Assembly (NCBI RefSeq): GCF_003586285.1
Contig: NZ_QUBR01000002.1
Coordinates: forward strand, 1,054,001 to 1,118,000
DNA length: 64,000 nucleotides
Source: Aeromicrobium endophyticum
GTDB lineage: Bacteria > Actinomycetota > Actinomycetes > Propionibacteriales > Nocardioidaceae
Direction of reading: 5' to 3'
The notes beneath the pieces are model-generated. The model saw only the letters and a list, made by a program, of their open reading frames with translations, ran no database searches and was not told where the DNA came from. Position numbers and translations under genes: made by a program. Of this stretch, positions 1 to 64,000 are shown piece after piece (positions within the stretch are counted from its first letter, which is position 1; each line of letters opens with the position of its first letter).

Positions 1-674
1 CCGAGGATGTCCTCCTCCTCGAGCGGCTGCTCGATGAGCAGCAGGTCGAAGGGGTCGAGCCGGGCCAGGTGACGCGCGTCGGCCAGCGTGTAGGCGGTGT
101 TCGCGTCGACCTGCAGCAGGACGTCGTCGCCGAAGCGCTCGCGCACCTCCCGCACCGGGTCGACGTCCCAGCCCGGCTCGATCTTCAGCTTGATGCGGAC
201 GTATCCCTCGTCGAGGTAGCCGCCGACGGCGTCCAGCAGGGCGGGGATGCTGTCCATGATGCCGACCGAGACGCCGCACGGCACCGTGTCGTGCACGGCG
301 CCCAGCTCTCGCGCGAACGACCGTCCCTCGACGCGCAGCTCGGCATCGAGCACGCCCATCTCGAGCGCGCCCTTGGCCATGCGATGCCCCTTGAAGCGCG
401 ACAGCGTGGTCGCGACCCGGGACGCGTCGACGTCTCCTCCTGCCGCCAGCGCGGGCACCAGGTAGCGGCGCAGCACGTCGGCGGCACCCTCGACGTACTC
501 CGACGAGTACACGGGGTCGGCCATCGTGACGCACTCGCCCCACCCCTCGGTGCCGTCGGCCGCGACGACGCGCAGCACCAGCAGGTCGCGCGTCGTCTGC
601 GTGCCGAACGAGGTCCGGAACGGGCTGACGAGCGGCATGGACACGTGCATCAGCTCGACACCGTGCAACTTCAT
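1..674 (-). CDS. N-succinylamino acid racemase / o-succinylbenzoate synthase family enzyme (partial, 3' end missing)
   Basis: Enolase-superfamily protein (muconate-lactonizing subgroup), cut by the window start after 224 residues. The KxK pair (K162, K164) and two metal ligands (D190 in QVDAN, E215 in IEQPL) of the OSBS/NSAR family are visible; the third ligand and the second catalytic lysine lie outside. Family members make o-succinylbenzoate for menaquinone, racemise N-succinylamino acids, or do both. The ATG overlaps the stop of the upstream GNAT gene (ATGA), and that gene follows an M20 hydrolase. This three-gene set is the one described for converting D- to L-amino acids through N-succinyl intermediates, so a racemase role is favoured over menaquinone synthesis, by inference from context. 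Confidence 0.85.
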   Translation of the reverse strand, partial: MKLHGVELMHVSMPLVSPFRTSFGTQTTRDLLVLRVVAADGTEGWGECVTMADPVYSSEYVEGAADVLRRYLVPALAAGGDVDASRVATTLSRFKGHRMAKGALEMGVLDAELRVEGRSFARELGAVHDTVPCGVSVGIMDSIPALLDAVGGYLDEGYVRIKLKIEPGWDVDPVREVRERFGDDVLLQVDANTAYTLADARHLARLDPFDLLLIEQPLEEEDIL

Positions 675-1567
675 GGGGTCCTCCGTACGACGTAGCCGGC
701 AGATCGGTCGAAGCTCGTGATGCGGGCCCCGTCGGCGAGCAGCTCCGACAGCGCGTCCCGCACGGTCGTCCGCCACCGATGGGCCAGGTCGGGGTCGGAC
801 GTCCGCAGCGCGCTGATGTCGTCGGGCACCGCGACCAGCGAGACGTCCGCGCCCATCCGACCCGGGACGGGTGATCCGTCGGACCCCATGCCGACGGCCG
901 TCACGGCTCCTGGCGGGACGGGCTCGGCAGTGCCGCTGGCGCCGGCGGAACAGGCACGCTCGACGGCCGGCGAGACCAGGTTCCAGCGCACCAGCAGACG
1001 GTCCGTGTCGTCGGCGCCGTTGATGAGGTCAACCATGGGGCCGTAGAAGTTGGGCAGGTACTCGACCGGACGCGCGGCCAGCTTGACCAGGTTGAAGTGC
1101 GCGTTGCGGCTGACGAGCGGGTCGAACGTCCAGGCCACGTCGGACACGTTGCGCTGCAGCGCCCACGCACGCTGGTGCAGCTTGACGGCGAAGCCCACGC
1201 TACGGCCCGTCATGGCGGGGTCGACGGCGGCGATGTGGCTGTGCATCGCATCGTCGGCCGGTGCATGGAAGAAGCCGACGCAGGCGCCGACCAGGCGTCC
1301 GTCGGGCACGAACGCGCCGCCGACGTAGTTGCCGGCCTTGGTCAGCGCCCTGAGCAGCTCGAGGGTCATGGGCGGGTTGTCGCTGCGACCCCACACCCGC
1401 ACGTAGAGGCGCAGCACCTGTTCGAGGTCGGCCAGCTCGGTGAGCTCGCGGACGACGACTCCGGACGCCGCGGCGGCGCTCTCGGCGTCGCGGACGGCGT
1501 CCAGCTGCGGGGGCAGCGCGGTATCGGTCACGACATCCATCCTGCGCGGATCCTCGGGCCCCGTCAT
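671..1567 (-). CDS. GNAT-superfamily acyltransferase, putative D-amino acid N-succinyltransferase
   Basis: A 298-residue protein resembling the COG3375-type GNAT proteins that often sit beside NSAR/OSBS enzymes. The N-terminal half has a GNAT-like core (V-R-E-L-T near residue 40, then the G-G-A-F-V and G-A-C-V-G-F strands); the C-terminal half is family-specific. In the known pathway such an enzyme moves the succinyl group from succinyl-CoA to a D-amino acid amine. Both ends overlap the neighbouring genes by four bases (ATGA), implying translational coupling with the M20 hydrolase upstream and the racemase downstream. The substrate is inferred from context only. Confidence 0.8.
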   Translation of the reverse strand: MTGPEDPRRMDVVTDTALPPQLDAVRDAESAAAASGVVVRELTELADLEQVLRLYVRVWGRSDNPPMTLELLRALTKAGNYVGGAFVPDGRLVGACVGFFHAPADDAMHSHIAAVDPAMTGRSVGFAVKLHQRAWALQRNVSDVAWTFDPLVSRNAHFNLVKLAARPVEYLPNFYGPMVDLINGADDTDRLLVRWNLVSPAVERACSAGASGTAEPVPPGAVTAVGMGSDGSPVPGRMGADVSLVAVPDDISALRTSDPDLAHRWRTTVRDALSELLADGARITSFDRSAGYVVRRTP

Positions 1568-2688
1568 GGTCGGACCGCACGACTCTGGAGGGCCTGGTTG
1601 GTCGAGGTCGCCAACACGTCGACGACGAGGGCACGCACCAGCGACAGGCGGGGCCCGAGGGCGTCGACGAGCACGTGCTCGTCGTCCGCGTGAGCGCCAC
1701 CGCCGACAGCACCGAGACCGTCGAGGGTCGGGGTCCCGACGCCGGCCGTGAAGTTGCCGTCGGACGCACCGCCGACCGCGACGGCCTCCGGACACGCCAG
1801 GCCGAGACGTTCGGCGATCGCCGCGACGCGCTCGAGCAGCTGGGTCGAGGTCCATGCCTCCATGGGCGGACGGTTGGGGCCGCCCGTCACGACGGACGAG
1901 GCGCCGTCGATGACCGGACGGAGCGACCGGATGGCCGCGTCGACCCGATCCTGCTCGGCCAGCGTCCGCACGCGCACGTCGACCGCGAAGGAGCCCTCGG
2001 ACGGCACCGTGTTGGTGGTCTGGCCCGACCGTGCCGTCGTCGGCGTGGACGTCGTGCCGGCGGTCGCGTCCGACAGGTCGGCGACCGCGAGGGCCAGGTG
2101 GGCCAGCTCCAGCGTCGCGTTGACGCCGCGCTCGGGCTCGAGGCCCGCGTGCGCCGCGCGTCCCTCGACGGCCACGTCGTAGAGCGACACGCCCTTGCGC
2201 TCGGACTTGAGCGCACCCCCGGGGGCAGCACCCTCCAGCACGAGGGCCGCGCCGACGGCACGCGCCTCGTCCTCGATCAGGGCCCGCGACGACGGTGAGC
2301 CGAGCTCTTCGTCGCCGGTCACCAGCACCGTGACGCCGTCGAGACCGGCCGCGGCCTGGAAGGCCATCGCGAGCCCGGTCTTCATGTCGAAGCACCCGGG
2401 ACCGCGCAGCACGCCGCCGTCGACCGAGAACGGGTGGCGCTTGAGCGACCCGATCGGCCACACGGTGTCGTGGTGACCGACCAGCAGCACGCCGGAGGAC
2501 TGGTCGCCCGTGCGCCACCGCAGGTGCGTCCGCCCGTCGATCACGATCCGCTCGGGCGCCGAGCCGAGCCACCGCTCCCCCACCCGGGCGACGACGTCGG
2601 CCGAGCGGGCGACCGCCGCGAGGTCGGACGACGGCGACTCGCACTCGATCATGTCGCGCGCGTCGGCGATCAAGGCGTCGAGGTCCAT
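1564..2688 (-). CDS. M20-family metallopeptidase, putative N-succinyl-L-amino acid desuccinylase
   Basis: A 374-residue zinc hydrolase of the ArgE/DapE/carboxypeptidase G2 type. Visible motifs are GHHDT (H72 or H73 as zinc ligand, D74), the bridging aspartate D101 in GPGCFDMKTG, and the catalytic glutamate pair E127-E128 in GDEELG, followed by the dimerisation domain. In the three-enzyme scheme it would remove succinate from the N-succinyl-L-amino acid, making D-to-L conversion irreversible. The ATG overlaps the stop of the S9-S12 fusion gene upstream (TGATG). A general aminoacylase or glutamate carboxypeptidase role is the alternative. Confidence 0.85.
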   Translation of the reverse strand: MDLDALIADARDMIECESPSSDLAAVARSADVVARVGERWLGSAPERIVIDGRTHLRWRTGDQSSGVLLVGHHDTVWPIGSLKRHPFSVDGGVLRGPGCFDMKTGLAMAFQAAAGLDGVTVLVTGDEELGSPSSRALIEDEARAVGAALVLEGAAPGGALKSERKGVSLYDVAVEGRAAHAGLEPERGVNATLELAHLALAVADLSDATAGTTSTPTTARSGQTTNTVPSEGSFAVDVRVRTLAEQDRVDAAIRSLRPVIDGASSVVTGGPNRPPMEAWTSTQLLERVAAIAERLGLACPEAVAVGGASDGNFTAGVGTPTLDGLGAVGGGAHADDEHVLVDALGPRLSLVRALVVDVLATSTNQALQSRAVRP

Positions 2689-5600
2689 CAGTCGACCTTG
2701 GGCGTCGCCCGGACGCCGAAGTGCAGGTAGCGCTCGCCGGTGGGCAGCTCGAAGAACGTCACCGGCGACCAGTTCTCGGCCTCCGGCGGCTTGGTGAGGA
2801 AGATGGTCGACGAGTACGGCACGAGGGCGTGCTCCTCGACGGGGTCGGGCAACAGCTCGGCGAGCGGCCCGACCAACGTCGTCCGCAGGCGCGGCTCCCC
2901 GTCCTCGACGAAGACGTCCATCAGCACCGACGACCGCTCGTAGCGCCCGACGTACGGCGCGATGTCGACGTCGACCGCCGGCTCGGGCGGAGCGATCGGT
3001 CGGGGCATCTCGACGTCGGCCAGCTCGGCGAAGATCTCGCGGTACAGGGCCTCGTACAGGTCGCGGCTGCCCTCGCCGTTGGTCAGCAGCGTGACCGCGA
3101 GGCCCGCCTCGGGCAGCACCCGCAGGAAGGCCGCCTGACCGATCGTGTTGCCGTCGTGCCCGTACACGCGCCGTCCGTCCCAGCCGAAGCGGATCCAGCC
3201 CAACCCCCACGAGTCGCCCAGCGAGTGCTGGTCGGGGAGGTCGACCTCGTGCGCCGGCATGGCCCCTGCCGACTCCTCGCTGAGGACACGCACGCCGTCG
3301 GCGCCCGTGCCGCCGGTCAGGTGCATGCGCGCGAACGACAGGACGTCGGCGGCGTTGGCCGTGACGAGTCCCGCCGGTCCGATCGACCGCGGCAGCTGCC
3401 AGACGGGGGCGACGCGTCGCTCACCCGCGTCCGTGACGTGGCCGACCGCGGCGGCGTGCAGCAGGGCGTCCTCGGGCAGGGTCACGGCGTGCTCCATGCC
3501 GAGCGGCGTGAACAGGCGGTCGCGCAGCGCCTGGTCCCACGTCGTGCCGGTGAGGCGCTCGATGACCAGGCCCAGCACCGAGAAGCCCGCGTTGCAGTAC
3601 GACCACGTGGCGCCCAGGGGGTGGTTCTGCGTCTGGTCGCCGAGCAGCCCGACGTACTTCTCCAAGCAGTCGTCGCCGCGGCCGGTGTCGGTGAAGACGT
3701 CGCCGTCGATGCCGCTGGTGTGGTTGAGCAGGTGGCGCAGGGTCACCCGCTTGGTGACGTCGGGATCGGACAGCCGCAGGTCGGGCACGATCTCGACGAC
3801 CGGGGTGTCGAGCTCGGTCAGCCCCTCGTCGATCAGCTGCATCACTACCGTCGCCGTCCAGACCTTGGTGATCGAGCCGATCTGGAAGATCGACTCGGCG
3901 GTCACGGGCGCGCCGGTGTCGATGCTGAGCACGCCGTGCGACGCGACGACGACCTCGTCGTCCTCGACCGCCCCGCCGTCGCCGAGCCGCAGGATGCCGA
4001 GCTGGGCCCCCGGCACGCCGTAGCGCTCGGCGAGCCGGTGCAGGCGGCGCTCCCAGTGGGCCGCGTCGATCGGCGCACGCCCCTCGCGCACGGTGTGCTG
4101 CTCGACCCAGTCGACGACCCGGCGGCCGTAGTCGATGCGCTGCGACGGCGGGCCGGCCAGGATGAAGACGTGCGAGGCGTCCGGGTAGAGGACCAGCTCG
4201 GTCGGCACGCCGCGCGACCGCAGGGCGCTGTGCCACTGCTGCGCCTGGCCGACGGGGCAGGTCAGGTCGGACAGGCCGTGCAGGACGAGGGTCGGCGTGG
4301 TGACGTCGGTGACCGTGGTCAGCGGCGACATCGCGGCGTACTGCTCAGGCTCGTCCCAGGGCGCGCCGCCGAGCTCGAACGAGCTGAGGCACACCCCGTC
4401 GTCGGCGGTGCCGTACATGCTCACCATGTCGCTGACGATGCCGCCGGCCACGCCGGCCTTGAAGCGCTGGTCGTGCCCCGTCAGCCAGGCCGTCATGAAG
4501 CCGCCGTAGCTGTAGCCCGTGACCGCGAGCCGGTCGGGATCGGCGATGCCGTCGGCGACCAGCGCGTCGATCGGCTCGAGGAAGTCGCCGGCGTCGGCCA
4601 CGCCCCAGGCGCCGTTGACGCCGTCGAAGAACGCCTCGCCGTAGCCGTCGCTGCCGCGCGGGTTGACCAGCAGCACCGCCCAGCCCCGCGACACGAGCTC
4701 CTGGTGATAGAAGTGCATCTCGTCGGCCGCGCCGTTCCAGGCGTTGTGCGGCCCGCCGTGCACGTCGAGCAGCAGCGGCCGCGGGCCCTGACGCTCGGGG
4801 TCGCGCAGCAGCCAGCCCTGCACCTCGGTGCCGTCCGAGATCGTGAACGTCCGGCTCTCGGGACGGAACAGCTCGACGTCCGCCACGCTCGAGCCGTGGT
4901 CGGTCAGCACCGACTCCGTCCCGGTCGTCAGGTCGAGCGCGACGATCTCGCCGTACGAGGTCGCGGTCGTCAGCGCCACGACAGCCGTCGAGCCCACGAC
5001 CGACAGGCCCGACACGACCCGGTCCTCGCCGGCCAGCAGCGGCAGGCCCTCCGGGGTGGACGGGTCGTCGAGCGCCCACAGGTGCGTGCACCCGCGGTCG
5101 CGGACGCAGAACAGCAGGCGACCCTGGCCGTCGCGCTGCGGGCGACCTCCGGGGTACGCCGCGGCGCCGGGCATGACGTTGCGGTCGAGGTGGCCCGTGA
5201 GGGTGACCGTCTCGCCGCCGGCCAGCGGCACGCGCTGCAGGTGCTGGTGGCCCACGGGATCGCCGGGGTGCCCCACGACGAGCAGGTGCTCGCCGTCGGC
5301 GTCGAGCACGACCGTGCCGGCCACGCCGTCGGCCGAGCCGACCAGCCGGGGGCGGCTCTTCGGGTCGTCGACGTCCAGCAGGTGCACCGCGGCGCGGAGC
5401 GTCAGGTCGCTGTCGTCGCCGACCCGGCGGGTGAAGGCGATGGTCCTGCCGTCGGGTGCCCAGACCGGCTGTCCGGCGTGGTCACGTCCGTCCGTCACCT
5501 GGCGGCAGGCTCCCGACGCGAGGTCGACGACGTGCACCTGGTTGCGCACGCTGCCGAACATCCCGACGCCGTCGGTCTGGTAGTCGAGCCGCGTCGCCAC

Positions 5601-5996
5601 GAGCGGCCCGGTGCCGTCCGTCGGGTCGACCGGGGCCGTGAGCGCCAGGCGGCTGCCGTCGGGACTCCACACCGGCGTGCCCGCACCGCGCGGGAGGTCG
5701 GTCAGCCGCTGCGGCTCCCCGCCGTCCCGGACGACCACGTGCACCTGTCCGTCCCGCAGGAACGCCAGGCGCGCCCCGTCGGGCGACCACGTCGGTGCCG
5801 AGTCGTGCGGGCCCGACGTCAGACGTCGAGCGGCGCCGCCCGCGACGGGGACGGACCACAGCTCGTCGTGGCTGCGGTCGTGCTCGGTGTCGAGGGTGCG
5901 CAGGACGTACACCACCTGGGTGCCGTCGGGTGACAGCGCCGGCTGCGACGGCACCGCCAGGCGGGTCAGGTCGTCCAGCTGCATGCGTCGGGTCAT
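2688..5996 (-). CDS. Fused prolyl-oligopeptidase (S9) - class C beta-lactamase-like hydrolase (S12)
   Basis: One uninterrupted frame of 1102 residues. Residues 1-380 form a beta-propeller with repeated WSPDG motifs. Residues 390-635 are an alpha/beta-hydrolase with the S9 triad: S496 (GYSYGG), D577 (HGLSD), H609 (DASH). Residues about 645-970 are a serine beta-lactamase/D-aminopeptidase-like domain with S708-x-x-K711 (SITK), Y800-C-N802 and H947-D-G, followed by a beta-barrel-like tail. No signal peptide is evident, so it should act on imported peptides in the cytoplasm. The S12 part resembles the separate S12 protein at the operon start (same FQIGSITK and DDCLEKYV blocks). The start ATG overlaps the transporter ATPase stop (ATGA). 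Confidence 0.93.
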   Translation of the reverse strand: MTRRMQLDDLTRLAVPSQPALSPDGTQVVYVLRTLDTEHDRSHDELWSVPVAGGAARRLTSGPHDSAPTWSPDGARLAFLRDGQVHVVVRDGGEPQRLTDLPRGAGTPVWSPDGSRLALTAPVDPTDGTGPLVATRLDYQTDGVGMFGSVRNQVHVVDLASGACRQVTDGRDHAGQPVWAPDGRTIAFTRRVGDDSDLTLRAAVHLLDVDDPKSRPRLVGSADGVAGTVVLDADGEHLLVVGHPGDPVGHQHLQRVPLAGGETVTLTGHLDRNVMPGAAAYPGGRPQRDGQGRLLFCVRDRGCTHLWALDDPSTPEGLPLLAGEDRVVSGLSVVGSTAVVALTTATSYGEIVALDLTTGTESVLTDHGSSVADVELFRPESRTFTISDGTEVQGWLLRDPERQGPRPLLLDVHGGPHNAWNGAADEMHFYHQELVSRGWAVLLVNPRGSDGYGEAFFDGVNGAWGVADAGDFLEPIDALVADGIADPDRLAVTGYSYGGFMTAWLTGHDQRFKAGVAGGIVSDMVSMYGTADDGVCLSSFELGGAPWDEPEQYAAMSPLTTVTDVTTPTLVLHGLSDLTCPVGQAQQWHSALRSRGVPTELVLYPDASHVFILAGPPSQRIDYGRRVVDWVEQHTVREGRAPIDAAHWERRLHRLAERYGVPGAQLGILRLGDGGAVEDDEVVVASHGVLSIDTGAPVTAESIFQIGSITKVWTATVVMQLIDEGLTELDTPVVEIVPDLRLSDPDVTKRVTLRHLLNHTSGIDGDVFTDTGRGDDCLEKYVGLLGDQTQNHPLGATWSYCNAGFSVLGLVIERLTGTTWDQALRDRLFTPLGMEHAVTLPEDALLHAAAVGHVTDAGERRVAPVWQLPRSIGPAGLVTANAADVLSFARMHLTGGTGADGVRVLSEESAGAMPAHEVDLPDQHSLGDSWGLGWIRFGWDGRRVYGHDGNTIGQAAFLRVLPEAGLAVTLLTNGEGSRDLYEALYREIFAELADVEMPRPIAPPEPAVDVDIAPYVGRYERSSVLMDVFVEDGEPRLRTTLVGPLAELLPDPVEEHALVPYSSTIFLTKPPEAENWSPVTFFELPTGERYLHFGVRATPKVD

Positions 5997-6739
5997 CGGG
6001 GACTCCTTCGTCGGGTGGTGCCGGGGACGGCGGCCAGGAGGTCGCGCGTGTAGTCGTGGGAGGGGGTCGCGAGCACCTGGGCCGTGGGGCCCTGCTCGAC
6101 GATGCGACCGCGGTGCATGACGGCGACGTCGGAGGCGACGTACCGGACGACCGCGAGGTTGTGCGAGATGAACAGGATCGACAGGCCGAGCTCGGCCTGC
6201 AGCTCCCGCACGAGGTTGAGCACCGTGCCCTGGATCGACACGTCGAGCGCGGACGTGATCTCGTCCGCGACGACGACGGCCGGCTGGGCCGCGAGGGCCC
6301 GAGCCAGGGCGACGCGCTGCCGCTGCCCGCCCGACATCTCGGACGGTCGGGCGTCCGCGCGGGCCGAGCCGATGTGCACCAGGTCGAGCAGCCGGGCCAC
6401 CTCGGCGCGGCGCGCTGCCCGCCGGACGTCCCGCGGGATCGGCTCGGCCACGCTCTCGCCGATGCTCATGCGGGGGTCGAGCGACGAGAACGGGTCCTGG
6501 AAGACCATCTGGACCGGACGCCGGTGCCCTCGCAGCGGGACGGGCTCGCCGTCGAGCAGGATGCGACCACTCTCGACCGGGGCCAGACCGACGGCGGCGC
6601 GTGCCATCGTCGACTTGCCCGAGCCTGACTCGCCCACCAGGCCGACGATCCGCCCGGTCGGCACGACCAGGCTCACGTCGTCGACCGCCGTGGTGGCGCC
6701 GTAACGAACCGTCAGGTCCTCGAAGCGCAGCTCGCTCAT
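5993..6739 (-). CDS. Oligopeptide/dipeptide ABC transporter ATP-binding protein (DppF/OppF type)
   Basis: A 248-residue ABC ATPase that powers peptide import. Walker A GESGSGKST is at 36-44, the Q-loop near 81, the signature SGGQRQR at 136-142, Walker B VVVADE at 155-160 and the H-loop in SHNLAVV. It lacks the C-terminal oligopeptide-binding extension (the cysteine cluster) seen in DppD, which fits the shorter F subunit. Both ends overlap neighbours by four bases. It should pair with the ATPase half of the upstream fusion protein. Confidence 0.92.
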   Translation of the reverse strand: MSELRFEDLTVRYGATTAVDDVSLVVPTGRIVGLVGESGSGKSTMARAAVGLAPVESGRILLDGEPVPLRGHRRPVQMVFQDPFSSLDPRMSIGESVAEPIPRDVRRAARRAEVARLLDLVHIGSARADARPSEMSGGQRQRVALARALAAQPAVVVADEITSALDVSIQGTVLNLVRELQAELGLSILFISHNLAVVRYVASDVAVMHRGRIVEQGPTAQVLATPSHDYTRDLLAAVPGTTRRRSPR

Positions 6740-8676
6740 GGCACGTCCGTCCTGGTCGTCGAGAGCTGCATCGGCTCGATGGGCTCGCCGGCGTGCCAGC
6801 ACGCGACCCGTCCGCGCTCGTCGCCGGCCAGGGGCGGGTCCTCGACACGGCAGCGTTCCGTCGCGAGGGGGCAGCGGGCCGCGTACGCGCAGCCGGGCGG
6901 CACGTCGGCGGGGTCGACGGGGCGCCCGGGGATGACCGCCAGCGGCTCGTCGAGCGCGGTGTCCATCGACGGCACGGCAGCCACGAGCGCCTGCGTGTAC
7001 GGGTGACGTCCTGCGGTGGCCAGGTCGGCGGCCGGCAGGTCCTCGACGATGCGTCCGGCGTACATCACCAGCACCCGGTCGCAGACCTCCCCCACCACCG
7101 TGACGTCATGGCTGATCAGCACCAGGGCCACGTCGTCCTCGCGGCGGATCGCGGCGAGCAGGTCGAGCACCTGCTGCTGCACGGTGACGTCGAGGGCGGT
7201 GGTCGGCTCGTCGGCGATGATCAGCGACGGGCTGCCCATGATGCCCATGCCGATCATCGCCCGCTGGCGCATGCCGCCCGAGAACTCGTGCGGGTACTGC
7301 CGCGCTCGGCGCTCCGGTGCGGGGATGCGCACGGCACCGAGACGGTCGACGGCTCGCGCCATGGCCTGCTTGCGGTCGAGACCGTGGTGGTGGCGCGAGA
7401 CCTCGGCCAGCTGGCCGCCGATGCGACGCGTCGGGTTGAACGACGTCATGGGGTCCTGGAAGACCATCGCCATCGAGGTGCCGAGCATCTTGCGCCGGGC
7501 GGCGGTGTCGGACGTCAGGAGGTCCTCGCCGAGGAAGCGCAGCCGCTCGGCATCGACCTGTCCCAGGTCGTCGACGAGCTGCGACACCGCCAGGGCGGTC
7601 AGCGACTTGCCCGACCCCGACTCCCCGACGATGCCGACGGCCTCGCCCCGGCGCACGGCGAACGTCACGCCGCGCACGACCTGCACCGGCCCGTCCGCGC
7701 CCGGGAAGGCCACCTCGAGGTCGCGCACGTCGAGCACCACGTCGTCCGTGCCGCCGACGGGCGCCTCGGTCGCGGGCCCCGCGTGGTCCGTGCTGCGGCG
7801 GGGGGCCACGACCGTCCGAGGCGCGAGGGCGGTGCCCTGCGTCGGGACGCCCACGGCCTTGGCGATCGACTCGCCGAACAGGTTGAAGCTCAGGCCCGTC
7901 ACGAGCACCGCGAGCCCGGGCACCAGGGCGGCACCGGGGTTGACGTACAGGGCGGACACCCCGTCGAACAGCAGCCGTCCCCAGTCGTAGGCCGGTGCCT
8001 GCACGCCGAGGCCGAGGAACGACAGCCCGGCGAAGGCCAGCAGCGCTCCTCCCGCGCCGATCGTCGCGTTCACGACGAGGGGCTCGGCGACGTTGGGCAG
8101 CACGTGGCGCACCAGGATGCGGAAGCGCCCCACACCGGCGGTGCGGGCCGCCGCGACGTAGTCGAGGGACACGACGCCTGCCACCATCGTCTGCACCAGG
8201 CGCGCGAACGAGGGTGCGCCGGCCAGCCCGATCGCCAGCACCGCGCCGGTCGCACCGATGCCGAAGACGACGGCGAAGAACAGCGCGAGCAGCAGCCCCG
8301 GGAAGGCGACGGCGATGTTGATGCTCGCCGTCACGAGCCGTCCCGCCCGTCGTCCGAGCAGCTGGGGCGCCACGCCGAGCACCAGCCCGACGACGACGGC
8401 GATGAGCGTCGCGCTGAGGGCGAGCTCGATCGACAGGCGCGTGGCCACGAGCGTCCGGAACACGATGTCGCGGCCCAGGTTGTCGGTGCCCGCCCAGTGC
8501 TCGGCGCTCGGCCCGGCCAGGATGTCGTCGGTGTCGACCGCCTTGGCCGAGTCGGTCCACAGGATCGGTGCGACGACCGCGAGCACGAGCACCGTGATCG
8601 CGAGCAGCGCGGTGACGACGCCCAGCGGCGTGCGCAGCGCGGAGAGGTGGCGACGGCGTGACGGAGTACCTGTCAT
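6736..8676 (-). CDS. Fused peptide ABC transporter permease (DppC) and ATPase (DppD)
   Basis: A 646-residue protein joining two subunits that are usually separate. Residues 1-275 are a DppC-like permease: an N-terminal membrane helix, the GTDNLGRD block, five more helices and the EAA coupling loop (about 176-195). A proline/alanine-rich linker of about 40 residues leads to an ATPase (313-646) with Walker A GESGSGKS at 351-358, signature SGGMRQRAM, Walker B LIIADEP and the DppD-type C-terminal cysteine cluster (CAYAARCPLATERC). No frame break is seen at the junction. It should form one heterodimer with the DppB permease and the downstream ATPase. Confidence 0.92.
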   Translation of the reverse strand: MTGTPSRRRHLSALRTPLGVVTALLAITVLVLAVVAPILWTDSAKAVDTDDILAGPSAEHWAGTDNLGRDIVFRTLVATRLSIELALSATLIAVVVGLVLGVAPQLLGRRAGRLVTASINIAVAFPGLLLALFFAVVFGIGATGAVLAIGLAGAPSFARLVQTMVAGVVSLDYVAAARTAGVGRFRILVRHVLPNVAEPLVVNATIGAGGALLAFAGLSFLGLGVQAPAYDWGRLLFDGVSALYVNPGAALVPGLAVLVTGLSFNLFGESIAKAVGVPTQGTALAPRTVVAPRRSTDHAGPATEAPVGGTDDVVLDVRDLEVAFPGADGPVQVVRGVTFAVRRGEAVGIVGESGSGKSLTALAVSQLVDDLGQVDAERLRFLGEDLLTSDTAARRKMLGTSMAMVFQDPMTSFNPTRRIGGQLAEVSRHHHGLDRKQAMARAVDRLGAVRIPAPERRARQYPHEFSGGMRQRAMIGMGIMGSPSLIIADEPTTALDVTVQQQVLDLLAAIRREDDVALVLISHDVTVVGEVCDRVLVMYAGRIVEDLPAADLATAGRHPYTQALVAAVPSMDTALDEPLAVIPGRPVDPADVPPGCAYAARCPLATERCRVEDPPLAGDERGRVACWHAGEPIEPMQLSTTRTDVP

Positions 8677-8679
8677 GGC

Positions 8680-9684
8680 TCAGTCCTCCAGGATCATCGA
8701 GCGCGGATCGAGAAGGGCCAGGCTGACGTCGACGATCGAGTTGATCACCAGCACCCCGAGGCCGTACATCAGGATGATCGCCTGGACCACGGGATAGTCC
8801 TTGTTGAGGATCGACGACGTGATCGTGCTGCCGAGGCCCGGCCACGCGAAGACGTTCTCGACCAGCACGGTCCCGGCCACCATGCCGGTGAGCAGCAGTC
8901 CCGACAGGGTCAGGGCCGCGGTGAGCGCGTTCGGCAGCGCGTGGCCCAGGTACACGCGGGCGGACGGCAGCCTCTTGGCGCGGGCGGTGCGGACGAAGTC
9001 GGCCTGCAGCACCGCCACCATCTCGACGCGGATGACGCGGGCCAGGATCGCGGCGGGGCCGATCGCGAGGCAGGCCACCGGGAGGACGTACGCAGCGGCC
9101 GAGGAGTTCCCGGCGACCGGCAGCAGGTCGAGCTGGACCCCGAACACGTAGACCAGGGCGACGCCCAGCATGAAGTCGGGGATCGTGCCCAGCACGACGC
9201 TGGTGGTCGTGAAGCCGAGCTCGGTGCGACGGCCGTGGCCGCGCCTGGTCAGCACCCCGGCGGCGACACCCGCCGGCACGGCGATGAGGACCGCGAGCAG
9301 GAATCCGAGCAGCGCGAGCCACAACGTCGCCGGGAGCCGTTGGGAGATGATCTCGGAGGTGGGCACCTGCGAGATCAGCGAGGTGCCGAAGTCTCCGGTG
9401 AGCAGCCCCTTCAGGTAGTGCAGGTACTGCTGCCACAGCGGGTCGTCGAGGCCGAGGCTGGCGCGGCGCGCCGCGACGACCTCGGCCGAGGCGGTGCGAC
9501 CGAGGGCGCCGCGCACGGGATCGCCCGGGATCAGGTGGATCATCAGGAACGCCGCCGTCACCAGCACCCACAGCGACACCAGCAGACGACCCGCGCGCCG
9601 TGCTCCGAACCGCACCCAGGGGTTGGCGGTCCACGCCCCGCGGGTGCGCGTCGGGGCGGCCCGGAGGGCCTCGGTCGTCGCCAT
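8680..9684 (-). CDS. Peptide ABC transporter permease (DppB type)
   Basis: A 334-residue integral membrane protein with six predicted helices. It shows the family's early block IPGDPVRGALG (about residues 51-61), the long periplasmic loop with GDFGTSL, the EAA loop (DFVRTARAKRLPSARVYLGH) and the C-terminal LLDPRS. It forms the translocation pore with the DppC half of the downstream fusion protein, whose start codon lies three bases beyond this stop. The start ATG lies three bases after the binding-protein gene. Confidence 0.92.
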   Translation of the reverse strand: MATTEALRAAPTRTRGAWTANPWVRFGARRAGRLLVSLWVLVTAAFLMIHLIPGDPVRGALGRTASAEVVAARRASLGLDDPLWQQYLHYLKGLLTGDFGTSLISQVPTSEIISQRLPATLWLALLGFLLAVLIAVPAGVAAGVLTRRGHGRRTELGFTTTSVVLGTIPDFMLGVALVYVFGVQLDLLPVAGNSSAAAYVLPVACLAIGPAAILARVIRVEMVAVLQADFVRTARAKRLPSARVYLGHALPNALTAALTLSGLLLTGMVAGTVLVENVFAWPGLGSTITSSILNKDYPVVQAIILMYGLGVLVINSIVDVSLALLDPRSMILED

Positions 9685-9687
9685 CGG

Positions 9688-11226
9688 TCAGTTCGCCAGC
9701 ATCCGGATGCTGGTGGGCACCATCTGGCCCGGGTACTCGAACGTGGCACCCGCCCGGTACGCCTTGCCGACGCTGTTGGCGAAGGGGATGACGTCGGCGT
9801 CCTTCACGAGCGCGGACTCGGCCTCGAGCCACGTCGCGCAGCCCTCCTGGCCCGTCATCGTGGTGGCCTTGGCCACGCCGGCCTCGTACGCGTCGTTCGA
9901 GATCTCGGCGAAGTTGGTGCCGTCGGGCGCGGGCGGACCCGACAGGAACGGGACGATCTGGTCGGGGCTGCTGACGTTGAACGCCAGCCACGCGATGTCC
10001 CAGTTCTTGGTCCCGAAGATCGTCTCGTCGATCGCGGTGCTGCTCTGGCTCTTCGCGGTGACCTTCAGACCGGCGGCCTTCCACTGCTCGACCGCGAGCT
10101 CGACCGCGGCACTGATGCCACCGCCGCCGGCGCCGCTGTAGATCATCGTCATCTCGGGAAGGCCTGACAGCACCTTCTTCGCGGCCGCGACGTCCTGCTT
10201 CGGCATCGCGTCGGTCACCGAGTCGCCCTTGCACGCCACGGGGTCGAGGGCCGCGAACGTGGTGGGAGGAGTTCCCTTGCCCGCCGTGAGCACCTTGCGC
10301 AGCTTGTCGAAGTCGAGCGCCTGGGTGAGGGCCAGACGGACCTTCGGGTCGGCCGTCGCGCGGCCCGGCGTCTGGTTGTACCACTGCTCACCGGCCACGG
10401 CCCCGGTGTCCGACGTCGTCAGCCCCGCCTTGTCGAGCCGCTTCTGGTCGGAACCGATGACCAGCGCTCCGTTGAGCTCCTTCGACAGCAGCAGGTTGGC
10501 GGCGGTCGACTCGTTCTCGATGATCTTCATGACGATCGTGTCGGGCATGCCCTTCGTCGCGGTGGTCGCGCCGCCCGGGCCCCACGTGTAGCCGTCCCGG
10601 ATGGCGTAGGTGTACTGGTTGCCGGGTGCGGCCGCCGTCAGCTCGTAGGGCCCGGTGCCGCTGCTGGTCTTGGCCAGCGAGGCGCGGTCCTTGAGTCCCT
10701 TGCCGCAGATGATCGGGACGCTGGCCAGCCCCTCCATCACGAACGGGGCCGGCTCCGCGAGGGTGATCGTCACGGTGCGTGAGGCGTCGTCGGCCTTCGT
10801 CGTGGCTCCGGCCGGCAGGAACGTGCCCAGCATCTGGTTCTCGTTCTTCGGGTCGGAGATGTAGTCGAGGTTGGCCGCCACGTCGGACGCGGTCAGCGTC
10901 GAGCCGTCGGAGCACGTGATCCCCTCGCCGATGGTCGCGGTGACGGTCGTGCCGTCGACCGTCCACTTCGAGGCGATGCCCGAGACGATCGAGCCGTCCT
11001 TGGGGTCGATGTTGACCAGGCGGTCGTAGGCCAGCTGGCTGATGCTGAACAGCGAGCTCGACACCGACGACTGCGGGTCGAGGTTGCCCGGGTCGGTGCT
11101 CAGCGCCATGCTGAACGTCCCGCCGTCGACGACCTTGGCGTCGCCCGACGACGATCCACCTCCCCCGCAGGCCGAGAGGGCGGCGGCCGTGAGGCCCAGG
11201 CTGAGTGCAGCTGCGAGACGCTTCAT
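9688..11226 (-). CDS. Peptide-binding lipoprotein of the ABC transporter (SBP family 5)
   Basis: A 512-residue extracytoplasmic solute-binding protein of the DppA/OppA class. It has a lipoprotein signal peptide (M-K-R, hydrophobic core, lipobox LSAC with lipidated C20) followed by a Gly/Ser-rich tether. The mature part has family features such as the LAYDRLVNIDP segment and the central DFDKLRK region. A weak ribosome site (AGGA) precedes the ATG. It supplies substrate to the permeases encoded next. Substrate specificity cannot be read from sequence; the downstream hydrolases suggest peptides, possibly with D-residues. Confidence 0.92.
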   Translation of the reverse strand: MKRLAAALSLGLTAAALSACGGGGSSSGDAKVVDGGTFSMALSTDPGNLDPQSSVSSSLFSISQLAYDRLVNIDPKDGSIVSGIASKWTVDGTTVTATIGEGITCSDGSTLTASDVAANLDYISDPKNENQMLGTFLPAGATTKADDASRTVTITLAEPAPFVMEGLASVPIICGKGLKDRASLAKTSSGTGPYELTAAAPGNQYTYAIRDGYTWGPGGATTATKGMPDTIVMKIIENESTAANLLLSKELNGALVIGSDQKRLDKAGLTTSDTGAVAGEQWYNQTPGRATADPKVRLALTQALDFDKLRKVLTAGKGTPPTTFAALDPVACKGDSVTDAMPKQDVAAAKKVLSGLPEMTMIYSGAGGGGISAAVELAVEQWKAAGLKVTAKSQSSTAIDETIFGTKNWDIAWLAFNVSSPDQIVPFLSGPPAPDGTNFAEISNDAYEAGVAKATTMTGQEGCATWLEAESALVKDADVIPFANSVGKAYRAGATFEYPGQMVPTSIRMLAN

Positions 11227-11247
11227 CGAAGATCCTGTCTGGCCGGT

Positions 11248-12624
11248 TCAGGCGCGCCGGATGGCACGGCCGATAAAGAGGTACTGGGCGTTGCCGTGCT
11301 GGTCCTCACCGAGGAACGTGTGGGGAAGGTGCATGCCGCGGTCGGCCTTCAGGGGGATGAGGCTGTCGTGGCCGAAGGCGACGAGCTCCAGCCGCTCGGG
11401 CTCCTCGCCCATGTCGGCGAACATCCCCTTCATGACGAGGTCGACCCAGATGCGTCCGTCGTCCTCCTGGCTGACGACCAGGTCCATGACGTCGGCCGAG
11501 TAGGTGCCCACGTAGCGCGAGGCGTCGATGCGCTCGGGGTCCGACGGTGGGACGGGCAGCTCGGGCAGGCTCGTGGCGGTCAGCTCGTCGATGACCCGGC
11601 CGACCACGTCGTAGTAGAGCGACATGACGTCGCCGCCGTTGGTCAGCAGGGCGACCGCGAGGCCGGTGCCCGGCACCATCCGCAGGAAGGCGTTCTGGCC
11701 GATGGTGCTGCCGTCGTGGCCGATGATGTCGCCTGCGTCGACGTCGAAGCGCTCGAAGCCGAGGCCCCACGACGTCCCCATGATGCCGGTGTACGGCACC
11801 CCGACCGCCCGGGCCTGCATCGCGGCCGCGGTGCCCGGCGCCAGCACCTGCGTGCCGTCGGACGCCTCGCCGTCCGCGAGCTGCATCTGCGCGAACGCGA
11901 GCAGGTCGCGGGGCCGCATCGAAAGCATCGAGCCGGCCGGGGCGTTCGACCGTGCCATCGCCCAGACAGGAGCGGGCTCGTAACCCGAGGCGCCCTCGAC
12001 GTGCCCCATGGCCGCGCGGAACGTGATCGCCTCGTAGGGCGAGGTCGCGGTGTGGGTGAGGCCGAGCGGCGCGATGACGTGCTCGCGCAGCGCGACGTCG
12101 AACGGCTTGTCGCGCAGCACCTCGACCAGGCGCCCCAGCACGCAGAAGCCTGCGTTGTTGTACGAGAACTGCTCGCCCGGCGTGAACAGCTGCGGCACGT
12201 CGGCCAGCAGTGCCACGTACTTCTCGAGGCAGTCGTCACCGACACCGGTGTCGGTGAAGATGTCGCCCTCGAAGCCAGCGGTGTGGTTCAGCAGCTGCCG
12301 GGTCGTGATGACCGCCGCGGCCGACTCGTCGGCGATGCGGAACTCGGGCAGGTAGGTGCGGACCGGCTCGTCCAGGTCGACCAGGCCCTCGTCGACCAGC
12401 TGCATCACGAGGGTGCTGGTCCACAGCTTGGTGATCGACCCGATCTGGAACACCGAGTCAGGCGTCGCCTCGACGCCCGTGGACAGGTTCAGCAGTCCGG
12501 CGGCACCGTCGACGACCTCCCCGTCGTGGAGCACCGCCCAGGCGGCCCCCGGCACGCCGTGCTTGCTCAGGAGGTCGGGCAGCTCGCGATCGAGCCAGGT
12601 CTTGGTCGAGATGAGTTTGCTCAC
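11248..12624 (-). CDS. Serine beta-lactamase-like hydrolase (S12), putative D-aminopeptidase/esterase
   Basis: First gene of the peptide operon, 458 residues. It carries S63-x-x-K66 (SITK), Y154-N-N156 and an HDGST motif in place of KTG, plus a C-terminal barrel domain. No signal peptide is present, so it is probably cytoplasmic rather than a beta-lactamase or cell-wall carboxypeptidase. It is a paralogue of the S12 half of the S9-S12 fusion. The start is GTG: a TACGTT hexamer ends six bases before it and no well-placed ribosome site exists, so a leaderless mRNA is likely. D-aminopeptidase, alkaline D-peptidase and esterase are all possible within the family. Confidence 0.88.
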   Translation of the reverse strand: MSKLISTKTWLDRELPDLLSKHGVPGAAWAVLHDGEVVDGAAGLLNLSTGVEATPDSVFQIGSITKLWTSTLVMQLVDEGLVDLDEPVRTYLPEFRIADESAAAVITTRQLLNHTAGFEGDIFTDTGVGDDCLEKYVALLADVPQLFTPGEQFSYNNAGFCVLGRLVEVLRDKPFDVALREHVIAPLGLTHTATSPYEAITFRAAMGHVEGASGYEPAPVWAMARSNAPAGSMLSMRPRDLLAFAQMQLADGEASDGTQVLAPGTAAAMQARAVGVPYTGIMGTSWGLGFERFDVDAGDIIGHDGSTIGQNAFLRMVPGTGLAVALLTNGGDVMSLYYDVVGRVIDELTATSLPELPVPPSDPERIDASRYVGTYSADVMDLVVSQEDDGRIWVDLVMKGMFADMGEEPERLELVAFGHDSLIPLKADRGMHLPHTFLGEDQHGNAQYLFIGRAIRRA

Positions 12625-12630
12625 ACGTCG

Positions 12631-12708
12631 AACGTAGGACTCCCACCGCGGACCGTGTTCGTCGTCACCGACGAATTGACGCGGGTCAGGTTCGTCACTC
12701 TCGACGAA
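12631..12708 (-). promoter_or_regulatory. Promoter and twin inverted-repeat operator of the peptide operon
   Basis: On the minus strand a TACGTT -10-like hexamer (12636-12631) ends six bases before the GTG of the S12 gene. Upstream are two copies of the same inverted repeat, TTCGTC-N6-GACGAA, at 12658-12675 and 12691-12708. Their start points are 33 bp apart, about three helical turns, so both would face the same side of the helix. The nearer copy overlaps the -35 zone. This suggests a dimeric regulator binding cooperatively; no regulator gene is adjacent. Confidence 0.55.
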
Positions 12709-12746
12709 TGTCGGACGGCCAGGCGCCTGCCCTCAGAACGACGAAA

Positions 12747-12764
12747 CCCCCGCCGAAGCGGGGG
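12747..12764 (-). terminator. Rho-independent terminator downstream of tRNA-Asn
   Basis: A 7-bp perfect GC stem (CCCCCGC / GCGGGGG) with a TTCG tetraloop when read on the minus strand, followed by TTTCGTCGTT. It begins 13 bases past the tRNA 3' end and would end the sigma factor-tRNA transcript. Confidence 0.8.
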
Positions 12765-12777
12765 CTCGTGGGTGATG

Positions 12778-12850
12778 CTCCCCCACTTGGACTCGAACCA
12801 AGAACCCTCCGATTAACAGTCGAATGCTCTGCCAATTGAGCTATGGGGGA
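12778..12850 (-). tRNA. tRNA-Asn (GTT)
   Basis: A 73-base cloverleaf with a 7-bp acceptor stem (TCCCCCA / TGGGGGA), D-arm AGCTCAATTGGCAGAGC, anticodon loop CTGTTAA giving anticodon GTT, T-loop TTCGAGT and discriminator G. The 3' CCA is not encoded. It starts eight bases after the sigma-factor gene and is followed by a strong hairpin. Confidence 0.97.
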
Positions 12851-12858
12851 TCGGCGCC

Positions 12859-13446
12859 TCACTGATGAGGAGCACGGTGGACAACATTAGCAAGCCCCCG
12901 GCGCAGTTGTCGCATCGCCTTGGCCTCGACCGTGCGCACCTGCGAGATCGTCAGGCCGAGACGCTCCCCCACGGACTGGCGTGACAGGCGAATCGCGCCC
13001 GGACACCCCACCCCGAAGCGCAGACGGAGCAGCTCGAGCTCGTCGGGCGGCAGGCTGTGGAGCAGCTCGTCGAGCGCGGACGAGTCGTCGCGAGGCTCGT
13101 CGTCGACGGCCGGGTCGACGTCGTCCAGCGGCACCTCGGGGCGGTGCCGGCCGACCATCTCGGCGCCCACCCAGTGCCACGCGTAGGTGGCCAGGCGCAC
13201 GCCCCGCTCGGGGTCGAAGCGGTCGACGGCACGGATCAGGCCGACGGCGCCCGACTGCACGGCATCGGCCAGGTCGTCGTCGCGGATGCCGAGCAGACGG
13301 GCTCGCAGCGCCACCGAGCGCAGCCCGGACGTGATCAGGTCGTGGCGGGCCCGCGCGTCGCCGTCGCGCGCCCGTCGGGCCAGGGCGAGCTCCTGCTCGG
13401 ACGTGAGGGGCGTGGACGACAGGAGGCTGCGGACGAACGGATCCAT
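12859..13446 (-). CDS. Small sigma-70-family RNA polymerase sigma factor
   Basis: A 195-residue protein with region 2 (about residues 35-100, including AVQSGAVGLIRAVDRFDPERGVRLATYAWHWV for core binding and -10 recognition) and region 4 (about 130-185, ending in a helix-turn-helix, SVGERLGLTISQVRTVEAKAMRQL). Regions 1.1 and 3 are missing or reduced. The region 2 sequence is closer to group 2/3 sigma factors than to ECF factors. It lies 75 bp downstream of dnaG, a position linked with the primary sigma gene in many bacteria, but it is too short to be that factor. Its regulon is unknown. Confidence 0.85.
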   Translation of the reverse strand: MDPFVRSLLSSTPLTSEQELALARRARDGDARARHDLITSGLRSVALRARLLGIRDDDLADAVQSGAVGLIRAVDRFDPERGVRLATYAWHWVGAEMVGRHRPEVPLDDVDPAVDDEPRDDSSALDELLHSLPPDELELLRLRFGVGCPGAIRLSRQSVGERLGLTISQVRTVEAKAMRQLRRGLANVVHRAPHQ

Positions 13447-13521
13447 GCCGCCAGCCTCGGCGAGGTCGCGCGCCGGCGGCAGGTCCGTCGAGCGACCTGT
13501 GGATCGCCGCCGCCGACCCCG

Positions 13522-15444
13522 TCAGCTGGGGACGTCGCCGCTCAGCAGACGGTCGCGCAGCCCGCGCAGCTGCTGCTCGAGCGCGATCAGCTCGCCGAAC
13601 ATCTGGTTGTAGGGATCGGCCTGCTCGATGGGGTTGGTGCGTTGCAGCTTCGACTTGATCTCACCGATGCGCCGGCCGAGCGTCAGCATCTGCAGCCGCA
13701 GGATGACCGCCGTGACCACCGCGCCGGTGTTGCCCTCGCGCGCCCGCATCGGCTCGACCGCGGCGATCGACAGGATGCGCTTGGCGTCGTCGTCGGTGAT
13801 CGAGTCGGCCAGCTTGGGCAGCCACGTGGTGTCGGGGCCGCTGGGCCACGCCATGGCCTCGACGTGCTTCCAGATCACCTTGGAGATCGGGTGGGTGAAG
13901 TCGTTGTCGTCCAGGTCGTCGGCGTGCACCGCCACGAGGTGCGGGTGCTGCACGATGGCCTTGAGCGCCTCGCGCTCGTCGGCGAACTGCGGCTGGCCGA
14001 AGTTGACGGCCGGCGACGGCAGCGGCGCCTCGTCGGTGGGCCCGTGCGGTGCCCCCGGACCAGTGCCCTGCGCCGGGGCGCTGGCCGCGCTGGACGCCGT
14101 CTTGGCGGCGATGGCGACCCGGCGCCGGTGCTCGCTGCGCACCTGGTCGACGTCCGTGCCGACCCGACCGGCGATCTCGCGCAGCAGCTCGTCGACCTTC
14201 GAGCGGTCGCGGATCGCCGACGCCAGCCCGACGGCCTCGCGGATGGCGTCGACGCGCTGGTCGCCGCGGTCGAGGTCGTACTTGCCCAGCATGTTGTCGA
14301 GCACGAAGCGGTAGAGCGGGATGCGCGAGGCGACGAGCTCGCGCACCGCCGCGTCGCCGTCGGCGAGGCGCAGGTCGCACGGGTCCATGCCGCGCGGCTC
14401 GACCGCGACGTACGTCTGCGCGACGAACTGCTGGTCGCCGTTGAACGTCTTGAGGGCCGCCCGCTGACCGGCCTCGTCGCCGTCGAAGGTGAAGATGACC
14501 TCGCCGTGGAAGGCCTGGTCGTCGAGCATCAGGCGCCGCATGACGCGCGCGTGGTCCTCGCCGAAGGCGGTGCCGCACGTGGCGACGGCGGTCTTGACGC
14601 CGGCCTCGTGGCACGCCATCACGTCGGTGTAGCCCTCGACGATGACCGCCTGCCCGGACGACGAGATCGACCGCCGGGCGAGGTCGAGCCCGTAGAGCAC
14701 CTGGCTCTTCTTGTAGATCGGCGTCTCGGACGTGTTGAGGTACTTGGCCTCGACCCGGTCGTCGTCGAACATGCGCCGGGCGCCGAAGCCGATGATCTCG
14801 CCGGTCATCTCGCGGATGGGCCACAGCAGGCGTCCGCGGAACCGGTCGTACAGGCCGCGGCTGCCGCGCGAGGCCAGACCGCCCACGACGAGCTCGTCGT
14901 CGGTGAACCCCTTGCCCTTGAGGTGGGCGACGAGCTGCTCGCCGCCGCGGGGCGCGAAGCCCATGCCGAAGGTCTCGGCGGCGGCCTGGTCGAAGCCGCG
15001 GTCCTTCACGAACTGGCGACCGGCCTGGGCGTCAGGCGACGACTGCAGCGTCGTGGCGTAGAACTCGCCGGCCTCGCGGTGAGCTGCCAGCAGCCGGGGC
15101 CGCTGGTTGGGGTCGCGCCGCGGGCCCGGCGTGCCGCCGTCCTCGTAGCGCAGCGTGATGCCGGCCTTGGCCGCGAGGCGCTCGATGGTCTCGACGAAGC
15201 TGAGCCCCTCGATCTCCATCACGAACTTGAACACGTCACCGCCGGCCCCGCAGCCGAAGCAGTGGTACGAGCCGACCGACGGACGGACGTTGAACGACGG
15301 GGACTTCTCGTCGTGGAACGGGCACAGCCCCTTGCGGGAGCCGCCGCCGGCGTTCTTGAGCGTCACGTACTGCTCGATGACCTCGTCGATGCGGGTGCGT
15401 TCGCGGACGAGCTGGATGTCCTCGTCCTTGATGCGCCCGGCCAT
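13522..15444 (-). CDS. dnaG: DNA primase
   Basis: A 640-residue primase that makes RNA primers for replication. The N-terminal CHC2 zinc finger uses C41, H44, C62 and C65. The catalytic core has the TOPRIM motifs VIVEGYTDVMA and FDGDEAGQ. A low-complexity Ala/Pro linker precedes the C-terminal helicase-binding domain. The start is set by MAGRIKDEDI, the usual N-terminus. A TACGAT hexamer lies seven bases before this ATG with no clear ribosome site, so the mRNA may be leaderless. Confidence 0.97.
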   Translation of the reverse strand: MAGRIKDEDIQLVRERTRIDEVIEQYVTLKNAGGGSRKGLCPFHDEKSPSFNVRPSVGSYHCFGCGAGGDVFKFVMEIEGLSFVETIERLAAKAGITLRYEDGGTPGPRRDPNQRPRLLAAHREAGEFYATTLQSSPDAQAGRQFVKDRGFDQAAAETFGMGFAPRGGEQLVAHLKGKGFTDDELVVGGLASRGSRGLYDRFRGRLLWPIREMTGEIIGFGARRMFDDDRVEAKYLNTSETPIYKKSQVLYGLDLARRSISSSGQAVIVEGYTDVMACHEAGVKTAVATCGTAFGEDHARVMRRLMLDDQAFHGEVIFTFDGDEAGQRAALKTFNGDQQFVAQTYVAVEPRGMDPCDLRLADGDAAVRELVASRIPLYRFVLDNMLGKYDLDRGDQRVDAIREAVGLASAIRDRSKVDELLREIAGRVGTDVDQVRSEHRRRVAIAAKTASSAASAPAQGTGPGAPHGPTDEAPLPSPAVNFGQPQFADEREALKAIVQHPHLVAVHADDLDDNDFTHPISKVIWKHVEAMAWPSGPDTTWLPKLADSITDDDAKRILSIAAVEPMRAREGNTGAVVTAVILRLQMLTLGRRIGEIKSKLQRTNPIEQADPYNQMFGELIALEQQLRGLRDRLLSGDVPS

Positions 15445-15603
15445 GAGGTGAATCGTAGTCCGCCCCGCCCACGTCCCCCGCCCGGGCGGTGCGTGTGCCA
15501 CCGTCCGCCGTGGCGCGGTGAGCACGCCACCGTATGAAGCGATTTTCGCGGTCTTGCGGTGGCATGCGCACCGCTGCGCGCGGTGACGCCGTGCGGGCCG
15601 CGC
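15445..15603. other. Intergenic region dgt-dnaG with repeated CCACCG/CGGTGG blocks
   Basis: 159 bases between two minus-strand genes. It holds the dnaG -10-like TACGAT (15457-15452) and several copies of GCCACCG and its complement (for example near 15497, 15520 and 15567) that can pair in alternative ways. An AT-richer patch (15535-15550) interrupts them. I see no gene. A transcription end for dgt or a regulatory structure are both possible. Confidence 0.35.
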
Positions 15604-16836
15604 TCAGGTGAGCAAGCGGGCGGCCCACGCCCGGGCGGAGACGTCCGTGAGGCTCGCGACCTGGTCGATGACGACGCGTCGGCGGGCGGCGTCGTCGGAC
15701 GCTGCGGCGAAGTCGGCGGCGAACTCCGCCTCCAGCTCGCGTCCGTCAGAGCGGTCGAGGACGTCGACCAGGGCCAGCAGCAGCTCGCGCTGACGTCCGA
15801 GCAGGCCGGCCCGGTCGTCGGCCATCATCACGTAGTGTGCGGCGATGCTCTTGAGCACCGTGATCTCGTCACGGGTGTCGAGCGGCACCTCGAGGTCGGC
15901 GGCGAAGCGGGTGAGCGGGCCGCCTCCCCACGCCTCGACGGTCGCCCGCTCGGCGGCGCGCGCGAAGCGGCCGATCAGCGCGCTGGTGAGGCTCTTGAGC
16001 ACGGCACGCGCGGCACGACTGCCGTCGAACGACGTGGTGGGCCACTCGGGCATCTGCTGCAGACGACCAAGGGCGGCGTCGAGCCGGGCGTCGTCGGCGG
16101 TGACGTCGTACCAGTCGCGGGCGACCGCATGGATCGCGGCGATGTCGAGCTCACCGTCGCGCAGACCGAACCAGCCCCCCACGACGCCGTCCTCGACGTC
16201 GTGCACCGAGTAGGCGATGTCGTCGGACAGGTCCATGACCTGCGCCTCGATCGGACGACGCAGCGCCGGTGCCCCGTCGCGCAGCCACGCGAACACGGGC
16301 AGGTCGTCGGCGTAGACGCCGAACTTGGCCGAGCCGTCGGGCGCCTCCCCCCGCGCCCAGGGGTACTTGACGCACGCCGACAACGTCGCCCGGGTCAGGT
16401 TGAGGCCGACGCTGCGACCGTCCGGGGTGAACGTCTTGGACTCGAGCCGGCTGAGGATGCGCAGCGTCTGGGCGTTGCCCTCGAAGCCGCCGCACGCCTG
16501 GGCGGCCTGGTCGAGCGCCACCTCGCCGTTGTGCCCGAACGGCGGGTGCCCGAGGTCGTGCGCCAGGGCGGCGGAGTCGACGATGTCGGGGTCGCAGCCC
16601 AGCGCCTTGCCGAGCTCGCGGGCCACCTGTGCGACCTCGAGGGAGTGCGTCAGCCGGTTGCGCACGAAGTCGTCGAAGCCGGGGCCCATGACCTGCGTCT
16701 TGGCCGACAGGCGGCGCAGCGCCGCCGAGTGGACGATCCGGCCGCGGTCGCGCTCGAACGGCGTCCGCCCCGAGCGCTTCGGTGGCTCGTCGACGAACCG
16801 CTCCGACGCCTCGTCCCCGTAGACCTGGTCGCTCAT
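15604..16836 (-). CDS. dgt: Deoxyguanosinetriphosphate triphosphohydrolase-like protein
   Basis: A 410-residue HD-domain phosphohydrolase that removes triphosphate from dNTPs, typically dGTP. Metal-binding residues H64 (THSLEVAQ), H93-D94 (LAHDLGHPPFGH) and H97 are present, and the D of MDLSDDIAYSVHDVEDG completes the HD set. The N-terminal block GRTPFERDRGRIVHSAALRRLSAKTQV is typical of the bacterial dgt family. The ATG overlaps the stop of the GNAT gene upstream (ATGA). Confidence 0.93.
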   Translation of the reverse strand: MSDQVYGDEASERFVDEPPKRSGRTPFERDRGRIVHSAALRRLSAKTQVMGPGFDDFVRNRLTHSLEVAQVARELGKALGCDPDIVDSAALAHDLGHPPFGHNGEVALDQAAQACGGFEGNAQTLRILSRLESKTFTPDGRSVGLNLTRATLSACVKYPWARGEAPDGSAKFGVYADDLPVFAWLRDGAPALRRPIEAQVMDLSDDIAYSVHDVEDGVVGGWFGLRDGELDIAAIHAVARDWYDVTADDARLDAALGRLQQMPEWPTTSFDGSRAARAVLKSLTSALIGRFARAAERATVEAWGGGPLTRFAADLEVPLDTRDEITVLKSIAAHYVMMADDRAGLLGRQRELLLALVDVLDRSDGRELEAEFAADFAAASDDAARRRVVIDQVASLTDVSARAWAARLLT

Positions 16837-17303
16837 CGGATCTGCTTGGCCATCGTGAGGTCGGTGGTCTCGAAACCAGACGACTCGTACAGGCTGATCG
16901 CAGTCTCGTTGTGGCCGAACACGTGCAAGCGCAGGGTCGCGATGCTGTGATCGGCGCACCATCCCTCGGCCGCCTCCAGCAGCGCTCGACCGAGGCCCTC
17001 GCCGCGGCGTCCCTCCACGATCTCGATGTCGTAGACGAACGTCTCGGGCGTCGCCGCGATGGGATCGGTGAACAGCCACAAGAACCCGACCTCGTCGCCG
17101 TCCACCAGCGCGACGAAGAGGTCGTGCCCCGGAGTGGCCACCCCCTGCGGCAGCAGCTCGGCGTTCTCCCGGGCAGAACGTTCGAGCGCGCCCTCCTCGG
17201 GCCAGGTGCCGGCGTCGATCTTGTCCTGGGCGAAGCTCGCGACCAGGTGCTCGTTCCAGAGGATGAACCGCTCGGCGCTCATCGGTTCCAGCGTCAGGCT
17301 CAT
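16833..17303 (-). CDS. GNAT-family N-acetyltransferase
   Basis: A 156-residue acetyltransferase. The acetyl-CoA binding signature EGRRGEGLGRALLEAAE (about residues 97-113) is clear, followed by the LRLHVFGHNETAISLYESSGFE block common in amino-group acetyltransferases such as RimI-like proteins. The substrate is unknown. The last bases overlap the dgt start, so both are probably made from one transcript. It starts 19 bases after the end of mutM. Confidence 0.85.
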   Translation of the reverse strand: MSLTLEPMSAERFILWNEHLVASFAQDKIDAGTWPEEGALERSARENAELLPQGVATPGHDLFVALVDGDEVGFLWLFTDPIAATPETFVYDIEIVEGRRGEGLGRALLEAAEGWCADHSIATLRLHVFGHNETAISLYESSGFETTDLTMAKQIR

Positions 17304-17322
17304 GCGCGGAAGGCTACCGGGG

Positions 17323-18174
17323 TCAGAAGCGACCGTTGCGCGGGCGGGGCTGGCACACGGGGCACCAGAACGACGAGCGGTTCATGAAGGCGTCGCGGCG
17401 GATCGGCGTGCCGCACCGCTCGCAAGGCCGTCCCTCCTGGCCGTACGCCTTGAGCGACCGGTCGAAGTAGCCGCTGTTGCCGTTGACGTTGACGTACAGG
17501 GCGTCGAACGACGTGCCGCCCTGCGCCAACGCCTCGGCCATGACCTCGCCGATGTGGCCGAGGAGCGACTCGATCTCCTTCGTGCGCAGGTGACGCGTGT
17601 TGCGCGCGTAGTGCAGGGGTGTGCGCCACAGCGACTCGTCGGCGTAGATGTTGCCGACGCCCGAGATGAGCGTCTGGTCGAGGATCGCGCGCTTGACGCC
17701 CGTCTGCCGCCGGCGGATGCGGGCCGCGAACTCGGTGGGGTCGAACAGCGGGTCGAGCGGGTCGCGGGCGATGTGCGCGATCTCGGGCGGCAGCTCGCCG
17801 CCGTCCTCGCTGTACGACATGCCGCCGAAGATGCGCTGGTCGACGAAACGCAGCTCGTTGCCGTCGTCGAGCGTCAGGGTGATGCGCAGGTGACGCGGCG
17901 CCGGGGCGTCCGGCGACGACACGAGGAACTGGCCGCTCATGCCGAGGTGGCACAGCACGGCGTCGTCGCCGGCCAGCTGCATCCACAGGTACTTGCCGCG
18001 GCGGGCGGCACCGACGACCGTCTGGCCCTCGAGCCGGTGGACGAAGTCGGCCGGGCCCGCGAGGTGCCGCCGCAGCGACCGGACGTCGTGCACCGTGACG
18101 CCCACGACGGTGCGACCGACCACGTGGTCGACGATGCCGAGGCGGACGACCTCGACCTCGGGCAGCTCGGGCAC
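17323..18174 (-). CDS. mutM: Formamidopyrimidine-DNA glycosylase
   Basis: A 283-residue base-excision repair enzyme removing 8-oxoguanine and formamidopyrimidines with AP-lyase activity. The N-terminal proline nucleophile and E3 (M-PELPE) are present, K61 (RRGKYLW) matches the conserved lysine, GVGNIYADE forms the helix-two-turn-helix, and the C-terminal zinc finger is CERCGTPI...CPVCQ. The start is GTG, two bases after the rnc stop. Order rnc-mutM is common in actinobacteria. Confidence 0.97.
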
Positions 18175-18176
18175 CG

Positions 18177-18941
18177 TCAGGTGCCGGGGGTCTCGAGGTC
18201 GGCGCTGATCTGCCGCCAGGCGATCTCGGCGACCATCTGCTCGGCCTCCTTCTTGGAGCGACCGTGCCCCCCGGGGTACGTGCGCTCGCCGACCACGACC
18301 TCGGCGGTGAAGCTCTTGTCGTGGTCGGGCCCCGTGCCCACCAGCACGTAGTGCGGCACGCCCAGGCCGTTGTTGGCCGCGATCTCCTGCAACGACGTCT
18401 TCCAGTCGAGGCCGGCGCCGAGCTCGGCCGCCACCGCGATGACCGGGTCGAACACCCGGTGGATGACCTCGGCGGCACGCTCGATGCCGAACTGCACGTA
18501 GATCGCGCCGAGGATCGCCTCGACCGTGTCGGACAGGATCGAGGCCTTGTCGCGGCCACCCGTGGACTCCTCGCCCCGGCCGAGTCGCACGTGCTCGCCG
18601 ATGCCGAGCGTGCGCGCCACCTCGGCCAGCGCCTTGGCGCTGACGACGGCGGCGCGCAGCTTGGCCAGCTGGCCCTCGGGCAGCTCGGGATGGGTCGTGA
18701 ACAGCGTGTCGGTCACGACCAGGCCCAGCACCGAGTCGCCGAGGAACTCGAGACGCTCGTTGTTGGGCACCCCGCCGTTCTCGTACGCGAACGAGCGGTG
18801 CGTCAGGGCATGCTGAAGGAGCTGCGGATCGAGGTCCTGGACTCCCAGGACCTCCCGCAGCTCCTCAGCGTGGGGTGACGCAGAGATCAGAGGACCTGGC
18901 GGCGCTCGCCGCGAGCTCCGTACTGACCGCACTTGGTGCAT
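18177..18941 (-). CDS. rnc: Ribonuclease III
   Basis: Double-strand-specific endoribonuclease for rRNA and mRNA processing. The catalytic signature [12 protein letters not shown] is followed by the second acidic site ([11 protein letters not shown]), then a dsRNA-binding domain ([14 protein letters not shown] to [13 protein letters not shown]). The start is uncertain. The ATG chosen (254 residues) overlaps rpmF by 55 bases; a GTG at 18932 is equally in frame. Protein similarity really begins near [10 protein letters not shown], and a CTG at 18890 overlaps the rpmF stop as CTGA, which could be a coupled non-standard start (237 residues). Confidence 0.93.
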
Positions 18942-19072
18942 GCGTGGTGCGGCTGCACCTTGGAGTCGCACGCGGGGTTGGCGCAGTCGACGATCGCCGT
19001 CGCGGTGGTCTTCCACTGCGAACGACGGTGACGCGTGTTGCTGCGCGACATCTTCCTCTTCGGAACGGCCAC
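18887..19072 (-). CDS. rpmF: 50S ribosomal protein L32
   Basis: A 61-residue basic ribosomal protein beginning [20 protein letters not shown], the L32 hallmark. It keeps a four-cysteine zinc site (CANPAC and CTKCG), so it is a zinc-dependent (C+) form. The start is GTG. It follows the DUF177 gene by three bases and overlaps or abuts rnc, the usual DUF177-rpmF-rnc order. Confidence 0.97.
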
Positions 19073-19075
19073 GAT

Positions 19076-19666
19076 CTACTCCTTGCTGTCGTCGGACGAG
19101 ATGTCCGACTCTGACTGGTCGGCTGGTGGGACCGGTTGCTCCACCAGCTGGCTCAACGACGCCCACCTCGGGTCGATCGCCTCACCGTGTGTGTGCCCTG
19201 GATCATCCGCGAGTCGTGCCCCACACTCGGGGCACAGTCCCGGACAGTCCGGAGCGCACAACGGGTTCTGCGGCAGTGCGAGCACCACCGCGTCCCGCAG
19301 GACGGGCTCGAGGTCGAGCAGCTCGTCCTCGAGGACATGATCCTCTTCGTCCGTCTCCTCCTGGCTGGAGGGTGCGTCGTAGAGGTAGAGCTCCTGGAAT
19401 CCCACCACGACAGCCTCGTCGATCGGGTCCAGGCACCGCACACACTCGCCTGCGGCCGGTGCCGAGAAGGTCCCTGTCGCCAGGATCCCCTCCATGATCG
19501 CCTCGAGCCGGAGCTCGAGCTCGATCGTGGAGCCCTCGGGCACGGCGTAGACGTCGTAACCCATCTCTGCCGGCGCCTCGACCGTACGGGTGAAGTTGCG
19601 TTCGGCACCCGGCTTGCGACCCATCTCGTGGGTGTCGAAGACCAGGGGTCCGGTAAGCACGCTCAC
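19076..19666 (-). CDS. DUF177 (YceD-family) protein
   Basis: A 196-residue protein of the YceD/DUF177 family, which is linked to 23S rRNA accumulation and is found upstream of rpmF. It shows the family's cysteine motif CVRCLDP and the C-terminal metal-site-like [13 protein letters not shown]. The tail is acidic and low-complexity. The start is GTG; an ATG four bases earlier is out of frame. A TACGAT hexamer lies upstream at 19725-19720 on the minus strand and may be the promoter. Confidence 0.88.
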
Positions 19667-19762
19667 TCATCCAATTCAAGAGCACGACAAGAGATCGACC
19701 TGCGAGCAGGCCGAAGAGAATCGTAACCCGCCGGGCCGTGCCGAAGCCAATCGGCCGGCACG

Positions 19763-19784
19763 TGTCGGTGGCGGGTGCGACAGT
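19763..19784 (+). promoter_or_regulatory. PafBC-type DNA-damage promoter of dinB
   Basis: TGTCGGTG (19763-19770), eight bases, then GACAGT (19779-19784), then six bases to the ATG. This matches the mycobacterial RecA-independent damage motif (TTGTCRGTG-N8-TANNNT) apart from the first T and the first base of the -10. The same layout is found before the ada/alkA and VOC genes in this window. The six-base gap implies a leaderless transcript. Confidence 0.7.
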
Positions 19785-19790
19785 GGGCGC

Positions 19791-20990
19791 ATGGCCGATG
19801 GCACCCTGACCGAGGGCACCGTGCTGCACGCCGACCTCGATGCCTTCTACGCCTCGGTCGAACAGCGCGACGACCCGTCGCTGCGGGGCCGCCCGGTCAT
19901 CGTCGGCGGCGGGGTGGTGCTGGCGGCGAGCTACGAGGCCAAGGCACGCGGCGTCCGCACGGCGATGGGTGGTCGGCAGGCGTTGCAGGCCTGCCCCGAG
20001 GCCGTCGTCGTCCCGGCACGGTTCGCCGCCTACACCGAGGCGAGCCGCGCGGTGTTCGAGGTGTTCCACGACACGACGCCCATGGTCGAGGGCATCTCGA
20101 TCGACGAGGCCTTCCTCGAGGTCGGCGGGCTGCGCCGCATCCGGGGCCTGCCGTCCACGATCGCCACGCAGCTGCGCGCCGACGTCCGCGCGCGGGTCGG
20201 CCTGCCCATCTCGGTGGGTGTCGCGCGCACCAAGTACCTCGCCAAGGTCGCCTCGGCCGTCTCCAAGCCCGAGGGCATGCTCGTCGTGCCGGTCGAGCGC
20301 GAGCTCGCGTTCCTGCACGCTCTGCCGGTCGAGCGTCTGTGGGGCGTCGGCAAGGTCACCTCGGCCAAGCTGCGCGACGCCCGCATCGTCACCGTCGGTG
20401 ACGTGGCCGAGATGTTCGAGAGCGAGCTCGTCCAGCTGCTCGGGTCGGGGGCCGGACGCCACCTGCACGCGCTGGCGCACAACCGCGACCCGCGGCCGGT
20501 GCAGACCGGGCAGCGGCGCAGCTCGATGGGCGCCCAGCACGCCCTCGGTCGCGGCGAGCACTCCCCCGCCGAGCTCGACCTCGTGCTGCTGACCCTCGTC
20601 GACCGGGTCACCCGGCGCATGCGCGAGAGCCGGCGCACCGGCAGCACCATCACGATCCGGCTGCGGTTCGGCGACTTCACCCGCTCCACGTCGTCCCACA
20701 CGCTGGCGCGGCCGACCGCTCACACCGTCACGGTCCTCGACGTCGCCCGCCGCCTGCTCGCCTCGCGGTCAGGCGCCATCAAGGAGAAGGGCATCACGCT
20801 GATCGGCGTCTCCCTGGGCTCGCTCGACGACCAGCCCGCCCAGCTGGCCCTGCCGCTCGACGTCACGAGCGGGGCCGAGCTCGACGACGTCATCGACGCG
20901 GTGCGCAACAAGTTCGGCGGCGCGGCCGTGCGCCGGGCCGTCCAGCTCGGGGAGACCGACCCGGGCGCGGCGCCCCACCTGCCCGACTGA
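19791..20990 (+). CDS. dinB: DNA polymerase IV (Y family)
   Basis: A 399-residue translesion polymerase. Metal-binding carboxylates D15 (HADLDAFYASVE), D105 and E106 (SIDEAFLE) are intact, and thumb and little-finger domains follow (VERLWGVGKVTSAKLRD; HALGRGEHSP). No obvious terminal beta-clamp motif is visible, although QLALPL near residue 358 is a candidate. The ATG is placed six bases after a damage-type -10 element. It is divergent from the DUF177-rpmF operon. Confidence 0.94.
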   Translation: MADGTLTEGTVLHADLDAFYASVEQRDDPSLRGRPVIVGGGVVLAASYEAKARGVRTAMGGRQALQACPEAVVVPARFAAYTEASRAVFEVFHDTTPMVEGISIDEAFLEVGGLRRIRGLPSTIATQLRADVRARVGLPISVGVARTKYLAKVASAVSKPEGMLVVPVERELAFLHALPVERLWGVGKVTSAKLRDARIVTVGDVAEMFESELVQLLGSGAGRHLHALAHNRDPRPVQTGQRRSSMGAQHALGRGEHSPAELDLVLLTLVDRVTRRMRESRRTGSTITIRLRFGDFTRSTSSHTLARPTAHTVTVLDVARRLLASRSGAIKEKGITLIGVSLGSLDDQPAQLALPLDVTSGAELDDVIDAVRNKFGGAAVRRAVQLGETDPGAAPHLPD

Positions 20991-21005
20991 GCCGCCCCGG
21001 CGGGG

Positions 21006-21242
21006 TCAGCTCTCCGGGAGGTCGGCGAAGGTCTTCTTCGCGGCGTTGTACCAGCCGAGCGACTTCTTCGGGTGGCGCCAACGGCTCTTCATGTCGTCCC
21101 GCGCCGGCTGGTGCGCAGCGTCGCCGGCCTTCTCGGCCTCCTTGAGGTGCCGGTCCTGGGCGTTGATGACGTCGTCTGCGGTCTCGCCGCGGTGCTCGAC
21201 GTCGCACGGACCTCCGAGCTGCCTGCAGGTCATGGTCTTCAT
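21006..21242 (-). CDS. DUF1059 small protein
   Basis: A 78-residue protein of the DUF1059 family (small predicted metal-binding proteins) with the N-terminal MTCRQLGGPCD cysteine pair. The remainder is charged and helical. An in-frame GTG nine bases upstream overlaps the GAAAGG ribosome site, so the ATG eight bases after that site is chosen. An ECF41-type promoter lies at 21325-21299, which places it in the putative regulon of the sigma factor encoded just upstream. Function unknown. Confidence 0.85.
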   Translation of the reverse strand: MKTMTCRQLGGPCDVEHRGETADDVINAQDRHLKEAEKAGDAAHQPARDDMKSRWRHPKKSLGWYNAAKKTFADLPES

Positions 21243-21298
21243 GGTGGTCACCTTTCGTGGTGCGCGATGTCTGGTGCGCGGTGTGCTGTCAACCCTCT

Positions 21299-21325
21299 GA
21301 CGACGGCGGCCGGGACGATGTGACG
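21299..21325 (-). promoter_or_regulatory. ECF41-type promoter of the DUF1059 gene
   Basis: On the minus strand CGTCACA (21325-21319), 16 bases, CGTC (21302-21299). The published ECF41 consensus is TGTCACA-N16-CGTC, so 10 of 11 fixed bases agree with exact spacing. It lies in the gap after the ECF41 sigma gene and about 55 bases before the DUF1059 start. Confidence 0.7.
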
Positions 21326-21337
21326 GGTGCGCTCACA

Positions 21338-22174
21338 TCACGCCCGACGAAGACCACCGTCGCGCCTGATCACCCGCTGGAGCAGGTCGGGATCGGCGCG
21401 GAAGACGATGGCCGCCACGGCACCGTCGACGACCTCGAAGTCGAACACCACCTTCGCGTCGCCTCGGTGGAACCAGGCGAAGGCCGGTCGGTCGTCCACG
21501 AAGACCGGCAGCGCCGCGGTGGCGCTGCCGTCGAAGAAACCGGCGATCGCCTCACGACCCTCGATCGACGTCGGGGTGCCTGCCGCCACGGCGGCCGCGT
21601 CAGCCGTGACGCCGGCCTCGGGAGCCAGCAGCGCGAGCAGGCGACCGAGGTCGCCGCCACGGGCCGCGGCCATGAAGGCGTCGACGACCTCCCAGTCGGC
21701 CAGGCCGTCGTCGGGGGCGGGCTGCGCGATGCGGGCCCGGGCCCGCGAGGCCAGCTTGCGCGCGGCCGCCGGCGTGGTGTCGAGCACCGCAGCGATCGTC
21801 GCGAAGTCGACGCCGAAGCTGTCGTGCAGCACGAACGAGACCCGTTCGGCGGGCGAGAGCCGCTCGAGCACGACGTGGAGCGCCGCGCCCACCGAGTCGG
21901 CCAGCGCGATGTCGTCGGCGGGGTCGCCGCCTGCCTCGACGGCCGGAGCACCCTCGACGGGCACGGGCACGCGCTGCCGCAGGCGGTCGAGGCACAGCCG
22001 GGTCGTGACCGTGGTCAGCCAGGCCGGCAGGCTCTCGATCGTCGCCCGGTTGCGGTCGAGCCGGAGCCACGCCTGCTGCACGACGTCGTGCGCCTCGGCG
22101 GAGTCGCCCAGCACGCGGCTCGCGATCGCGGTCAGACGGGGTCGTTCGGCCTCGAAGGCAGCGGTGGGGTCCAT
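21338..22174 (-). CDS. ECF41-type RNA polymerase sigma factor with C-terminal SnoaL-like domain
   Basis: A 278-residue sigma factor. Region 2 is at about residues 5-70 (SAEAHDVVQQAWLRLDR, LPAWLTTVTTRLCLDRLR) and region 4 at about 105-155 (LSPAERVSFVLHDSFGVDFATIAAVLDTTPAAARKLASRAR). A SnoaL-like extension (about 165-265) replaces the usual separate anti-sigma factor. The C-terminus has DPDLL and DGGLR, variants of the NPDKL and DGGGR motifs of ECF41 proteins. The gene has its own ECF41-like promoter, suggesting autoregulation. The usual neighbouring oxidoreductase/epimerase targets are absent. Confidence 0.9.
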   Translation of the reverse strand: MDPTAAFEAERPRLTAIASRVLGDSAEAHDVVQQAWLRLDRNRATIESLPAWLTTVTTRLCLDRLRQRVPVPVEGAPAVEAGGDPADDIALADSVGAALHVVLERLSPAERVSFVLHDSFGVDFATIAAVLDTTPAAARKLASRARARIAQPAPDDGLADWEVVDAFMAAARGGDLGRLLALLAPEAGVTADAAAVAAGTPTSIEGREAIAGFFDGSATAALPVFVDDRPAFAWFHRGDAKVVFDFEVVDGAVAAIVFRADPDLLQRVIRRDGGLRRA

Positions 22175-22182
22175 GTCTGTCT

Positions 22183-22209
22183 GACGCCGGTCGCGGGACG
22201 GACGTGACC
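22183..22209 (-). promoter_or_regulatory. ECF41-type promoter of the sigma factor gene itself
   Basis: On the minus strand GGTCACG (22209-22203), 16 bases, CGTC (22186-22183), eight bases before the ATG. Nine of 11 fixed bases agree with the ECF41 consensus, and the spacing is exact. The element begins three bases after the coaD stop. A leaderless, autoregulated transcript is inferred. Confidence 0.6.
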
Positions 22210-22211
22210 GC

Positions 22212-22685
22212 CTACGCGTACTTCTTCTTCAGCTCGTCGTTGACGAAGCCGGGGATGAGGCCTGAGACGTCGCCGCCGTGCTTGGCGACCTCCTTGACGA
22301 GGCTGGACGCGAGGAACGAGTACTCCGGCGACGTCGGGATGAACACCGTGTCGACCTCGGTGAGGCTGCCGTTCATCTGCGCCATCTGCAGCTCGTAGTC
22401 GAAGTCGGTGACGGCCCGCAGCCCCTTGACGATCGCGTCGACGCCGTGATTGGTGCAGAAGTCGACCAGCAGGCCCGTGAACGAGGCGGTCGTGACGTTG
22501 GGCAGGTGCGCCGTGGCCCGGTCGAGCAGCTCGAGGCGCTCGTCGATCGTGAACAGGCCCTGCTTGTTCTGGTTGACCAGCACGGCGACGACGACCTCGT
22601 CGAACAGTCGCGCCGACCGCTCCACGATGTCGAGGTGACCGTTGGTCACGGGGTCGAATGATCCGGGGCACACGACCTTCGTCAT
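22212..22685 (-). CDS. coaD: Phosphopantetheine adenylyltransferase
   Basis: A 157-residue nucleotidyltransferase for the fourth step of coenzyme A synthesis (4'-phosphopantetheine + ATP to dephospho-CoA). The N-terminal GSFDPVTNGHLDI carries the T/HxGH nucleotide-binding motif (residues about 14-17), and PTSPEYSFLASSLVKEVAKHGGDV is the second conserved block. The ATG overlaps the rsmD stop (ATGA), so it belongs to the fakA-recG-rsmD-coaD operon. Confidence 0.97.
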   Translation of the reverse strand: MTKVVCPGSFDPVTNGHLDIVERSARLFDEVVVAVLVNQNKQGLFTIDERLELLDRATAHLPNVTTASFTGLLVDFCTNHGVDAIVKGLRAVTDFDYELQMAQMNGSLTEVDTVFIPTSPEYSFLASSLVKEVAKHGGDVSGLIPGFVNDELKKKYA

Positions 22686-23245
22686 GCCGAGACGGTACCG
22701 CAGCGCCCGTACCAGAGCGTCGTCTCGCCGTACTTCTTGCTGCGCAACGGCTCGAACCCGTCCGGCCACGCGAAGGGGTCGCGCGTCGAGCGCTCGACGA
22801 CGAACAAGGCGTCCGGCTCGGCGAACGATCGCCCGACCGCTGCGACCAGGCTCGCGAGGACGGGCGTGGGGACGGCGTACGGCGGGTCGACGAACACGAG
22901 GTCGAACACGTCGCGGTCGCCGTCCTCGACCCAGCGCTCGGCCTTGACGCGTGTGACGGAGCCCCGACCGCCCAGGTCGGCCAGATTGCGCTTGACGACG
23001 GCCGCCGCCGCGGTGCCGGCCTCGACGAAGACCGCGTAGTCGGCGCCGCGCGACAGCGCCTCGAGCCCCAGGGCGCCCGATCCGGCGAACAGGTCGAGCA
23101 CCCGCAGGCCGTCGAAGCCGCCCAGCTCGGACTCGAGGGACGAGAACATCGCCTCGCGGACCCGGTCGGACGTCGGCCGGGTGCCGTCGCCCTTGGGCGT
23201 CTGGATGCGGCGTCCGCCGTAGGCTCCGGCGATGATGCGGGTCAT
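22682..23245 (-). CDS. rsmD: 16S rRNA (guanine(966)-N(2))-methyltransferase
   Basis: A 187-residue SAM-dependent methyltransferase. It has the N-terminal MTRIIAGAYGGRRIQTPKG block, the SAM motif LRVLDLFAGSGALGLEALSRGA and the catalytic motif DLVFVDPPY (NPPY-type). It modifies G966 of 16S rRNA. The ATG overlaps the recG stop (ATGA), and its own stop overlaps the coaD start. The rsmD-coaD pairing is widespread. Confidence 0.95.
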   Translation of the reverse strand: MTRIIAGAYGGRRIQTPKGDGTRPTSDRVREAMFSSLESELGGFDGLRVLDLFAGSGALGLEALSRGADYAVFVEAGTAAAAVVKRNLADLGGRGSVTRVKAERWVEDGDRDVFDLVFVDPPYAVPTPVLASLVAAVGRSFAEPDALFVVERSTRDPFAWPDGFEPLRSKKYGETTLWYGRCGTVSA

Positions 23246-25383
23246 GTTCGCTCCAGGTAGTCGGCCTGCTCGGAGTGCTCGAGGTCGTGCACCGCGGCGG
23301 CGAGGGTGGGATGACCGGCGAGCGACGGATCGGCGTCGACGACCGCGTCGGCGGCCGACCGGGCGTCGTCGATGACCTCGCCGTCCTTGACCACCGACAG
23401 CAGCCGCAGGCTCGACCGGACGCCCGACTGAGCCGCGCCCAGCACGTCGCCCTCGCGCCGCAGCTCGACGTCGAGGCGCGACAGCTCGAAGCCGTCGGTG
23501 GTCGAGGCGACGGCGTCGAGCCGCTCGCGCGCCGGCGAGTCGGCATCGCTACCGGTGACCAGCAGGCACAGGCCGGCCTCGGACCCTCGCCCCACGCGCC
23601 CGCGCAGCTGGTGCAGCTGTGACATGCCGAACCGGTCGGCGTCCATGATCACCATGACCGTGGCGTTGGGCACGTCGACGCCGACCTCGACGACGGTCGT
23701 GGCCACGAGCACCTCGATGTCGCCGGCGGCGAAGGCGTTCATCGTGGCGTCCTTCTCGTCGGGCGTCATGCGCCCGTGCAGCGCCCCGACCCGCAGGCCG
23801 TGCAGCTGGCCGCCGACGAGCTCGTCGTGCAGCTCGACGAGCGAGTGCGTCTCGTTGGTGCCGTCGTCGTCAGGCCCACCGATGCGGGACACCACGACGT
23901 AGGCCTGCCGCCCCTTGGCGACCTCCTCGCGCACCCGCTGCCACCCGCGCTCGAGCCAGGCCGGGCGCTCGGCAGCCGGGACGACGGTGGTCTGGATGGG
24001 CTGGCGCCCCGCCGGCAGCTCGCGCAGCGTCGAGACCTCGAGATCGCCGAAGACCGTCATGGCGATCGTGCGCGGGATGGGCGTCGCCGTCATGACCAGC
24101 ACGTGGGGCTTCACCGCGGCCCGGTCGACCAGGGCCGCGCGCTGCTCGACGCCGAAGCGGTGCTGCTCGTCGACCACGAGCAGGCCCAGCTCGGCGAACT
24201 GCACGTGATCCTGGATCAGCGCATGGGTGCCGATGACGATGCCGGCCTCGCCCGACGCGGCCTCGAGCAGAGACGCGTTGCGGGCCTTGGCGCCCATCGA
24301 GCCGGTGAGCAGGCGCACGCGCGTGGCGACGTCGGCCGAGCCCAGCATGCCGCTGCGCGCCAGATCGCCGAGCAGGGCCGTGATGCCGCGGAAGTGCTGG
24401 GCGGCCAGCACCTCGGTGGGCGCCAGCAGGGCCGTCTGCGCGCCGGCGTCGACGACCTGCAGCATCGACATCAGCGCGACGATCGTCTTGCCCGAGCCGA
24501 CCTCGCCCTGCAGCAGCCGGTGCATCGGGTGGGTGCGGGCCAGGTCGGTCGAGATCTCGTCGACCACGGTGCGCTGCCCGTCGGTGAGCGTGAACGGCAG
24601 CTGCTGCTCGAACCGGTCGCGCAGCCCTCCGTCGATCGGCGCCCGGGCCGACGCGCGCTCGTGCTCGAGGGCGCGTCGGCGCTGCGCGAACACCGTCTGG
24701 ACGACGAACGCCTCCTCGAACCTGAACCGCTTCTGGGCGTTGACGGCCTCGCCCATGCCGTGCGGCCGGTGGATGCTCTCGAGCCCGGCGCGCAGGTCGG
24801 GGAAGCCACGTGCCGCGCGGACGTCGTCCGGCAACGGGTCGTCGAGCTGGTCGAGCGCGTCGAGGCACAGGCCGACGCACGTCTCGAGCTTCCAGGTGGG
24901 GACCGCCGCCGTGGCCCGGTAGATGGGCAGGACGCCCCGGGAGAGGCGTGACTCGGCGGTGTCGCCATCGGCGTCGAACAGGTCGTAGTCGGGGTGCGTC
25001 AGCTGGAGCTTGCCGTTGAACGCGCCGACCTGCCCCGAGAACAGGCACATCGAGCCGGGCTTCATCCTCTCGGCGAGCCACTTCTGCTGGAAGAACGTGA
25101 GCGACAGCCGCGCACCGGTGTCGTCGGTGACGACGACCTCGGTGCGGGTGCGCTTGCCGCCCGGCCCGAACGAGTAGTTCTTGGCCTCGACGACCCGGGC
25201 GAGCACCGTCGCGTGCTGCCCCACCTGCAGGCTCGACAGGTTGCTGGCCCTGCCCAGCTCGACGTAGCGGCGCGGGTAGTGCCGCAGCAGGTCGCCCACG
25301 ACGTGCATGTCGAGGTGCTTGGCCAGCGGCTTGGCCGTCTTGTCGCCGAGGACGTTGACGATCTTGGTGTCGAGGTCGGCCAT
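23242..25383 (-). CDS. recG: ATP-dependent DNA helicase RecG
   Basis: A 713-residue branch-migration helicase that regresses stalled forks and processes recombination intermediates. Residues 1-240 are the wedge/OB domain; Walker A is GEVGSGKT, the DEAD-like box is DEQHRFG, and the C-terminal helicase half has the QLRGRVGRG motif. A Met at the TGATG overlap with the fakA-like stop fits the usual N-terminus (LDTKIVNVLGDKTAKPLAKH). Confidence 0.96.
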   Translation of the reverse strand: MADLDTKIVNVLGDKTAKPLAKHLDMHVVGDLLRHYPRRYVELGRASNLSSLQVGQHATVLARVVEAKNYSFGPGGKRTRTEVVVTDDTGARLSLTFFQQKWLAERMKPGSMCLFSGQVGAFNGKLQLTHPDYDLFDADGDTAESRLSRGVLPIYRATAAVPTWKLETCVGLCLDALDQLDDPLPDDVRAARGFPDLRAGLESIHRPHGMGEAVNAQKRFRFEEAFVVQTVFAQRRRALEHERASARAPIDGGLRDRFEQQLPFTLTDGQRTVVDEISTDLARTHPMHRLLQGEVGSGKTIVALMSMLQVVDAGAQTALLAPTEVLAAQHFRGITALLGDLARSGMLGSADVATRVRLLTGSMGAKARNASLLEAASGEAGIVIGTHALIQDHVQFAELGLLVVDEQHRFGVEQRAALVDRAAVKPHVLVMTATPIPRTIAMTVFGDLEVSTLRELPAGRQPIQTTVVPAAERPAWLERGWQRVREEVAKGRQAYVVVSRIGGPDDDGTNETHSLVELHDELVGGQLHGLRVGALHGRMTPDEKDATMNAFAAGDIEVLVATTVVEVGVDVPNATVMVIMDADRFGMSQLHQLRGRVGRGSEAGLCLLVTGSDADSPARERLDAVASTTDGFELSRLDVELRREGDVLGAAQSGVRSSLRLLSVVKDGEVIDDARSAADAVVDADPSLAGHPTLAAAVHDLEHSEQADYLERT

Positions 25384-26969
25384 CACTCCACCGCGATGAA
25401 CAGCGGGTAGTTCTCCTGCCCGCCCTCGTAGACGACCACGTCGACATCGGGTCGCGCCTCGCGCAGGTGCTGCGTGATGGCGTCGCCGTGGCCGGGATCG
25501 GCCCCCTCGCCGAGCACCACCGTGACCATCTCGCCGGACGGCGACAGGATGCGGTCGATGATCTCGAGGGCGACCGACAGCACGTCGTCGCCGATGACCG
25601 CGAAGTCTCCGGTGATGGCGCCCAGGACGTCGCCGGGGCCGACCGGACCGACCATCGTCATGCCCGGCTCGGTGGCGAGCGTGACGGCACCGTGCTGCGT
25701 GTGGGCCGCGGCGCTCGACATGGCCACGACGACCTCGTCGAAGCCGAGGCCCGGGTCGTGCACCGCCAGGGCCGCCAGGCCCTGCACCTGTGCGTGGGTG
25801 GGGATGACCGCGACGCGGACGCCGTCCTGCCGGGCTGCCTGGGCCGCCGCGACGAACTGGCCGATGTAGCGGTTGTTGTTGGGCAGCACGATGATCTCGC
25901 CGGCGTCGACGTCGTGCAGCGACGCGCTCATCTCGGCGACCGTGAGCGGACGGGCCCGCGTGAACTCGAGCGTCTGGGCGCCGGCGTCCTGGCACAGCGC
26001 CGTGAGCCCCGCACCCGTGGTGGCGGCGATGATGACGCGCCCCTCACGCGGCCCCTTGGCCATCTGGTCGGCGAAGTGCGTGACCGCGATGCGGTAGGGA
26101 CGCCCGGCGGCGATGCCGGCCTCGATCGCCGCTCCGACGTCGTCGACGTGGACGTGGACGTTCCAGAGGCGCTCGCCGCCCACGACCACCAGCGAGTCGC
26201 CCAGCCGCATCAGCTCGGCGCGCAAGGCCGGGACCCGGTCGTCGTCGGCCTCGAGCAGGTACATGACCTCGTAGGACGGGCCGTCGGCGCTGAGGTCGTC
26301 GCCCGCGACCTGCGCCGGCTGGGGCACGTGCGCCAGCACCTGGGCCGGCACCCGGCCCGTGAGCGCCTGCTCGGTGGCGTCGAGCACGACCACGAGCGCG
26401 CGCCCCCCGGCGTCGACGACCCCGGCGCGCTCGAGCAGCGGCATCTGCTCGGGGGTGCGGGCCAGCGCCGCACGGGCCGCACGGGCCGCCTCGGCGAACG
26501 CGGTGCGCGCGTCGACACCGGCCTCGGCCGCCTCGGTGGCTCCCGCCGCGGCCGCCTTGGCCACCGACAGGATCGTGCCCTCGACGGGTGCGCCCACCGC
26601 GGCCCAGGCCGCGTCGGAGGCGGCCGCGAAGGCATGGGCGACGTCGGCGGCGCCGACCTCGCGATCGATCGGCAGGTCGCGGAAGCACGCGCGCACCAGC
26701 TGGGACAAGATGACGCCCGTGTTGCCCTTGGCGCCCGTGAGCAGGCCGTCGACGTGCGCCTTGACGACCCGCCCGAAGCCGGCGTCGTCGGGCTGCGCCT
26801 CGACGGCGTCGGCACCCGACATGAACGTCAGGTAGGCGTTGGTGCCGGTGTCGCTGTCGGGCACCGGGAAGACGTTGAGCGCGTCGATCTCGGACCGGGC
26901 CGACGACAGCGCGGCCGCGCACAGCTGCGTCCACGCGCGGAAAGCCGCGACGTTGAGGGTGAGGCCCAT
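25383..26969 (-). CDS. DAK2-domain fatty acid kinase-like protein
   Basis: A 528-residue protein of the YloV/FakA family. Residues 1-200 form a DAK2 nucleotide domain with the metal-binding DSDTGTN motif (38-44) and GAKGNTGVILSQ. The C-terminal half has two further domains, including VLPNNNRYIGQFV. In Firmicutes FakA phosphorylates fatty acids bound to FakB; no FakB is encoded nearby and the actinobacterial role is less certain. It heads the operon with recG, rsmD and coaD, divergent from rpmB. Confidence 0.85.
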   Translation of the reverse strand: MGLTLNVAAFRAWTQLCAAALSSARSEIDALNVFPVPDSDTGTNAYLTFMSGADAVEAQPDDAGFGRVVKAHVDGLLTGAKGNTGVILSQLVRACFRDLPIDREVGAADVAHAFAAASDAAWAAVGAPVEGTILSVAKAAAAGATEAAEAGVDARTAFAEAARAARAALARTPEQMPLLERAGVVDAGGRALVVVLDATEQALTGRVPAQVLAHVPQPAQVAGDDLSADGPSYEVMYLLEADDDRVPALRAELMRLGDSLVVVGGERLWNVHVHVDDVGAAIEAGIAAGRPYRIAVTHFADQMAKGPREGRVIIAATTGAGLTALCQDAGAQTLEFTRARPLTVAEMSASLHDVDAGEIIVLPNNNRYIGQFVAAAQAARQDGVRVAVIPTHAQVQGLAALAVHDPGLGFDEVVVAMSSAAAHTQHGAVTLATEPGMTMVGPVGPGDVLGAITGDFAVIGDDVLSVALEIIDRILSPSGEMVTVVLGEGADPGHGDAITQHLREARPDVDVVVYEGGQENYPLFIAVE

Positions 26970-27045
26970 GGGGCGAGGCTATCGGTCGGGTCCCCCACGA
27001 CGAGGGACCCGACGGCCTGATTCGCGTCAGCACCGGCTCGTCGGC

Positions 27046-27051
27046 TATCCT
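27046..27051 (+). promoter_or_regulatory. Candidate -10 element of rpmB
   Basis: TATCCT lies about 90 bases before rpmB in the gap shared with the divergent fakA-like gene. No convincing -35 is seen. The long leader ends with an AGGAG ribosome site before the ATG. Confidence 0.35.
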
Positions 27052-27141
27052 TGAGCGGTTGTCTGCTGGCCGTTCGGCCGGTGGGCGCCCACTTTCGTTC
27101 GAGCACCGTCTCGAGAAGTCTCAAGCTTTCAGGAGTTCGCC

Positions 27142-27327
27142 ATGGCTGCGGTCTGTGATGTGTGTGCCAAGGGACCTGGTTTCGGCCACAACGTCTCCCA
27201 CTCGCACCGACGCACGAAGCGTCGTTTCGATCCCAACATCCAGCGCGTGCGCGCCGTCATCAACGGCACCCCGCAGCGTGTCAACGTGTGCACCTCGTGC
27301 CTCAAGGCCGGCAAGGTCTCGCGCTAG
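27142..27327 (+). CDS. rpmB: 50S ribosomal protein L28
   Basis: A 61-residue ribosomal protein with the L28 core [22 protein letters not shown] and a zinc-binding cysteine set (CDVC and CTSC), so it is the C+ form. An AGGAG ribosome site is placed seven bases before the ATG. It is divergent from the fakA-recG operon and followed after 18 bases by the amidase gene. Confidence 0.97.
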
Positions 27328-27345
27328 TCAGCACCCGGTCATCCC

Positions 27346-28758
27346 ATGACCACCCGCGTCCACGCGTTTCGTGACGACGCCATCGGCGACCTCGACTCTG
27401 TCGGGGTCGCCGCTGCTGTTGCCGCTGGGACGATCAGTGCCCGCGAGGCCACCGAGGCGGTGATCGCCCGGGCCGAGGCGCTCGACCCCGTGCTCGACGC
27501 GATCCAGACGCGCGACTTCGACCGCGCACTGGCGGCGTCCGAGCATCCCGCGCACGGCATCCTCGGCGGCGTCCCGTCGTTCGTGAAGGACAACACCGCG
27601 GTCGCCGGGCTGCCGACCGACCAGGGCTCCCTGGCCGTCAGGTCGCGACCGGCGACCTCCGACGCCCCGTTCACCGAGCAGCTGCGCGCGGTGGGCCTCG
27701 GCGTGCTCGGCAAGACCGCGATGCCCGAGTTCGGCTGGAACGCGTCGGCCGAGTGGGCCACCCTGCCGCCCACCCGCAACCCGTGGCACACCGAGCACTC
27801 CGCCGGCGGGTCGTCGGGCGGTGCAGCGGCCCTGGTGGCGTCCGGCGTCGTCACGATCGCCCACGCCAACGACGGCGGCGGCTCGATCCGCATCCCGGCG
27901 GCGGCGTGCGGGCTCGTCGGGCTCAAGCCCACCCGCGACCGCGTCGTCCCGGCCGCCGAGGCCGCGTCGATGCCCGTCGACGTCGTGTCCAACGGCGTCG
28001 TCACCCGCACGGTCCGCGACACGGCCCACTTCCTCGCCGGCACCCAGCGGTTCCGCGCGCCGGCCGCCCTCAGGCCGCTCGGCCTGGTCGAGGGCCCGTC
28101 CGACCGCCGGCTGCGCATCGGACTGGTGCTCGACTCCGTCACCGGCCACCCCACCGACGACGGCTGCCGTGCCGCGGTGCTCGCCACGGTCGAGCGGCTG
28201 ACGGCCCTGGGGCACGACGTCGTCGAGGTGCCGGTCCCCGGCGACGCGGTGCGGTTCATGCACGCCTTCAAGCACTACTGGTCGCTGCTCGCCTTCAGCA
28301 CGCAGCACTTCGGCAGGCACGTCATGCACAGCCCCGACTTCGACCGGCGGCTCACCGACCCGCTCACGCAGGGGCTGGCCCGCCGGTTCGTGCGCAACGC
28401 CTGGCGCACGCCCGCGGCCATCCGTACGCTCAAGCGGTCCGAGCACCTCTACCAGCAGGCCTTCGACGACGTCGACCTCATCCTCTCGCCGACCCTCGGC
28501 TACGTCACGCCCCGGCTCGGCCACCTCTCGCCGGCGGTCGACTTCGACGTGCTCTTCGAGCGCTTGGTGCAGTACGCGGCCTTCACCCCGCTCAACAACG
28601 CCTCGGGCGGCCCGGCGATCTCGCTGCCACTCGAGCAGACGCCCGACGGACGTCCGGTCGGCGTCCACTTCTCGGCGGTGCACGGCGACGAGCAGACCCT
28701 GCTCGAGCTCGCCTACGAGCTCGAGGCCGACCGCCCGTTCGCCCGCATCCAGGACTGA
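27346..28758 (+). CDS. Amidase-signature family hydrolase
   Basis: A 470-residue amidase with the Ser-cisSer-Lys triad: K81 (SFVKDN), S156 (SAGGSSGG) and S180 (DGGGSIRIPAA). Family members hydrolyse amides such as nicotinamide, aryl acylamides or 6-aminohexanoate cyclic dimer. The sequence is not GatA, which would be longer and in a gatCAB cluster. Substrate unknown. It begins 18 bases after rpmB and is followed eight bases on by a GNAT gene. Confidence 0.88.
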   Translation: MTTRVHAFRDDAIGDLDSVGVAAAVAAGTISAREATEAVIARAEALDPVLDAIQTRDFDRALAASEHPAHGILGGVPSFVKDNTAVAGLPTDQGSLAVRSRPATSDAPFTEQLRAVGLGVLGKTAMPEFGWNASAEWATLPPTRNPWHTEHSAGGSSGGAAALVASGVVTIAHANDGGGSIRIPAAACGLVGLKPTRDRVVPAAEAASMPVDVVSNGVVTRTVRDTAHFLAGTQRFRAPAALRPLGLVEGPSDRRLRIGLVLDSVTGHPTDDGCRAAVLATVERLTALGHDVVEVPVPGDAVRFMHAFKHYWSLLAFSTQHFGRHVMHSPDFDRRLTDPLTQGLARRFVRNAWRTPAAIRTLKRSEHLYQQAFDDVDLILSPTLGYVTPRLGHLSPAVDFDVLFERLVQYAAFTPLNNASGGPAISLPLEQTPDGRPVGVHFSAVHGDEQTLLELAYELEADRPFARIQD

Positions 28759-28766
28759 GCCGCGCC

Positions 28767-29270
28767 GTGCCCCTGGTCCTTCGCCGCATCGGCCTTCGCG
28801 ACGAGGCGCAGATCCGGGCGGCGGCCGCGACGATGGCCGCCGACGGCGGGCGCTGGTCGCTGCGCTTCGACCCCGACCTCCCCTGGGCCGACTACGTGGC
28901 GCTGGTGGGCGAGCGAGAGACGTCGGCCGGCCCCTCCGACGTCGCGCACGCCGAGCTGGTCGCCGACGTCGACGGGACGGTCGTCGGACGCGCGACCGTC
29001 CGGCTCGAGCTCGACGACTTCTTCCGCACGCTGGGGGGCCAGATCGGCTACCTCGTGCTGCCCGCGCACCGCGGACGCGGCCACGCGACCGAGATGCTGC
29101 GCCAGTCGCTGGTCTTCCTGCGCGAGCACGGTCACCCCGAGCCCGTGCTCGTCACGTGCGACGACGACAACGTGGCGTCCGCGACGGTCATCGAGCGCAA
29201 CGGCGGCGTGCTCGAGTCGGTCGTCTCCGGCGTCGGAGACGTCCCGAAGCGCCGGTACTGGATCGGGTGA
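28767..29270 (+). CDS. GNAT-family N-acetyltransferase
   Basis: A 167-residue acetyltransferase; the acetyl-CoA site is LPAHRGRGHATEMLRQSL (about residues 97-114), followed by VTCDDDNVASATVIERNGG. The fold resembles COG3981-type predicted acetyltransferases. A GTG eight bases after the amidase stop is taken as start because similarity begins at once with VLRRIGLRDE. Substrate unknown. Confidence 0.82.
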   Translation: MPLVLRRIGLRDEAQIRAAAATMAADGGRWSLRFDPDLPWADYVALVGERETSAGPSDVAHAELVADVDGTVVGRATVRLELDDFFRTLGGQIGYLVLPAHRGRGHATEMLRQSLVFLREHGHPEPVLVTCDDDNVASATVIERNGGVLESVVSGVGDVPKRRYWIG

Positions 29271-29391
29271 GACTTGCGGTCCCCCGGTCAGGTCCGATCG
29301 CCCACCACGCCTCGCTGGACGGCGGCTTCGCCGCGAACCGCTCACGCTCCGCTGGCGCGCTTCGACGCTCGCTCGCTGCGCTCGCTCGGTC

Positions 29392-30348
29392 TCAGCGGAA
29401 GTGCTGGTGGCCCTCGGGGCCGTCGTACGTCTGGCCGTCGACCGTGACGCCCGTGCCGTGCCCGACGCGGCCCACCGTGGTCCAGCCCGACGGCACGGCC
29501 GTCTCGGAGCCGAAGGTGGCCACCAGCGCGTACGAGTCGCCGCCCGTCAGGACGAAGTCGAGGGCGCGCCGGCCGAGGGCCTCGCCCACCGTCGCGACGG
29601 CCTCGGGCACCGCGAAGGCCGTCGAGTCGAGATCGATCGCGACACCGCTCGCCTCGGCCACGTGACCGAGGTCGGCGAGGAATCCGTCGCTGACGTCGGT
29701 CATCGCCGTCGCGCCGGCGCCGGCTGCCTGGGGCCCGGCGGCGTACGGCGGGTGCGGCACCTTGTGCGCCTCGACGGCGGCCTTGGGTGAGCGGAAGCCG
29801 CGGCTGAGCGCCGCGAATCCGGCTGCTGCGAGGCCGAGGTCTCCGGCGTAGGCCACGACGTCGCCCGGCTTCGCCCCCGATCGCCGCACCGGACGGGCGG
29901 CGTCACCCATGGCCGTCACGGCGATCACGATCTCGTCGGACGCCGTCACGTCGCCGCCGACGATGTGCGCCCCGACGTGCGCGCACTCGGTCTCGAAGCC
30001 GCGCACCATCTCGAGCGCCCACTCGACCGGCAGGTCGGCCGGTGCGCCGAAGCCCACCGTCAGGGCCGTCGCGACCCCGCCCATCGCGTTGATGTCCGAC
30101 AGGTTCGAGGCCGCTGCCTTGCGACCCACCTCGCGCGCCGACGACCAGTCGCGCCGGAAGTGCCGTCCCTCGATCAGCAGATCGGTGGAGACCACGAACG
30201 TCCCGTCGTTGGTCGAGACGTGCGCCGCGTCGTCGCCGGGGCCCAGCAGGACGTGCCGGTTGTCGCCGATCTGTGCGCGCACCTGGTCGATCAGCCCGAA
30301 CTCCCCGAGGTCGCCGATCGTTGGTCCGTCCGAGGCCTGAGAAGTCAT
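29392..30348 (-). CDS. thiL: Thiamine-monophosphate kinase
   Basis: A 318-residue kinase of the PurM/ThiL fold that makes thiamine diphosphate from thiamine phosphate. The N-terminal LLGPGDDAAHV and STDLLIEGRHF aspartate motifs bind metal and ATP; AASNLSDINAMGG and the C-terminal VLTGGDSYALV are also typical. The start chosen (MTSQASDG) leaves an 89-base gap to the divergent Lrp-type gene. Upstream in-frame Met residues would extend into that promoter region. Confidence 0.95.
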   Translation of the reverse strand: MTSQASDGPTIGDLGEFGLIDQVRAQIGDNRHVLLGPGDDAAHVSTNDGTFVVSTDLLIEGRHFRRDWSSAREVGRKAAASNLSDINAMGGVATALTVGFGAPADLPVEWALEMVRGFETECAHVGAHIVGGDVTASDEIVIAVTAMGDAARPVRRSGAKPGDVVAYAGDLGLAAAGFAALSRGFRSPKAAVEAHKVPHPPYAAGPQAAGAGATAMTDVSDGFLADLGHVAEASGVAIDLDSTAFAVPEAVATVGEALGRRALDFVLTGGDSYALVATFGSETAVPSGWTTVGRVGHGTGVTVDGQTYDGPEGHQHFR

Positions 30349-30437
30349 GGCGTCATCTTCTCGCAGCCCCGGACAGGGCCGTCGCCGGGATCCGGTAGCG
30401 TGGCACAGTCCCATCAGTTCGTGAAGGAGCCCAGCAG

Positions 30438-30674
30438 ATGGCCGTTCAGGCTTACATCCTCGTCCAGACCGAGGTCGGCAAGGCTGCCGACGTCGCCTCG
30501 GCGATCGGTGCCATCGAGGGCGTCACGCTCGCCGAGGACGTCACCGGGCCCTACGACGTCATCGTGAGGGCCGAGGGCCCCAGCATGGACGAGCTCGGCA
30601 CCCTGGTGGTCTCGCGCATCCAGTCCGTCGAGGGCATCACCCGCACGCTGACGTGCCCCGTCGTCCGCATCTGA
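30438..30674 (+). CDS. Stand-alone Lrp/AsnC ligand-binding (RAM) domain protein
   Basis: A 78-residue protein consisting only of the alpha/beta RAM domain of Lrp/AsnC regulators (EVGKAADVASAIGAIEGV, ITGPYDVIV-type block, TCPVVRI end) and lacking the DNA-binding half. Such domains assemble into rings that bind amino acids and may modulate full-length Lrp proteins. An AAGGAG ribosome site is ten bases before the ATG. It overlaps the next gene by 22 bases. Its neighbours (thiL, DUF3515, ddl) match other actinobacteria. Confidence 0.88.
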   Translation: MAVQAYILVQTEVGKAADVASAIGAIEGVTLAEDVTGPYDVIVRAEGPSMDELGTLVVSRIQSVEGITRTLTCPVVRI

Positions 30675-31108
30675 CGCTCAGGCTGGTCCTGGCGCCGCTC
30701 CTGCTGCTCGCGGCGTGCAGCCCGGGCCTCGGCGTCGACGCCTACCCCACCAAGCCCGGCAGCGAGGTCGACTGCAAGGCCCTGTTCGCCGACTCGCCGC
30801 GCAAGGTCGGCGGTCAGGACAGCATCCTGGTCAAGGACGACAACGCCGTCGCCTGGGGCGCGCCGCCCATCATCATGCGCTGCGGGGTCGAGGTGCCCGA
30901 CGGCTACACGCCGACGTCGGAGTGCTACCCCGTCGACGATCTGTGCTGGTACCCGCAGAAGACCAACGACGGCTACCTGTTCACCGTCACCGACCGTGAG
31001 CTGTTCGTCAGCCTCGAGGTGCCCGAGGACTACCAGCCGTACTCGGACGCGCTGGGCGACGTCGGCGACGCCGTCAAGAAGCACGACCCGCCCAAGCCGC
31101 CCGCCTAG
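30653..31108 (+). CDS. DUF3515 lipoprotein
   Basis: A 151-residue protein with a lipoprotein signal (hydrophobic stretch then LLAACS; C22 is the lipidated residue). The mature part has paired cysteines (about C41 and C77; C91 and C98) that may form disulfides outside the membrane. The DUF3515 family is actinobacterial and of unknown function. The start is GTG inside the end of the preceding gene. Its neighbour ddl on the other strand is a frequent companion and hints at the cell envelope. Confidence 0.82.
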   Translation: MPRRPHLTLRLVLAPLLLLAACSPGLGVDAYPTKPGSEVDCKALFADSPRKVGGQDSILVKDDNAVAWGAPPIIMRCGVEVPDGYTPTSECYPVDDLCWYPQKTNDGYLFTVTDRELFVSLEVPEDYQPYSDALGDVGDAVKKHDPPKPPA

Positions 31109-31117
31109 GCCAGGCGC

Positions 31118-32185
31118 CTAGCGCAGCCCCGTGTCGCGTCGCAGCGCCAGCTGGAGCAGCCGGTCGACCAGCTCGGCGTACGGGATGCCGCTGGCCTGCC
31201 ACAGCACCGGGAACATCGAGTACGGCGTGAACCCCGGCATCGTGTTGATCTCGTTGATCACCAGGCCCTCGTCGGTCCAGAAGAAGTCGACCCGTGCGAG
31301 CCCCTCGCAGCCGACCGCCTCGAACGCCTGCACGGCATACGTGCGGATGCGCTCGCTCAACGTGACCGGGACGTCGGCCGGGACGACGTTGACGCTGGTG
31401 CCGTCGAGGTACTTGGCCTCGAAGTCGTAGAAGTCGTGGCCCGCGTCGCCCGCCACCGTGATCTCGCCGACGACGCTCGCCAGCGGCTTGCCGTCGGGCT
31501 GCTGGATCACGGCGCACTCGAGCTCGCGCTTGCCCCGCGCGGCCGACTCGACCATGACCTTGGGGTCGAACTCGCGGGCCTTCTCGACGGCGCCGGCGAG
31601 CTCGTCCCAGGTCTGCACCATCATGACGCCCGAGCTGGAGCCGGCACGGGCCGGCTTGACGAACACCGGCAGGCCGAGCGCCCGGATGCGATCCTCGACG
31701 CGGGCACGATCGTCGTTCCACTCCCACGGGCGGATCGTGACGTACGGCAGCTGCGGGAGCCCGGCCGCAGAGAAGACCGTCTTGGTGAACGGCTTGTCCA
31801 TGCTGACGGCGCTGGCGAGCACCCCGGCGCCGACGTAGCGGACGTCGGCCATCTCGAGCAGCCCCTGCACCGTGCCGTCCTCGCCCCACGGGCCGTGCAG
31901 CAGCGGCAGCACCGCGTCGACGTCGCGCAGACGCTCCCACACGAACGGAGGCAGGTCGGGGCGCACCGACGGCAGCGTGCCGGGGGCGACGTCGTCCCAC
32001 ACGGCGGTCTCCTCGACCCACTCGCCGTCGCGGGTGATGCCGACGGGCTGCACGTCGTAGCGCTCGGTGTCGATGGCCGCCAGCACCTCGCGGGCGGTCA
32101 GGCACGACACGCCGTGCTCGCTCGAGCGTCCGCCGAAGACGACGGCGATGCGGGGCTTGCCGGAGGCACGGGTGACGAGGCTCAT
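31118..32185 (-). CDS. ddl: D-alanine--D-alanine ligase
   Basis: A 355-residue ATP-grasp ligase making D-Ala-D-Ala for peptidoglycan. Conserved blocks are VFGGRSSEHGVS, HGPWGEDGTVQGLLE, SMDKPFTK, the glycine-rich ATP loop FVKPARAGSSSGV, and the metal site with active-site loop INEINTMPGFTPYSM. It converges on the DUF3515 gene; a CTAGGC-N5-GCCTAG repeat spans both stop codons. Confidence 0.96.
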   Translation of the reverse strand: MSLVTRASGKPRIAVVFGGRSSEHGVSCLTAREVLAAIDTERYDVQPVGITRDGEWVEETAVWDDVAPGTLPSVRPDLPPFVWERLRDVDAVLPLLHGPWGEDGTVQGLLEMADVRYVGAGVLASAVSMDKPFTKTVFSAAGLPQLPYVTIRPWEWNDDRARVEDRIRALGLPVFVKPARAGSSSGVMMVQTWDELAGAVEKAREFDPKVMVESAARGKRELECAVIQQPDGKPLASVVGEITVAGDAGHDFYDFEAKYLDGTSVNVVPADVPVTLSERIRTYAVQAFEAVGCEGLARVDFFWTDEGLVINEINTMPGFTPYSMFPVLWQASGIPYAELVDRLLQLALRRDTGLR

Positions 32186-32221
32186 GGTCGTGAACGATAT
32201 CGGTCAGGGCACAATGGCCTG

Positions 32222-33289
32222 ATGCATGGACACGAACTGTCGCCCTCGACCATCGCGGTCGCAGCCGGCCGTCCGGACCGCGTTCCGGGGGGTCCACTCA
32301 ACGCTCCCATCACGCTGGCGAGCGCCCTCGTGCCCGGCGGCGGCTCCGAGTACGGACGCCAGGGAAACCCGACCTGGGCGCCGTTCGAGACCGTGCTGGG
32401 CGCACTCGAGGGCGGACGCGCCCTGGCGTTCTCGTCGGGCGTCGCGGCCTCGGCCGCGCTGTTCGACCTGGTGCCGACGGGCGCGGTCGTGGTCGCCCCA
32501 CGGGGGGCCTACTACGGCACCGTCGTGCAGCTGGTCGAGCGCGACCGTCGCGGCCAGATCCAGCTCCGTCTCGTCGACATCGACGACACCGCCCAGGTGA
32601 TCGCCGCGTGCGAGGGCGCCGCCCTGCTGTGGATCGAGTCGCCGACCAACCCGGCCCTCGAGATCGCCGACATCGAGACCATCGCCCACGCCGCCACCCA
32701 GGCCGGTGCAGCGGTCGCGGTCGACAACACCTTCGCCACTCCCCTGCGCCAGAAGCCGCTCGAGCTGGGCGCCGACTTCTCCGTGCACTCGGCGTCCAAG
32801 CTGCTGTCGGGGCACAGCGACGTCATCCTCGGTGCGATCGTCACGGCCGACGACCGGGCCCACGCGGCGCTCGAGAAGCGTCGCACGGTGCTCGGGGCCA
32901 TCCCGGGGGCCATGGAGACCTGGCTGGCCGTGCGCGGCATGCGCACGCTGCACGTCCGCCTCGACCGCGCCGAGGCCAATGCCACCGAGCTGCACCGCCG
33001 GCTCTCGGCGTCCCGCCACGTCGCCTACAGCCGCTACCCCGGCTTCGGCACGATCATCTCCTTCGAGGTCACGGGCGGTGCCGCCGCCGCGCAGAAGATG
33101 ACCGAGCAGAGCGACGTCATCACCTACGCCACGAGCCTCGGCGGCGTCGAGTCGACGTGGGAGCGCCGACGACGCCACCCCGGCGAGCCGGAGTCGGTGC
33201 CCGAAGGCCTCATCCGCCTCTCGGTGGGCATCGAGGACGTCGAGGACCTCTGGATCGACATCCAGAACGTGCTGGCCGCCGTCGTCTGA
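32222..33289 (+). CDS. Cystathionine gamma-synthase/lyase-family PLP enzyme
   Basis: A 355-residue enzyme of the Cys/Met-metabolism PLP family (fold type I). The PLP lysine is K193 in HSASKLLSGHSD, with the preceding AVDNTFATP aspartate and the YGRQGNPTW block. It is shorter than typical MetB/MetC proteins (about 380-400). The exact reaction (gamma-synthase, beta- or gamma-lyase) is not decidable from motifs. A CACAAT hexamer ends six bases before the ATG, so the mRNA may be leaderless. It is divergent from ddl. Confidence 0.87.
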   Translation: MHGHELSPSTIAVAAGRPDRVPGGPLNAPITLASALVPGGGSEYGRQGNPTWAPFETVLGALEGGRALAFSSGVAASAALFDLVPTGAVVVAPRGAYYGTVVQLVERDRRGQIQLRLVDIDDTAQVIAACEGAALLWIESPTNPALEIADIETIAHAATQAGAAVAVDNTFATPLRQKPLELGADFSVHSASKLLSGHSDVILGAIVTADDRAHAALEKRRTVLGAIPGAMETWLAVRGMRTLHVRLDRAEANATELHRRLSASRHVAYSRYPGFGTIISFEVTGGAAAAQKMTEQSDVITYATSLGGVESTWERRRRHPGEPESVPEGLIRLSVGIEDVEDLWIDIQNVLAAVV

Positions 33290-33298
33290 CGTCAGACG
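33283..33298. other. Perfect 16-bp palindrome between convergent stop codons
   Basis: CGTCTGAC followed directly by its complement GTCAGACG. It contains the stop codons of the PLP enzyme gene (plus) and gpsA (minus). With no loop and no T-run it is a poor terminator; it may be incidental or a protein site. Confidence 0.4.
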
Positions 33299-34293
33299 GT
33301 CTCGGGCTTCGCCGTGCGCGAGATCAGCCGCTGCACGAGCTCGTCGGGGGTCATCTCGCCGGCGATGAGGGCCGCGACGTGCTCGACGATGGGCATCTCG
33401 ATGCCGTTGAGCTTGGCCAGCTCGCTGACCGACCGGCACGACTTGACGCCCTCGGCCACCTGCCGGGTCTGCGCCGTCACCTGCTCGACGCTCATGCCGG
33501 CGCCCAGCTTCTCGCCGAAGGTCCGGTTGCGCGACAGGGGCGACGAGCACGTCGCGACGAGGTCGCCCATGCCGGCCAGGCCCATGAACGTCACGGGGTC
33601 GGCGCCGATCGCCGCACCCAGGCGCGCGGTCTCGGCGAGGCCGCGCGTGATGACCGAGGCCTTGGTGTTGTCGCCGAAGCCCAGGCCGACGCACACGCCG
33701 ACGGCCAGGCCGATGATGTTCTTGGCCGTGCCGGCCAGCTCGCAGCCCACGACGTCGGTCATCGAGTAGGGGCGGAAGGCCGCCGAGTGGCACAGCTTCT
33801 GCAGACGCTCGGCAACCGCCTGGTCGGCACAGGCCACGACGCTGGCGGCCGGCTCGCGATCGGCGATCTCACGCGCCAGGTTGGGGCCCGACACCACGGC
33901 GATGCGCTCGGGGCCGGCCCCCGTGACCTCGGCGATGACCTCGCTCATGCGCAGGTGCGTGCCCAGCTCGATGCCCTTCATGAGGCTCACCATGACGGCG
34001 TCGCCCGGGATGTGGGGCCCCCACGACTCGAGGTTGGACCGCAGCTGCTGCGACGGCACCGCCAGCACCACGACCTCGGCCCCCGCCAGCGCCTCGTGGG
34101 CGTCGGGCGTGGCCGAGACGGCGTCGGGCAGCACGACGCCCTCGAGGTAGTCGGCGTTCTGGTGGGTGGCGTTGATCGCGTCGCACAGCTCGGGCCGGCG
34201 TCCCCAGAGGCGGACGTCGTTGCCGGCGTCGGCCAGCACCAGGGCGAAGGCGGTCCCCCAGGAACCGGCTCCCATCACAGCGATCTGCGCCAT
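33292..34293 (-). CDS. gpsA: Glycerol-3-phosphate dehydrogenase [NAD(P)+]
   Basis: A 333-residue enzyme reducing dihydroxyacetone phosphate to sn-glycerol-3-phosphate for phospholipid synthesis. It has the N-terminal Rossmann motif VMGAGSWGTAF, the VSLMKGIE block and the signature GLAGMGDLVATCSSPLSRN with the conserved lysine in GTAKNIIGLAVG. It follows plsC by 38 bases, placing two consecutive steps of phosphatidate synthesis in one unit. Confidence 0.96.
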   Translation of the reverse strand: MAQIAVMGAGSWGTAFALVLADAGNDVRLWGRRPELCDAINATHQNADYLEGVVLPDAVSATPDAHEALAGAEVVVLAVPSQQLRSNLESWGPHIPGDAVMVSLMKGIELGTHLRMSEVIAEVTGAGPERIAVVSGPNLAREIADREPAASVVACADQAVAERLQKLCHSAAFRPYSMTDVVGCELAGTAKNIIGLAVGVCVGLGFGDNTKASVITRGLAETARLGAAIGADPVTFMGLAGMGDLVATCSSPLSRNRTFGEKLGAGMSVEQVTAQTRQVAEGVKSCRSVSELAKLNGIEMPIVEHVAALIAGEMTPDELVQRLISRTAKPETV

Positions 34294-34331
34294 TGGCTTC
34301 CCATCTGTCTGCGTGTGCTCGGAGTCTGCCG

Positions 34332-35060
34332 TCAGGGCTTGTAGTTGCTCTTGGGCCTGCTCAGCGAGTGCACGTCGATCCTCGGCGTCGTCGGCAGCTC
34401 GCCGCGCACCTCGGCCATCATGGCAGTCAGGGCGTCCATCAGCCGGGTGGTGGCCGTGTCGAGGAGCTGCTCGGTGAGCTCCTGACCCTCGAGGTCGGAC
34501 AGGTCGACCGGGTCGCCGACCCGCACGTGGATCGTCGTGCGCGGGAACAGCCGCGGCTTCTTGCTGTATGGCCACAGGATCTGCTGCGGCCCCCACTGCA
34601 TGACGGGCACGAGCGGTCGGCCCGTCGCCAGCGCGACGCGCACCGCCCCCGTGCGTCCGGTCATGGGCCACGCGGCGGGATCGCGCGTGATGGTGCCCTC
34701 GGGGTAGATCGTGACGACGCTGCCGCCCTCGACGGCGTCGATCGCGGCCCGCAGCGACTCCGCCGCGCCGGCGGTGCTGCGGTAGACCGGGATCTGCTCG
34801 GCGTTGCGCAGGATCCGCCCGCCGACCGGCAGCGTCATCAGCGTGTCCTTGGCGAGGAAGCGCGGCGAGATGCCCTGGTCGACCATGAAGTGCGAGATCA
34901 GGAACGGGTCGAGGTGCGAGATGTGGTTGGGCGCCAGCACGAAGCCGCCCGCGGGCAGCTTCTCCTGGCCCTGCCAGTCGCGCTTGGTCAGCACCATCAG
35001 CAACGGCCTGATGAACAGCACGATGAGGCGCATGGTCCTCGGGAAGGGGCGTCGCTCCAT
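34332..35060 (-). CDS. plsC: 1-acyl-sn-glycerol-3-phosphate acyltransferase
   Basis: A 242-residue membrane-associated acyltransferase. The catalytic HX4D is H46-ISHL-D51 (NHISHLD), with the phosphate-binding block FLAKDTL and YPEGTITRD downstream. The first 25 residues contain one hydrophobic segment. It acylates lysophosphatidate to phosphatidate, using the glycerol-3-phosphate branch fed by gpsA downstream. Confidence 0.92.
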   Translation of the reverse strand: MERRPFPRTMRLIVLFIRPLLMVLTKRDWQGQEKLPAGGFVLAPNHISHLDPFLISHFMVDQGISPRFLAKDTLMTLPVGGRILRNAEQIPVYRSTAGAAESLRAAIDAVEGGSVVTIYPEGTITRDPAAWPMTGRTGAVRVALATGRPLVPVMQWGPQQILWPYSKKPRLFPRTTIHVRVGDPVDLSDLEGQELTEQLLDTATTRLMDALTAMMAEVRGELPTTPRIDVHSLSRPKSNYKP

Positions 35061-35103
35061 GGCGTCGAGCCTAGACGGTGAGGGGCGCGGCTAGGCTCGG
35101 ACC

Positions 35104-35307
35104 ATGCAGGGCACCGTGGCGACCTTCGACGAGACCTCGCGCACCGGCGACCTGCTGACCGACGACGGGCGCCGTCTCGACTACTCCGCCGAGGCGCTCG
35201 CCGACCACGTCCGCCTGCTGCGGGTCGGCCAGCGCGTCTTCGTCGAGACCGACCCCGCGACGCACGCCGTCACCCGCATCGCCATCTGGCACGACTCCCC
35301 CCGCTGA
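35104..35307 (+). CDS. Small cold-shock-domain-like protein
   Basis: A 67-residue protein resembling a shortened OB-fold/cold-shock domain: MQGTVATFDETSRTGDLLTDDG matches the GTVK(W/F)F...G(F/Y)G...DDG pattern, but the RNA-binding aromatic motifs RNP1 and RNP2 are weak. It is divergent from plsC (43-base gap) and convergent with leuD. Function unknown; nucleic-acid binding is inferred from the fold only. Confidence 0.7.
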   Translation: MQGTVATFDETSRTGDLLTDDGRRLDYSAEALADHVRLLRVGQRVFVETDPATHAVTRIAIWHDSPR

Positions 35308-35315
35308 CGCCTGGG

Positions 35316-35915
35316 TCAGAGGGTGACGGGCTTGTAGGCCGGACGCGCAGCCTCGTACGTGACGATGTCCTCTTCGTGGCTGAGGGTGATGCCGACGTCG
35401 TCGAGGCCCTCGAGCAGGCGCCAGCGCGTGTAGTCGTCGATCGTGAACGAGTCCTCGATCGCGTCGACGCCCTCGCCGGCACGCACCGTGCGGTTGACCA
35501 GGTCGAGCGAGACCGTGGCGCCCGGGTTGGCATCGAGGTGGTCCCACAGGCGCTGCACGACCTTGTCGTCGACCTGGGCCGCCAGCAGGCCCGACTTGCC
35601 GGAGTTGCCGCGGAAGATGTCGGCGAAGCGCGGCGAGACGACGACCTTGAAGCCGAAGTTCTGCAGCGCCCACACGGCGTGCTCGCGCGACGAGCCGGTG
35701 CCGAAGTCGGGGCCGGCGACCAGCACGGTCGCGTCGGCGTACACGGGACGGTTGAGGACGAACTCGGGGTCCTTGCGCCAGGCCTCGAAGAGCCCGTCCT
35801 CGAAGCCGTCGCGGGTGACCTTCTTGAGCCAGTGCGCCGGGATGATCTGGTCGGTGTCGACGTTGCTGCGGCGCAGCGGCACGGCGACGCCGGTGTGGGT
35901 CGTGAACTTCTCCAT
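35316..35915 (-). CDS. leuD: 3-isopropylmalate dehydratase small subunit
   Basis: A 199-residue aconitase swivel-domain subunit of isopropylmalate isomerase (leucine synthesis). Blocks [17 protein letters not shown] and [13 protein letters not shown] are typical. It follows leuC after two bases and acts as a heterodimer with it. Confidence 0.96.
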
Positions 35916-35917
35916 GG

Positions 35918-37339
35918 TCAGGCTCCTGCCTTCTCGAGCTGCACGAGGTCGGCGGGCCCGGCGAGGTGGCCGAGGATGCCCGTCGCCACCGCGACGTCCG
36001 GCGACACCAGGTGCGTGCGACCGCCCTTGCCCTGGCGTCCCTCGAAGTTGCGGTTGGACGTCGACGCGGCCCGCTCGCCGACCATGAGCTGGTCGGGGTT
36101 CATGCCGAGGCACATCGAGCAGCCCGCCCCGCGCCACTCGGCTCCGGCCTCCTTGAAGATGACGTCGAGGCCCTCCTGCTCGGCCTGCAGGCGCACGCGC
36201 ACCGAACCCGGCACCACCAGGATGCGGGTGTCGTCGGCCACCTTGTGGCCCTTCATGAGCGAGGCGGCGACGCGCAGGTCCTCGATGCGTCCGTTGGTGC
36301 ACGAGCCGATGAAGACCGTGTCGACCTTGATGTCCTTCATCGGCGTGCCGGCGGTGAGCCCCATGTACGTCAGGGCGTTCTCGGCGGCGATGCGCTCGTT
36401 GTCGTCCTCGAACGAGGCCGGGTCGGGGACGTTGCCCGACAGCGGCACGCCCTGGCCGGGGTTGGTGCCCCACGTGACGAACGGCGTGATGGTCGAGGCG
36501 TCGATCGTGATGACCTTGTCGAACTCGGCGTCATCGTCGGTCACGAGGCTGTCCCAGTGCGCCACGGCGGCGTCCCAGTCGGCACCGGTCGGCGCGGACG
36601 GACGCCCCCTGAGGTAGTCGTAGGTGACCTGGTCGGGGGCGATGAGTCCGGCCTTGGCGCCCCACTCGATCGACATGTTGCAGATCGTCATGCGGGCCTC
36701 CATCGAGAGCGCCCGGATCGCGTCGCCGCGGTATTCCACGATGTAGCCCTGGCCGCCACCCGTGGTCTCCTGCGTGATGAGCGCGAGGATGAGGTCCTTG
36801 GCGGTCGATCCCGCGGGGAGGTCGCCGACGACCTCGACGGCCATCATCTTGGGACGCGCCTGCGACAGCGACTGCGTGGCGAGCACGTGCTCGACCTCGG
36901 AGGTGCCGATGCCGAAGGCGATCGAGCCGAAGGCACCGTGCGTGGCGGTGTGCGAGTCGCCGCACACGATCGTCATGCCGGGCTGCGTCAGGCCGAGCTG
37001 CGGGCCGACGACGTGGACGATGCCCTGGTCGATGTCGCCCATGGGGTGCAGGCGGACGCCGAACTCCTCGCAGTTGCGGCGCAGCGTCTCGACCTGCGTG
37101 CGCGACACCAGGTCGGCGATCGGCTTGTCGAGATCGGTCGTCGGGATGTTGTGGTCCTCGGTCGCGATCGTCAGGTCGGGACGGCGCACGGAGCGCCCCG
37201 CGAGGCGGAGGCCGTCGAAGGCCTGAGGGCTGGTGACCTCGTGGATGAGGTGAAGATCGATGTAGAGCAGGTCGGGCTCACCCTCGTGGCTCCGGACGAC
37301 GTGCTCGTCCCAGACCTTCTCGGCCAGTGTCCTGCCCAT
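35918..37339 (-). CDS. leuC: 3-isopropylmalate dehydratase large subunit
   Basis: A 473-residue aconitase-superfamily subunit that binds a [4Fe-4S] cluster. Cluster cysteines lie in [15 protein letters not shown] and in [10 protein letters not shown]; the N-terminal [15 protein letters not shown] and [23 protein letters not shown] blocks are typical. A GAGGAG ribosome site lies six bases before the ATG. It is divergent from ndgR, whose homologues control leuCD. Confidence 0.97.
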
Positions 37340-37375
37340 GGTGCTCTCCTCGCGCTCACTTGCGTCTCACAATGC

Positions 37376-37389
37376 GATACGGCAGTATC
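37376..37389. promoter_or_regulatory. Inverted repeat between leuC and ndgR (candidate NdgR operator)
   Basis: GATAC-GGCA-GTATC lies in the 55-base divergent gap. On the minus strand a TTGATA -35-like element (37392-37387) overlaps it, as does the region just before ndgR on the plus strand. A regulator bound here could control both genes. The actual NdgR/LtbR recognition sequence was not compared. Confidence 0.45.
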
Positions 37390-37394
37390 AACTC

Positions 37395-38111
37395 ATGGAC
37401 AACTCTAGCGGAGTCGGCGTTCTCGACAAAGCGGCGATGGTGCTGGCAGCGCTCGAGCCCGGCCCGGCGACGCTGGCCGGTCTGGTGGCCAGCACGGGCC
37501 TGGCCCGCCCGACCGCGCACCGCCTCGCGGTGGCGCTCGAGCACCACCGACTCGTCGCGCGCGACATGCAGGGACGCTTCATCCTCGGCCCCCGCCTCGG
37601 CGAGCTCGCCGCGGCCGCCGGCGAGGACCGGCTGCTGGCCGCCGCCGGCCCGGTGCTGGCCCGCCTGCGCGACATCACGGGCGAGTCGGCCCAGCTGTTC
37701 CGGCGCCAGGGCGACTTCCGCGTGTGCGTCGCGGCCGCCGATCGTCCGACGGGTCTGCGCGACTCGATCCCCGTCGGCGGGCAGCTGACCATGGCAGCCG
37801 GCTCGGCCGCCCAGATCCTGCTGTCGTGGGAGGACCCCGAGCGCATGAACAAGGGACTGCTCAAGGCGACGTTCTCGGCCGCCGAGCTGTCGGCCGTGCG
37901 GCGGCGCGGATGGGCCCAGAGCGTCGGTGAGCGCGAGAACGGCGTCGGCTCGGTGTCTGCACCGGTGCGCTCCCCCTCCGGCAAGGTCGTCGCCGCGGTG
38001 TCGGTGTCGGGCCCGCTCGAGCGGCTGACCCGCCAGCCCGGACGCATGCACGCCCCGGCCGTGGTCGCCGCCGCCGAGCGGCTGTCGCAGAGCCTGCGCC
38101 GCTCGTCCTGA
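37395..38111 (+). CDS. ndgR: IclR-family regulator of leucine/amino acid genes (NdgR/LtbR type)
   Basis: A 238-residue IclR regulator. It begins MDNSSGVGVLDKAAMVLAAL and has the winged-helix block GLARPTAHRLAVALEHH, both strongly reminiscent of Streptomyces NdgR and corynebacterial LtbR. The effector domain follows (residues 80-235). Those proteins control leuCD from the same divergent position. The start is the Met of this conserved N-terminus rather than an in-frame ATG 57 bases upstream that would overlap the leuC start. Confidence 0.93.
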   Translation: MDNSSGVGVLDKAAMVLAALEPGPATLAGLVASTGLARPTAHRLAVALEHHRLVARDMQGRFILGPRLGELAAAAGEDRLLAAAGPVLARLRDITGESAQLFRRQGDFRVCVAAADRPTGLRDSIPVGGQLTMAAGSAAQILLSWEDPERMNKGLLKATFSAAELSAVRRRGWAQSVGERENGVGSVSAPVRSPSGKVVAAVSVSGPLERLTRQPGRMHAPAVVAAAERLSQSLRRSS

Positions 38112-38130
38112 TCCGGCCGGCCGGATGCCG

Positions 38131-38571
38131 CTAGGCGGCGAGGTCGTCGGGAGCCGCGATGCGGACCCGCTCGTCATTGGCAAGGAATACCGGCCAGACG
38201 TCGATCGGCGCCCGACGGCCGGCACCATCGAGCTCGCGGGCCCACTCTCGATCGTCCGCGCGACGGTCGTCGGGGCCCGGACGCGCGTACATCATCGCGA
38301 CCGAGCCGCCGGGCACGCTGTCGACCACGACGGTGGTGAGCACGTCGACCAGGTTGACGACCGTGGCGGCGTCGGGCTGCTCGGGGCAGTCCTCGATCTT
38401 CAGGAAGATCGAGGTCCACTCGCCCAGCGGGCCGAACACCACGCACCACAGCTGTGGACGGCTGAAGCCCCACCGGCCCTTCAACGACCGCCAGAAGCGG
38501 TCGAGGTCGGAGACGGCGCGGGTCGGCGGCAGCTCGTCGGGCGGCAGGAGCGGAGGGACGTCGTCGGTCAT
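38131..38571 (-). CDS. Uncharacterised protein
   Basis: A 146-residue soluble protein with a proline-rich acidic N-terminus (DDVPPLLPPDELPPTRAV), a central hydrophobic and aromatic region (FWRSLKGRWGFSRPQLWCVVFGPLGEW) and a C-terminus ending VWPVFLANDERVRIAAPDDLAA. I do not recognise a family. Its stop is 19 bases from the convergent ndgR stop. Third-position GC and composition match its neighbours, supporting a real gene. Confidence 0.65.
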   Translation of the reverse strand: MTDDVPPLLPPDELPPTRAVSDLDRFWRSLKGRWGFSRPQLWCVVFGPLGEWTSIFLKIEDCPEQPDAATVVNLVDVLTTVVVDSVPGGSVAMMYARPGPDDRRADDREWARELDGAGRRAPIDVWPVFLANDERVRIAAPDDLAA

Positions 38572-38630
38572 GCTCCGAGCCTGGCGCCCGGCGGCACGGC
38601 CGTCGAACGGCCGTCCACAGGCTGCGTCGG

Positions 38631-39149
38631 TCAGGCCAGGGCGGCGATGAGCTGGTCCTTGCGCATGCGCGAGTAGCCGGGCACGCCCTGCTGGCGCGCC
38701 GCGGCCCGCAGCTGGGCCACGGTCTGCTCGGCGGGTGCCGCAGCATCGGCCGGCACGGCCGAGTCGGCCGGAGCGGCGGTCTCGACCGGGGCGGGCACCT
38801 CGGCCGCGGCCACCGGCTCGGGCGGCGCTGCGACGGCAGCGGTGGCCTTCGTGGTCTTGGCACCCTTGCTGCCCTTGCTGCCCTTGCTGCCCTTGGAGCC
38901 CTTCGCGGCCTTGGCGGCCTTCTTGATCTCGGCCTTCAGCTCGGACGTCCTCTTCTCGAGCTTCTCCTCGAGCTTGGCGACGTTCTTCTCGAGCTTCTTG
39001 ATCGTCGCGCGAGCCGCGACCAGCTCGCTGTCGACCGCGGGCTTGACGTTCTTCAGCGCCTTCGGTGCCTTGGGCGGCTTGATCTTGGGAGCGGACGCGC
39101 CCTTGCGGGAGGACGTGGTCTTGCTCGCGGACTTGTTCTTGCTGGCCAT
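38631..39149 (-). CDS. Lysine-rich coiled-coil protein with C-terminal Rho-N/SAP-like domain
   Basis: A 172-residue, very basic protein. Residues 1-35 are a Lys/Ser/Pro-rich tail, about 42-85 a coiled coil (VAARATIKKLEKNVAKLEEKLE), then four tandem G-S-K triplets encoded by a 9-base DNA repeat, and an Ala/Pro linker. The C-terminal 30 residues (TVAQLRAAARQQGVPGYSRMRKDQLIAAL) look like the Rho N-terminal or SAP helix-extended-loop-helix motif that binds nucleic acid. The composition recalls nucleoid-associated proteins. It shares its C-terminal motif with the next gene. Confidence 0.75.
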   Translation of the reverse strand: MASKNKSASKTTSSRKGASAPKIKPPKAPKALKNVKPAVDSELVAARATIKKLEKNVAKLEEKLEKRTSELKAEIKKAAKAAKGSKGSKGSKGSKGAKTTKATAAVAAPPEPVAAAEVPAPVETAAPADSAVPADAAAPAEQTVAQLRAAARQQGVPGYSRMRKDQLIAALA

Positions 39150-39209
39150 GAGGCTCCTCGGCTCGGACGGATAGGAGCAGATGGTGCCACCCCAAAGTGA
39201 ACAGCAGGT

Positions 39210-39707
39210 TCAGATCAGCACGTCGAGCAGCTGCTGCTTGCTCATCCGCGAGTAGCCCGACACGCCCTGCTCCCGTGCTGCCGACCGCAGTCGGGTGACG
39301 TTCCACGACGCCTCGGGCAGCTCGGGAGCGTCCTTGAGCGCCATCGGCTCGGCACGCGGGCGGTCGTCGGTGCCGTGGTCGGCGATCGCCTGGCGGATCT
39401 TCTTCTCGGCCTTGGCCGACGCCCGCTGGCGCGCCGCCTCCGTGGCCTCGACGAGCGCCCGCTCGGCGCGCTCGGTGACCTTCTTGACGCGCGACTTGTG
39501 CTTGGCGGCGCGGCGCTTCCAGTGGTCGACCTGGCCCTCGAGCATCTCGACCCTGGCTCGAAGGGCCGTCACCTGGGCTTCGAGCTCGTCGACCGTCGCC
39601 GTGGCGGCCGCGAGCTGCTTCTCGAGCTTGGCGCCCGAGCCCCTGCCCGAGCCCTTGCCCTTGCCGCCAGAGACCGGCGCGGTCGGGCGCGGGTGGATGT
39701 CGACCAT
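39210..39707 (-). CDS. Coiled-coil protein with C-terminal Rho-N/SAP-like domain (paralogue of neighbour)
   Basis: A 165-residue protein with a Gly/Lys-rich N-terminus, a central coiled coil (about residues 28-100, DELEAQVTALRARVEMLEGQVDHWKRR) and the same C-terminal motif as the neighbouring gene (VTRLRSAAREQGVSGYSRMSKQQLLDVL). A GGAGG ribosome site lies five bases before this ATG, which decides against earlier in-frame starts. Nucleic-acid binding is inferred. Confidence 0.75.
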   Translation of the reverse strand: MVDIHPRPTAPVSGGKGKGSGRGSGAKLEKQLAAATATVDELEAQVTALRARVEMLEGQVDHWKRRAAKHKSRVKKVTERAERALVEATEAARQRASAKAEKKIRQAIADHGTDDRPRAEPMALKDAPELPEASWNVTRLRSAAREQGVSGYSRMSKQQLLDVLI

Positions 39708-39790
39708 CGTGTCCTCCGTCTGCTGTGCTGGTGGCAGCATCATGGCGGATCGAGATGAACCCTGCCGGGGTTCGACGGCATCCGGGACGA

Positions 39791-40255
39791 TCAGAACAGC
39801 CCGGGCCGCTCGAGCTCGAGCAGCGTCCGCTTGCGATCGATGCCGCCGGCGTACCCCGTGAGCGAGCCGTCGGCCCCGATGACGCGGTGGCACGGCACGA
39901 CGATCGGGATGGGGTTGGCTCCGTTGGCGGCCCCGACGGCCCGAGAGATACCGGGCTCGTAGCCGAGGCGGCGGGCGATGTCGCCGTAGCTCGCCGTCTC
40001 GCCGTACGGGATCCGCAGCAGCTCGGACCACACCTTCTTCTGGAACTCGGTGCCATCGCTGGCCAGTGGGAGGTCGAAGGCGGTGCGGTCGCCCGCGAAA
40101 TACTCGACGAGCTGCTGCTCGGTGCGGTCGAGGACAGGATCGGGCGTCCGCGACCCGCGGGGCGAGGAGGCCCCGAAGCCGATCGCGGTGACGAGCCCCG
40201 CCGAGACGTGGATGCGGAGCCCGCCGATGGGCGAGTCGAGCCAGCGTGTGGTCAT
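39791..40255 (-). CDS. ogt: Methylated-DNA--[protein]-cysteine S-methyltransferase
   Basis: A 154-residue suicide alkyltransferase that repairs O6-methylguanine. The acceptor cysteine is C122 in IPIVVPCHRVIG; FQKKVWSELLRIPYGETASYGDIA is the DNA-binding helix-turn-helix. The ATG overlaps the ada/alkA stop (ATGA), so it would share that gene's damage-type promoter. Confidence 0.95.
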   Translation of the reverse strand: MTTRWLDSPIGGLRIHVSAGLVTAIGFGASSPRGSRTPDPVLDRTEQQLVEYFAGDRTAFDLPLASDGTEFQKKVWSELLRIPYGETASYGDIARRLGYEPGISRAVGAANGANPIPIVVPCHRVIGADGSLTGYAGGIDRKRTLLELERPGLF

Positions 40256-41697
40256 GACGGTGTCCTTTCGAAGGCGGCGGTGGCCCGCCACAGGTGCATG
40301 CCCGCGTAGGAGCGCCAGGGGCGCCACCGGGCGGTGTCGTCGTCGTGGAGGCCACGACGGTCGAGCTCGCGTCGCAGCACGAGATCGGTCGTGAGGAGGA
40401 CGTCGGGGTGCGCGAGGGCCCGCATCACGACGTAGTCGGCGGTCCACGGCCCGATGCCGCGCATGGCCAGCAGCTGGGCGCGGACGGCGTCGCGGTCGCC
40501 GCCGGGCGACAGGTCGACGGTGCCGTCGGCGACGGCCGTCGCCAGGCCCACGATCGTGCGCGCGCGGGCGTGGGGCATGCCCATGTCGGTGGGATCGGCA
40601 CCGGCGAAGGACTCGGCGGTCGGGAAGGCGTGCGTGAGCCCGAAGGCCGCCGCCAGCTCGAAGTCGACGCGCGTGCCCCGCAGCGGGACCTGCCGGCCCA
40701 GCACCGTGTTGGCCCCGGCCACCGACACCTGCTGACCGACGATCGTGCGCACGGCCACCTCGAAGCCGTCGACGTGCGACGGGACGCGCAGGCCGGGGGC
40801 CGCCGCCACGAGGTCGCGCAGCTCGGGATCGGCGGCCAGCACCGCGTCGATGGCGACCGGATCGGCATCGAGGTCGAGCATGCGGCGCACGCGTCCGATG
40901 GCGACCGCGGTGTCGCGCAGGTCGGCCAGCTCGAGCTCGCAGTCGACGTGGTCGTCGTGCAGCACCAGGGCCGCGACGCCGAGGCCGTGCGGCAGGCGCA
41001 GCACGCGGGCGTACGTCGTGCCCTCGACGGTCTCGACGCCGGGCAGGACGTGCGCGGCGAGGAAGTCGAGCAGAGAGGTGGCGTGGAAGGGCTGCCGCAC
41101 GGCCAGCCGCACCGTGATGCGTCCGGTGGGCGTGGTGCGCCGGCGTCCGCGCATCTGCGTCGGCGTGAGGGCGTACGTCTGGCGCACCGAGTCGTTGAAC
41201 TGTCGGACGGACGCGAAGCCCGCGGCGAAGGCGATGTCGGACATCGGCATGTCGGTGGTCTCGATCAGCACTCGGGCGGCGTGCGCGCGGTTGCTGCGGG
41301 CGATCGCGAGGGGGCCGGCACCGAGCTCGTCGGTGAGCAGGCGGGTGACGTGCCGCGAGCTGTAGCCCAGCCGATCGGCCAGGCCGTCCACCCCCTCGCG
41401 CTCGACCACCCCGTCGCCGATGAGCTGCATCGCGCGCCCCACGGCATCGGCCCGCACGTCCCACTCCGGCGAGCCGGGCGTGGTGTCGGGCCGGCAGCGC
41501 CGGCAGGCGCGGTAGCCCGCCTCCTGCGCCGAGGCGGCGGTGGGGTGGAACGTGACGTTGCCGGCCTTGGGCGTGACCGCCGGGCACGACGGACGGCAGT
41601 AGATGCCGGTGGTGGCGACAGCGGTGTAGAACACCCCGTCGAAGCGGGCGTCGCGCGCCTGCACGGCACGGAAGCAGCGCTCGTGGTCGGTGTGCAT
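40252..41697 (-). CDS. Ada-like regulator fused to AlkA 3-methyladenine DNA glycosylase
   Basis: A 481-residue fusion. Residues 1-75 are the Ada methyl-phosphotriester domain with zinc cysteines C34, C38, C65 and C68; residues about 80-185 are an AraC-type DNA-binding domain; the rest is AlkA (N-terminal domain, then helix-hairpin-helix MRGIGPWTADYVVMR and the catalytic-Asp region TTDLVLRREL). It senses methylated phosphate and excises alkylated bases. The ATG is six bases after a CATGAT -10 within a damage-type promoter, so translation is probably leaderless. Confidence 0.93.
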   Translation of the reverse strand: MHTDHERCFRAVQARDARFDGVFYTAVATTGIYCRPSCPAVTPKAGNVTFHPTAASAQEAGYRACRRCRPDTTPGSPEWDVRADAVGRAMQLIGDGVVEREGVDGLADRLGYSSRHVTRLLTDELGAGPLAIARSNRAHAARVLIETTDMPMSDIAFAAGFASVRQFNDSVRQTYALTPTQMRGRRRTTPTGRITVRLAVRQPFHATSLLDFLAAHVLPGVETVEGTTYARVLRLPHGLGVAALVLHDDHVDCELELADLRDTAVAIGRVRRMLDLDADPVAIDAVLAADPELRDLVAAAPGLRVPSHVDGFEVAVRTIVGQQVSVAGANTVLGRQVPLRGTRVDFELAAAFGLTHAFPTAESFAGADPTDMGMPHARARTIVGLATAVADGTVDLSPGGDRDAVRAQLLAMRGIGPWTADYVVMRALAHPDVLLTTDLVLRRELDRRGLHDDDTARWRPWRSYAGMHLWRATAAFERTPS

Positions 41698-41703
41698 GAC
41701 TCC

Positions 41704-41725
41704 ATCATGACCGGCGCCACCGACA
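41704..41725 (-). promoter_or_regulatory. PafBC-type DNA-damage promoter of the ada/alkA-ogt operon
   Basis: On the minus strand TGTCGGTG (41725-41718), eight bases, CATGAT (41709-41704), six bases, ATG. The layout is identical to dinB and the VOC gene in this window. Confidence 0.72.
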
Positions 41726-41783
41726 GGCACTGGCGGGTATCGGACATGAAGGGTGCGGGCCCTCGCGGGCGCTGTGGTAGACC

Positions 41784-42224
41784 GTGGTCGTGCGCATCAC
41801 GTGGTTGCCCAGCGAGGACGTCCCCGCCGCCACGCTCGTGCGGCTGGTCGGCGAGCTGACCGGATCCACCGACGGCGTCAGCATCGTGCGGGCGTGCCGC
41901 GGCTGCGGCAGCGACCGGCACGGCAAGCCGCAGGTCGTGGTACCGCCGGGATCGCCCGGGGTGCACCTCAGCCTGAGCAGGTCGGGCGGACGAACCGTCG
42001 TCGCCGTGACGGATGCCGGCCCCGTCGGCGTCGACCTCGAGCGCCTGCACGCCGACACGTCGGACGACCTGGTGGCCTGGGTGCGCGCAGAGTCGCTCGT
42101 CAAGGCCACCGGCCACGGGCTCACGATCGACCCGACCACCCTCGACGTCCCGCACCGGACGCTCGACCTGGACGCCCCCGACGGCTTCGTCGCTGCCGTC
42201 ACCGTCCTGACGGGGCCAGCCTGA
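41784..42224 (+). CDS. Small 4'-phosphopantetheinyl transferase superfamily protein
   Basis: A 146-residue, short, Sfp-like protein. It has the magnesium motif VGVDLERL (about residues 83-90) and a W-V-R-A-E-S-L-V-K variant of the WxxKES/AxxK motif, in which an Arg replaces the first Lys. The N-terminal half has a CRGCGSDRHGKP block, like GRCxxCGxxHGKP in Sfp proteins. The C-terminal part is shorter than usual (Sfp about 220). The target could be the carrier domain of the nearby peptide synthetase. The start is GTG; another GTG two codons on is possible. Confidence 0.78.
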   Translation: MVVRITWLPSEDVPAATLVRLVGELTGSTDGVSIVRACRGCGSDRHGKPQVVVPPGSPGVHLSLSRSGGRTVVAVTDAGPVGVDLERLHADTSDDLVAWVRAESLVKATGHGLTIDPTTLDVPHRTLDLDAPDGFVAAVTVLTGPA

Positions 42225-42242
42225 CGAAGCAGGCGCGACGGA

Positions 42243-43568
42243 CTAGTCGCGCCGAGCAGGCAGCTCGGGCAGGACCGTGTCACGCAGCCACGGGTCGAAC
42301 AGGCGTCCGACATCCGCGCCGCAGACCTCGGCTGCGACGGCCACGAACTCCTCGGTGGTCACCGAGCCGCCCGCGTAGCGCTTGGTCCAGGTGCGCACGA
42401 GGTCGAAGAAGGGGTCGTCACCGACCGTCTGGCGCAGGGCGTGCAGCAGCAGGGCCCCGCGCTTGTAGACGCGGTCGTCGAACATCAGCTCGGGGCCCGG
42501 ATCTCCCAGCACGAGGTCCTGCGGCAGCTGGTCCAGCCGCTCCCAGTGCTCCTCGGCCTGCTCATCGGCGGTGGGACCGCCCGACTCCTCCGACCACAGC
42601 CACTCGGCGTAGCACGCGAATCCCTCGTGCAGCCAGATGTCGCGCCAGTGCGCCAGCGTCAGGCTGTTGCCGAACCACTGGTGCGACAGCTCGTGCGCGA
42701 CGAGCCGCTGGTGCTCCCAGTCGCGGGTCATGAAGTTGGCGCCGAAGACCGACAGTCCTTGCGCCTCGAGCGGGATCTCCAGCTCGTCCTCGGTGACGAC
42801 GGCCGCGTACGAGGCGAACGGATACGGCCCGAACAGCCGGACGAACAGCTCCATCATCTCGCGCTGCGACCCGAATGCCTCGACACTCTCGGACCTGGTG
42901 CCGGCGGGGAACACGGTGCGGATCGGCACGTCTCCCCCGTCGTCGACGGACTCGTAGCGGCCGATCTGGACCGTCGCCAGGTACGTCGCCATGGGGCTGC
43001 TCTCGGCGTGGCGCCACACGACGGAGCCGGCCCGACGCCGCTGGCTCTCGAGCACCCCGTTGGCGACGACGACGTAGCCGACGGGGGCGGTCAGCTCGAT
43101 CTCGTAGGTCGCCTTGTTGGACGGGCGGTCGTTGCACGGGAACCACGACGGCGCACCGTGCGGCTGGGACGCGACGATGACGCCGTCGGCGAGCTCCTCC
43201 CAGCCCGCGTCGCCGTCGAGCCCCGGCATGGGCCGCGGCGAGCCCGCGTAGGCCACGACGACCGTGAACGAGGACCCCTCGGCGATCGGGGTCTTCGGAC
43301 GGACCACGAGACGGTTCTTGTGGTGGGTGTACTTGGCGGCCGCGGCGCCGTCGACGGTCACCTTCGAGACGCGCAGGTGGTAGAGGTCGAGCTCGAAGCG
43401 CTCGAGGTCGCCCAGTGCCGTCGCCGTGATGACGGCCCGGCCGCTGAGCGCGTTGGACTCGACGGCGTAGGCCAGCTCGAGCGCGTAGTGGTCGACGTCG
43501 AACGAGTGGTCGCCGTGACCCGGGACGTAGGGGTCGATCGTCTGGTCGTCGTCCGCGGTCGACTTCAC
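42243..43568 (-). CDS. M1-family zinc aminopeptidase
   Basis: A 441-residue metallopeptidase with H292-E-L-S-H296 and the third ligand E315 (WLHEGFACYAEW). The GAMEN exopeptidase motif is replaced by EAQGL (268-272). No signal peptide is seen, so it is cytoplasmic or exported by another route. The start is GTG overlapping the stop of the peptide synthetase (GTGA), which strongly ties the two products. Degrading enzymes of epsilon-poly-lysine in Streptomyces are zinc aminopeptidases of this general kind, so turnover of, or self-protection from, the synthetase product is a reasonable inference. Confidence 0.9.
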   Translation of the reverse strand: MKSTADDDQTIDPYVPGHGDHSFDVDHYALELAYAVESNALSGRAVITATALGDLERFELDLYHLRVSKVTVDGAAAAKYTHHKNRLVVRPKTPIAEGSSFTVVVAYAGSPRPMPGLDGDAGWEELADGVIVASQPHGAPSWFPCNDRPSNKATYEIELTAPVGYVVVANGVLESQRRRAGSVVWRHAESSPMATYLATVQIGRYESVDDGGDVPIRTVFPAGTRSESVEAFGSQREMMELFVRLFGPYPFASYAAVVTEDELEIPLEAQGLSVFGANFMTRDWEHQRLVAHELSHQWFGNSLTLAHWRDIWLHEGFACYAEWLWSEESGGPTADEQAEEHWERLDQLPQDLVLGDPGPELMFDDRVYKRGALLLHALRQTVGDDPFFDLVRTWTKRYAGGSVTTEEFVAVAAEVCGADVGRLFDPWLRDTVLPELPARRD

Positions 43569-46500
43569 GAGGTGGCGTCCTCGGCCCACGGGCCGATGGG
43601 GTTGCCGATCCAGCGGGTCTTGCGCGGCACCGACTCGCCGCGCATGACCAGCGACACCGGACCGATGGTGGCGTGCGAGCCGAGGGTCGCCGCCGGGAGG
43701 ATCACCCCGTGGGGTCCGAGGGTCGATCCCTTCTCGAGGGTCACGGAGTCCATGCTGAGTATCCGATCATGGAACAGGTGGGTCTGCACCACGCAGCCCC
43801 GGTTGACGGTGCTGCCGTCGCCCAGGACGATCAAGTCGGCCTCGGGCAGCCAGTACGTCTCGCACCACACGCCGCGCCCCACGCGGGCACCCAGCGTGCG
43901 CAGCCACAGGTTGAGCACCGGCGTGCCGGACGCGCTGCGGGCCACCCACGGCGCCCCGAGCATCTCGACGAAGGAGTCGGCGAGCTCGTTGCGCCACACG
44001 AAGGAGCTCCACAGCGGATGCTCCTCGGCTCGGACGCGTCCGACCAGCACCCACTTCGCACCTGCGGTGACGGCAGCGGCCACCGCGCCCACCACGATCA
44101 TCACGACGCCCGACAGCAGGGCCGCCTGCCACCAGCCGAGCCGGTCGGCCACGAGCACGAGGCCGGCGACCGCCGCCAGCGCGAGCAGCGCCACGCAGAC
44201 GAGCGGCACGACCCGGGCGAGCTCGATGGCGGCACGCGCGACCCGCAGTCGCCGGGCCGGCTCGAGGGTGCGCGACAGATCGGCGTCCCCCGCGGTGCGG
44301 CGCAGCTTCTGCGGCGGGCTGCCCAACCACGACGTGCCGGCCTTGGCCTTGGTGCGGCGCGGCGCCGCCGACAGCACGGCCACGAGGCCACCCTTGGGCA
44401 CCTTGCGTCCGGGGGCCGTCATGCCCGAGTTGCCGACGAAGGCGTGGCGGCCGATCTTGACCTGCTCGACGCGCAGCCAGCCGCCTCCGAGCTCGTACAT
44501 GCCGAGCATCGTGTCGTCGGCCAGGAACGCGCCGTCGTTGACCGTGGTGAGCGCCGGCAGCATCAGCACGGTCGAGGCCTCGACGTCGTCGCCGATGCGC
44601 GCCCCGAGGGCGCGGAGCCACCGCGGCGTCAGCGTGCTGGAGTACAGCGGGAACAGCCAGGTGCGGGCGTCGTCGAGCAGCCGGAACACCGACCACGCCT
44701 GCCAGGCCGCACGACTGTGGACGGGGTACGTCCCGCTGGTCAGCCCCGCCGACTGCAGGCGGACCACCACGACGATGCTCAGCGCGAGGGTCACGAAGGC
44801 CACGACGGCACCCAGCGGCGCAGCCAGGCCCAGCCGCAGCGCGGCGTCGCCCAGCGAGTCGGCGGGCTCGACGAGGGCGGCGACGGCGAGGCCTCCTACC
44901 ACCACCGCCACGACCGGCAGCACGGAGAGCACGACCGCCGCGACGCCGTAGGCGACGGTCCAGCGCAGGTGCCGTGCCGCCCGCTCGCTGGTCTGAGGTC
45001 CTCGTGCCGGTCCGTTGCGCCGCGCCGGAGCGCCCGACCAGTACTCGCCCTCGGGCACGTCGCCGAACACGGCAGATCCCGCGCCGATCTCGGCCCGGGC
45101 GCCGACCGTGGCACCCGGCCCCAGCAGGCTGCGCACGCCGATGCGGGCGTCGGCGCCGATGCTGACGGCCCCAATGTGCAGGGTGTCGCCGTCGACCCAG
45201 TGCCCCGTGAGGTCGACCTCCGGCTCGACCGAGGCGCCTGAGGCGACCGAGAGCAGGCCCGTGATCGGCGGCAGCGAGTGCAGGTCGACGTCACGGGCCA
45301 CCTGGGCGCCGAGCGCGCGCGCGTACACGCCGAGCAGCGAGGCGCCCGACAACGAGCCGGCCCGCAGCTCGTCGGCGACGTGCTCGGCGAGCCAGAGCCG
45401 CAGGTGCACCCGACCGCCGCGGGGGTGCGCCCCCGGCTCGACGCCGCGCAGCAGCAGCCGGGCAGCCAGTGCCGCGGCCGCCATCCGTCCCGGCGGCGTG
45501 ACGAGCAGCAGCCACCCCACCGCGATCCACCACCACGAGACCTGCGGCAGCCACGTCCAGCCCAGCACGTCGGCCGCGAGGCGTGACCCGGCCGCGGTCC
45601 ACGTGAGCCACCGCAGGCCGGTGATGGTGCGCAGCGGGACGGTCAGCAGCACCTGCGCCGCCTGCGTGCGGAGCGCCACCGGACGCACGGAGTCGTTGCG
45701 GGGCGCCTGGTCGGTCGACATCGCGTCGAGCGTCGCCGACAGCTCGGCGATGCTCGGATGCTCGTAGACGTCGGCGACCGTCACCTCGGGGAACTGCTCG
45801 CGCAGGCGACCGACCAGCTGGGCCGCGCTGAGGCTGCCGCCGCCCAGGACGAAGAAGTCGTCGGCGCGGCTCGTGACGACGGCGCCGAGCAGGTCGAGCC
45901 AGATGTCCTTGAGCCAGGCGCTGGTGCCCGTCAGCTCGGCGGCCTGGCCGGACGAGCCGATGCTCGGCAGCGGCCACGGCAGCGCGTCGCGGTCGACCTT
46001 GCCCGACGTGCGCGTGGGCATCGACTCGAGGCGTCCGAGGCGGGGCACCAGCGCCTCGGGCATCTGGCGGCGCAGGATGTCAAGGGACGCCCGCTGGTCG
46101 AAGGTCTCGTCGGTGGTGACGTAGCCGACGAGGATCTTGTTGCCCGCCTCGGTCGTGCGGATCGCCGCTGCGGCCGACACCACACCGGGCAGCCCGAGCA
46201 GGGCGCTGTCGATCTCGCCCAGCTCGATGCGGCGGCCGCCGAGCTTGATCTGCTCGTCGGCGCGGCCCGCGAACACCAGCCCGTCGGGGTCGAGGACGAC
46301 GAGGTCGCCGCTGCGGTAGGCGCGGTCCCACCCCAGGCTCGGCATCGGCGCGTACTTCTCGGCGTCCTTGGCCGGGTCGAGGTAGCGCGCGAGGCCGACG
46401 CCGCCGATGATGAGCTCGCCGGTCTCCCCCGGCGCCACGTGCGCACCGTGGGCGTCGACGACGGCGAGGTCCCAGCCGGCGAGCGGCAGCCCGATGCGCA

Positions 46501-47446
46501 CCGGCTCGCCGGGGCTCAGCTGCGCCGCGCAGGCCACGACGGTCGCCTCGGTGGGGCCGTACGTGTTCCAGACCTCGCGGTCGGGGCCGGCCAGGCGCTC
46601 GCCGATCTCGGGCGGGCACGCCTCGCCCCCGACGATCAGCAGCCGGACGTCGTCGAGCACGCCCGCGGGCCACAGCGAGACGAGGGTCGGGACGGTCGAC
46701 ACCACCGTGATGCCGTTGGCGATCATCCACGGGCCGAGGTCTCCCCCGCTCTTGACCAGCGACCGCGGCGCCGGCACCAGGCAGGCACCGTGGCGCCAGG
46801 CGAGCCACATCTCCTCGCAGGAGGCGTCGAAGGCGACCGACAGCCCCGCCATGACCCGGTCCCCGGGGGCCAGCGGTCGCTCGCGCAGGAACAGCGCTGC
46901 CTCGGCGTCGACGAAGGCCGCGGCGGACCGGTGCGTCACCGCGACGCCCTTGGGCTTGCCGGTCGAGCCCGACGTGAAGATGATCCACGCGTCGTCGGCG
47001 GGCGACGGGGCACCGTCGTCGGTGATCGGGGCGGACGTCCGGCGCGTGGTGACGACCAGCTGGTTGCCGACCACGGCGGCGACGTCGGCCTCCTCGAACA
47101 CGGTGCGCGCGCGGGAGTCGGGGTCGTCGACGTCGACCGGCACGTAGGCGGCGCCGGCGACCATGACGCCCATGATCGCGACGTACAGGTCGATCGTCCC
47201 GGAGTCGATGCGCACGCCCACGCGGTCGCCGCGACCGACCCCGCGCTCGTGCAGCTCGGCGGCGAAGGCGTCGGCCGCCTCGCAGAACTCGACGTACGTC
47301 AGCACCGCCGAGCCGTTGTCGAGTGCCGGCGCATCGGGCGCCTCGAGGGCGCTCTGACGCACGATGTCGACCAGGGTGCGGACGGCCGGGGCACGCTGCG
47401 ACTGCAGCAGCGACGAGGTCTCGACGGGCACGCCGTCAGCATGCAC
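43565..47446 (-). CDS. Pls/PosA-family non-ribosomal peptide synthetase (membrane poly-amino acid synthetase)
   Basis: About 1293 residues, close to epsilon-poly-L-lysine synthetase (about 1319). Residues 20-490 are an adenylation domain: P-loop FTSGSTGKPKG (157-167), FDAS with D207 for the substrate amino group, NTYGPTE (294-300), K483. A carrier domain has S538 (GGGSL) as phosphopantetheine site. Then come about six membrane helices and tandem hexapeptide-repeat-like/condensing domains. No thioesterase or canonical condensation domain is seen. Start uncertain: GTG 47446 or GTG 47431. A minus-strand promoter lies upstream. The amino acid used is not decoded here. Confidence 0.92.
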   Translation of the reverse strand: MHADGVPVETSSLLQSQRAPAVRTLVDIVRQSALEAPDAPALDNGSAVLTYVEFCEAADAFAAELHERGVGRGDRVGVRIDSGTIDLYVAIMGVMVAGAAYVPVDVDDPDSRARTVFEEADVAAVVGNQLVVTTRRTSAPITDDGAPSPADDAWIIFTSGSTGKPKGVAVTHRSAAAFVDAEAALFLRERPLAPGDRVMAGLSVAFDASCEEMWLAWRHGACLVPAPRSLVKSGGDLGPWMIANGITVVSTVPTLVSLWPAGVLDDVRLLIVGGEACPPEIGERLAGPDREVWNTYGPTEATVVACAAQLSPGEPVRIGLPLAGWDLAVVDAHGAHVAPGETGELIIGGVGLARYLDPAKDAEKYAPMPSLGWDRAYRSGDLVVLDPDGLVFAGRADEQIKLGGRRIELGEIDSALLGLPGVVSAAAAIRTTEAGNKILVGYVTTDETFDQRASLDILRRQMPEALVPRLGRLESMPTRTSGKVDRDALPWPLPSIGSSGQAAELTGTSAWLKDIWLDLLGAVVTSRADDFFVLGGGSLSAAQLVGRLREQFPEVTVADVYEHPSIAELSATLDAMSTDQAPRNDSVRPVALRTQAAQVLLTVPLRTITGLRWLTWTAAGSRLAADVLGWTWLPQVSWWWIAVGWLLLVTPPGRMAAAALAARLLLRGVEPGAHPRGGRVHLRLWLAEHVADELRAGSLSGASLLGVYARALGAQVARDVDLHSLPPITGLLSVASGASVEPEVDLTGHWVDGDTLHIGAVSIGADARIGVRSLLGPGATVGARAEIGAGSAVFGDVPEGEYWSGAPARRNGPARGPQTSERAARHLRWTVAYGVAAVVLSVLPVVAVVVGGLAVAALVEPADSLGDAALRLGLAAPLGAVVAFVTLALSIVVVVRLQSAGLTSGTYPVHSRAAWQAWSVFRLLDDARTWLFPLYSSTLTPRWLRALGARIGDDVEASTVLMLPALTTVNDGAFLADDTMLGMYELGGGWLRVEQVKIGRHAFVGNSGMTAPGRKVPKGGLVAVLSAAPRRTKAKAGTSWLGSPPQKLRRTAGDADLSRTLEPARRLRVARAAIELARVVPLVCVALLALAAVAGLVLVADRLGWWQAALLSGVVMIVVGAVAAAVTAGAKWVLVGRVRAEEHPLWSSFVWRNELADSFVEMLGAPWVARSASGTPVLNLWLRTLGARVGRGVWCETYWLPEADLIVLGDGSTVNRGCVVQTHLFHDRILSMDSVTLEKGSTLGPHGVILPAATLGSHATIGPVSLVMRGESVPRKTRWIGNPIGPWAEDATS

Positions 47447-47486
47447 CAGGCCGGTGAACGACCGGTGAACGAAGACCCGTCCGCGC

Positions 47487-47548
47487 GCCGCGGTCGCCTC
47501 GTCCCTCTCCAAGGTATAGCCCAGCGGGGGGCTTGCCACAAGCCCCCC
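47487..47548 (-). promoter_or_regulatory. Promoter of the peptide synthetase gene with overlapping 10-bp inverted repeat
   Basis: On the minus strand TTGTGG, 17 bases, TATACC forms a near-consensus promoter. Its -35 lies in the loop and one arm of a perfect inverted repeat at 47526-47548 (GGGGGGCTTG, 3-base loop, CAAGCCCCCC). A repressor bound there would block the -35. The repeat has no T-run, so terminator function is unlikely. The divergent arr gene starts 70 bases away. Confidence 0.6.
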
Positions 47549-47617
47549 GGCAGGCACCAGAATCGTCCGCCGGACCGCAGGTCCCGACCCCGCAGACACC
47601 GACGAAGGAGCACCTGC

Positions 47618-48052
47618 ATGAGCGCCGCCCACCCACCCGTCCCGTTCGAGATCCACGAGTCCGGAGCCATGCTCCACGGCACCAAGGCCCAGCTCGAGAT
47701 CGGCGATCTCCTCGTCCCCGGCCGGCCCTCCAACTACGAGGAGGGCCGGATCATGAACCACGTCTACATGACCGAGACGCTGGACGCCGCGGCCTGGGGC
47801 GCAGAGATGGCACCCGGCGACGGCCGTCCCCGCATCTACGTGGTCGTGCCGCTGGGCGAGATCGAGGACGATCCCAACGTCACCGACAAGAAGATGCCCG
47901 GCAACCCGACCCGGTCGTTCCGCTCGCGCGAGGCGATCAGGATCGTCGGCGAGCTCGACGACTGGGTCGGGCACACGCCCGAGCAGGTGCAGGCGATGCG
48001 CGACGGGCTGGCCGAGCTGCGCCGCCAGGGGACGGACGTCATCTACGACTGA
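47618..48052 (+). CDS. arr: NAD(+)--rifampin ADP-ribosyltransferase
   Basis: A 144-residue enzyme that inactivates rifamycins by ADP-ribosylation. The length and blocks MLHGTKAQLEIGDLLVPGRPSNYEEG, NHVYMT and DDPNVTDKKMPGNPTRSFRS match mycobacterial Arr (about 142 residues), including the histidine and tyrosine of the NAD site. An AAGGAG ribosome site precedes the ATG. There are no mobile-element signs, so it looks chromosomal and intrinsic. Confidence 0.95.
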   Translation: MSAAHPPVPFEIHESGAMLHGTKAQLEIGDLLVPGRPSNYEEGRIMNHVYMTETLDAAAWGAEMAPGDGRPRIYVVVPLGEIEDDPNVTDKKMPGNPTRSFRSREAIRIVGELDDWVGHTPEQVQAMRDGLAELRRQGTDVIYD

Positions 48053-48096
48053 GCCGTATCGACGACTGAGCCGTGTCGACGACTGACCCGTCGCGC
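48046..48096. repeat. 17-bp tandem repeat, three copies, at the end of arr
   Basis: CGACTGAGCCGT plus five bases recurs at 48046, 48063 and 48080, the third copy slightly changed. The first copy contains the arr stop codon, so the array looks like slippage duplication of the gene's end. It lies between convergent genes. Confidence 0.7.
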
Positions 48097-48101
48097 AGCC
48101 G

Positions 48102-50582
48102 CTAGCGCGCCTTGCCGGTCGTGCTGCTCCGGCTCGTCCACGTCGTGTAGCCGGGCTTGCGCGCGGACACCCGCACCGAGATGCGGTGGCCCCGGTACGA
48201 CTTCGCGACCCTGAGCCTCGGCGTGCTGCTGCCGACCCGGTGGCCGCCGACGTACCAGGTGTACGTCAGCGAGACGCCCGGGTCGTACGCCGCCCGCTTG
48301 ACCGTGAGGCGGCGACCGACCTTGGGCGTGCCCTTGACGGCCGGCGTCGGCCGGCGCACCTGCACCCCCGGACGGACGCTCGTCGTCGTGCTGGTGCGGC
48401 GGAGCGACTCGTGGTCGGGCTTCGAGCCCGTCACCGCGACCGAGATGCGGGTGCGCCAGTCGGTGGCGACCAGGGCGTAGCTCGGTGCGGTCGCGCCGGC
48501 GATCGGTGATCCGTCCCTCAGCCACTGGTACGACAGGGTCGTGCCGCCGTCCCACGCGCCGGGGACTGCCGTCAGGGTCTCGCCCACGCGAGGCGTGCCG
48601 CTGATCGTGGGCACCGGCGACGAGCCGATCTGCTGGGCCTTCACGACGACGTCCGTGGTGCACTCGGCGCACGTCGAGCCCAGCGTGCTGGCCCGGGCCA
48701 CGACCCGGCCGCTCGTGCCGGCGGTGCCGGAGCGGACCGTGAAGGGGATCGAGACGTCCGACGACGTCCCCACCGCGGTGGACGGCACGGTCCACGTCAG
48801 GGTCGTGCCGTCGATGTCGACGCCGGCCGGCAGGTCTCCCAGCGCCACGGCGGGCAGGATCGCCGACAGGTCGAGCGTCACGACGCTGCCCGTCTGCTGG
48901 ACCTTGCCGGTGTTGGTGCTCGACAGCGTGAACGCCGAGGACGCGCCGGGCAGCAGCGACCCCTCGGGTCCCTTCAGGGCGAGGTCGAACTTCGCCGGCC
49001 AGGCCGGCTTGCCGGTCGTGTAGATCCACGTCTCGAAGAAGGCGTCGAGGTCTCGCCCCGCCACCTCCTCGGCCAGGGCGATGAAGTCGCTCGTCCGCTG
49101 GCTGGTGCCGCCGTGGCGCGCCTGCCACTGCTTCATCAGCTCGGCGAAGGGCGCCGCGCCGATCGAGGTGCGGAGGGCTTCGAGCGTCATGGCTCCGCGG
49201 TCGTAGACCTGGGCGCCGAAGAGCTCGGACGCCTCGGACATCTTGGCGGTCGGGACGGTCCACAGCTCGTCATCGGCCGGTGTTCCGTCCCAGGTGCTGA
49301 AGATCGCCTGCTCGGTGCTGGTCGACGCCGTGCCGAGTCCCTCGAACGGCACCTGGTACTCGGCGTAGGTCGCGGGACCTTCGTTGAGCCAGATGTCGTT
49401 CCAGTCGACGGGCGAGACGTTGTCGCCGAACCACTGGTGCATGACCTCGTGGATCGTGGTGTCGAGATCGGCGGCGCCCGGGAAGAACGAGCGGTCCTGC
49501 GTCTCGAGCGCGTAGCTGATCTTTCCGGGCACGACGTCGGTCACGAGACCGATGCTGTTGCCCGGGTAAGGGCCGTAGCGCTTCTCGAGAAAATCGACGA
49601 TCGACTTCAGCTGGCCGCGGCTCGCCTGCGTCGTCGCCTGGGCGTCGGTGGGGATCGAAGGGTCGATGAACGACCACTCGTGGAGCGTGCGCCCGCTCGC
49701 GAGGGTGATGTCGGACTCGTACATGTCGTAGCGACCGATCGATATGAGCGTCAGCTCGCTGGCCATCTGCTTCTTCTGGTTCCAGACCCACGTGGTGCGC
49801 GTGCCGTCCTCGCTGGGCGTCTTCGACATCAGCTCGCCGTTGCTCACCACGGCGGCTTCGCGCAGGCCGGGGTTGGCCGATAACGAGGTCGACGACGTCG
49901 TGAGCTTGCTGGGCGCGTCGACGCTGATCGAGTAGGTCGCCTTGTCGCGCGGGGTGTTGTTGTTCGGGAAGACCGTCATCGAGCCGACCGGCTGGTTGAG
50001 GAACGTGGCCCCGTCGCGCGTGTTGTTCCATCCCTCCCACGAGGTGTCGGTGTCGGTGTGCCGGACGGGCTTGCCGTGGTAGGTCACGACGGTCGTGAAC
50101 TCGCCGTCGACTGGGGTCGCGGGCGTCACGACGATTTTGTGGACATCGGTCGTTGCGTCGGAGACCGTGGTGGTCTCGATGCGCTCGAAGGCTGCGGGAG
50201 CACCATCGACGGTCACGGCGTCAACGACCAGCGAGGTCGCCTCCAGCGTGCTGGTCGTGCCCTGGAAGTCGAAGGCGAACGACGAGAGAGGCGCACCGGT
50301 GGTCTTGGCCGTCACCGCCGTCCTCGCTGCGGAGAAGGTCGTGTTTGCCACGGCGTTGTTCGTGCTCGACACCGCGACGTCGACCGTCAGGTCGATGTCG
50401 TAGTGCAGCGCGTCGTAGCCGCTGTTGCCCTGGTTCGGGAAGAGGCTGTCGCCGGCGCTGAGGCCACCTGCGACGGGCTCGGCGGCCTGGGCCGGGCCGG
50501 TGCCGGTGGTGACGACGAGCATCCCGCTGACCAGAGCCAGCGATGCGAGCCGTGCGAGGTGGTGTCGTGCTGCGAGCGCCAT
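48102..50582 (-). CDS. Secreted M1-family metallopeptidase with C-terminal Ig-like repeats
   Basis: An 826-residue exported protein. The signal peptide (about residues 1-33, AQA cleavage) is followed by an M1 catalytic region with H378-E-V-M-H382 and E401 (WLNEGPATYAEY). C-terminal to about 540 are beta-sandwich segments: one with a CAEC cysteine pair, then two or three repeats of the PTISGTPRVGETLTAVPGAW type (Ig-like cell-surface modules). An AGGAGGGG ribosome site precedes this ATG. It probably degrades extracellular peptides. Confidence 0.9.
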   Translation of the reverse strand: MALAARHHLARLASLALVSGMLVVTTGTGPAQAAEPVAGGLSAGDSLFPNQGNSGYDALHYDIDLTVDVAVSSTNNAVANTTFSAARTAVTAKTTGAPLSSFAFDFQGTTSTLEATSLVVDAVTVDGAPAAFERIETTTVSDATTDVHKIVVTPATPVDGEFTTVVTYHGKPVRHTDTDTSWEGWNNTRDGATFLNQPVGSMTVFPNNNTPRDKATYSISVDAPSKLTTSSTSLSANPGLREAAVVSNGELMSKTPSEDGTRTTWVWNQKKQMASELTLISIGRYDMYESDITLASGRTLHEWSFIDPSIPTDAQATTQASRGQLKSIVDFLEKRYGPYPGNSIGLVTDVVPGKISYALETQDRSFFPGAADLDTTIHEVMHQWFGDNVSPVDWNDIWLNEGPATYAEYQVPFEGLGTASTSTEQAIFSTWDGTPADDELWTVPTAKMSEASELFGAQVYDRGAMTLEALRTSIGAAPFAELMKQWQARHGGTSQRTSDFIALAEEVAGRDLDAFFETWIYTTGKPAWPAKFDLALKGPEGSLLPGASSAFTLSSTNTGKVQQTGSVVTLDLSAILPAVALGDLPAGVDIDGTTLTWTVPSTAVGTSSDVSIPFTVRSGTAGTSGRVVARASTLGSTCAECTTDVVVKAQQIGSSPVPTISGTPRVGETLTAVPGAWDGGTTLSYQWLRDGSPIAGATAPSYALVATDWRTRISVAVTGSKPDHESLRRTSTTTSVRPGVQVRRPTPAVKGTPKVGRRLTVKRAAYDPGVSLTYTWYVGGHRVGSSTPRLRVAKSYRGHRISVRVSARKPGYTTWTSRSSTTGKAR

Positions 50583-50726
50583 GCGCCCCTCCTGGATGTC
50601 ATGCCGTCCCGGCCCCCGCCCGCGGACGAACGGGTCCGCCGACCATAGCGATCCAGAGGTCACCGGATGTTACGTCGGCGTTGCCGCCAGCGACATCCGT
50701 GCCTGCGGCCCGAGCCCGGACGCAAG

Positions 50727-50765
50727 AAGACCCCTGACCTTGCGTTTCCGCAGGTCAGGGGTCTT
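50727..50765 (-). terminator. Strong hairpin terminator downstream of tRNA-Glu
   Basis: A 14-bp perfect stem (AAGACCCCTGACCT / AGGTCAGGGGTCTT) with an 11-base loop, starting five bases after the encoded CCA. T-rich TCTTCTTG follows on the minus strand; the plus strand has TCTTGTCC, so it could act in both directions. Confidence 0.85.
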
Positions 50766-50770
50766 GTCCA

Positions 50771-50846
50771 TGGTAGCCCCGACGGGATTCGAACCCGCGC
50801 TACCGCCTTGAGAGGGCGACGTGCTAGGCCGCTACACAACGGGGCC
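50771..50846 (-). tRNA. tRNA-Glu (CTC)
   Basis: A 76-base gene including the encoded 3' CCA. Anticodon stem TCGCC/GGCGG with loop CTCTCAA gives anticodon CTC; the T-arm is GCGGGTTCGAATCCCGT. The G1-T72 wobble is usual for actinobacterial tRNA-Glu. It lies downstream of tRNA-Gln and gltX on the same strand. Confidence 0.96.
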
Positions 50847-50911
50847 ATGGGTGGTCTTGCGACCTCGAGAACCCTACCAAAGGACCTTCGCAGGCCGTTC
50901 AGCGGGTTTCG

Positions 50912-50983
50912 CTGGGATACTAGGACTCGAACCTAGAATGGCGGTACCAGAAACCGCTGTGTTGCCAATTACACCATATCCCA
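50912..50983 (-). tRNA. tRNA-Gln (CTG)
   Basis: A 72-base cloverleaf: acceptor TGGGATA / TATCCCA, anticodon loop TTCTGGT giving CTG, T-arm CTAGGTTCGAGTCCTAG, discriminator G. CCA is not encoded, unlike the neighbouring tRNA-Glu. In actinobacteria this tRNA is normally charged with Glu by GltX and then amidated by GatCAB. Confidence 0.96.
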
Positions 50984-51051
50984 ATGGCTGCGGACGCTGT
51001 CCGAACCGAGGTCAAACTTTACCCGACGGTGCGTCCGCAACCCAAACCGGG

Positions 51052-52572
51052 TTACCCCTGGGCGTCCGATCCCAGGGCGGCGTCGAGGCGCGCGATGGTC
51101 TTGCGGTGGCCCAGCAGCTCGAGCGACTCGAACAACGGCGGGGAGATGCGGCTGCCCGTCACCGCGACGCGGACGGGTCCGAACGCCAGTCGCGGCTTGA
51201 GGCCCATGCCGTCGATCAGGGTGACGCGCAGGGCGCCCTCGATCGTGCCCGTGGTCCACTCCGCGGTGCCCGGGATCGCGTCGAGCGCGTCGCGGGCGGC
51301 GCGCACGACCTCGAGGCCCTTCTCGTCGAGGTTCTTGGCCGCATCGGCCTCGTCGACCGTGAACGCCTCGTCGGAGACGAACAGGAACCGCAGCATGTCG
51401 ACGGCCTCGGTGAGCAGGGTCATGCGCTCGTGCACCAGCGGCGTCGCGGCTGCCAGCGTGCCGAGCTGCGTCTCGGTGGGCGCCGCGTCGATCAGGCCGG
51501 CGTCCTGGAAGTAGGGCACCAGCCGGTCGCGCAGCTCGGCCTCGGGCAGCAGCCGCACGTGCGAGCCGTTGATGGCCTCGGCCTTCTTGATGTCGAACCG
51601 GGCGGGGTTGGGGTTGACCCGGCCGATCTCGAAGGCCTCGACCATCTCGGGGATGCTGAAGACGTCGCGGTCGTCGGCGATCGACCAGCCCAGCAGCGCC
51701 ATGTAGTTGAGCAGGCCCTCGGGCAGGAAGCCCTTGGGCTTGTAGTCGAGGAGGTTCGACTCGGGGTCGCGCTTGGACAGCTTGCGGTTGCCCTCGCCCA
51801 TCACGAACGGCAGGTGGCCGAACTCGGGCGTGAAGCCTCCGCCGATGCCGATCTCGGCGAACGCCTCGTACAGCGCGATCTGCCGGGGCGTCGAGCTCAG
51901 CAGGTCCTCGCCGCGCAGCACGTGGGTGACGCCCATCATGGCGTCGTCGGTGGGGTTGGTCAGCGTGTAGAGCGGCTGGCCGTTGGCGCGGACCAGCACG
52001 TAGTCCTGCACGTTGGCCGAGTCGAAGGTGATCTCGCCGCGGACGAGGTCGTTGAACGTGTAGGTGCGCTCGGGCATCTTGAAGCGGATGACGGGCTGAC
52101 GTCCCTCGGCCTCGTAGGCCGCGCGCTGCTCGTCGGTGAGGTCGCGGTGCAGACCGTCGTAGCCGCTGGGCTTGCCGGCGGCGCGAGCGGCGTTGCGACG
52201 GGCCTCGAGCTCGTCGGCGGTGTCGTAGGCCTTGTAGGCGAAGCCCGCGTCGAGCAGTCGCTGCGCGACGTCGGCGTAGATGTCCATGCGCTCGGACTGG
52301 CGGTAGGGGCCGTGCGGGCCGCCGACCTCGGGGCCCTCGTCCCAGTCGAGCCCGAGCCAGTGCATGACCTCGACGAGCAGCGCGTACGACTCCTCGTTGT
52401 CGCGCGACGTGTCGGTGTCCTCGATGCGGAAGACGAACTTTCCGCCGTGGTGGCGGGCGAAGGCCCAGCTGAACAGGGCCGTGCGCGCCATGCCGACGTG
52501 CGGGTTGCCGGTCGGGGACGGGCAGAAGCGGGCGACGACGGGTCGGACGGGAGCGTTGGAGACGTCAGTCAT
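51052..52572 (-). CDS. gltX: Glutamate--tRNA ligase
   Basis: A 506-residue class I aminoacyl-tRNA synthetase. The HIGH-like motif is in SPTGNPHVG (about residues 19-27), the KMSKS-like motif is KLSKR, and an anticodon-binding alpha-helical domain follows. Probably non-discriminating, charging both tRNA-Glu and tRNA-Gln, as usual where GlnRS is absent; both cognate tRNAs lie directly downstream. The ATG overlaps the end of the FAH-family gene by eight bases. Confidence 0.96.
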
Positions 52573-53347
52573 TGCGAGAGACCACCTGGTTCGTGAGGGT
52601 GCCGATGCCCTCGACCGTCACGCTGACGGAGTCGCCGACCTGCATGGGGCCGACGCCGTCGGGCGTTCCGGTGAGGATGACGTCGCCGGGCAGCAGCGTC
52701 ATGAAGGACGAGACGTAGGCGATGACGTCGGGCACCGTGAAGACCATGTCGGACGTGTTGCCGTCCTGCTTGACGTCGTCACCGAGCCGCGTCGTGACCT
52801 GGACCGCGGACGGGTCGAAGTCGGTCTCGATCCACGGCCCGAGCGGGCAGAACGTGTCGAAGCCCTTGGCCCGCGCCCACTGGCCGTCCGTCGCCTGCAG
52901 GTCGCGTGCCGTGACGTCGTTGGCGACGGTGTAGCCGAAGATGACCTTCTTGGCGTCCTCGGCCGGGACGTCGCGGCAGATGCGTCCGATGACGACCGCG
53001 AGCTCGCCTTCGAAGTGCACGTCGCTGCTCTGCTCGGGGTAGAAGATCGGCTCGCCCGGCCCGATGACGCTGGTGTTGGGCTTGAGGAAGATCAGCGGCT
53101 CCTTCGGCACCTCACCACCCATCTCGGCCGCGTGCTTGGCGTAGTTCTTGCCGACGCACACGACCTTGCTGCGCGGGATGACCGGCGCCAGCAGACGCAC
53201 GTCCGCGAGCGGGATCTTCTGGCCGCTGAGGTTGAGACCCGCGTAGAGCGGGTCCCCGTTCAGCACGGCGATGGTGGGGACGCCGTTGTCGTCCCCGATG
53301 ACTCCGAAACGAGGATCGTCGTCCCCGGCAAACCTGGCGATACGCAT
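52565..53347 (-). CDS. Fumarylacetoacetate hydrolase (FAH) family protein
   Basis: A 260-residue protein with the FAH fold. Metal-binding acidic residues are in [12 protein letters not shown] and ARDLQ, and the [11 protein letters not shown] and LTGTPDGVG blocks are typical of COG0179 members (acylpyruvate hydrolases, 2-hydroxyhepta-2,4-diene-1,7-dioate isomerases, oxaloacetate decarboxylases). No pathway neighbours indicate the substrate. The same gene order, upstream of gltX, occurs in other actinobacteria. Confidence 0.9.
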
Positions 53348-53388
53348 AGGACCCCAGCCTATCGGTCATGACCGGGGCCCCTCGACGC

Positions 53389-54237
53389 CTAGCCGACCGG
53401 GGTCGACTCGCGGACGAGCAGGTGGTGGACGGCCGTCGCGCCCGCGACCATGCCTGCGGCCTGGGACGTGACGATCGACGACATCGGCATCGGCAGCTCG
53501 GGGTGGTGCGCCGCGTCGCCCGCCGCGAACACCCCTGGCACCGACGTCGCCTGGAAGGCGTTGACGCGGACGCAGCCCGACTCGTTCAGCTCGAGCCCCA
53601 GCTGCTCGGCGAAGGGGGCCGACTGGCTGAACGTCGGCGCGATGAACATCCCGTCGACGTGCACGATCGAGCCGTCGTCCATCGCCAGGTCGAGGCCGCC
53701 GTCTGCACGGACGATGGTCCGGACGCGTCCGTGGACGTCGACCAGCTCGGAGTCGAGACGGCCCAGCATGGCTGAGAGCCGCTCGAAGTGCGGCCCCTCG
53801 ACATCCAGCGCGACGGTCCGTCCGGCCAGCTCGTGCCCGTGGCAGAACGGGCAGGCCGCGATCTCCTTGCCCCACGCCTCGGCCAGTCCCGGCACGTCCG
53901 GGAGGGCGTCGCGGACGCCGGTCGCCAGGACGAGGGCCGCTGCCCGCTCGGTGCTGCCGGCCAGGTGGACGACGAGCTCGTCGCCGTCCTGCTCGACCCG
54001 GTCGGCCGACGCCTTGCGCACCTCGACGGTGTCGTACGCCGCGAGGTCGGCGCGGGCCTGGCGTCGGAACTCCGCCGGCGCGATGCCGTCGTGGGTCACG
54101 TAGTTGTGGGCGTGCTCGACGGTGCCGTTGCGGTACTCGCCGGAGTCGAGCAGCAGCACCGAGCGGTGCATGCGTCCGAGGGTGAGGGCGGCCTGCAGGC
54201 CGGCGGGACCTCCGCCGATGACGATGGCGTCGTACAT
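53389..54237 (-). CDS. Thioredoxin reductase-like FAD/NAD(P)-dependent disulfide oxidoreductase
   Basis: A 282-residue flavoprotein with two dinucleotide folds: FAD motif VIGGGPAGLQAALTLGR (6-22) and the second FAD motif VPGVFAAGDAAHHP. The redox pair is C129-P-F-C132 (CPFCHGHEL), not the CATC of true thioredoxin reductase. The usual GxGxxA NADPH motif after it is degenerate (RTVALDVEG), recalling ferredoxin/flavin-type or bacillithiol-like reductases. An AGGAG site decides the Met at 54237. It is divergent from a MerR regulator that probably controls it. Confidence 0.88.
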   Translation of the reverse strand: MYDAIVIGGGPAGLQAALTLGRMHRSVLLLDSGEYRNGTVEHAHNYVTHDGIAPAEFRRQARADLAAYDTVEVRKASADRVEQDGDELVVHLAGSTERAAALVLATGVRDALPDVPGLAEAWGKEIAACPFCHGHELAGRTVALDVEGPHFERLSAMLGRLDSELVDVHGRVRTIVRADGGLDLAMDDGSIVHVDGMFIAPTFSQSAPFAEQLGLELNESGCVRVNAFQATSVPGVFAAGDAAHHPELPMPMSSIVTSQAAGMVAGATAVHHLLVRESTPVG

Positions 54238-54278
54238 GGTGATCTCCTGGGGGTTCGTGGTGGTTGCGCTGAAGCACC

Positions 54279-54309
54279 AGCATGTGAGTTCATGTCGACA
54301 TGAAGTCAA
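54279..54309 (-). promoter_or_regulatory. MerR-type promoter/operator of the disulfide oxidoreductase gene
   Basis: On the minus strand -35 TTGACT (54309-54304) and -10 CATGCT (54284-54279) are 19 bp apart, the long spacing typical of MerR-activated promoters. A perfect palindrome (TTCATGTC then GACATGAA, 54289-54304) fills the spacer. The merR start codon lies inside the palindrome, so binding would also repress the regulator. Confidence 0.75.
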
Positions 54310-54728
54310 GTCTTCGGTCCATCGGCGACACCGCGACCCGGTTCGGCCTCGACACCCACGTGCTGCGCCACTGGGAGGACAAGGGTCTGCTGCAGCCGGA
54401 GCGCGACGGCGCCGACCGCCGCCGCTACGGCGACGACGACCTCGTGCGGATCGCCGTCATCCTGCGCAGCAAGGCCGCCGGCATGACGCTCGACCAGATC
54501 GCCGTGCTGCTCGACGACGACCACGGTCCGAGACGCCATGCCGTGCTGCAGGAGCACATCGCCGAGCTCGACCGCCGCATGGCCGAGATGCAGCTGTCAC
54601 GCGCGATGACGGTGCACGCCTTCGAGTGCGAGGCGCACGACGTGACCCGCTGCCCGGGCTTCCGGTCGACCATCCAGGACGTCCTCGACGGGACGGCCGC
54701 GTGGCCGGGGACTCAGGCGCTGCCGTAG
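54300..54728 (+). CDS. MerR-family transcriptional regulator
   Basis: A 142-residue regulator. The N-terminal winged helix ([28 protein letters not shown]...RRRYGDDDL) is followed by a dimerisation helix (about residues 75-105) and a C-terminal effector part with two cysteines (C109, C118: CEAHDVTRC) that could sense thiol stress or metal. The ATG is within its own operator. Its 3' end overlaps uppS on the other strand by 16 bases. Confidence 0.9.
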
Positions 54729-55477
54729 CGACGGTTGCGCGCCGCGTACTCCTCGACGGCCGCCCACAGCGCCCGCCGGTCGACGTCGGGCCAGGCGATG
54801 TCGCTGAACACCATCTCGGCGTAGGCCGACTGCCACAGCAGGAAGTTGCTGGTGCGCTGCTCGCCCGACGTGCGCCAGAACAGGTCGACGTCCTGCATGT
54901 CGGGCTCGTCGAGGTAGCGGGCGAAGGTCTTCTCGGTGACCTTGTCGGGGTTGACCCGGCCGGCGGCGACGTCGCGGGCCAGGGCCGCCGCGGCGTCGGC
55001 GATCTCGGCGCGCCCGCCGTAGTTGACGCACATCGTCAGCGTCAGCACGTCGTTGTCGCGGGTGAGCTGCTCGGCGGTCTCGAGCTCGTTGATGACGCTG
55101 CGCCACAGGCGCGGACGGCGTCCGGCCCAGCGCACCCGCACGCCCAGCTCGTGCATCTCGTCGCGCCGGCGACGGATGACGTCGCGGTTGAAGCCCATCA
55201 GGAAGCGCACCTCGTCGGGCGACCGCTTCCAGTTCTCGGTGGAGAAGGCGTAGGCCGACACGGCCTTGACGCCGATCTCGATCGCCCCCTCGACGACGTC
55301 GAACAGCGCCGCCTCGCCCATCTCGTGACCGGCCGTGCGCGGCAGCCCGCGCTGCTTGGCCCAGCGACCGTTGCCGTCCATGACGATCGCGACGTGCCGC
55401 GGCACCTGCTCGCGCGGGATCGCGGGCGGCGTCGCGCCGGACGGGTGCGGCACCGGGCGCCTGACCTGACGCTTCAT
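54713..55477 (-). CDS. uppS: Isoprenyl transferase (undecaprenyl diphosphate synthase family)
   Basis: A 254-residue cis-prenyltransferase making the lipid carrier for cell-wall synthesis. The catalytic D34 is in [20 protein letters not shown], with [13 protein letters not shown] and [20 protein letters not shown] as later conserved blocks. Chain length (Z,E-farnesyl or decaprenyl-type) is not decidable. It follows recO after 13 bases, a common actinobacterial pair. Confidence 0.94.
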
Positions 55478-55490
55478 CGGTCGCTCGCCG

Positions 55491-56219
55491 TCATCGGTCC
55501 ACGTGGCTGAGCGAGCGCAGCCCCCGCTCGAGGTGCCACGACAGGTAGGCGCTGACGATGCCGCTGGCCTCGCGACGCGAGCGCTCGTCGGACGCGCCGA
55601 CCGTGGGCCAGTCGCCGCTGAGCAGACCCGCGAGCAGCGTGACGGTGAACGGCGACGGGGCGGCCGAGCCGGCCACGCGGCAGTCGTCGCACAGCATGCC
55701 TCCCGAGGCGGCGTGGAAGTTGCGGTGCGGCCCCTCCTCGCCGCAGCGCGCGCAGCCGTCGAACGTCGGGGCGTAGCCGGCGATCGACAGGGCCCTCAGC
55801 TGGTAGGAGTCGAGGATCAGGCTCGGCGTCATGCGTCGTTCGCGGAGCGCCCGCAGCGCGCCGACCAGCAGCTGGAACTGCGCGATGGCCGGCTCGCCGT
55901 CCTCCTGCACGAGCCGCTCGGCGGTCTCGAGCATCGCGGTGCCGGCCGTGTAGGCCTCGTAGTCGAGCCCGAGGTCCTTCGCGAAGGCGTTGACGGTCTC
56001 GACCTGCGTGATGATGTCGAGCGAGCGACCCTCGGCGAGCTGCACGTCGACGTGCATGAACGGCTCGAGCCGGCCGCCGAAGCGCGACGTCGTCTTGCGC
56101 ACGCCCTTGCCGACGGCACGCACGATGCCGCGCTGACGGGTCAGCAGCGTGATGATGCGATCGGCTTCACCCAGCTTGTGGACCCGCAGCACGATGCCGG
56201 TGTCGCGGTAGAGACTCAC
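55491..56219 (-). CDS. recO: DNA repair protein RecO
   Basis: A 242-residue recombination mediator that loads RecA on SSB-coated DNA. It has the N-terminal OB-fold ([28 protein letters not shown]) and a zinc finger formed by CARCG and CDDC. The start is GTG. Confidence 0.94.
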
Positions 56220-56269
56220 CCGTCCATTGTGCCGTGCGGCGGGGACGTTCGACGATCACGGCGCGCTGG

Positions 56270-56701
56270 TCAGTCGAGGCAGAGCTCGTTGCCCTCGGGG
56301 TCGAGCATCGTGATGAACCCGTGCTCCATCGGCGGCCGGGGCTCGACGCGGTACGCCCGCGTGGCTCCCAGCGCCTCCAGCCGGGCGGCCTCGGCCTCGA
56401 GCGCCTGCATGCGCTCGTCACCCGTCAGGCCAGGAGCGACGCGGACGTCGAGGTGCACACAGTTCTTGACCTGCTTGCCCTCGGGAACCCGTTGGAAGAA
56501 GACACGTGGGGCGCCGTCGGCGACGATCGCCGACCGCGAGCTCCACTCGCTCTCGGGCACGCCGAAGGCGCGCAGGGCGTCGTCCCACGTGTCGAAGCCC
56601 TGCGGCGGGGGCTGCACCTCGTAGTCGAGCGCCTCGGCCCAGAAGGCCGCGAGCGCGGCGGGATCAGAGCAGTCGAACGTGATCTGGATGTCCTTGGCCA
56701 T
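56270..56701 (-). CDS. VOC-superfamily (glyoxalase-like) protein
   Basis: A 143-residue protein with one vicinal-oxygen-chelate fold (Glyoxalase_6 type): IQITFDCSDPAALAAFWAEAL at the start, HLDVRV in the middle, ITMLDPEGNELCL at the end. Members include lyases, dioxygenases and antibiotic-binding proteins; the substrate is unknown. The ATG is six bases after a CATGAT -10 in a damage-type promoter like those of dinB and ada/alkA, which suggests induction by DNA damage. Confidence 0.85.
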   Translation of the reverse strand: MAKDIQITFDCSDPAALAAFWAEALDYEVQPPPQGFDTWDDALRAFGVPESEWSSRSAIVADGAPRVFFQRVPEGKQVKNCVHLDVRVAPGLTGDERMQALEAEAARLEALGATRAYRVEPRPPMEHGFITMLDPEGNELCLD

Positions 56702-56707
56702 GGCGCG

Positions 56708-56729
56708 ATCATGCCGCGAGCCACCGACA
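56708..56729 (-). promoter_or_regulatory. PafBC-type DNA-damage promoter of the VOC gene
   Basis: On the minus strand TGTCGGTG (56729-56722), eight bases, CATGAT (56713-56708), six bases, ATG. The 14-base block GCCACCGACACGTG (plus strand, 56720-56733) is identical to that at dinB (complement of 19759-19772). Confidence 0.7.
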
Positions 56730-56765
56730 CGTGTCAGCCCATCGCGCGGGTGGCAGGATCGAGGG

Positions 56766-57425
56766 ATGGGAGCCGTTCTGGGGGTCGACGGGTGCAGGCT
56801 CGGCTGGGTCGGTGTCCGGTGGGACGGAGACACCGACGTGCTCGTCGCACCGACGATCGCCGAGCTGGTCGCGGCCGCCGGGCCGGTCGACGCCGTCGCC
56901 ATCGACATCCCGATCGACCTGCCCGCCGACGTGCCGCGCGTGGCCGAGCGGCTGGCTCGAGGTCGACTGCCCGGCAGAGCCTCGACGGTCTTCAACGCGC
57001 CGGCCGCTGCGGTGCTCGAGGCGGTCGACTACCCGGCCGCCAACGCCGCCAACCGGGCCGCCCTCGGCCTGGGCCTGAGCAAGCAGACGTGGTACCTGGT
57101 GCCCAAGATCCGCGACGTGCACGACTGGCTCACGACGTCGCCGTCGGTGCCGGTCGTCGAGGCGCACCCGGAGGTGTGCTTCGCCGCCATGAACGGCGGG
57201 GTGCTCGTCGACGGCAAGACGACGGCGCCCGGCGAGAGCCTGCGCCGGTCGCTGCTGGCCGCGCACGGGCTCGACGTCGTGGCCGAGCGGCGTCGAGGGG
57301 TCGCGGTCGACGACGTGCTCGACGCCGCCGCGACGGCGTGGACCGCGCGACGCGTGGCCGAAGGCATCGCCGAGCGGCTGCCGCCCGAGCCCCGCGACCG
57401 GCCGCATCCGGCCATCTGGACCTGA
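56766..57425 (+). CDS. DUF429 protein (predicted RNase H-like nuclease)
   Basis: A 219-residue protein of the DUF429 family. Candidate acidic residues are in VLGVDGCRLGWVG (D8), AIDIPIDLP and the C-terminal DDVLDAAATAWTARR, an RNase H-like arrangement. Other conserved blocks are LGLGLSKQTWYLVPKIRDVH and EAHPEVCFAAMNGG. Biological role unknown. It diverges from the VOC gene, so the region between holds both promoters. Confidence 0.82.
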   Translation: MGAVLGVDGCRLGWVGVRWDGDTDVLVAPTIAELVAAAGPVDAVAIDIPIDLPADVPRVAERLARGRLPGRASTVFNAPAAAVLEAVDYPAANAANRAALGLGLSKQTWYLVPKIRDVHDWLTTSPSVPVVEAHPEVCFAAMNGGVLVDGKTTAPGESLRRSLLAAHGLDVVAERRRGVAVDDVLDAAATAWTARRVAEGIAERLPPEPRDRPHPAIWT

Positions 57426-57436
57426 GACGGACGTTG

Positions 57437-57515
57437 CCGAGTGGTGCGTTCCCGTGCCCGAGTGGTGCGTCCTGGACAGACACGCCGTCCCAGAACGTCC
57501 AGTCCGCACCACTCG
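57437..57515. repeat. Palindromic intergenic repeat between convergent genes
   Basis: CGAGTGGTGCG occurs at 57438-57448 and 57459-57469 and inverted (CGCACCACTCG) at 57505-57515. An inner pair CTGGAC (57472-57477) / GTCCAG (57497-57502) extends the hairpin to 17 pairs with a two-base mismatch. It may be a bidirectional transcription end or a REP-like element. Confidence 0.6.
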
Positions 57516-57531
57516 CGCTCAAGGGGGCGGG

Positions 57532-58614
57532 TCAGACCTGGCCCTGCTCTGCGAAGTGGCGGCCGGCCTGGGTCGAGAACAGCGCCTCGAGGGTGATGTC
57601 CTCCTGCTTGATGAAGCCCGTCGACGGCAGCACGCCGTCGGCGACGAGCTCGACGACGCTGACGGCCGAGGCCGCCGTCGTCCACGAGATGGCGCGCCAC
57701 GTGCGTCCGGAGATGTCGAGCGGCTTGTAGGCGCGGACGTGGTTCTCGCGGAACGGGTGCCCGTTCTTGCGACCCTCCACCGCGGCGTGGATGTACACGA
57801 CGTCGTCGTTGACGGGCGGCTTGGAGTCGACCAGCATCCGGCCCACCAGCTCGCGCTCGTCGCGCAGGTTGAGCTCGTCGAACAAGAAGTGCATCTGGTC
57901 GAAGTGCCCGGGGTAGCGCAGCGTCTTGTAGTCGAGGCGGTGCACCGAGCCCTCGTACGTCTCGCACATCGTGCCGAGCCCGCCGGACGTCAGCGCGGCC
58001 TCGAGCTCGATGCCGCCGATGAAGACGCGCTCCTTCTCGGTCATCGCGGGCACCATCTGGCGGTGGCCCTGGCGCAGCACCTCGCAGTCGTTGAGGTACT
58101 CGTTGACGACGCCCTCGGGCGACCAGTTGATCGCGTAGCCGAGCAGGCCCGTCGGGTTCTGGGGCAGGGCGCCGACCTTGAGCTCGATGGATCGGATGTC
58201 GTCGAAGGTCTTGGCGATCGAGGCCCCGATGATGCCGATGAGGCCGGGCGCGAGGCCGCACTGGGGTGCGAACGCGGCGCCCGGACGGTCGGCGGCCAGC
58301 TCGATGACGCGGTTGGTCGTGGGCACGTCCTCGGTGAGGTCGAAGTAGTGCACGTGGGCGTCGTACGCGGCCTCGGCGACCGCGATGTTCAGGTGGAACG
58401 GCAGGCACGACACGACGGCGTCGACGCCGCGCAGCGACTCGCGCAGACCCTCGGCGTCCTGCACGTCGAGCAGCTTGGTCTCGAAGCGGAGATCGGGACG
58501 AGCGGCCGCGTCGTAGCCCACGACCTTGAAGCCGGACTCGCCCAGCAGGTCGGCCACGAGCTCGCCGACCTTGCCCAGCCCGAACACGGCGACCTGGTTG
58601 ATGATGCGTGCCAT
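57532..58614 (-). CDS. Saccharopine dehydrogenase-family protein
   Basis: A 360-residue oxidoreductase. The N-terminal Rossmann motif VFGLGKVGELVADLL is followed by the SCLPFHLNIAVAEAAYDAHVHYFDLTED block, the family's substrate region (PQCGLAPGLIGIIG) and a long C-terminal domain. It resembles the lysine-degradation type (Lys9, L-lysine 6-dehydrogenase) more than the short NAD Lys1 type. A GGAGGAGG site precedes the ATG. No lysine-catabolic neighbours are present, so the substrate is open. Confidence 0.87.
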   Translation of the reverse strand: MARIINQVAVFGLGKVGELVADLLGESGFKVVGYDAAARPDLRFETKLLDVQDAEGLRESLRGVDAVVSCLPFHLNIAVAEAAYDAHVHYFDLTEDVPTTNRVIELAADRPGAAFAPQCGLAPGLIGIIGASIAKTFDDIRSIELKVGALPQNPTGLLGYAINWSPEGVVNEYLNDCEVLRQGHRQMVPAMTEKERVFIGGIELEAALTSGGLGTMCETYEGSVHRLDYKTLRYPGHFDQMHFLFDELNLRDERELVGRMLVDSKPPVNDDVVYIHAAVEGRKNGHPFRENHVRAYKPLDISGRTWRAISWTTAASAVSVVELVADGVLPSTGFIKQEDITLEALFSTQAGRHFAEQGQV

Positions 58615-58707
58615 GGTTCCTCCTCCTGCCGGGCGGATCGCGCCACGGCACCTCGGTGCACCGGCGTGTGACCGGTGTCACGAGGAGGATAGCGTCCCCC
58701 GACCGTC

Positions 58708-58737
58708 GGGTGTGTACCGGCTGGCCGGTACACACCC
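58708..58737. repeat. Near-perfect 30-bp palindrome downstream of glpD
   Basis: GGGTGTGTACCGGC, a two-base centre (TG), then its complement GCCGGTACACACCC. It lies 18 bases past the glpD stop and 94 bases before the saccharopine-dehydrogenase start. It could be a transcription end for the glp operon (no T-run) or an operator. Confidence 0.6.
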
Positions 58738-58754
58738 GAGGCGGTTCGCGACCG

Positions 58755-60485
58755 TCAGCCCGTCGTGACCGGGACGACGTCGGCCGCGCCCATGCGGGCT
58801 GCGTCGGCCGTCTCGTCGTCGGGCATGGTCTGGCTCTCGCGCTCGGCCTCGACGCGCTTGAGGTAGTGGTCGACCTCGTTGGCCCGCTGCTCGTCGTCCC
58901 ACCCGAGCACGCCGGCCATGAGCTCGGCGACCTCGTGCACCGCGCCGACGCCGCGGTCGAACTCCTCGAACGAGACCCGGGTGCGACGGGTGAGCACGTC
59001 GTCGACGTGCCGGGCCCCCTCGTGCGACACCGCGTAGACGATCTCGGCGCGCAGGTAGTCCGGCGCGCCGCCGAGCGGCTCGCCCAGGTCGGGGCGTCCC
59101 GTCACCAGCTCGAGCACCTCGTCGACGAGCGAGCCGTACCGCCCGAGCAGGTGCTCGATGCGCACGACGTGCAGCCCGTGGTCGGCGGCCAGCTGGTGCC
59201 GCTGGTTCCAGCGCGCGTGATATCCCTCGGCGCCCAGCAGCGGGACGTTCTCGGTGACGCACGGCGCCACCCGACGGTCGAGCTGGGTCTCGAGCGCGTG
59301 CACCGCCTCGTCGACGACGTCCTTGGCCATGACCCGGTAGGTCGTGTACTTGCCGCCGGCCACCACCACGAGGCCCGGCGCGGCGTGGGCCACGGCGTGC
59401 TCGCGCGAGAGCTTGCTGGTGGCCTCGTCCTCGCCGTGCAGCAGCGGACGCAGCCCGGCGTAGACGCCCTCGACGTCCTCGTGCGTCAAGGGCTGCTCGA
59501 GCACGGCGTTGACGTGGTCGAGCAGGTAGTCGATGTCGCTGCGGCTGGCGGCCGGGTGGTCCTTCGACAGCGACCAGTCGGTGTCGGTCGTGCCGATGAT
59601 CCAGTGCCGTCCCCAGGGGATCACGAACAGCACCGACTTCTCGGTGCGCAGGATCAGGCCCGACTCGCTGCGGATGCGGTCGCGCGGCACCACGAGGTGC
59701 ACGCCCTTGCTCGAGCGGACGTGGAACTTGCCCCGCTCACCGGCGAAGGCCTGGGTCTCGTCGGTCCACACGCCGGTCGCGTTGACGACCTGCCGCGCCA
59801 TGACGCGCAGGGTCCGGCCCGACTCGAGGTCGTGCACCTCGGCGCCGACGACCCGCTCCCCCTCCTTGACCAGCGACGTCACGCGCGCCCGTGACGCGAC
59901 GTGGGCGCCGTAGGCCGCGGCCGTGCGCGACAGGAACATCGTGTGACGGGCGTCGTCGACCTGCGCGTCGTAGTAGCGCAGCGCGCCCACGAGGGCGTCC
60001 TTGCGCAGCGCCGGCACGAGACGACGGGCCCCGCGACGGGTGAGGTGCTGGTGCAGGGGGACGTTCTGGCCGTAGCCGGACGCCTTGCTCATCGCGTCGT
60101 ACAGGGCCACCCCGGAGCCGGCGTAGAACCGCTCCCACACCCGGTGCTTGAGCGGGTAGACGAACGACACCTCCTTCACCAGGTGCGGCGCCAGCCGGTT
60201 GAGGTTGAGCCCGCGCTCCTTGAGCGCCTCGGCGACCAGGCGGAAGTCGAGCATCTCGAGGTAGCGCAGGCCGCCGTGCATCAGCTTGCTGGAGCGGCTC
60301 GACGTGCCCGAGGCGAAGTCACGCGCTTCGACCAGGCCGACCGTCAGCCCGCGGGTGGCGGCGTCGAGGGCCGAGCCCGCACCCACGACGCCACCACCGA
60401 TCACGAGCACGTCGAGGGTCGTGGTGCTCATCGCGTCGAGCGCCGCCTGGCGCGTGTCGGGCGAGAGGACTGCTGAGGTGCTCAT
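58755..60485 (-). CDS. glpD: Glycerol-3-phosphate dehydrogenase, FAD-dependent (aerobic)
   Basis: A 576-residue membrane-associated flavoenzyme oxidising glycerol-3-phosphate to dihydroxyacetone phosphate and feeding electrons to quinone. FAD motif VLVIGGGVVGAGSALDAATRGL (about 26-47), then RSSKLMHGGLRYLE and the C-terminal GlpD domain. The ATG overlaps the glpK stop (TGATG). Last gene of glpF-glpK-glpD. Confidence 0.96.
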   Translation of the reverse strand: MSTSAVLSPDTRQAALDAMSTTTLDVLVIGGGVVGAGSALDAATRGLTVGLVEARDFASGTSSRSSKLMHGGLRYLEMLDFRLVAEALKERGLNLNRLAPHLVKEVSFVYPLKHRVWERFYAGSGVALYDAMSKASGYGQNVPLHQHLTRRGARRLVPALRKDALVGALRYYDAQVDDARHTMFLSRTAAAYGAHVASRARVTSLVKEGERVVGAEVHDLESGRTLRVMARQVVNATGVWTDETQAFAGERGKFHVRSSKGVHLVVPRDRIRSESGLILRTEKSVLFVIPWGRHWIIGTTDTDWSLSKDHPAASRSDIDYLLDHVNAVLEQPLTHEDVEGVYAGLRPLLHGEDEATSKLSREHAVAHAAPGLVVVAGGKYTTYRVMAKDVVDEAVHALETQLDRRVAPCVTENVPLLGAEGYHARWNQRHQLAADHGLHVVRIEHLLGRYGSLVDEVLELVTGRPDLGEPLGGAPDYLRAEIVYAVSHEGARHVDDVLTRRTRVSFEEFDRGVGAVHEVAELMAGVLGWDDEQRANEVDHYLKRVEAERESQTMPDDETADAARMGAADVVPVTTG

Positions 60486-62002
60486 CAGTCGACGTCGACC
60501 CAGTCGAGCGTGCGGGTGACGGCCTTCTTCCACTGCGCGTACCCGACCTCACGCTGCTCGTCGTCCCACTGCGGCTCCCAGCGCTTCGACTCGTTCCAGT
60601 TCTCGCGCAGCTCGTCGGTGTTGGCCCAGAAGCCCACCGCGAGACCGGCCGCGTAGGCCGCGCCCAGCGCGGTCGTCTCGGCCACGACCGGACGGCTGAC
60701 CGGCACGCCGAGGATGTCGGACTGGATCTGCATGCACAGCTCGTTCGCCGTCACTCCCCCGTCGACCTTGAGCACCTCGAGGACGACGCCGGAGTCCTTC
60801 TCCATCGCCTCGGCGACGTCGCGCGACTGGTAGCAGATCGACTCGAGCGTGGCGCGGGCCAGGTGCGCGTTGTTGTTGAAGCGCGACAGGCCGACGATCG
60901 CCCCGCGCGCGTCCGAGCGCCAGTACGGCGCGAAGAGCCCCGAGAAGGCCGGGACGAAGTACACGCCGCCGTTGTCGTCGACCTGGCGGGCCAGCGACTC
61001 CGACTGCGAGGCGCCCGAGATGATGCCCAGCTGGTCGCGCAGCCACTGCACGGCCGAACCGGTGACCGCGATCGAGCCCTCGAGCGCGTAGACCGGGGCG
61101 TCGTCGCCGAACTGGTAGCAGACGGTCGACAGCAGGCCGGCGTTGCTGCGGACCAGCTCGGTGCCGGTGTTGAGCAGCATGAAGTTGCCGGTGCCGTAGG
61201 TGTTCTTGGCCTCGCCGGGTGCGAAGCAGACCTGGCCCACCGTGGCGGCCTGCTGGTCGCCGAGGATGCCGGTGATCGGCACCTCGCCGCTGAACGGACC
61301 GTCGGCCAGCGTGACGCCGTACGGCTCGCTCGTCGAGGACGGCTTGATCTCGGGCAGCATCGAGCGCGGGATGTCGAAGAAGCCGAGCAGCTCGTCGTCC
61401 CACTGCAGCGTCTCGAGGTCCATCAGCATCGTGCGGCTGGCATTGGTGGGATCGGTGACGTGCACGCCGCCGTTGCGACCGCCGGTGAGGTTCCAGATGA
61501 TCCAGCTGTCGGTGTTGCCGAAGATCGCGTCGCCCTTCTCGGCCGCTTCGCGGACGCCGTCGACGTTCTCCAGGATCCACTGGATCTTGCCGCCGGAGAA
61601 GTAGGTCGCGGGCGGCAGACCGGCCTTGCGGCGGATGATGTCGCCGCGCTCGTCGCGATCGAGGGCGCTGGCGATGCGGTCGGTGCGGGTGTCCTGCCAG
61701 ACGATCGCGTTGTAGTACGGCCGGCCGGTGTTCTTGTTCCACACGACGGTGGTCTCGCGCTGGTTGGTGATGCCCAGCGCCGCGAGGTCGCTGGCGTCGA
61801 GCCCGGCCTTGTTGAGCGTCGACTGGATGACCGACGACGTGCGCTCCCAGATCTCGGTCGGGTCGTGCTCGACCCAGCCGGCCTGCGGGAGCACCTGCTC
61901 GTGCTCGAGCTGGTGGCGGGCGATCTCGTTGCCGCCGTGGTCGAAGATCATGAAGCGCGTGCTGGTGGTGCCTTGGTCGATCGATCCGATGTACTCAGCC
62001 AT
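60485..62002 (-). CDS. glpK: Glycerol kinase
   Basis: A 505-residue FGGY-family kinase phosphorylating glycerol. Blocks [14 protein letters not shown] (7-20), [30 protein letters not shown] and the ATPase [13 protein letters not shown] / [12 protein letters not shown] motifs are intact. It follows glpF after 42 bases. A second, divergent glpK paralogue begins at the right edge. Confidence 0.97.
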
Positions 62003-62044
62003 GGTGCTGCCTCTCGTGACGTTCTCGTGAAGGGTGGATGTGGT

Positions 62045-62851
62045 CTAGCTCTGCGTGGCCGGCTCGGAGACGGTGATCTCCTCGGGCTCGTCCGGCAGGT
62101 GGGCCTCGATGAGGTACCTGAACAGGCCGCCGCCGATCAGGCCGCCGACGATCGGCGCGACGATCGGGAGCCAGAAGTACAGCGGGTGGTCGCCCGACGT
62201 GCTGAACCACGCATCTCCGTAGCCCGTGATCCACGAGGCCAGGCGGGGACCGAAGTCGCGGGCCGGGTTGATCGCGTAGCCGGCGTTGCCGCCCAGTGCC
62301 ATGCCGATGCCGACGACCAGCAGGCCCACCACGACAGGGCCGATGTTGGCCATCGGCGGGTTGTTGGTCGCCGTCGTCAGGGCGAAGATCACGAAGACGA
62401 GGATCGCGGTGCCGACCACCTGGTCGAGGAACGCGGTCGGGATCGAGACGCCGGCCGTCGGCGAGGTCGAGAAGATGCCCTGGGTGTCGTACGTGTGACC
62501 GGGGTCGATCTTGGCGATGAGGTCGGCGTAGGTGGCGCGGATGATCAGCGCGCCGACGAAGGCGCCGACGACCTGGGCGCCGATGTAGGGCGCGACCTTG
62601 CGCCACTCGAATCCCTTGAACGCCGCGAGCGCGATCGTGACGGCGGGGTTGAGGTGCGCCCCCGACAGACGGGCCGCGACGTAAACGCCCAGCGTCACGC
62701 CGATGCCCCACGCCCAGGCGATCGAGTCGTGGTCGCCTGCCGCTCCGTCGCCGGTCACGACCTGGGCCACCACGCCCGCCCCGAACAGGATGATGATCAT
62801 CGTGCCGAACATCTCGGCCGTCAGCTCACCCCACAACGTCGACTTCTTCAT
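62045..62851 (-). CDS. glpF: Glycerol uptake facilitator (aquaglyceroporin)
   Basis: A 268-residue channel with six membrane helices and two half-helices carrying NPA motifs: GAHLNPAVTIAL and GYAINPARDFGPR; the Asp after the second NPAR marks glycerol facilitators. An AGGAGG site is five bases before the ATG. It heads the glpF-glpK-glpD operon. Confidence 0.95.
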   Translation of the reverse strand: MKKSTLWGELTAEMFGTMIIILFGAGVVAQVVTGDGAAGDHDSIAWAWGIGVTLGVYVAARLSGAHLNPAVTIALAAFKGFEWRKVAPYIGAQVVGAFVGALIIRATYADLIAKIDPGHTYDTQGIFSTSPTAGVSIPTAFLDQVVGTAILVFVIFALTTATNNPPMANIGPVVVGLLVVGIGMALGGNAGYAINPARDFGPRLASWITGYGDAWFSTSGDHPLYFWLPIVAPIVGGLIGGGLFRYLIEAHLPDEPEEITVSEPATQS

Positions 62852-62895
62852 GCATGCCTCCTGGTGCGTCGGCGGCGTCGTTGCCGCCTCATCGC

Positions 62896-62949
62896 ACGTT
62901 AGGCACGGGTGTGACCCACGCCAAGCCCCACCGTTCGGCATCGTCGAAC
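62896..62949 (-). promoter_or_regulatory. glpF promoter and candidate IclR operator in the divergent gap
   Basis: On the minus strand TTGGCG (62924-62919), 17 bases, TAACGT (62901-62896) form a good promoter for glpF. Just upstream an inverted repeat GTTCG-N7-CGAAC (62933-62949) lies between it and the iclR promoter, whose -10 TACGGT (62955-62960) ends six bases before the iclR ATG. One regulator bound here could control both directions. Confidence 0.6.
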
Positions 62950-62966
62950 GCGGGTACGGTTGAGCC

Positions 62967-63725
62967 ATGACGCGATCCATCCAGTCGGTCGAGCGCGCGA
63001 CGGCGATCCTGCGCCTGCTGGCCGGTGCGGCGGGCCCCTTGCGGCTGTCGGAGGTCGCCGGCACCTTGGGCCTGGCGAAGCCGACGGCGTTCGGCATCAT
63101 CCGCACCCTGCGCGACGCCGGCTTCGTCCACCAGGACCAGCTGACGTCCGACTACTCGCTCGGCGACGGGGTGCGGCACCTCCACCGCTCTGGCATCGAC
63201 CCGCACGACCTGCGGTCGCTGGCCACGAACTGGGCCGACGCGCTGGCCTCGCGCACGCGGCTCGAGGTGCTCATCGCGGTGCCCGAGCGCGACGGTGCCC
63301 GGATCGTCCACCACGTGTTCCGTCCCGACGACTCCGAGCAGGAGCTGCGCATCGACGAGGTGCTGCCGTTCCACGCCACGGCGCTGGGCAAGGTCGTGCT
63401 GGCGTTCTCGGCCGGTATCGCCTCGCCCAGCCCCGACCTCGAGCGCTACACCCGCCGCACGCTGACCCAGCGTGCGGCGTTCGACGTCGAGATGAGCCGC
63501 GTCCGCGAACGTGGCTGGGCCGACGAGCACGGCGAGCTCACCCCCGGGGTGGGCGCCGTCTCGGTGCCGCTGCGCGGCTTCGGCGGGCTCGGCGTGGGCG
63601 CCGTCGCCGTGTCGGGGCCGCTCGAGCGGGTCTTCCACACCGTCGGGGCGCCGCGGGACGGCATCGTGGCCGCCACCGCCTCGACCGCCGCGGCGATCTC
63701 CCGGTCGTTGGGCGTGCACGCATGA
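62967..63725 (+). CDS. IclR-family regulator of the glycerol genes
   Basis: A 252-residue regulator: winged helix at residues 1-65 ([38 protein letters not shown]) and an effector-binding domain ([29 protein letters not shown]). Its position between glpF-glpK-glpD and a second glpK suggests it is the glycerol regulator, like actinobacterial GylR. A TACGGT hexamer six bases before the ATG implies a leaderless mRNA. Its stop overlaps the next start (ATGA). Confidence 0.9.
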
Positions 63726-64000
63726 GCACCGTCATCGCGGCGATCGACCAGGGCACGACGTCGTCGCGGTGCATGCTGTTCGACCGGCAGGGGCGCACGC
63801 TGTCGCTCGCGCAGCGCGAGCACCAGCAGACCTTCCCACGTCCGGGCTGGGTGCAGCACGACGCCGACGAGATCTGGCGTCACGTGCGCCGCCTCGTCCC
63901 CGAGGCCCTCGACCAGGCCGGGGTGGGGGTCCGCGACGTCGCGGCCCTCGGCATCGCCAACCAGCGCGAGACCACCGTCGTCTGGGACCGCACGAGCGGT
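63722..64000 (+). CDS. Glycerol kinase, second copy (partial, 3' end missing)
   Basis: The first 93 residues of another FGGY kinase: [30 protein letters not shown] and [16 protein letters not shown] match the GlpK N-terminus. It is clearly diverged from the other glpK here, so not a recent duplication. It is coupled to the IclR gene by an ATGA overlap. The remainder lies outside the window; a full-length gene is likely but not shown. Confidence 0.88.

Follow-up and report, generated by a model that had tools for sequence, protein, structure and literature searches.

A conserved actinobacterial operon that probably imports D-residue-containing peptides, cleaves them and converts their D-amino acids to L-forms

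Introduction

D-residues shield peptides from most peptidases. An M20 hydrolase, a GNAT acyltransferase and an N-succinylamino acid racemase (NSAR) are reported, by Sakai et al. in 2006, to convert D-amino acids irreversibly to L-amino acids in Geobacillus kaustophilus. What do genes of these three families do in one series with a peptide importer and S12 and S9 hydrolases? This is the question raised by a locus at the left edge of the 64,000-nucleotide stretch of Aeromicrobium endophyticum DNA analysed here (the window). A preliminary description of the locus proposed that it imports D-residue peptides, such as cell-wall fragments or D-peptide antibiotics, cleaves them inside the cell and recycles the D-residues. 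Our analysis argues that the operon is probably a salvage pathway for heterochiral (D-residue-containing) peptides, combining import, intracellular cleavage and irreversible D-to-L conversion. The relay and the component families are already known; the conserved whole set appears to be new. We found no description of it as a single pathway in the open-licence literature searched.

Results

A ten-gene series that crosses the window edge

The series lies on the minus strand and encodes, in this order, an S12 hydrolase (S12a), a solute-binding protein (SBP), a permease, a permease-ATPase fusion, an ATPase, an S9-S12 fusion, an M20 hydrolase, a GNAT acyltransferase, an NSAR/OSBS-family enolase and a PucR-type regulator (Table 1). 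All genes named in the preliminary description are present, backed by translations, Pfam matches and, where plotted, coding-type GC3 periodicity. The overlaps of 1-4 bases that it gave for the S9-S12 to NSAR stretch measure 1 base (S9-S12/M20) and then 4 and 4 bases (M20/GNAT, GNAT/NSAR). Overlaps of 4 bases are also found between the permease-ATPase fusion and the second ATPase and between that ATPase and the S9-S12 gene; the other three junctions, from S12a to the permease-ATPase fusion, are gapped by 21, 3 and 3 bases. The operon continues past base 1: the window's left edge splits the NSAR gene, leaving 435 bases outside (L005:9565-10000), and the regulator gene comes next. The preliminary description gave both S12 proteins as lacking signal peptides; in our hydropathy scan no strongly hydrophobic N-terminus is seen in either of the S12 domains or in S9. 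As for RNA elements in the window, three tRNAs alone reach the gathering score. We infer the co-transcription and the regulation of the series, just as we infer the chirality and identity of its substrate; the PucR-type protein would probably be substrate-sensing.

Table 1. Genes of the minus-strand series (window positions unless prefixed L005)
Product	Position	Strand	Matches and remarks
S12a, stand-alone S12 (Beta-lactamase family) hydrolase, 458 aa	11248..12624	(-)	PF00144 225 bits; GTG start
SBP, family 5 solute-binding protein, SBP_bac_5 lipoprotein	9688..11226	(-)	PF00496 137 bits; LSAC lipobox-like sequence
Dpp/Opp-type ABC permease, B subunit	8680..9684	(-)	PF00528, PF19300
Permease (C subunit) fused to first ATPase (D subunit)	6736..8676	(-)	PF00528 94-275, PF00005 335-493, PF08352 544-609
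Short second Dpp/Opp-type ATPase, F subunit	5993..6739	(-)	PF00005 106 bits
S9-S12b fusion, 1102 aa	2688..5996	(-)	PF00326 163 bits, PF00144 207 bits
M20 metallohydrolase, proposed N-succinyl-L-amino acid hydrolase	1564..2688	(-)	PF01546, PF07687
GNAT-fold acyltransferase, proposed succinyl-CoA:D-amino acid N-succinyltransferase	671..1567	(-)	PF13480 27.7 bits, cut-off 22
NSAR/OSBS-family enolase, proposed N-succinylamino acid racemase	1..674 in window; whole gene L005:9565-10674	(-)	TIGR01928 306 bits
PucR-type HTH regulator	L005:7901-9541, outside window	(-)	Pfam; 23 bases past NSAR if ATG start right

Co-occurrence of the six functions across genomes

The preliminary description had proposed a search for co-occurrence of the six functions, and this search finds them together repeatedly. 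By tblastn at 38% identity or more, transporter, S12, S9, M20, GNAT and NSAR lie on the same strand in 31 of 60 GNAT-centred loci, and all six share one strand in 36 of 80 NSAR-centred loci, from 15 named genera; at this threshold weaker GNATs are scored as missing. The GNAT-centred loci were chosen by hand, largely among the higher scores of the 127 match places that 293 sampled genomes gave, and exclude the window's own locus; the NSAR-centred set holds the best named loci of at least 588 relatives, with flanks of 10 kb at most, and is biased to close NSAR relatives. A home-made gene caller, which misses or merges overlapping genes, served to find recurrent extra genes only, and the counts are those of tblastn. 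Gene order is the same or similar across many actinobacteria, and with an ordered set found in so many genomes its arrangement is not a matter of chance. A second, diverged set is present in the same genome. Within the genus itself distribution is patchy, with a GNAT match listed for three genomes and at least 20 genomes without one.

The S9-S12 fusion is closely tied to the relay. The 293 sampled genomes of the order yielded 42 fusions, and all 42 have a relay GNAT no more than 10 kb away, as do five of nine S9-only matches and three of the five S12-only matches taken in. The fusion search scored the two best candidates per genome at E 1e-100 or better, and the proximity test took 56 of 106 S9/S12 matches (the other 50 being S12-domain-only) and the best 77 of 127 GNAT matches. 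S12a was found on the NSAR strand in 13 of the 80 NSAR-centred loci with their 10-kb flanks, and by the one-strand, 38% identity criterion the importer is missing from 23 of the 60 GNAT-centred and 33 of the 80 NSAR-centred loci, some of the 33 being cut by contig ends. An amidohydrolase, which we take to be of D-aminoacylase-like type, is found in 21 of the 140 loci; in 10 its gene immediately precedes that of M20 on the upstream side. We also looked at 20 GNAT loci of more distant kinship, two from the window's class and 18 from other classes. In 19 of them NSAR lies no further than about 2.5 kb away, but the permeases are absent from all 20; the relay therefore needs no importer.

The importer, and recycling of peptidoglycan fragments

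The importer has one SBP_bac_5, two BPD_transp_1 and two ABC_tran domains, that is, the Dpp/Opp peptide ABC set. Its substrate we leave unnamed: the NCBIfam models listed for the transporter (nickel, glutathione and oligopeptide models among them) all score under cut-off, including Opp2B, the best model for the B permease (270 bits against 350), and the SBP's nearest solved relative, 6lu2 (125 bits), is named just 'substrate binding protein'. Two of the SBP's 12 solved matches are murein-peptide-binding proteins, both weak (42-44 bits).

These two matches lend something to the idea that the operon recycles peptidoglycan fragments, the importer taking in muropeptides shed by cell walls and the hydrolases removing D-Ala or D-Glu, as in Bacillus subtilis dpp-ykf. 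D-Ala and D-Glu each have dedicated racemases, so for them an N-succinyl relay would be unneeded. By Pfam, the ten operon genes include no M55 DppA, NlpC/P60, LD-carboxypeptidase or dipeptide epimerase, and the enolase matches N-acylamino acid racemase 1sja, its nearest solved relative, at 632 bits versus 116 for L-Ala-D/L-Glu epimerase; on these grounds we rejected an operon of dpp-ykf type. An S12 fold relative, Pab87, is described as taking D-Ala off muropeptides, with a proposed role in processing cell debris (PMC2651629). On balance we regard recycling as unlikely.

The S12 and S9 hydrolases, and general peptide scavenging

SxxK, YxN and HxG motifs are present in both S12 domains, at residues 63-66, 155-157 and 303-305 of S12a and as GSITK, SYCN and GHDG in S12b. 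S12a has a beta-rich second domain at its C-terminus. In the fusion protein an S9 oligopeptidase (propeller and catalytic domain; motifs GYSYGG, GLSDL and DASH) takes up residues 1 to about 640, and S12b about 641-1102.

The S12a model (pLDDT 95.3) matches in its two-domain fold the cyclases SurE (Z 40.6, 427 residues) and Ulm16 (Z 39.9, 395 residues), and over its whole length the DL-peptidase Lip3 (PDB 9sn1; Z 39.3, 423 residues). Pab87 matches the catalytic domain (model residues 3-357; Z 41.0, 334 residues). This domain also matches, at Z 36-37, LACTB, EstG and beta-lactamases of class C, so the S12 catalytic fold cannot tell D from L. G235 of the D-residue pocket of SurE seems matched by S12 G231, invariant in 39 sequences; we do not count it as evidence, since IS11 has the glycine too and it is common across S12 proteins. 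Assignment of the S12 domains to the CubicO (Pab87) group was rejected: the motifs YAEAF/L and FFYLN, two of three specific to CubicO, are missing from both, and the third, ERY, occurs in S12b only, near the C-terminus. SurE is described as requiring a C-terminal D-residue (PMC11735501, PMC9491159) and Lip3 of Paenibacillus as cleaving DL-amide bonds (PMC13188892). Judging by these fold relatives, the S12 enzymes would cleave peptides at a D-residue.

The hydrolases might instead belong to general scavenging: the peptides taken up and cleaved would be ordinary L-peptides or N-blocked ones, and the relay would serve only for D-residues or N-acyl amino acids that turn up incidentally. The nearest solved relatives of the S9 domain are an S9 family peptidase and acyl-peptide hydrolases, those of S9 and M20 bear no D-specific name, and among solved structures the S12 enzymes come closest, in sequence as in fold, to IS11, which is called a thermophilic esterase; GNAT-NSAR pairs, moreover, occur without a peptide module. 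Against this stands the linkage of every fusion found to the relay. Also, importer-bearing loci have S12 without detected S9 in 3 of 37 GNAT-centred and 8 of 47 NSAR-centred cases (two of the eight cut before the expected S9), whereas S9 lacks S12 in none of the 37 and in one of the 47, which makes S12, and not the L-type peptidase, the steadier part. We give general scavenging a low probability.

The relay enzymes and a separate menC

Together the NSAR, GNAT acyltransferase and M20 genes form the Sakai-type relay gene set, which recurs in other loci. In the enolase, K162, K164, D190, E215, D240 and K264 are invariant in an alignment of 21 sequences; these are the enolase catalytic residues, the KxK motif, three acidic metal ligands and the opposite lysine. 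R267, in KPGRVGG, is likewise invariant in this alignment and corresponds, via 1sja, to R266 of the Amycolatopsis enzyme, an arginine reportedly tied to racemase specificity by Truong et al. in 2021. We propose from these sequence features that the operon enolase racemises N-succinylamino acids. That it is mainly an o-succinylbenzoate synthase for menaquinone among unrelated neighbours is highly improbable: TIGR01928, named o-succinylbenzoate synthase, does score above cut-off and several solved relatives are named both racemase and o-succinylbenzoate synthase, but a dedicated actinobacterial MenC (456 bits, cut-off 288), with proline and no arginine at the R266 position, is encoded next to menD on another contig (G000:C1:492268-493200), and GNAT and NSAR are found together in most loci seen. 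This menC rules out the operon enolase as the cell's sole one, and with it falls the objection that the preliminary description had raised against itself.

The GNAT model (pLDDT 93) has its GNAT fold at residues 35-203, with Z up to 16.3 to N-alpha-acetyltransferases. Its profile brings up no solved sequence relative at E 0.01, and none of its listed fold matches is named a D-amino acid N-succinyltransferase, which is an absence from a list and not an exclusion. The M20 protein, nearest among solved structures to carboxypeptidase G2, has the metal-ligand-like motifs HHD, DMK, DEE and GGGAH. We propose D-selective succinyltransferase activity for the GNAT and L-selective desuccinylase activity for M20. 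The M20-GNAT-NSAR pathway of Sakai et al. (2006), from D- to L-amino acids and irreversible, is mentioned in PMC8762209.

Discussion

The favoured reading, salvage of heterochiral peptides, draws support from the tight overlapping gene order, the recurrence of the set, the linkage of the fusions to the relay, the second set, the separate menC and the closeness of the enolase to 1sja. In such a pathway the SBP-dependent Dpp/Opp-type transporter would bring in short peptides, and the two related cytoplasmic S12 hydrolases would cut them where D-residues occur. Going by fold relatives such as SurE and Lip3, the bonds cut would probably be of D-L type, the D-residue serving as acyl donor. S9, the partner of S12b in the fusion, may take off L-residues or acyl-blocked ends. 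Freed D-amino acids would be N-succinylated by the GNAT, racemised by NSAR and hydrolysed by M20 to L-amino acid and succinate, a sequence that makes the conversion irreversible at a cost of one succinyl-CoA.

The D-peptide pathway first proposed gains from the recurrence of the six-function unit and from the removal of the menC objection, and the S12 folds and the amidohydrolases fit it. Cell-wall fragments are one candidate substrate among several; peptides whose D-residues are neutral and either aliphatic or aromatic suit the relay's substrate range better.

Tentatively, a narrower reading can be offered, namely that the operon is an actinobacterial system specialised in feeding on non-ribosomal peptides. 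Its S12 enzymes would then be hydrolytic counterparts of SurE-type cyclases, opening or cutting peptides at D-L bonds, while S9 would digest the L-parts and the relay would convert freed D-Leu, Val, Phe and the like. If true, this would give a physiological role to the N-acylamino acid racemase of Amycolatopsis, an enzyme that serves as a model in research on promiscuity.

NSAR/OSBS enzymes have long served as an example in studies of catalytic promiscuity, and the salvage pathway, if real, would supply a physiological setting for them. A conserved route from import to L-amino acid would show how soil actinobacteria feed on D-residue peptides, and it could perhaps be used to predict the strains that degrade peptide antibiotics or lipopeptides. 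The operon also supplies a set of S12, S9 and GNAT enzymes for studies of D-L bond cleavage, and with all 42 fusions tied to the relay the hypothesis is directly testable.

Several known systems resemble parts of the operon. Pab87 of Pyrococcus abyssi is a D-stereospecific S12 peptidase, likewise with an extra C-terminal domain, and genes for a dipeptide ABC transporter and a D-aminoacylase lie close to its own, but the account of its locus, in the portion available to us, names no NSAR relay (PMC2651629). SurE and Ulm16 share with stand-alone S12a the combination of catalytic and lipocalin-like domains, the match to 6ksu and 8fek being near full-length. Those enzymes close rings in non-ribosomal peptide biosynthesis, whereas the S12 enzymes here, encoded in one operon with an importer, should hydrolyse. 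Pfam finds no non-ribosomal peptide synthetase among the ten operon genes. Lip3, as far as its available description goes, differs from S12a in its solved chain of 663 residues, at 24% identity, and in its lipopeptide substrate, and we know of no relay with it. In dpp-ykf of B. subtilis a dipeptide importer is linked to an M55 D-aminopeptidase and an enolase-superfamily L-Ala-D/L-Glu epimerase. The operon resembles it in joining a peptide importer to a D-peptide hydrolase and an enolase-superfamily enzyme, but has S12 in place of M55 and NSAR in place of the epimerase, and dpp-ykf is without the GNAT/M20 succinyl relay. With the Geobacillus relay the operon shares the three enzyme families, adjacent genes, the conserved racemase lysines and metal ligands, and the GNAT fold. 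The unit of Sakai et al. (2006) is said to consist of three enzymes; here, in contrast, the trio is the downstream half of an operon with an importer, two S12 domains, an S9 domain and a regulator.

A ten-gene operon crosses the left edge of the window

We added to the analysis the 10 kb to the left of the window in the same genome. The window start falls within an operon of ten consecutive minus-strand genes: stand-alone S12 hydrolase (S12a), SBP, permease B, permease C-ATPase D fusion, ATPase F, S9-S12b fusion, M20, GNAT, NSAR and a PucR-type regulator. From ATPase F through NSAR each gene overlaps the preceding one by 1-4 bases, and the remaining intergenic gaps are 3, 3, 21 and 23 bases; the genes are probably co-transcribed. 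The preliminary description had placed the operon at 1-12624. Its overlapping series stands, but the end at base 1 does not: the NSAR gene is truncated by the window edge and the PucR-type regulator lies entirely outside. On motif inspection, both S12 domains and S9 have intact catalytic motifs and M20 has metal-ligand-like motifs. The three tRNA genes tabulated below are the only Rfam matches above gathering score in the window.

Features of the window and of related loci (L-numbers are fetched loci; G000:C1 is a contig of the same genome)
Feature	Location	Strand	Remarks
Permease C-ATPase D fusion	window 6736-8676	-	one 646-aa importer protein
tRNA	window 12778-12850		upstream of the operon; Rfam
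tRNA	window 50774-50846		Rfam
tRNA	window 50912-50983		Rfam
Second set, L044	G000:C1:1784351-1804109		M20, PucR regulator, SBP, permeases, ATPases, S9-S12b fusion, GNAT, NSAR
Class A beta-lactamase-like (PF13354)	L129:14306-15199		also L112, L114, L121, L126, L127, L130, L136, L147, L071, L081, L086, L166, L168, L183

The operon enolase is distinct from MenC

The operon enolase (NSAR) scores 306 bits against TIGR01928. Its nearest solved relative is an N-acylamino acid racemase from Amycolatopsis (PDB 1sja, 632 bits), and its catalytic and metal-binding residues are invariant in an alignment of 21 sequences. The preliminary description allowed that this enolase might be the only menC in the genome. 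That objection fails, since the same genome encodes, next to menD, a separate, dedicated MenC of the actinobacterial type (456 bits against a cut-off of 288). This MenC has proline at the Amycolatopsis R266 position, where the operon enzyme has arginine. The equivalent arginine is reportedly tied to racemase specificity, judging by the title of a 2021 study.

The unit recurs across actinobacteria

Of 293 genomes sampled from the order, 100 had GNAT matches (threshold E 1e-10), at 127 places in all; 60 of these places were fetched as loci. The co-occurrence of six functions (transporter, S12, S9, M20, GNAT and NSAR) that the preliminary description proposed to look for is borne out: all six lie on one strand in 31 of these 60 GNAT-centred loci, another 3 lack S9 only, and 26 have the window's exact module series, in order, on the GNAT strand. 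Among named public loci centred on NSAR (the best-scoring 80 of at least 588 relatives), 36 have all six, spanning 15 named genera, including Nocardioides, Streptomyces, Amycolatopsis, Microbacterium, Lentzea, Actinomadura, Kribbella and Arthrobacter, plus one MAG. Amycolatopsis contributes eight of the 80; in seven the relay genes (M20, GNAT, NSAR) lead, followed by S12a and the importer genes, and the eighth stretch ends shortly past NSAR. The NSAR of one Amycolatopsis locus, L127, scores 673 bits against 1sja.

Searching the same 293 genomes for the S9-S12 fusion gave 42 full fusions in 41 genomes, every one with a relay GNAT within 10 kb (41 within 3 kb); S9-only matches differ, with a relay GNAT within 10 kb in 5 of 9. 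The window's genome also carries a second, diverged set (L044, 38-62% identity), with S12a not found on the strand of the set. By eye, the next two ORFs there resemble a GMC-type oxidoreductase and an aldehyde dehydrogenase. The unit is conserved, occurs in rearranged form and is found twice in this genome, all of which points to the operon genes forming one pathway.

By the same criteria the importer was not detected in 23 of the 60 GNAT-centred and 33 of the 80 NSAR-centred loci, some of which end at contig ends. The operon is patchy within the window's genus: among the genomes listed, GNAT matches occur in only 3 and are missing from at least 20. We also chose 20 GNAT loci phylum-wide, 18 from other classes and 2 from the same class: NSAR lies within ~2.5 kb of GNAT in 19, and permeases were found in none of the 20. 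Two of these loci, L228 and L229, have S12 relatives, and L228 an S9 relative as well, mostly on the opposite strand. We infer that the pairing of GNAT with NSAR came first and that the peptide module was added to it in part of the Actinomycetes. S12 is a steadier hydrolase than S9, because among importer-bearing loci S12 without detected S9 (3/37 GNAT-centred; 8/47 NSAR-centred, two of which, L112 and L114, stop before the expected S9 position) outnumbers S9 without S12 (0/37 and 1/47).

Additional genes at related loci

Across both sets, 21 of the 140 loci encode relatives of an amidohydrolase assigned to NCBIfam NF006560 (the three examples tested score 627-674 bits), directly upstream of M20 in ten (L112, L114, L118, L121, L126, L127, L129, L132, L136 and L138). 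The library names this model only 'amidohydrolase family protein'; it is linked to D-amino acid deacylation. L088, L098 and L100 combine GNAT, NSAR, an S9 relative and this amidohydrolase, the importer not being found there, and are perhaps an alternative way to supply the relay with D-residues. At L091 and L093 the GNAT relative adjoins a divergent PucR gene, with the amidohydrolase in the same stretch and NSAR not found; a different use of the acyltransferase is possible. Relatives of a class A beta-lactamase-like protein occur in 15 of the 140 loci, and in several the gene sits between S12a and SBP.

The S12 enzymes

S12a and S12b are 42% identical. The confident predicted model of S12a (pLDDT 95.3) matches over nearly its whole length the IS11 esterase (Z 47.8, rmsd 2.9, 439 residues), SurE (Z 40.6, rmsd 3.4, 427 residues), Ulm16 (Z 39.9, rmsd 2.7, 395 residues) and the DL-peptidase Lip3 (Z 39.3, rmsd 4.5, 423 residues); Pab87 matches over the catalytic domain (Z 41.0, rmsd 2.5, 334 residues). 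That domain alone is uninformative on function, since class C beta-lactamases, D-amino acid amidase, alkaline D-peptidase, LACTB and EstG also match it (Z 36-37). S12a and S12b share a GDxFTDTGRGDD-like loop, found with a loose pattern in 35 of 39 aligned sequences, which might bind the peptide N-terminus. This acidic loop (residues ~120-131 of S12a) is partly present in IS11. We hold with moderate confidence that the S12 pair are D-residue peptidases; against this counts that the top relative by both sequence and fold, IS11, carries an esterase name.

Proposed pathway and comparison with known systems

Heterochiral peptides would enter via the operon importer and be cut at D-residues by the S12 enzymes, the S9 domain would remove L-residues or acyl-blocked ends, and the PucR-type regulator may control the operon. 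In the relay, hydrolysis of the succinyl amide would render the D-to-L step irreversible. A three-step D-to-L conversion was reportedly described by Sakai in 2006. A GNAT-related enzyme forms N-succinyl derivatives of aromatic D-amino acids, according to PMC8762209, which cites Sakai 2006.

According to PMC11735501 and PMC9491159, the PBP-type cyclases SurE and Ulm16 combine a catalytic domain with a lipocalin-like one and form a bond between a D-residue at the C-terminus and an L-residue at the N-terminus; SurE requires this C-terminal D-residue and favours neutral, aliphatic and aromatic residues there. Their fold matches nearly the whole S12a model. SurE lacks the acidic loop. Lip3 cleaves DL-amide bonds (PMC13188892). 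Pab87 prefers D-substrates, and both a D-aminoacylase and a dipeptide ABC transporter are encoded in its neighbourhood (PMC2651629). Our search of the open-licence literature, which cannot prove absence from print, found neither the conserved combination nor its actinobacterial spread or presence in Amycolatopsis. Already known are the relay itself and the concept of a peptide importer encoded next to a D-peptidase; what appears to be new is the conserved combination of importer, peptidases and relay, spread across actinobacteria and present in Amycolatopsis.
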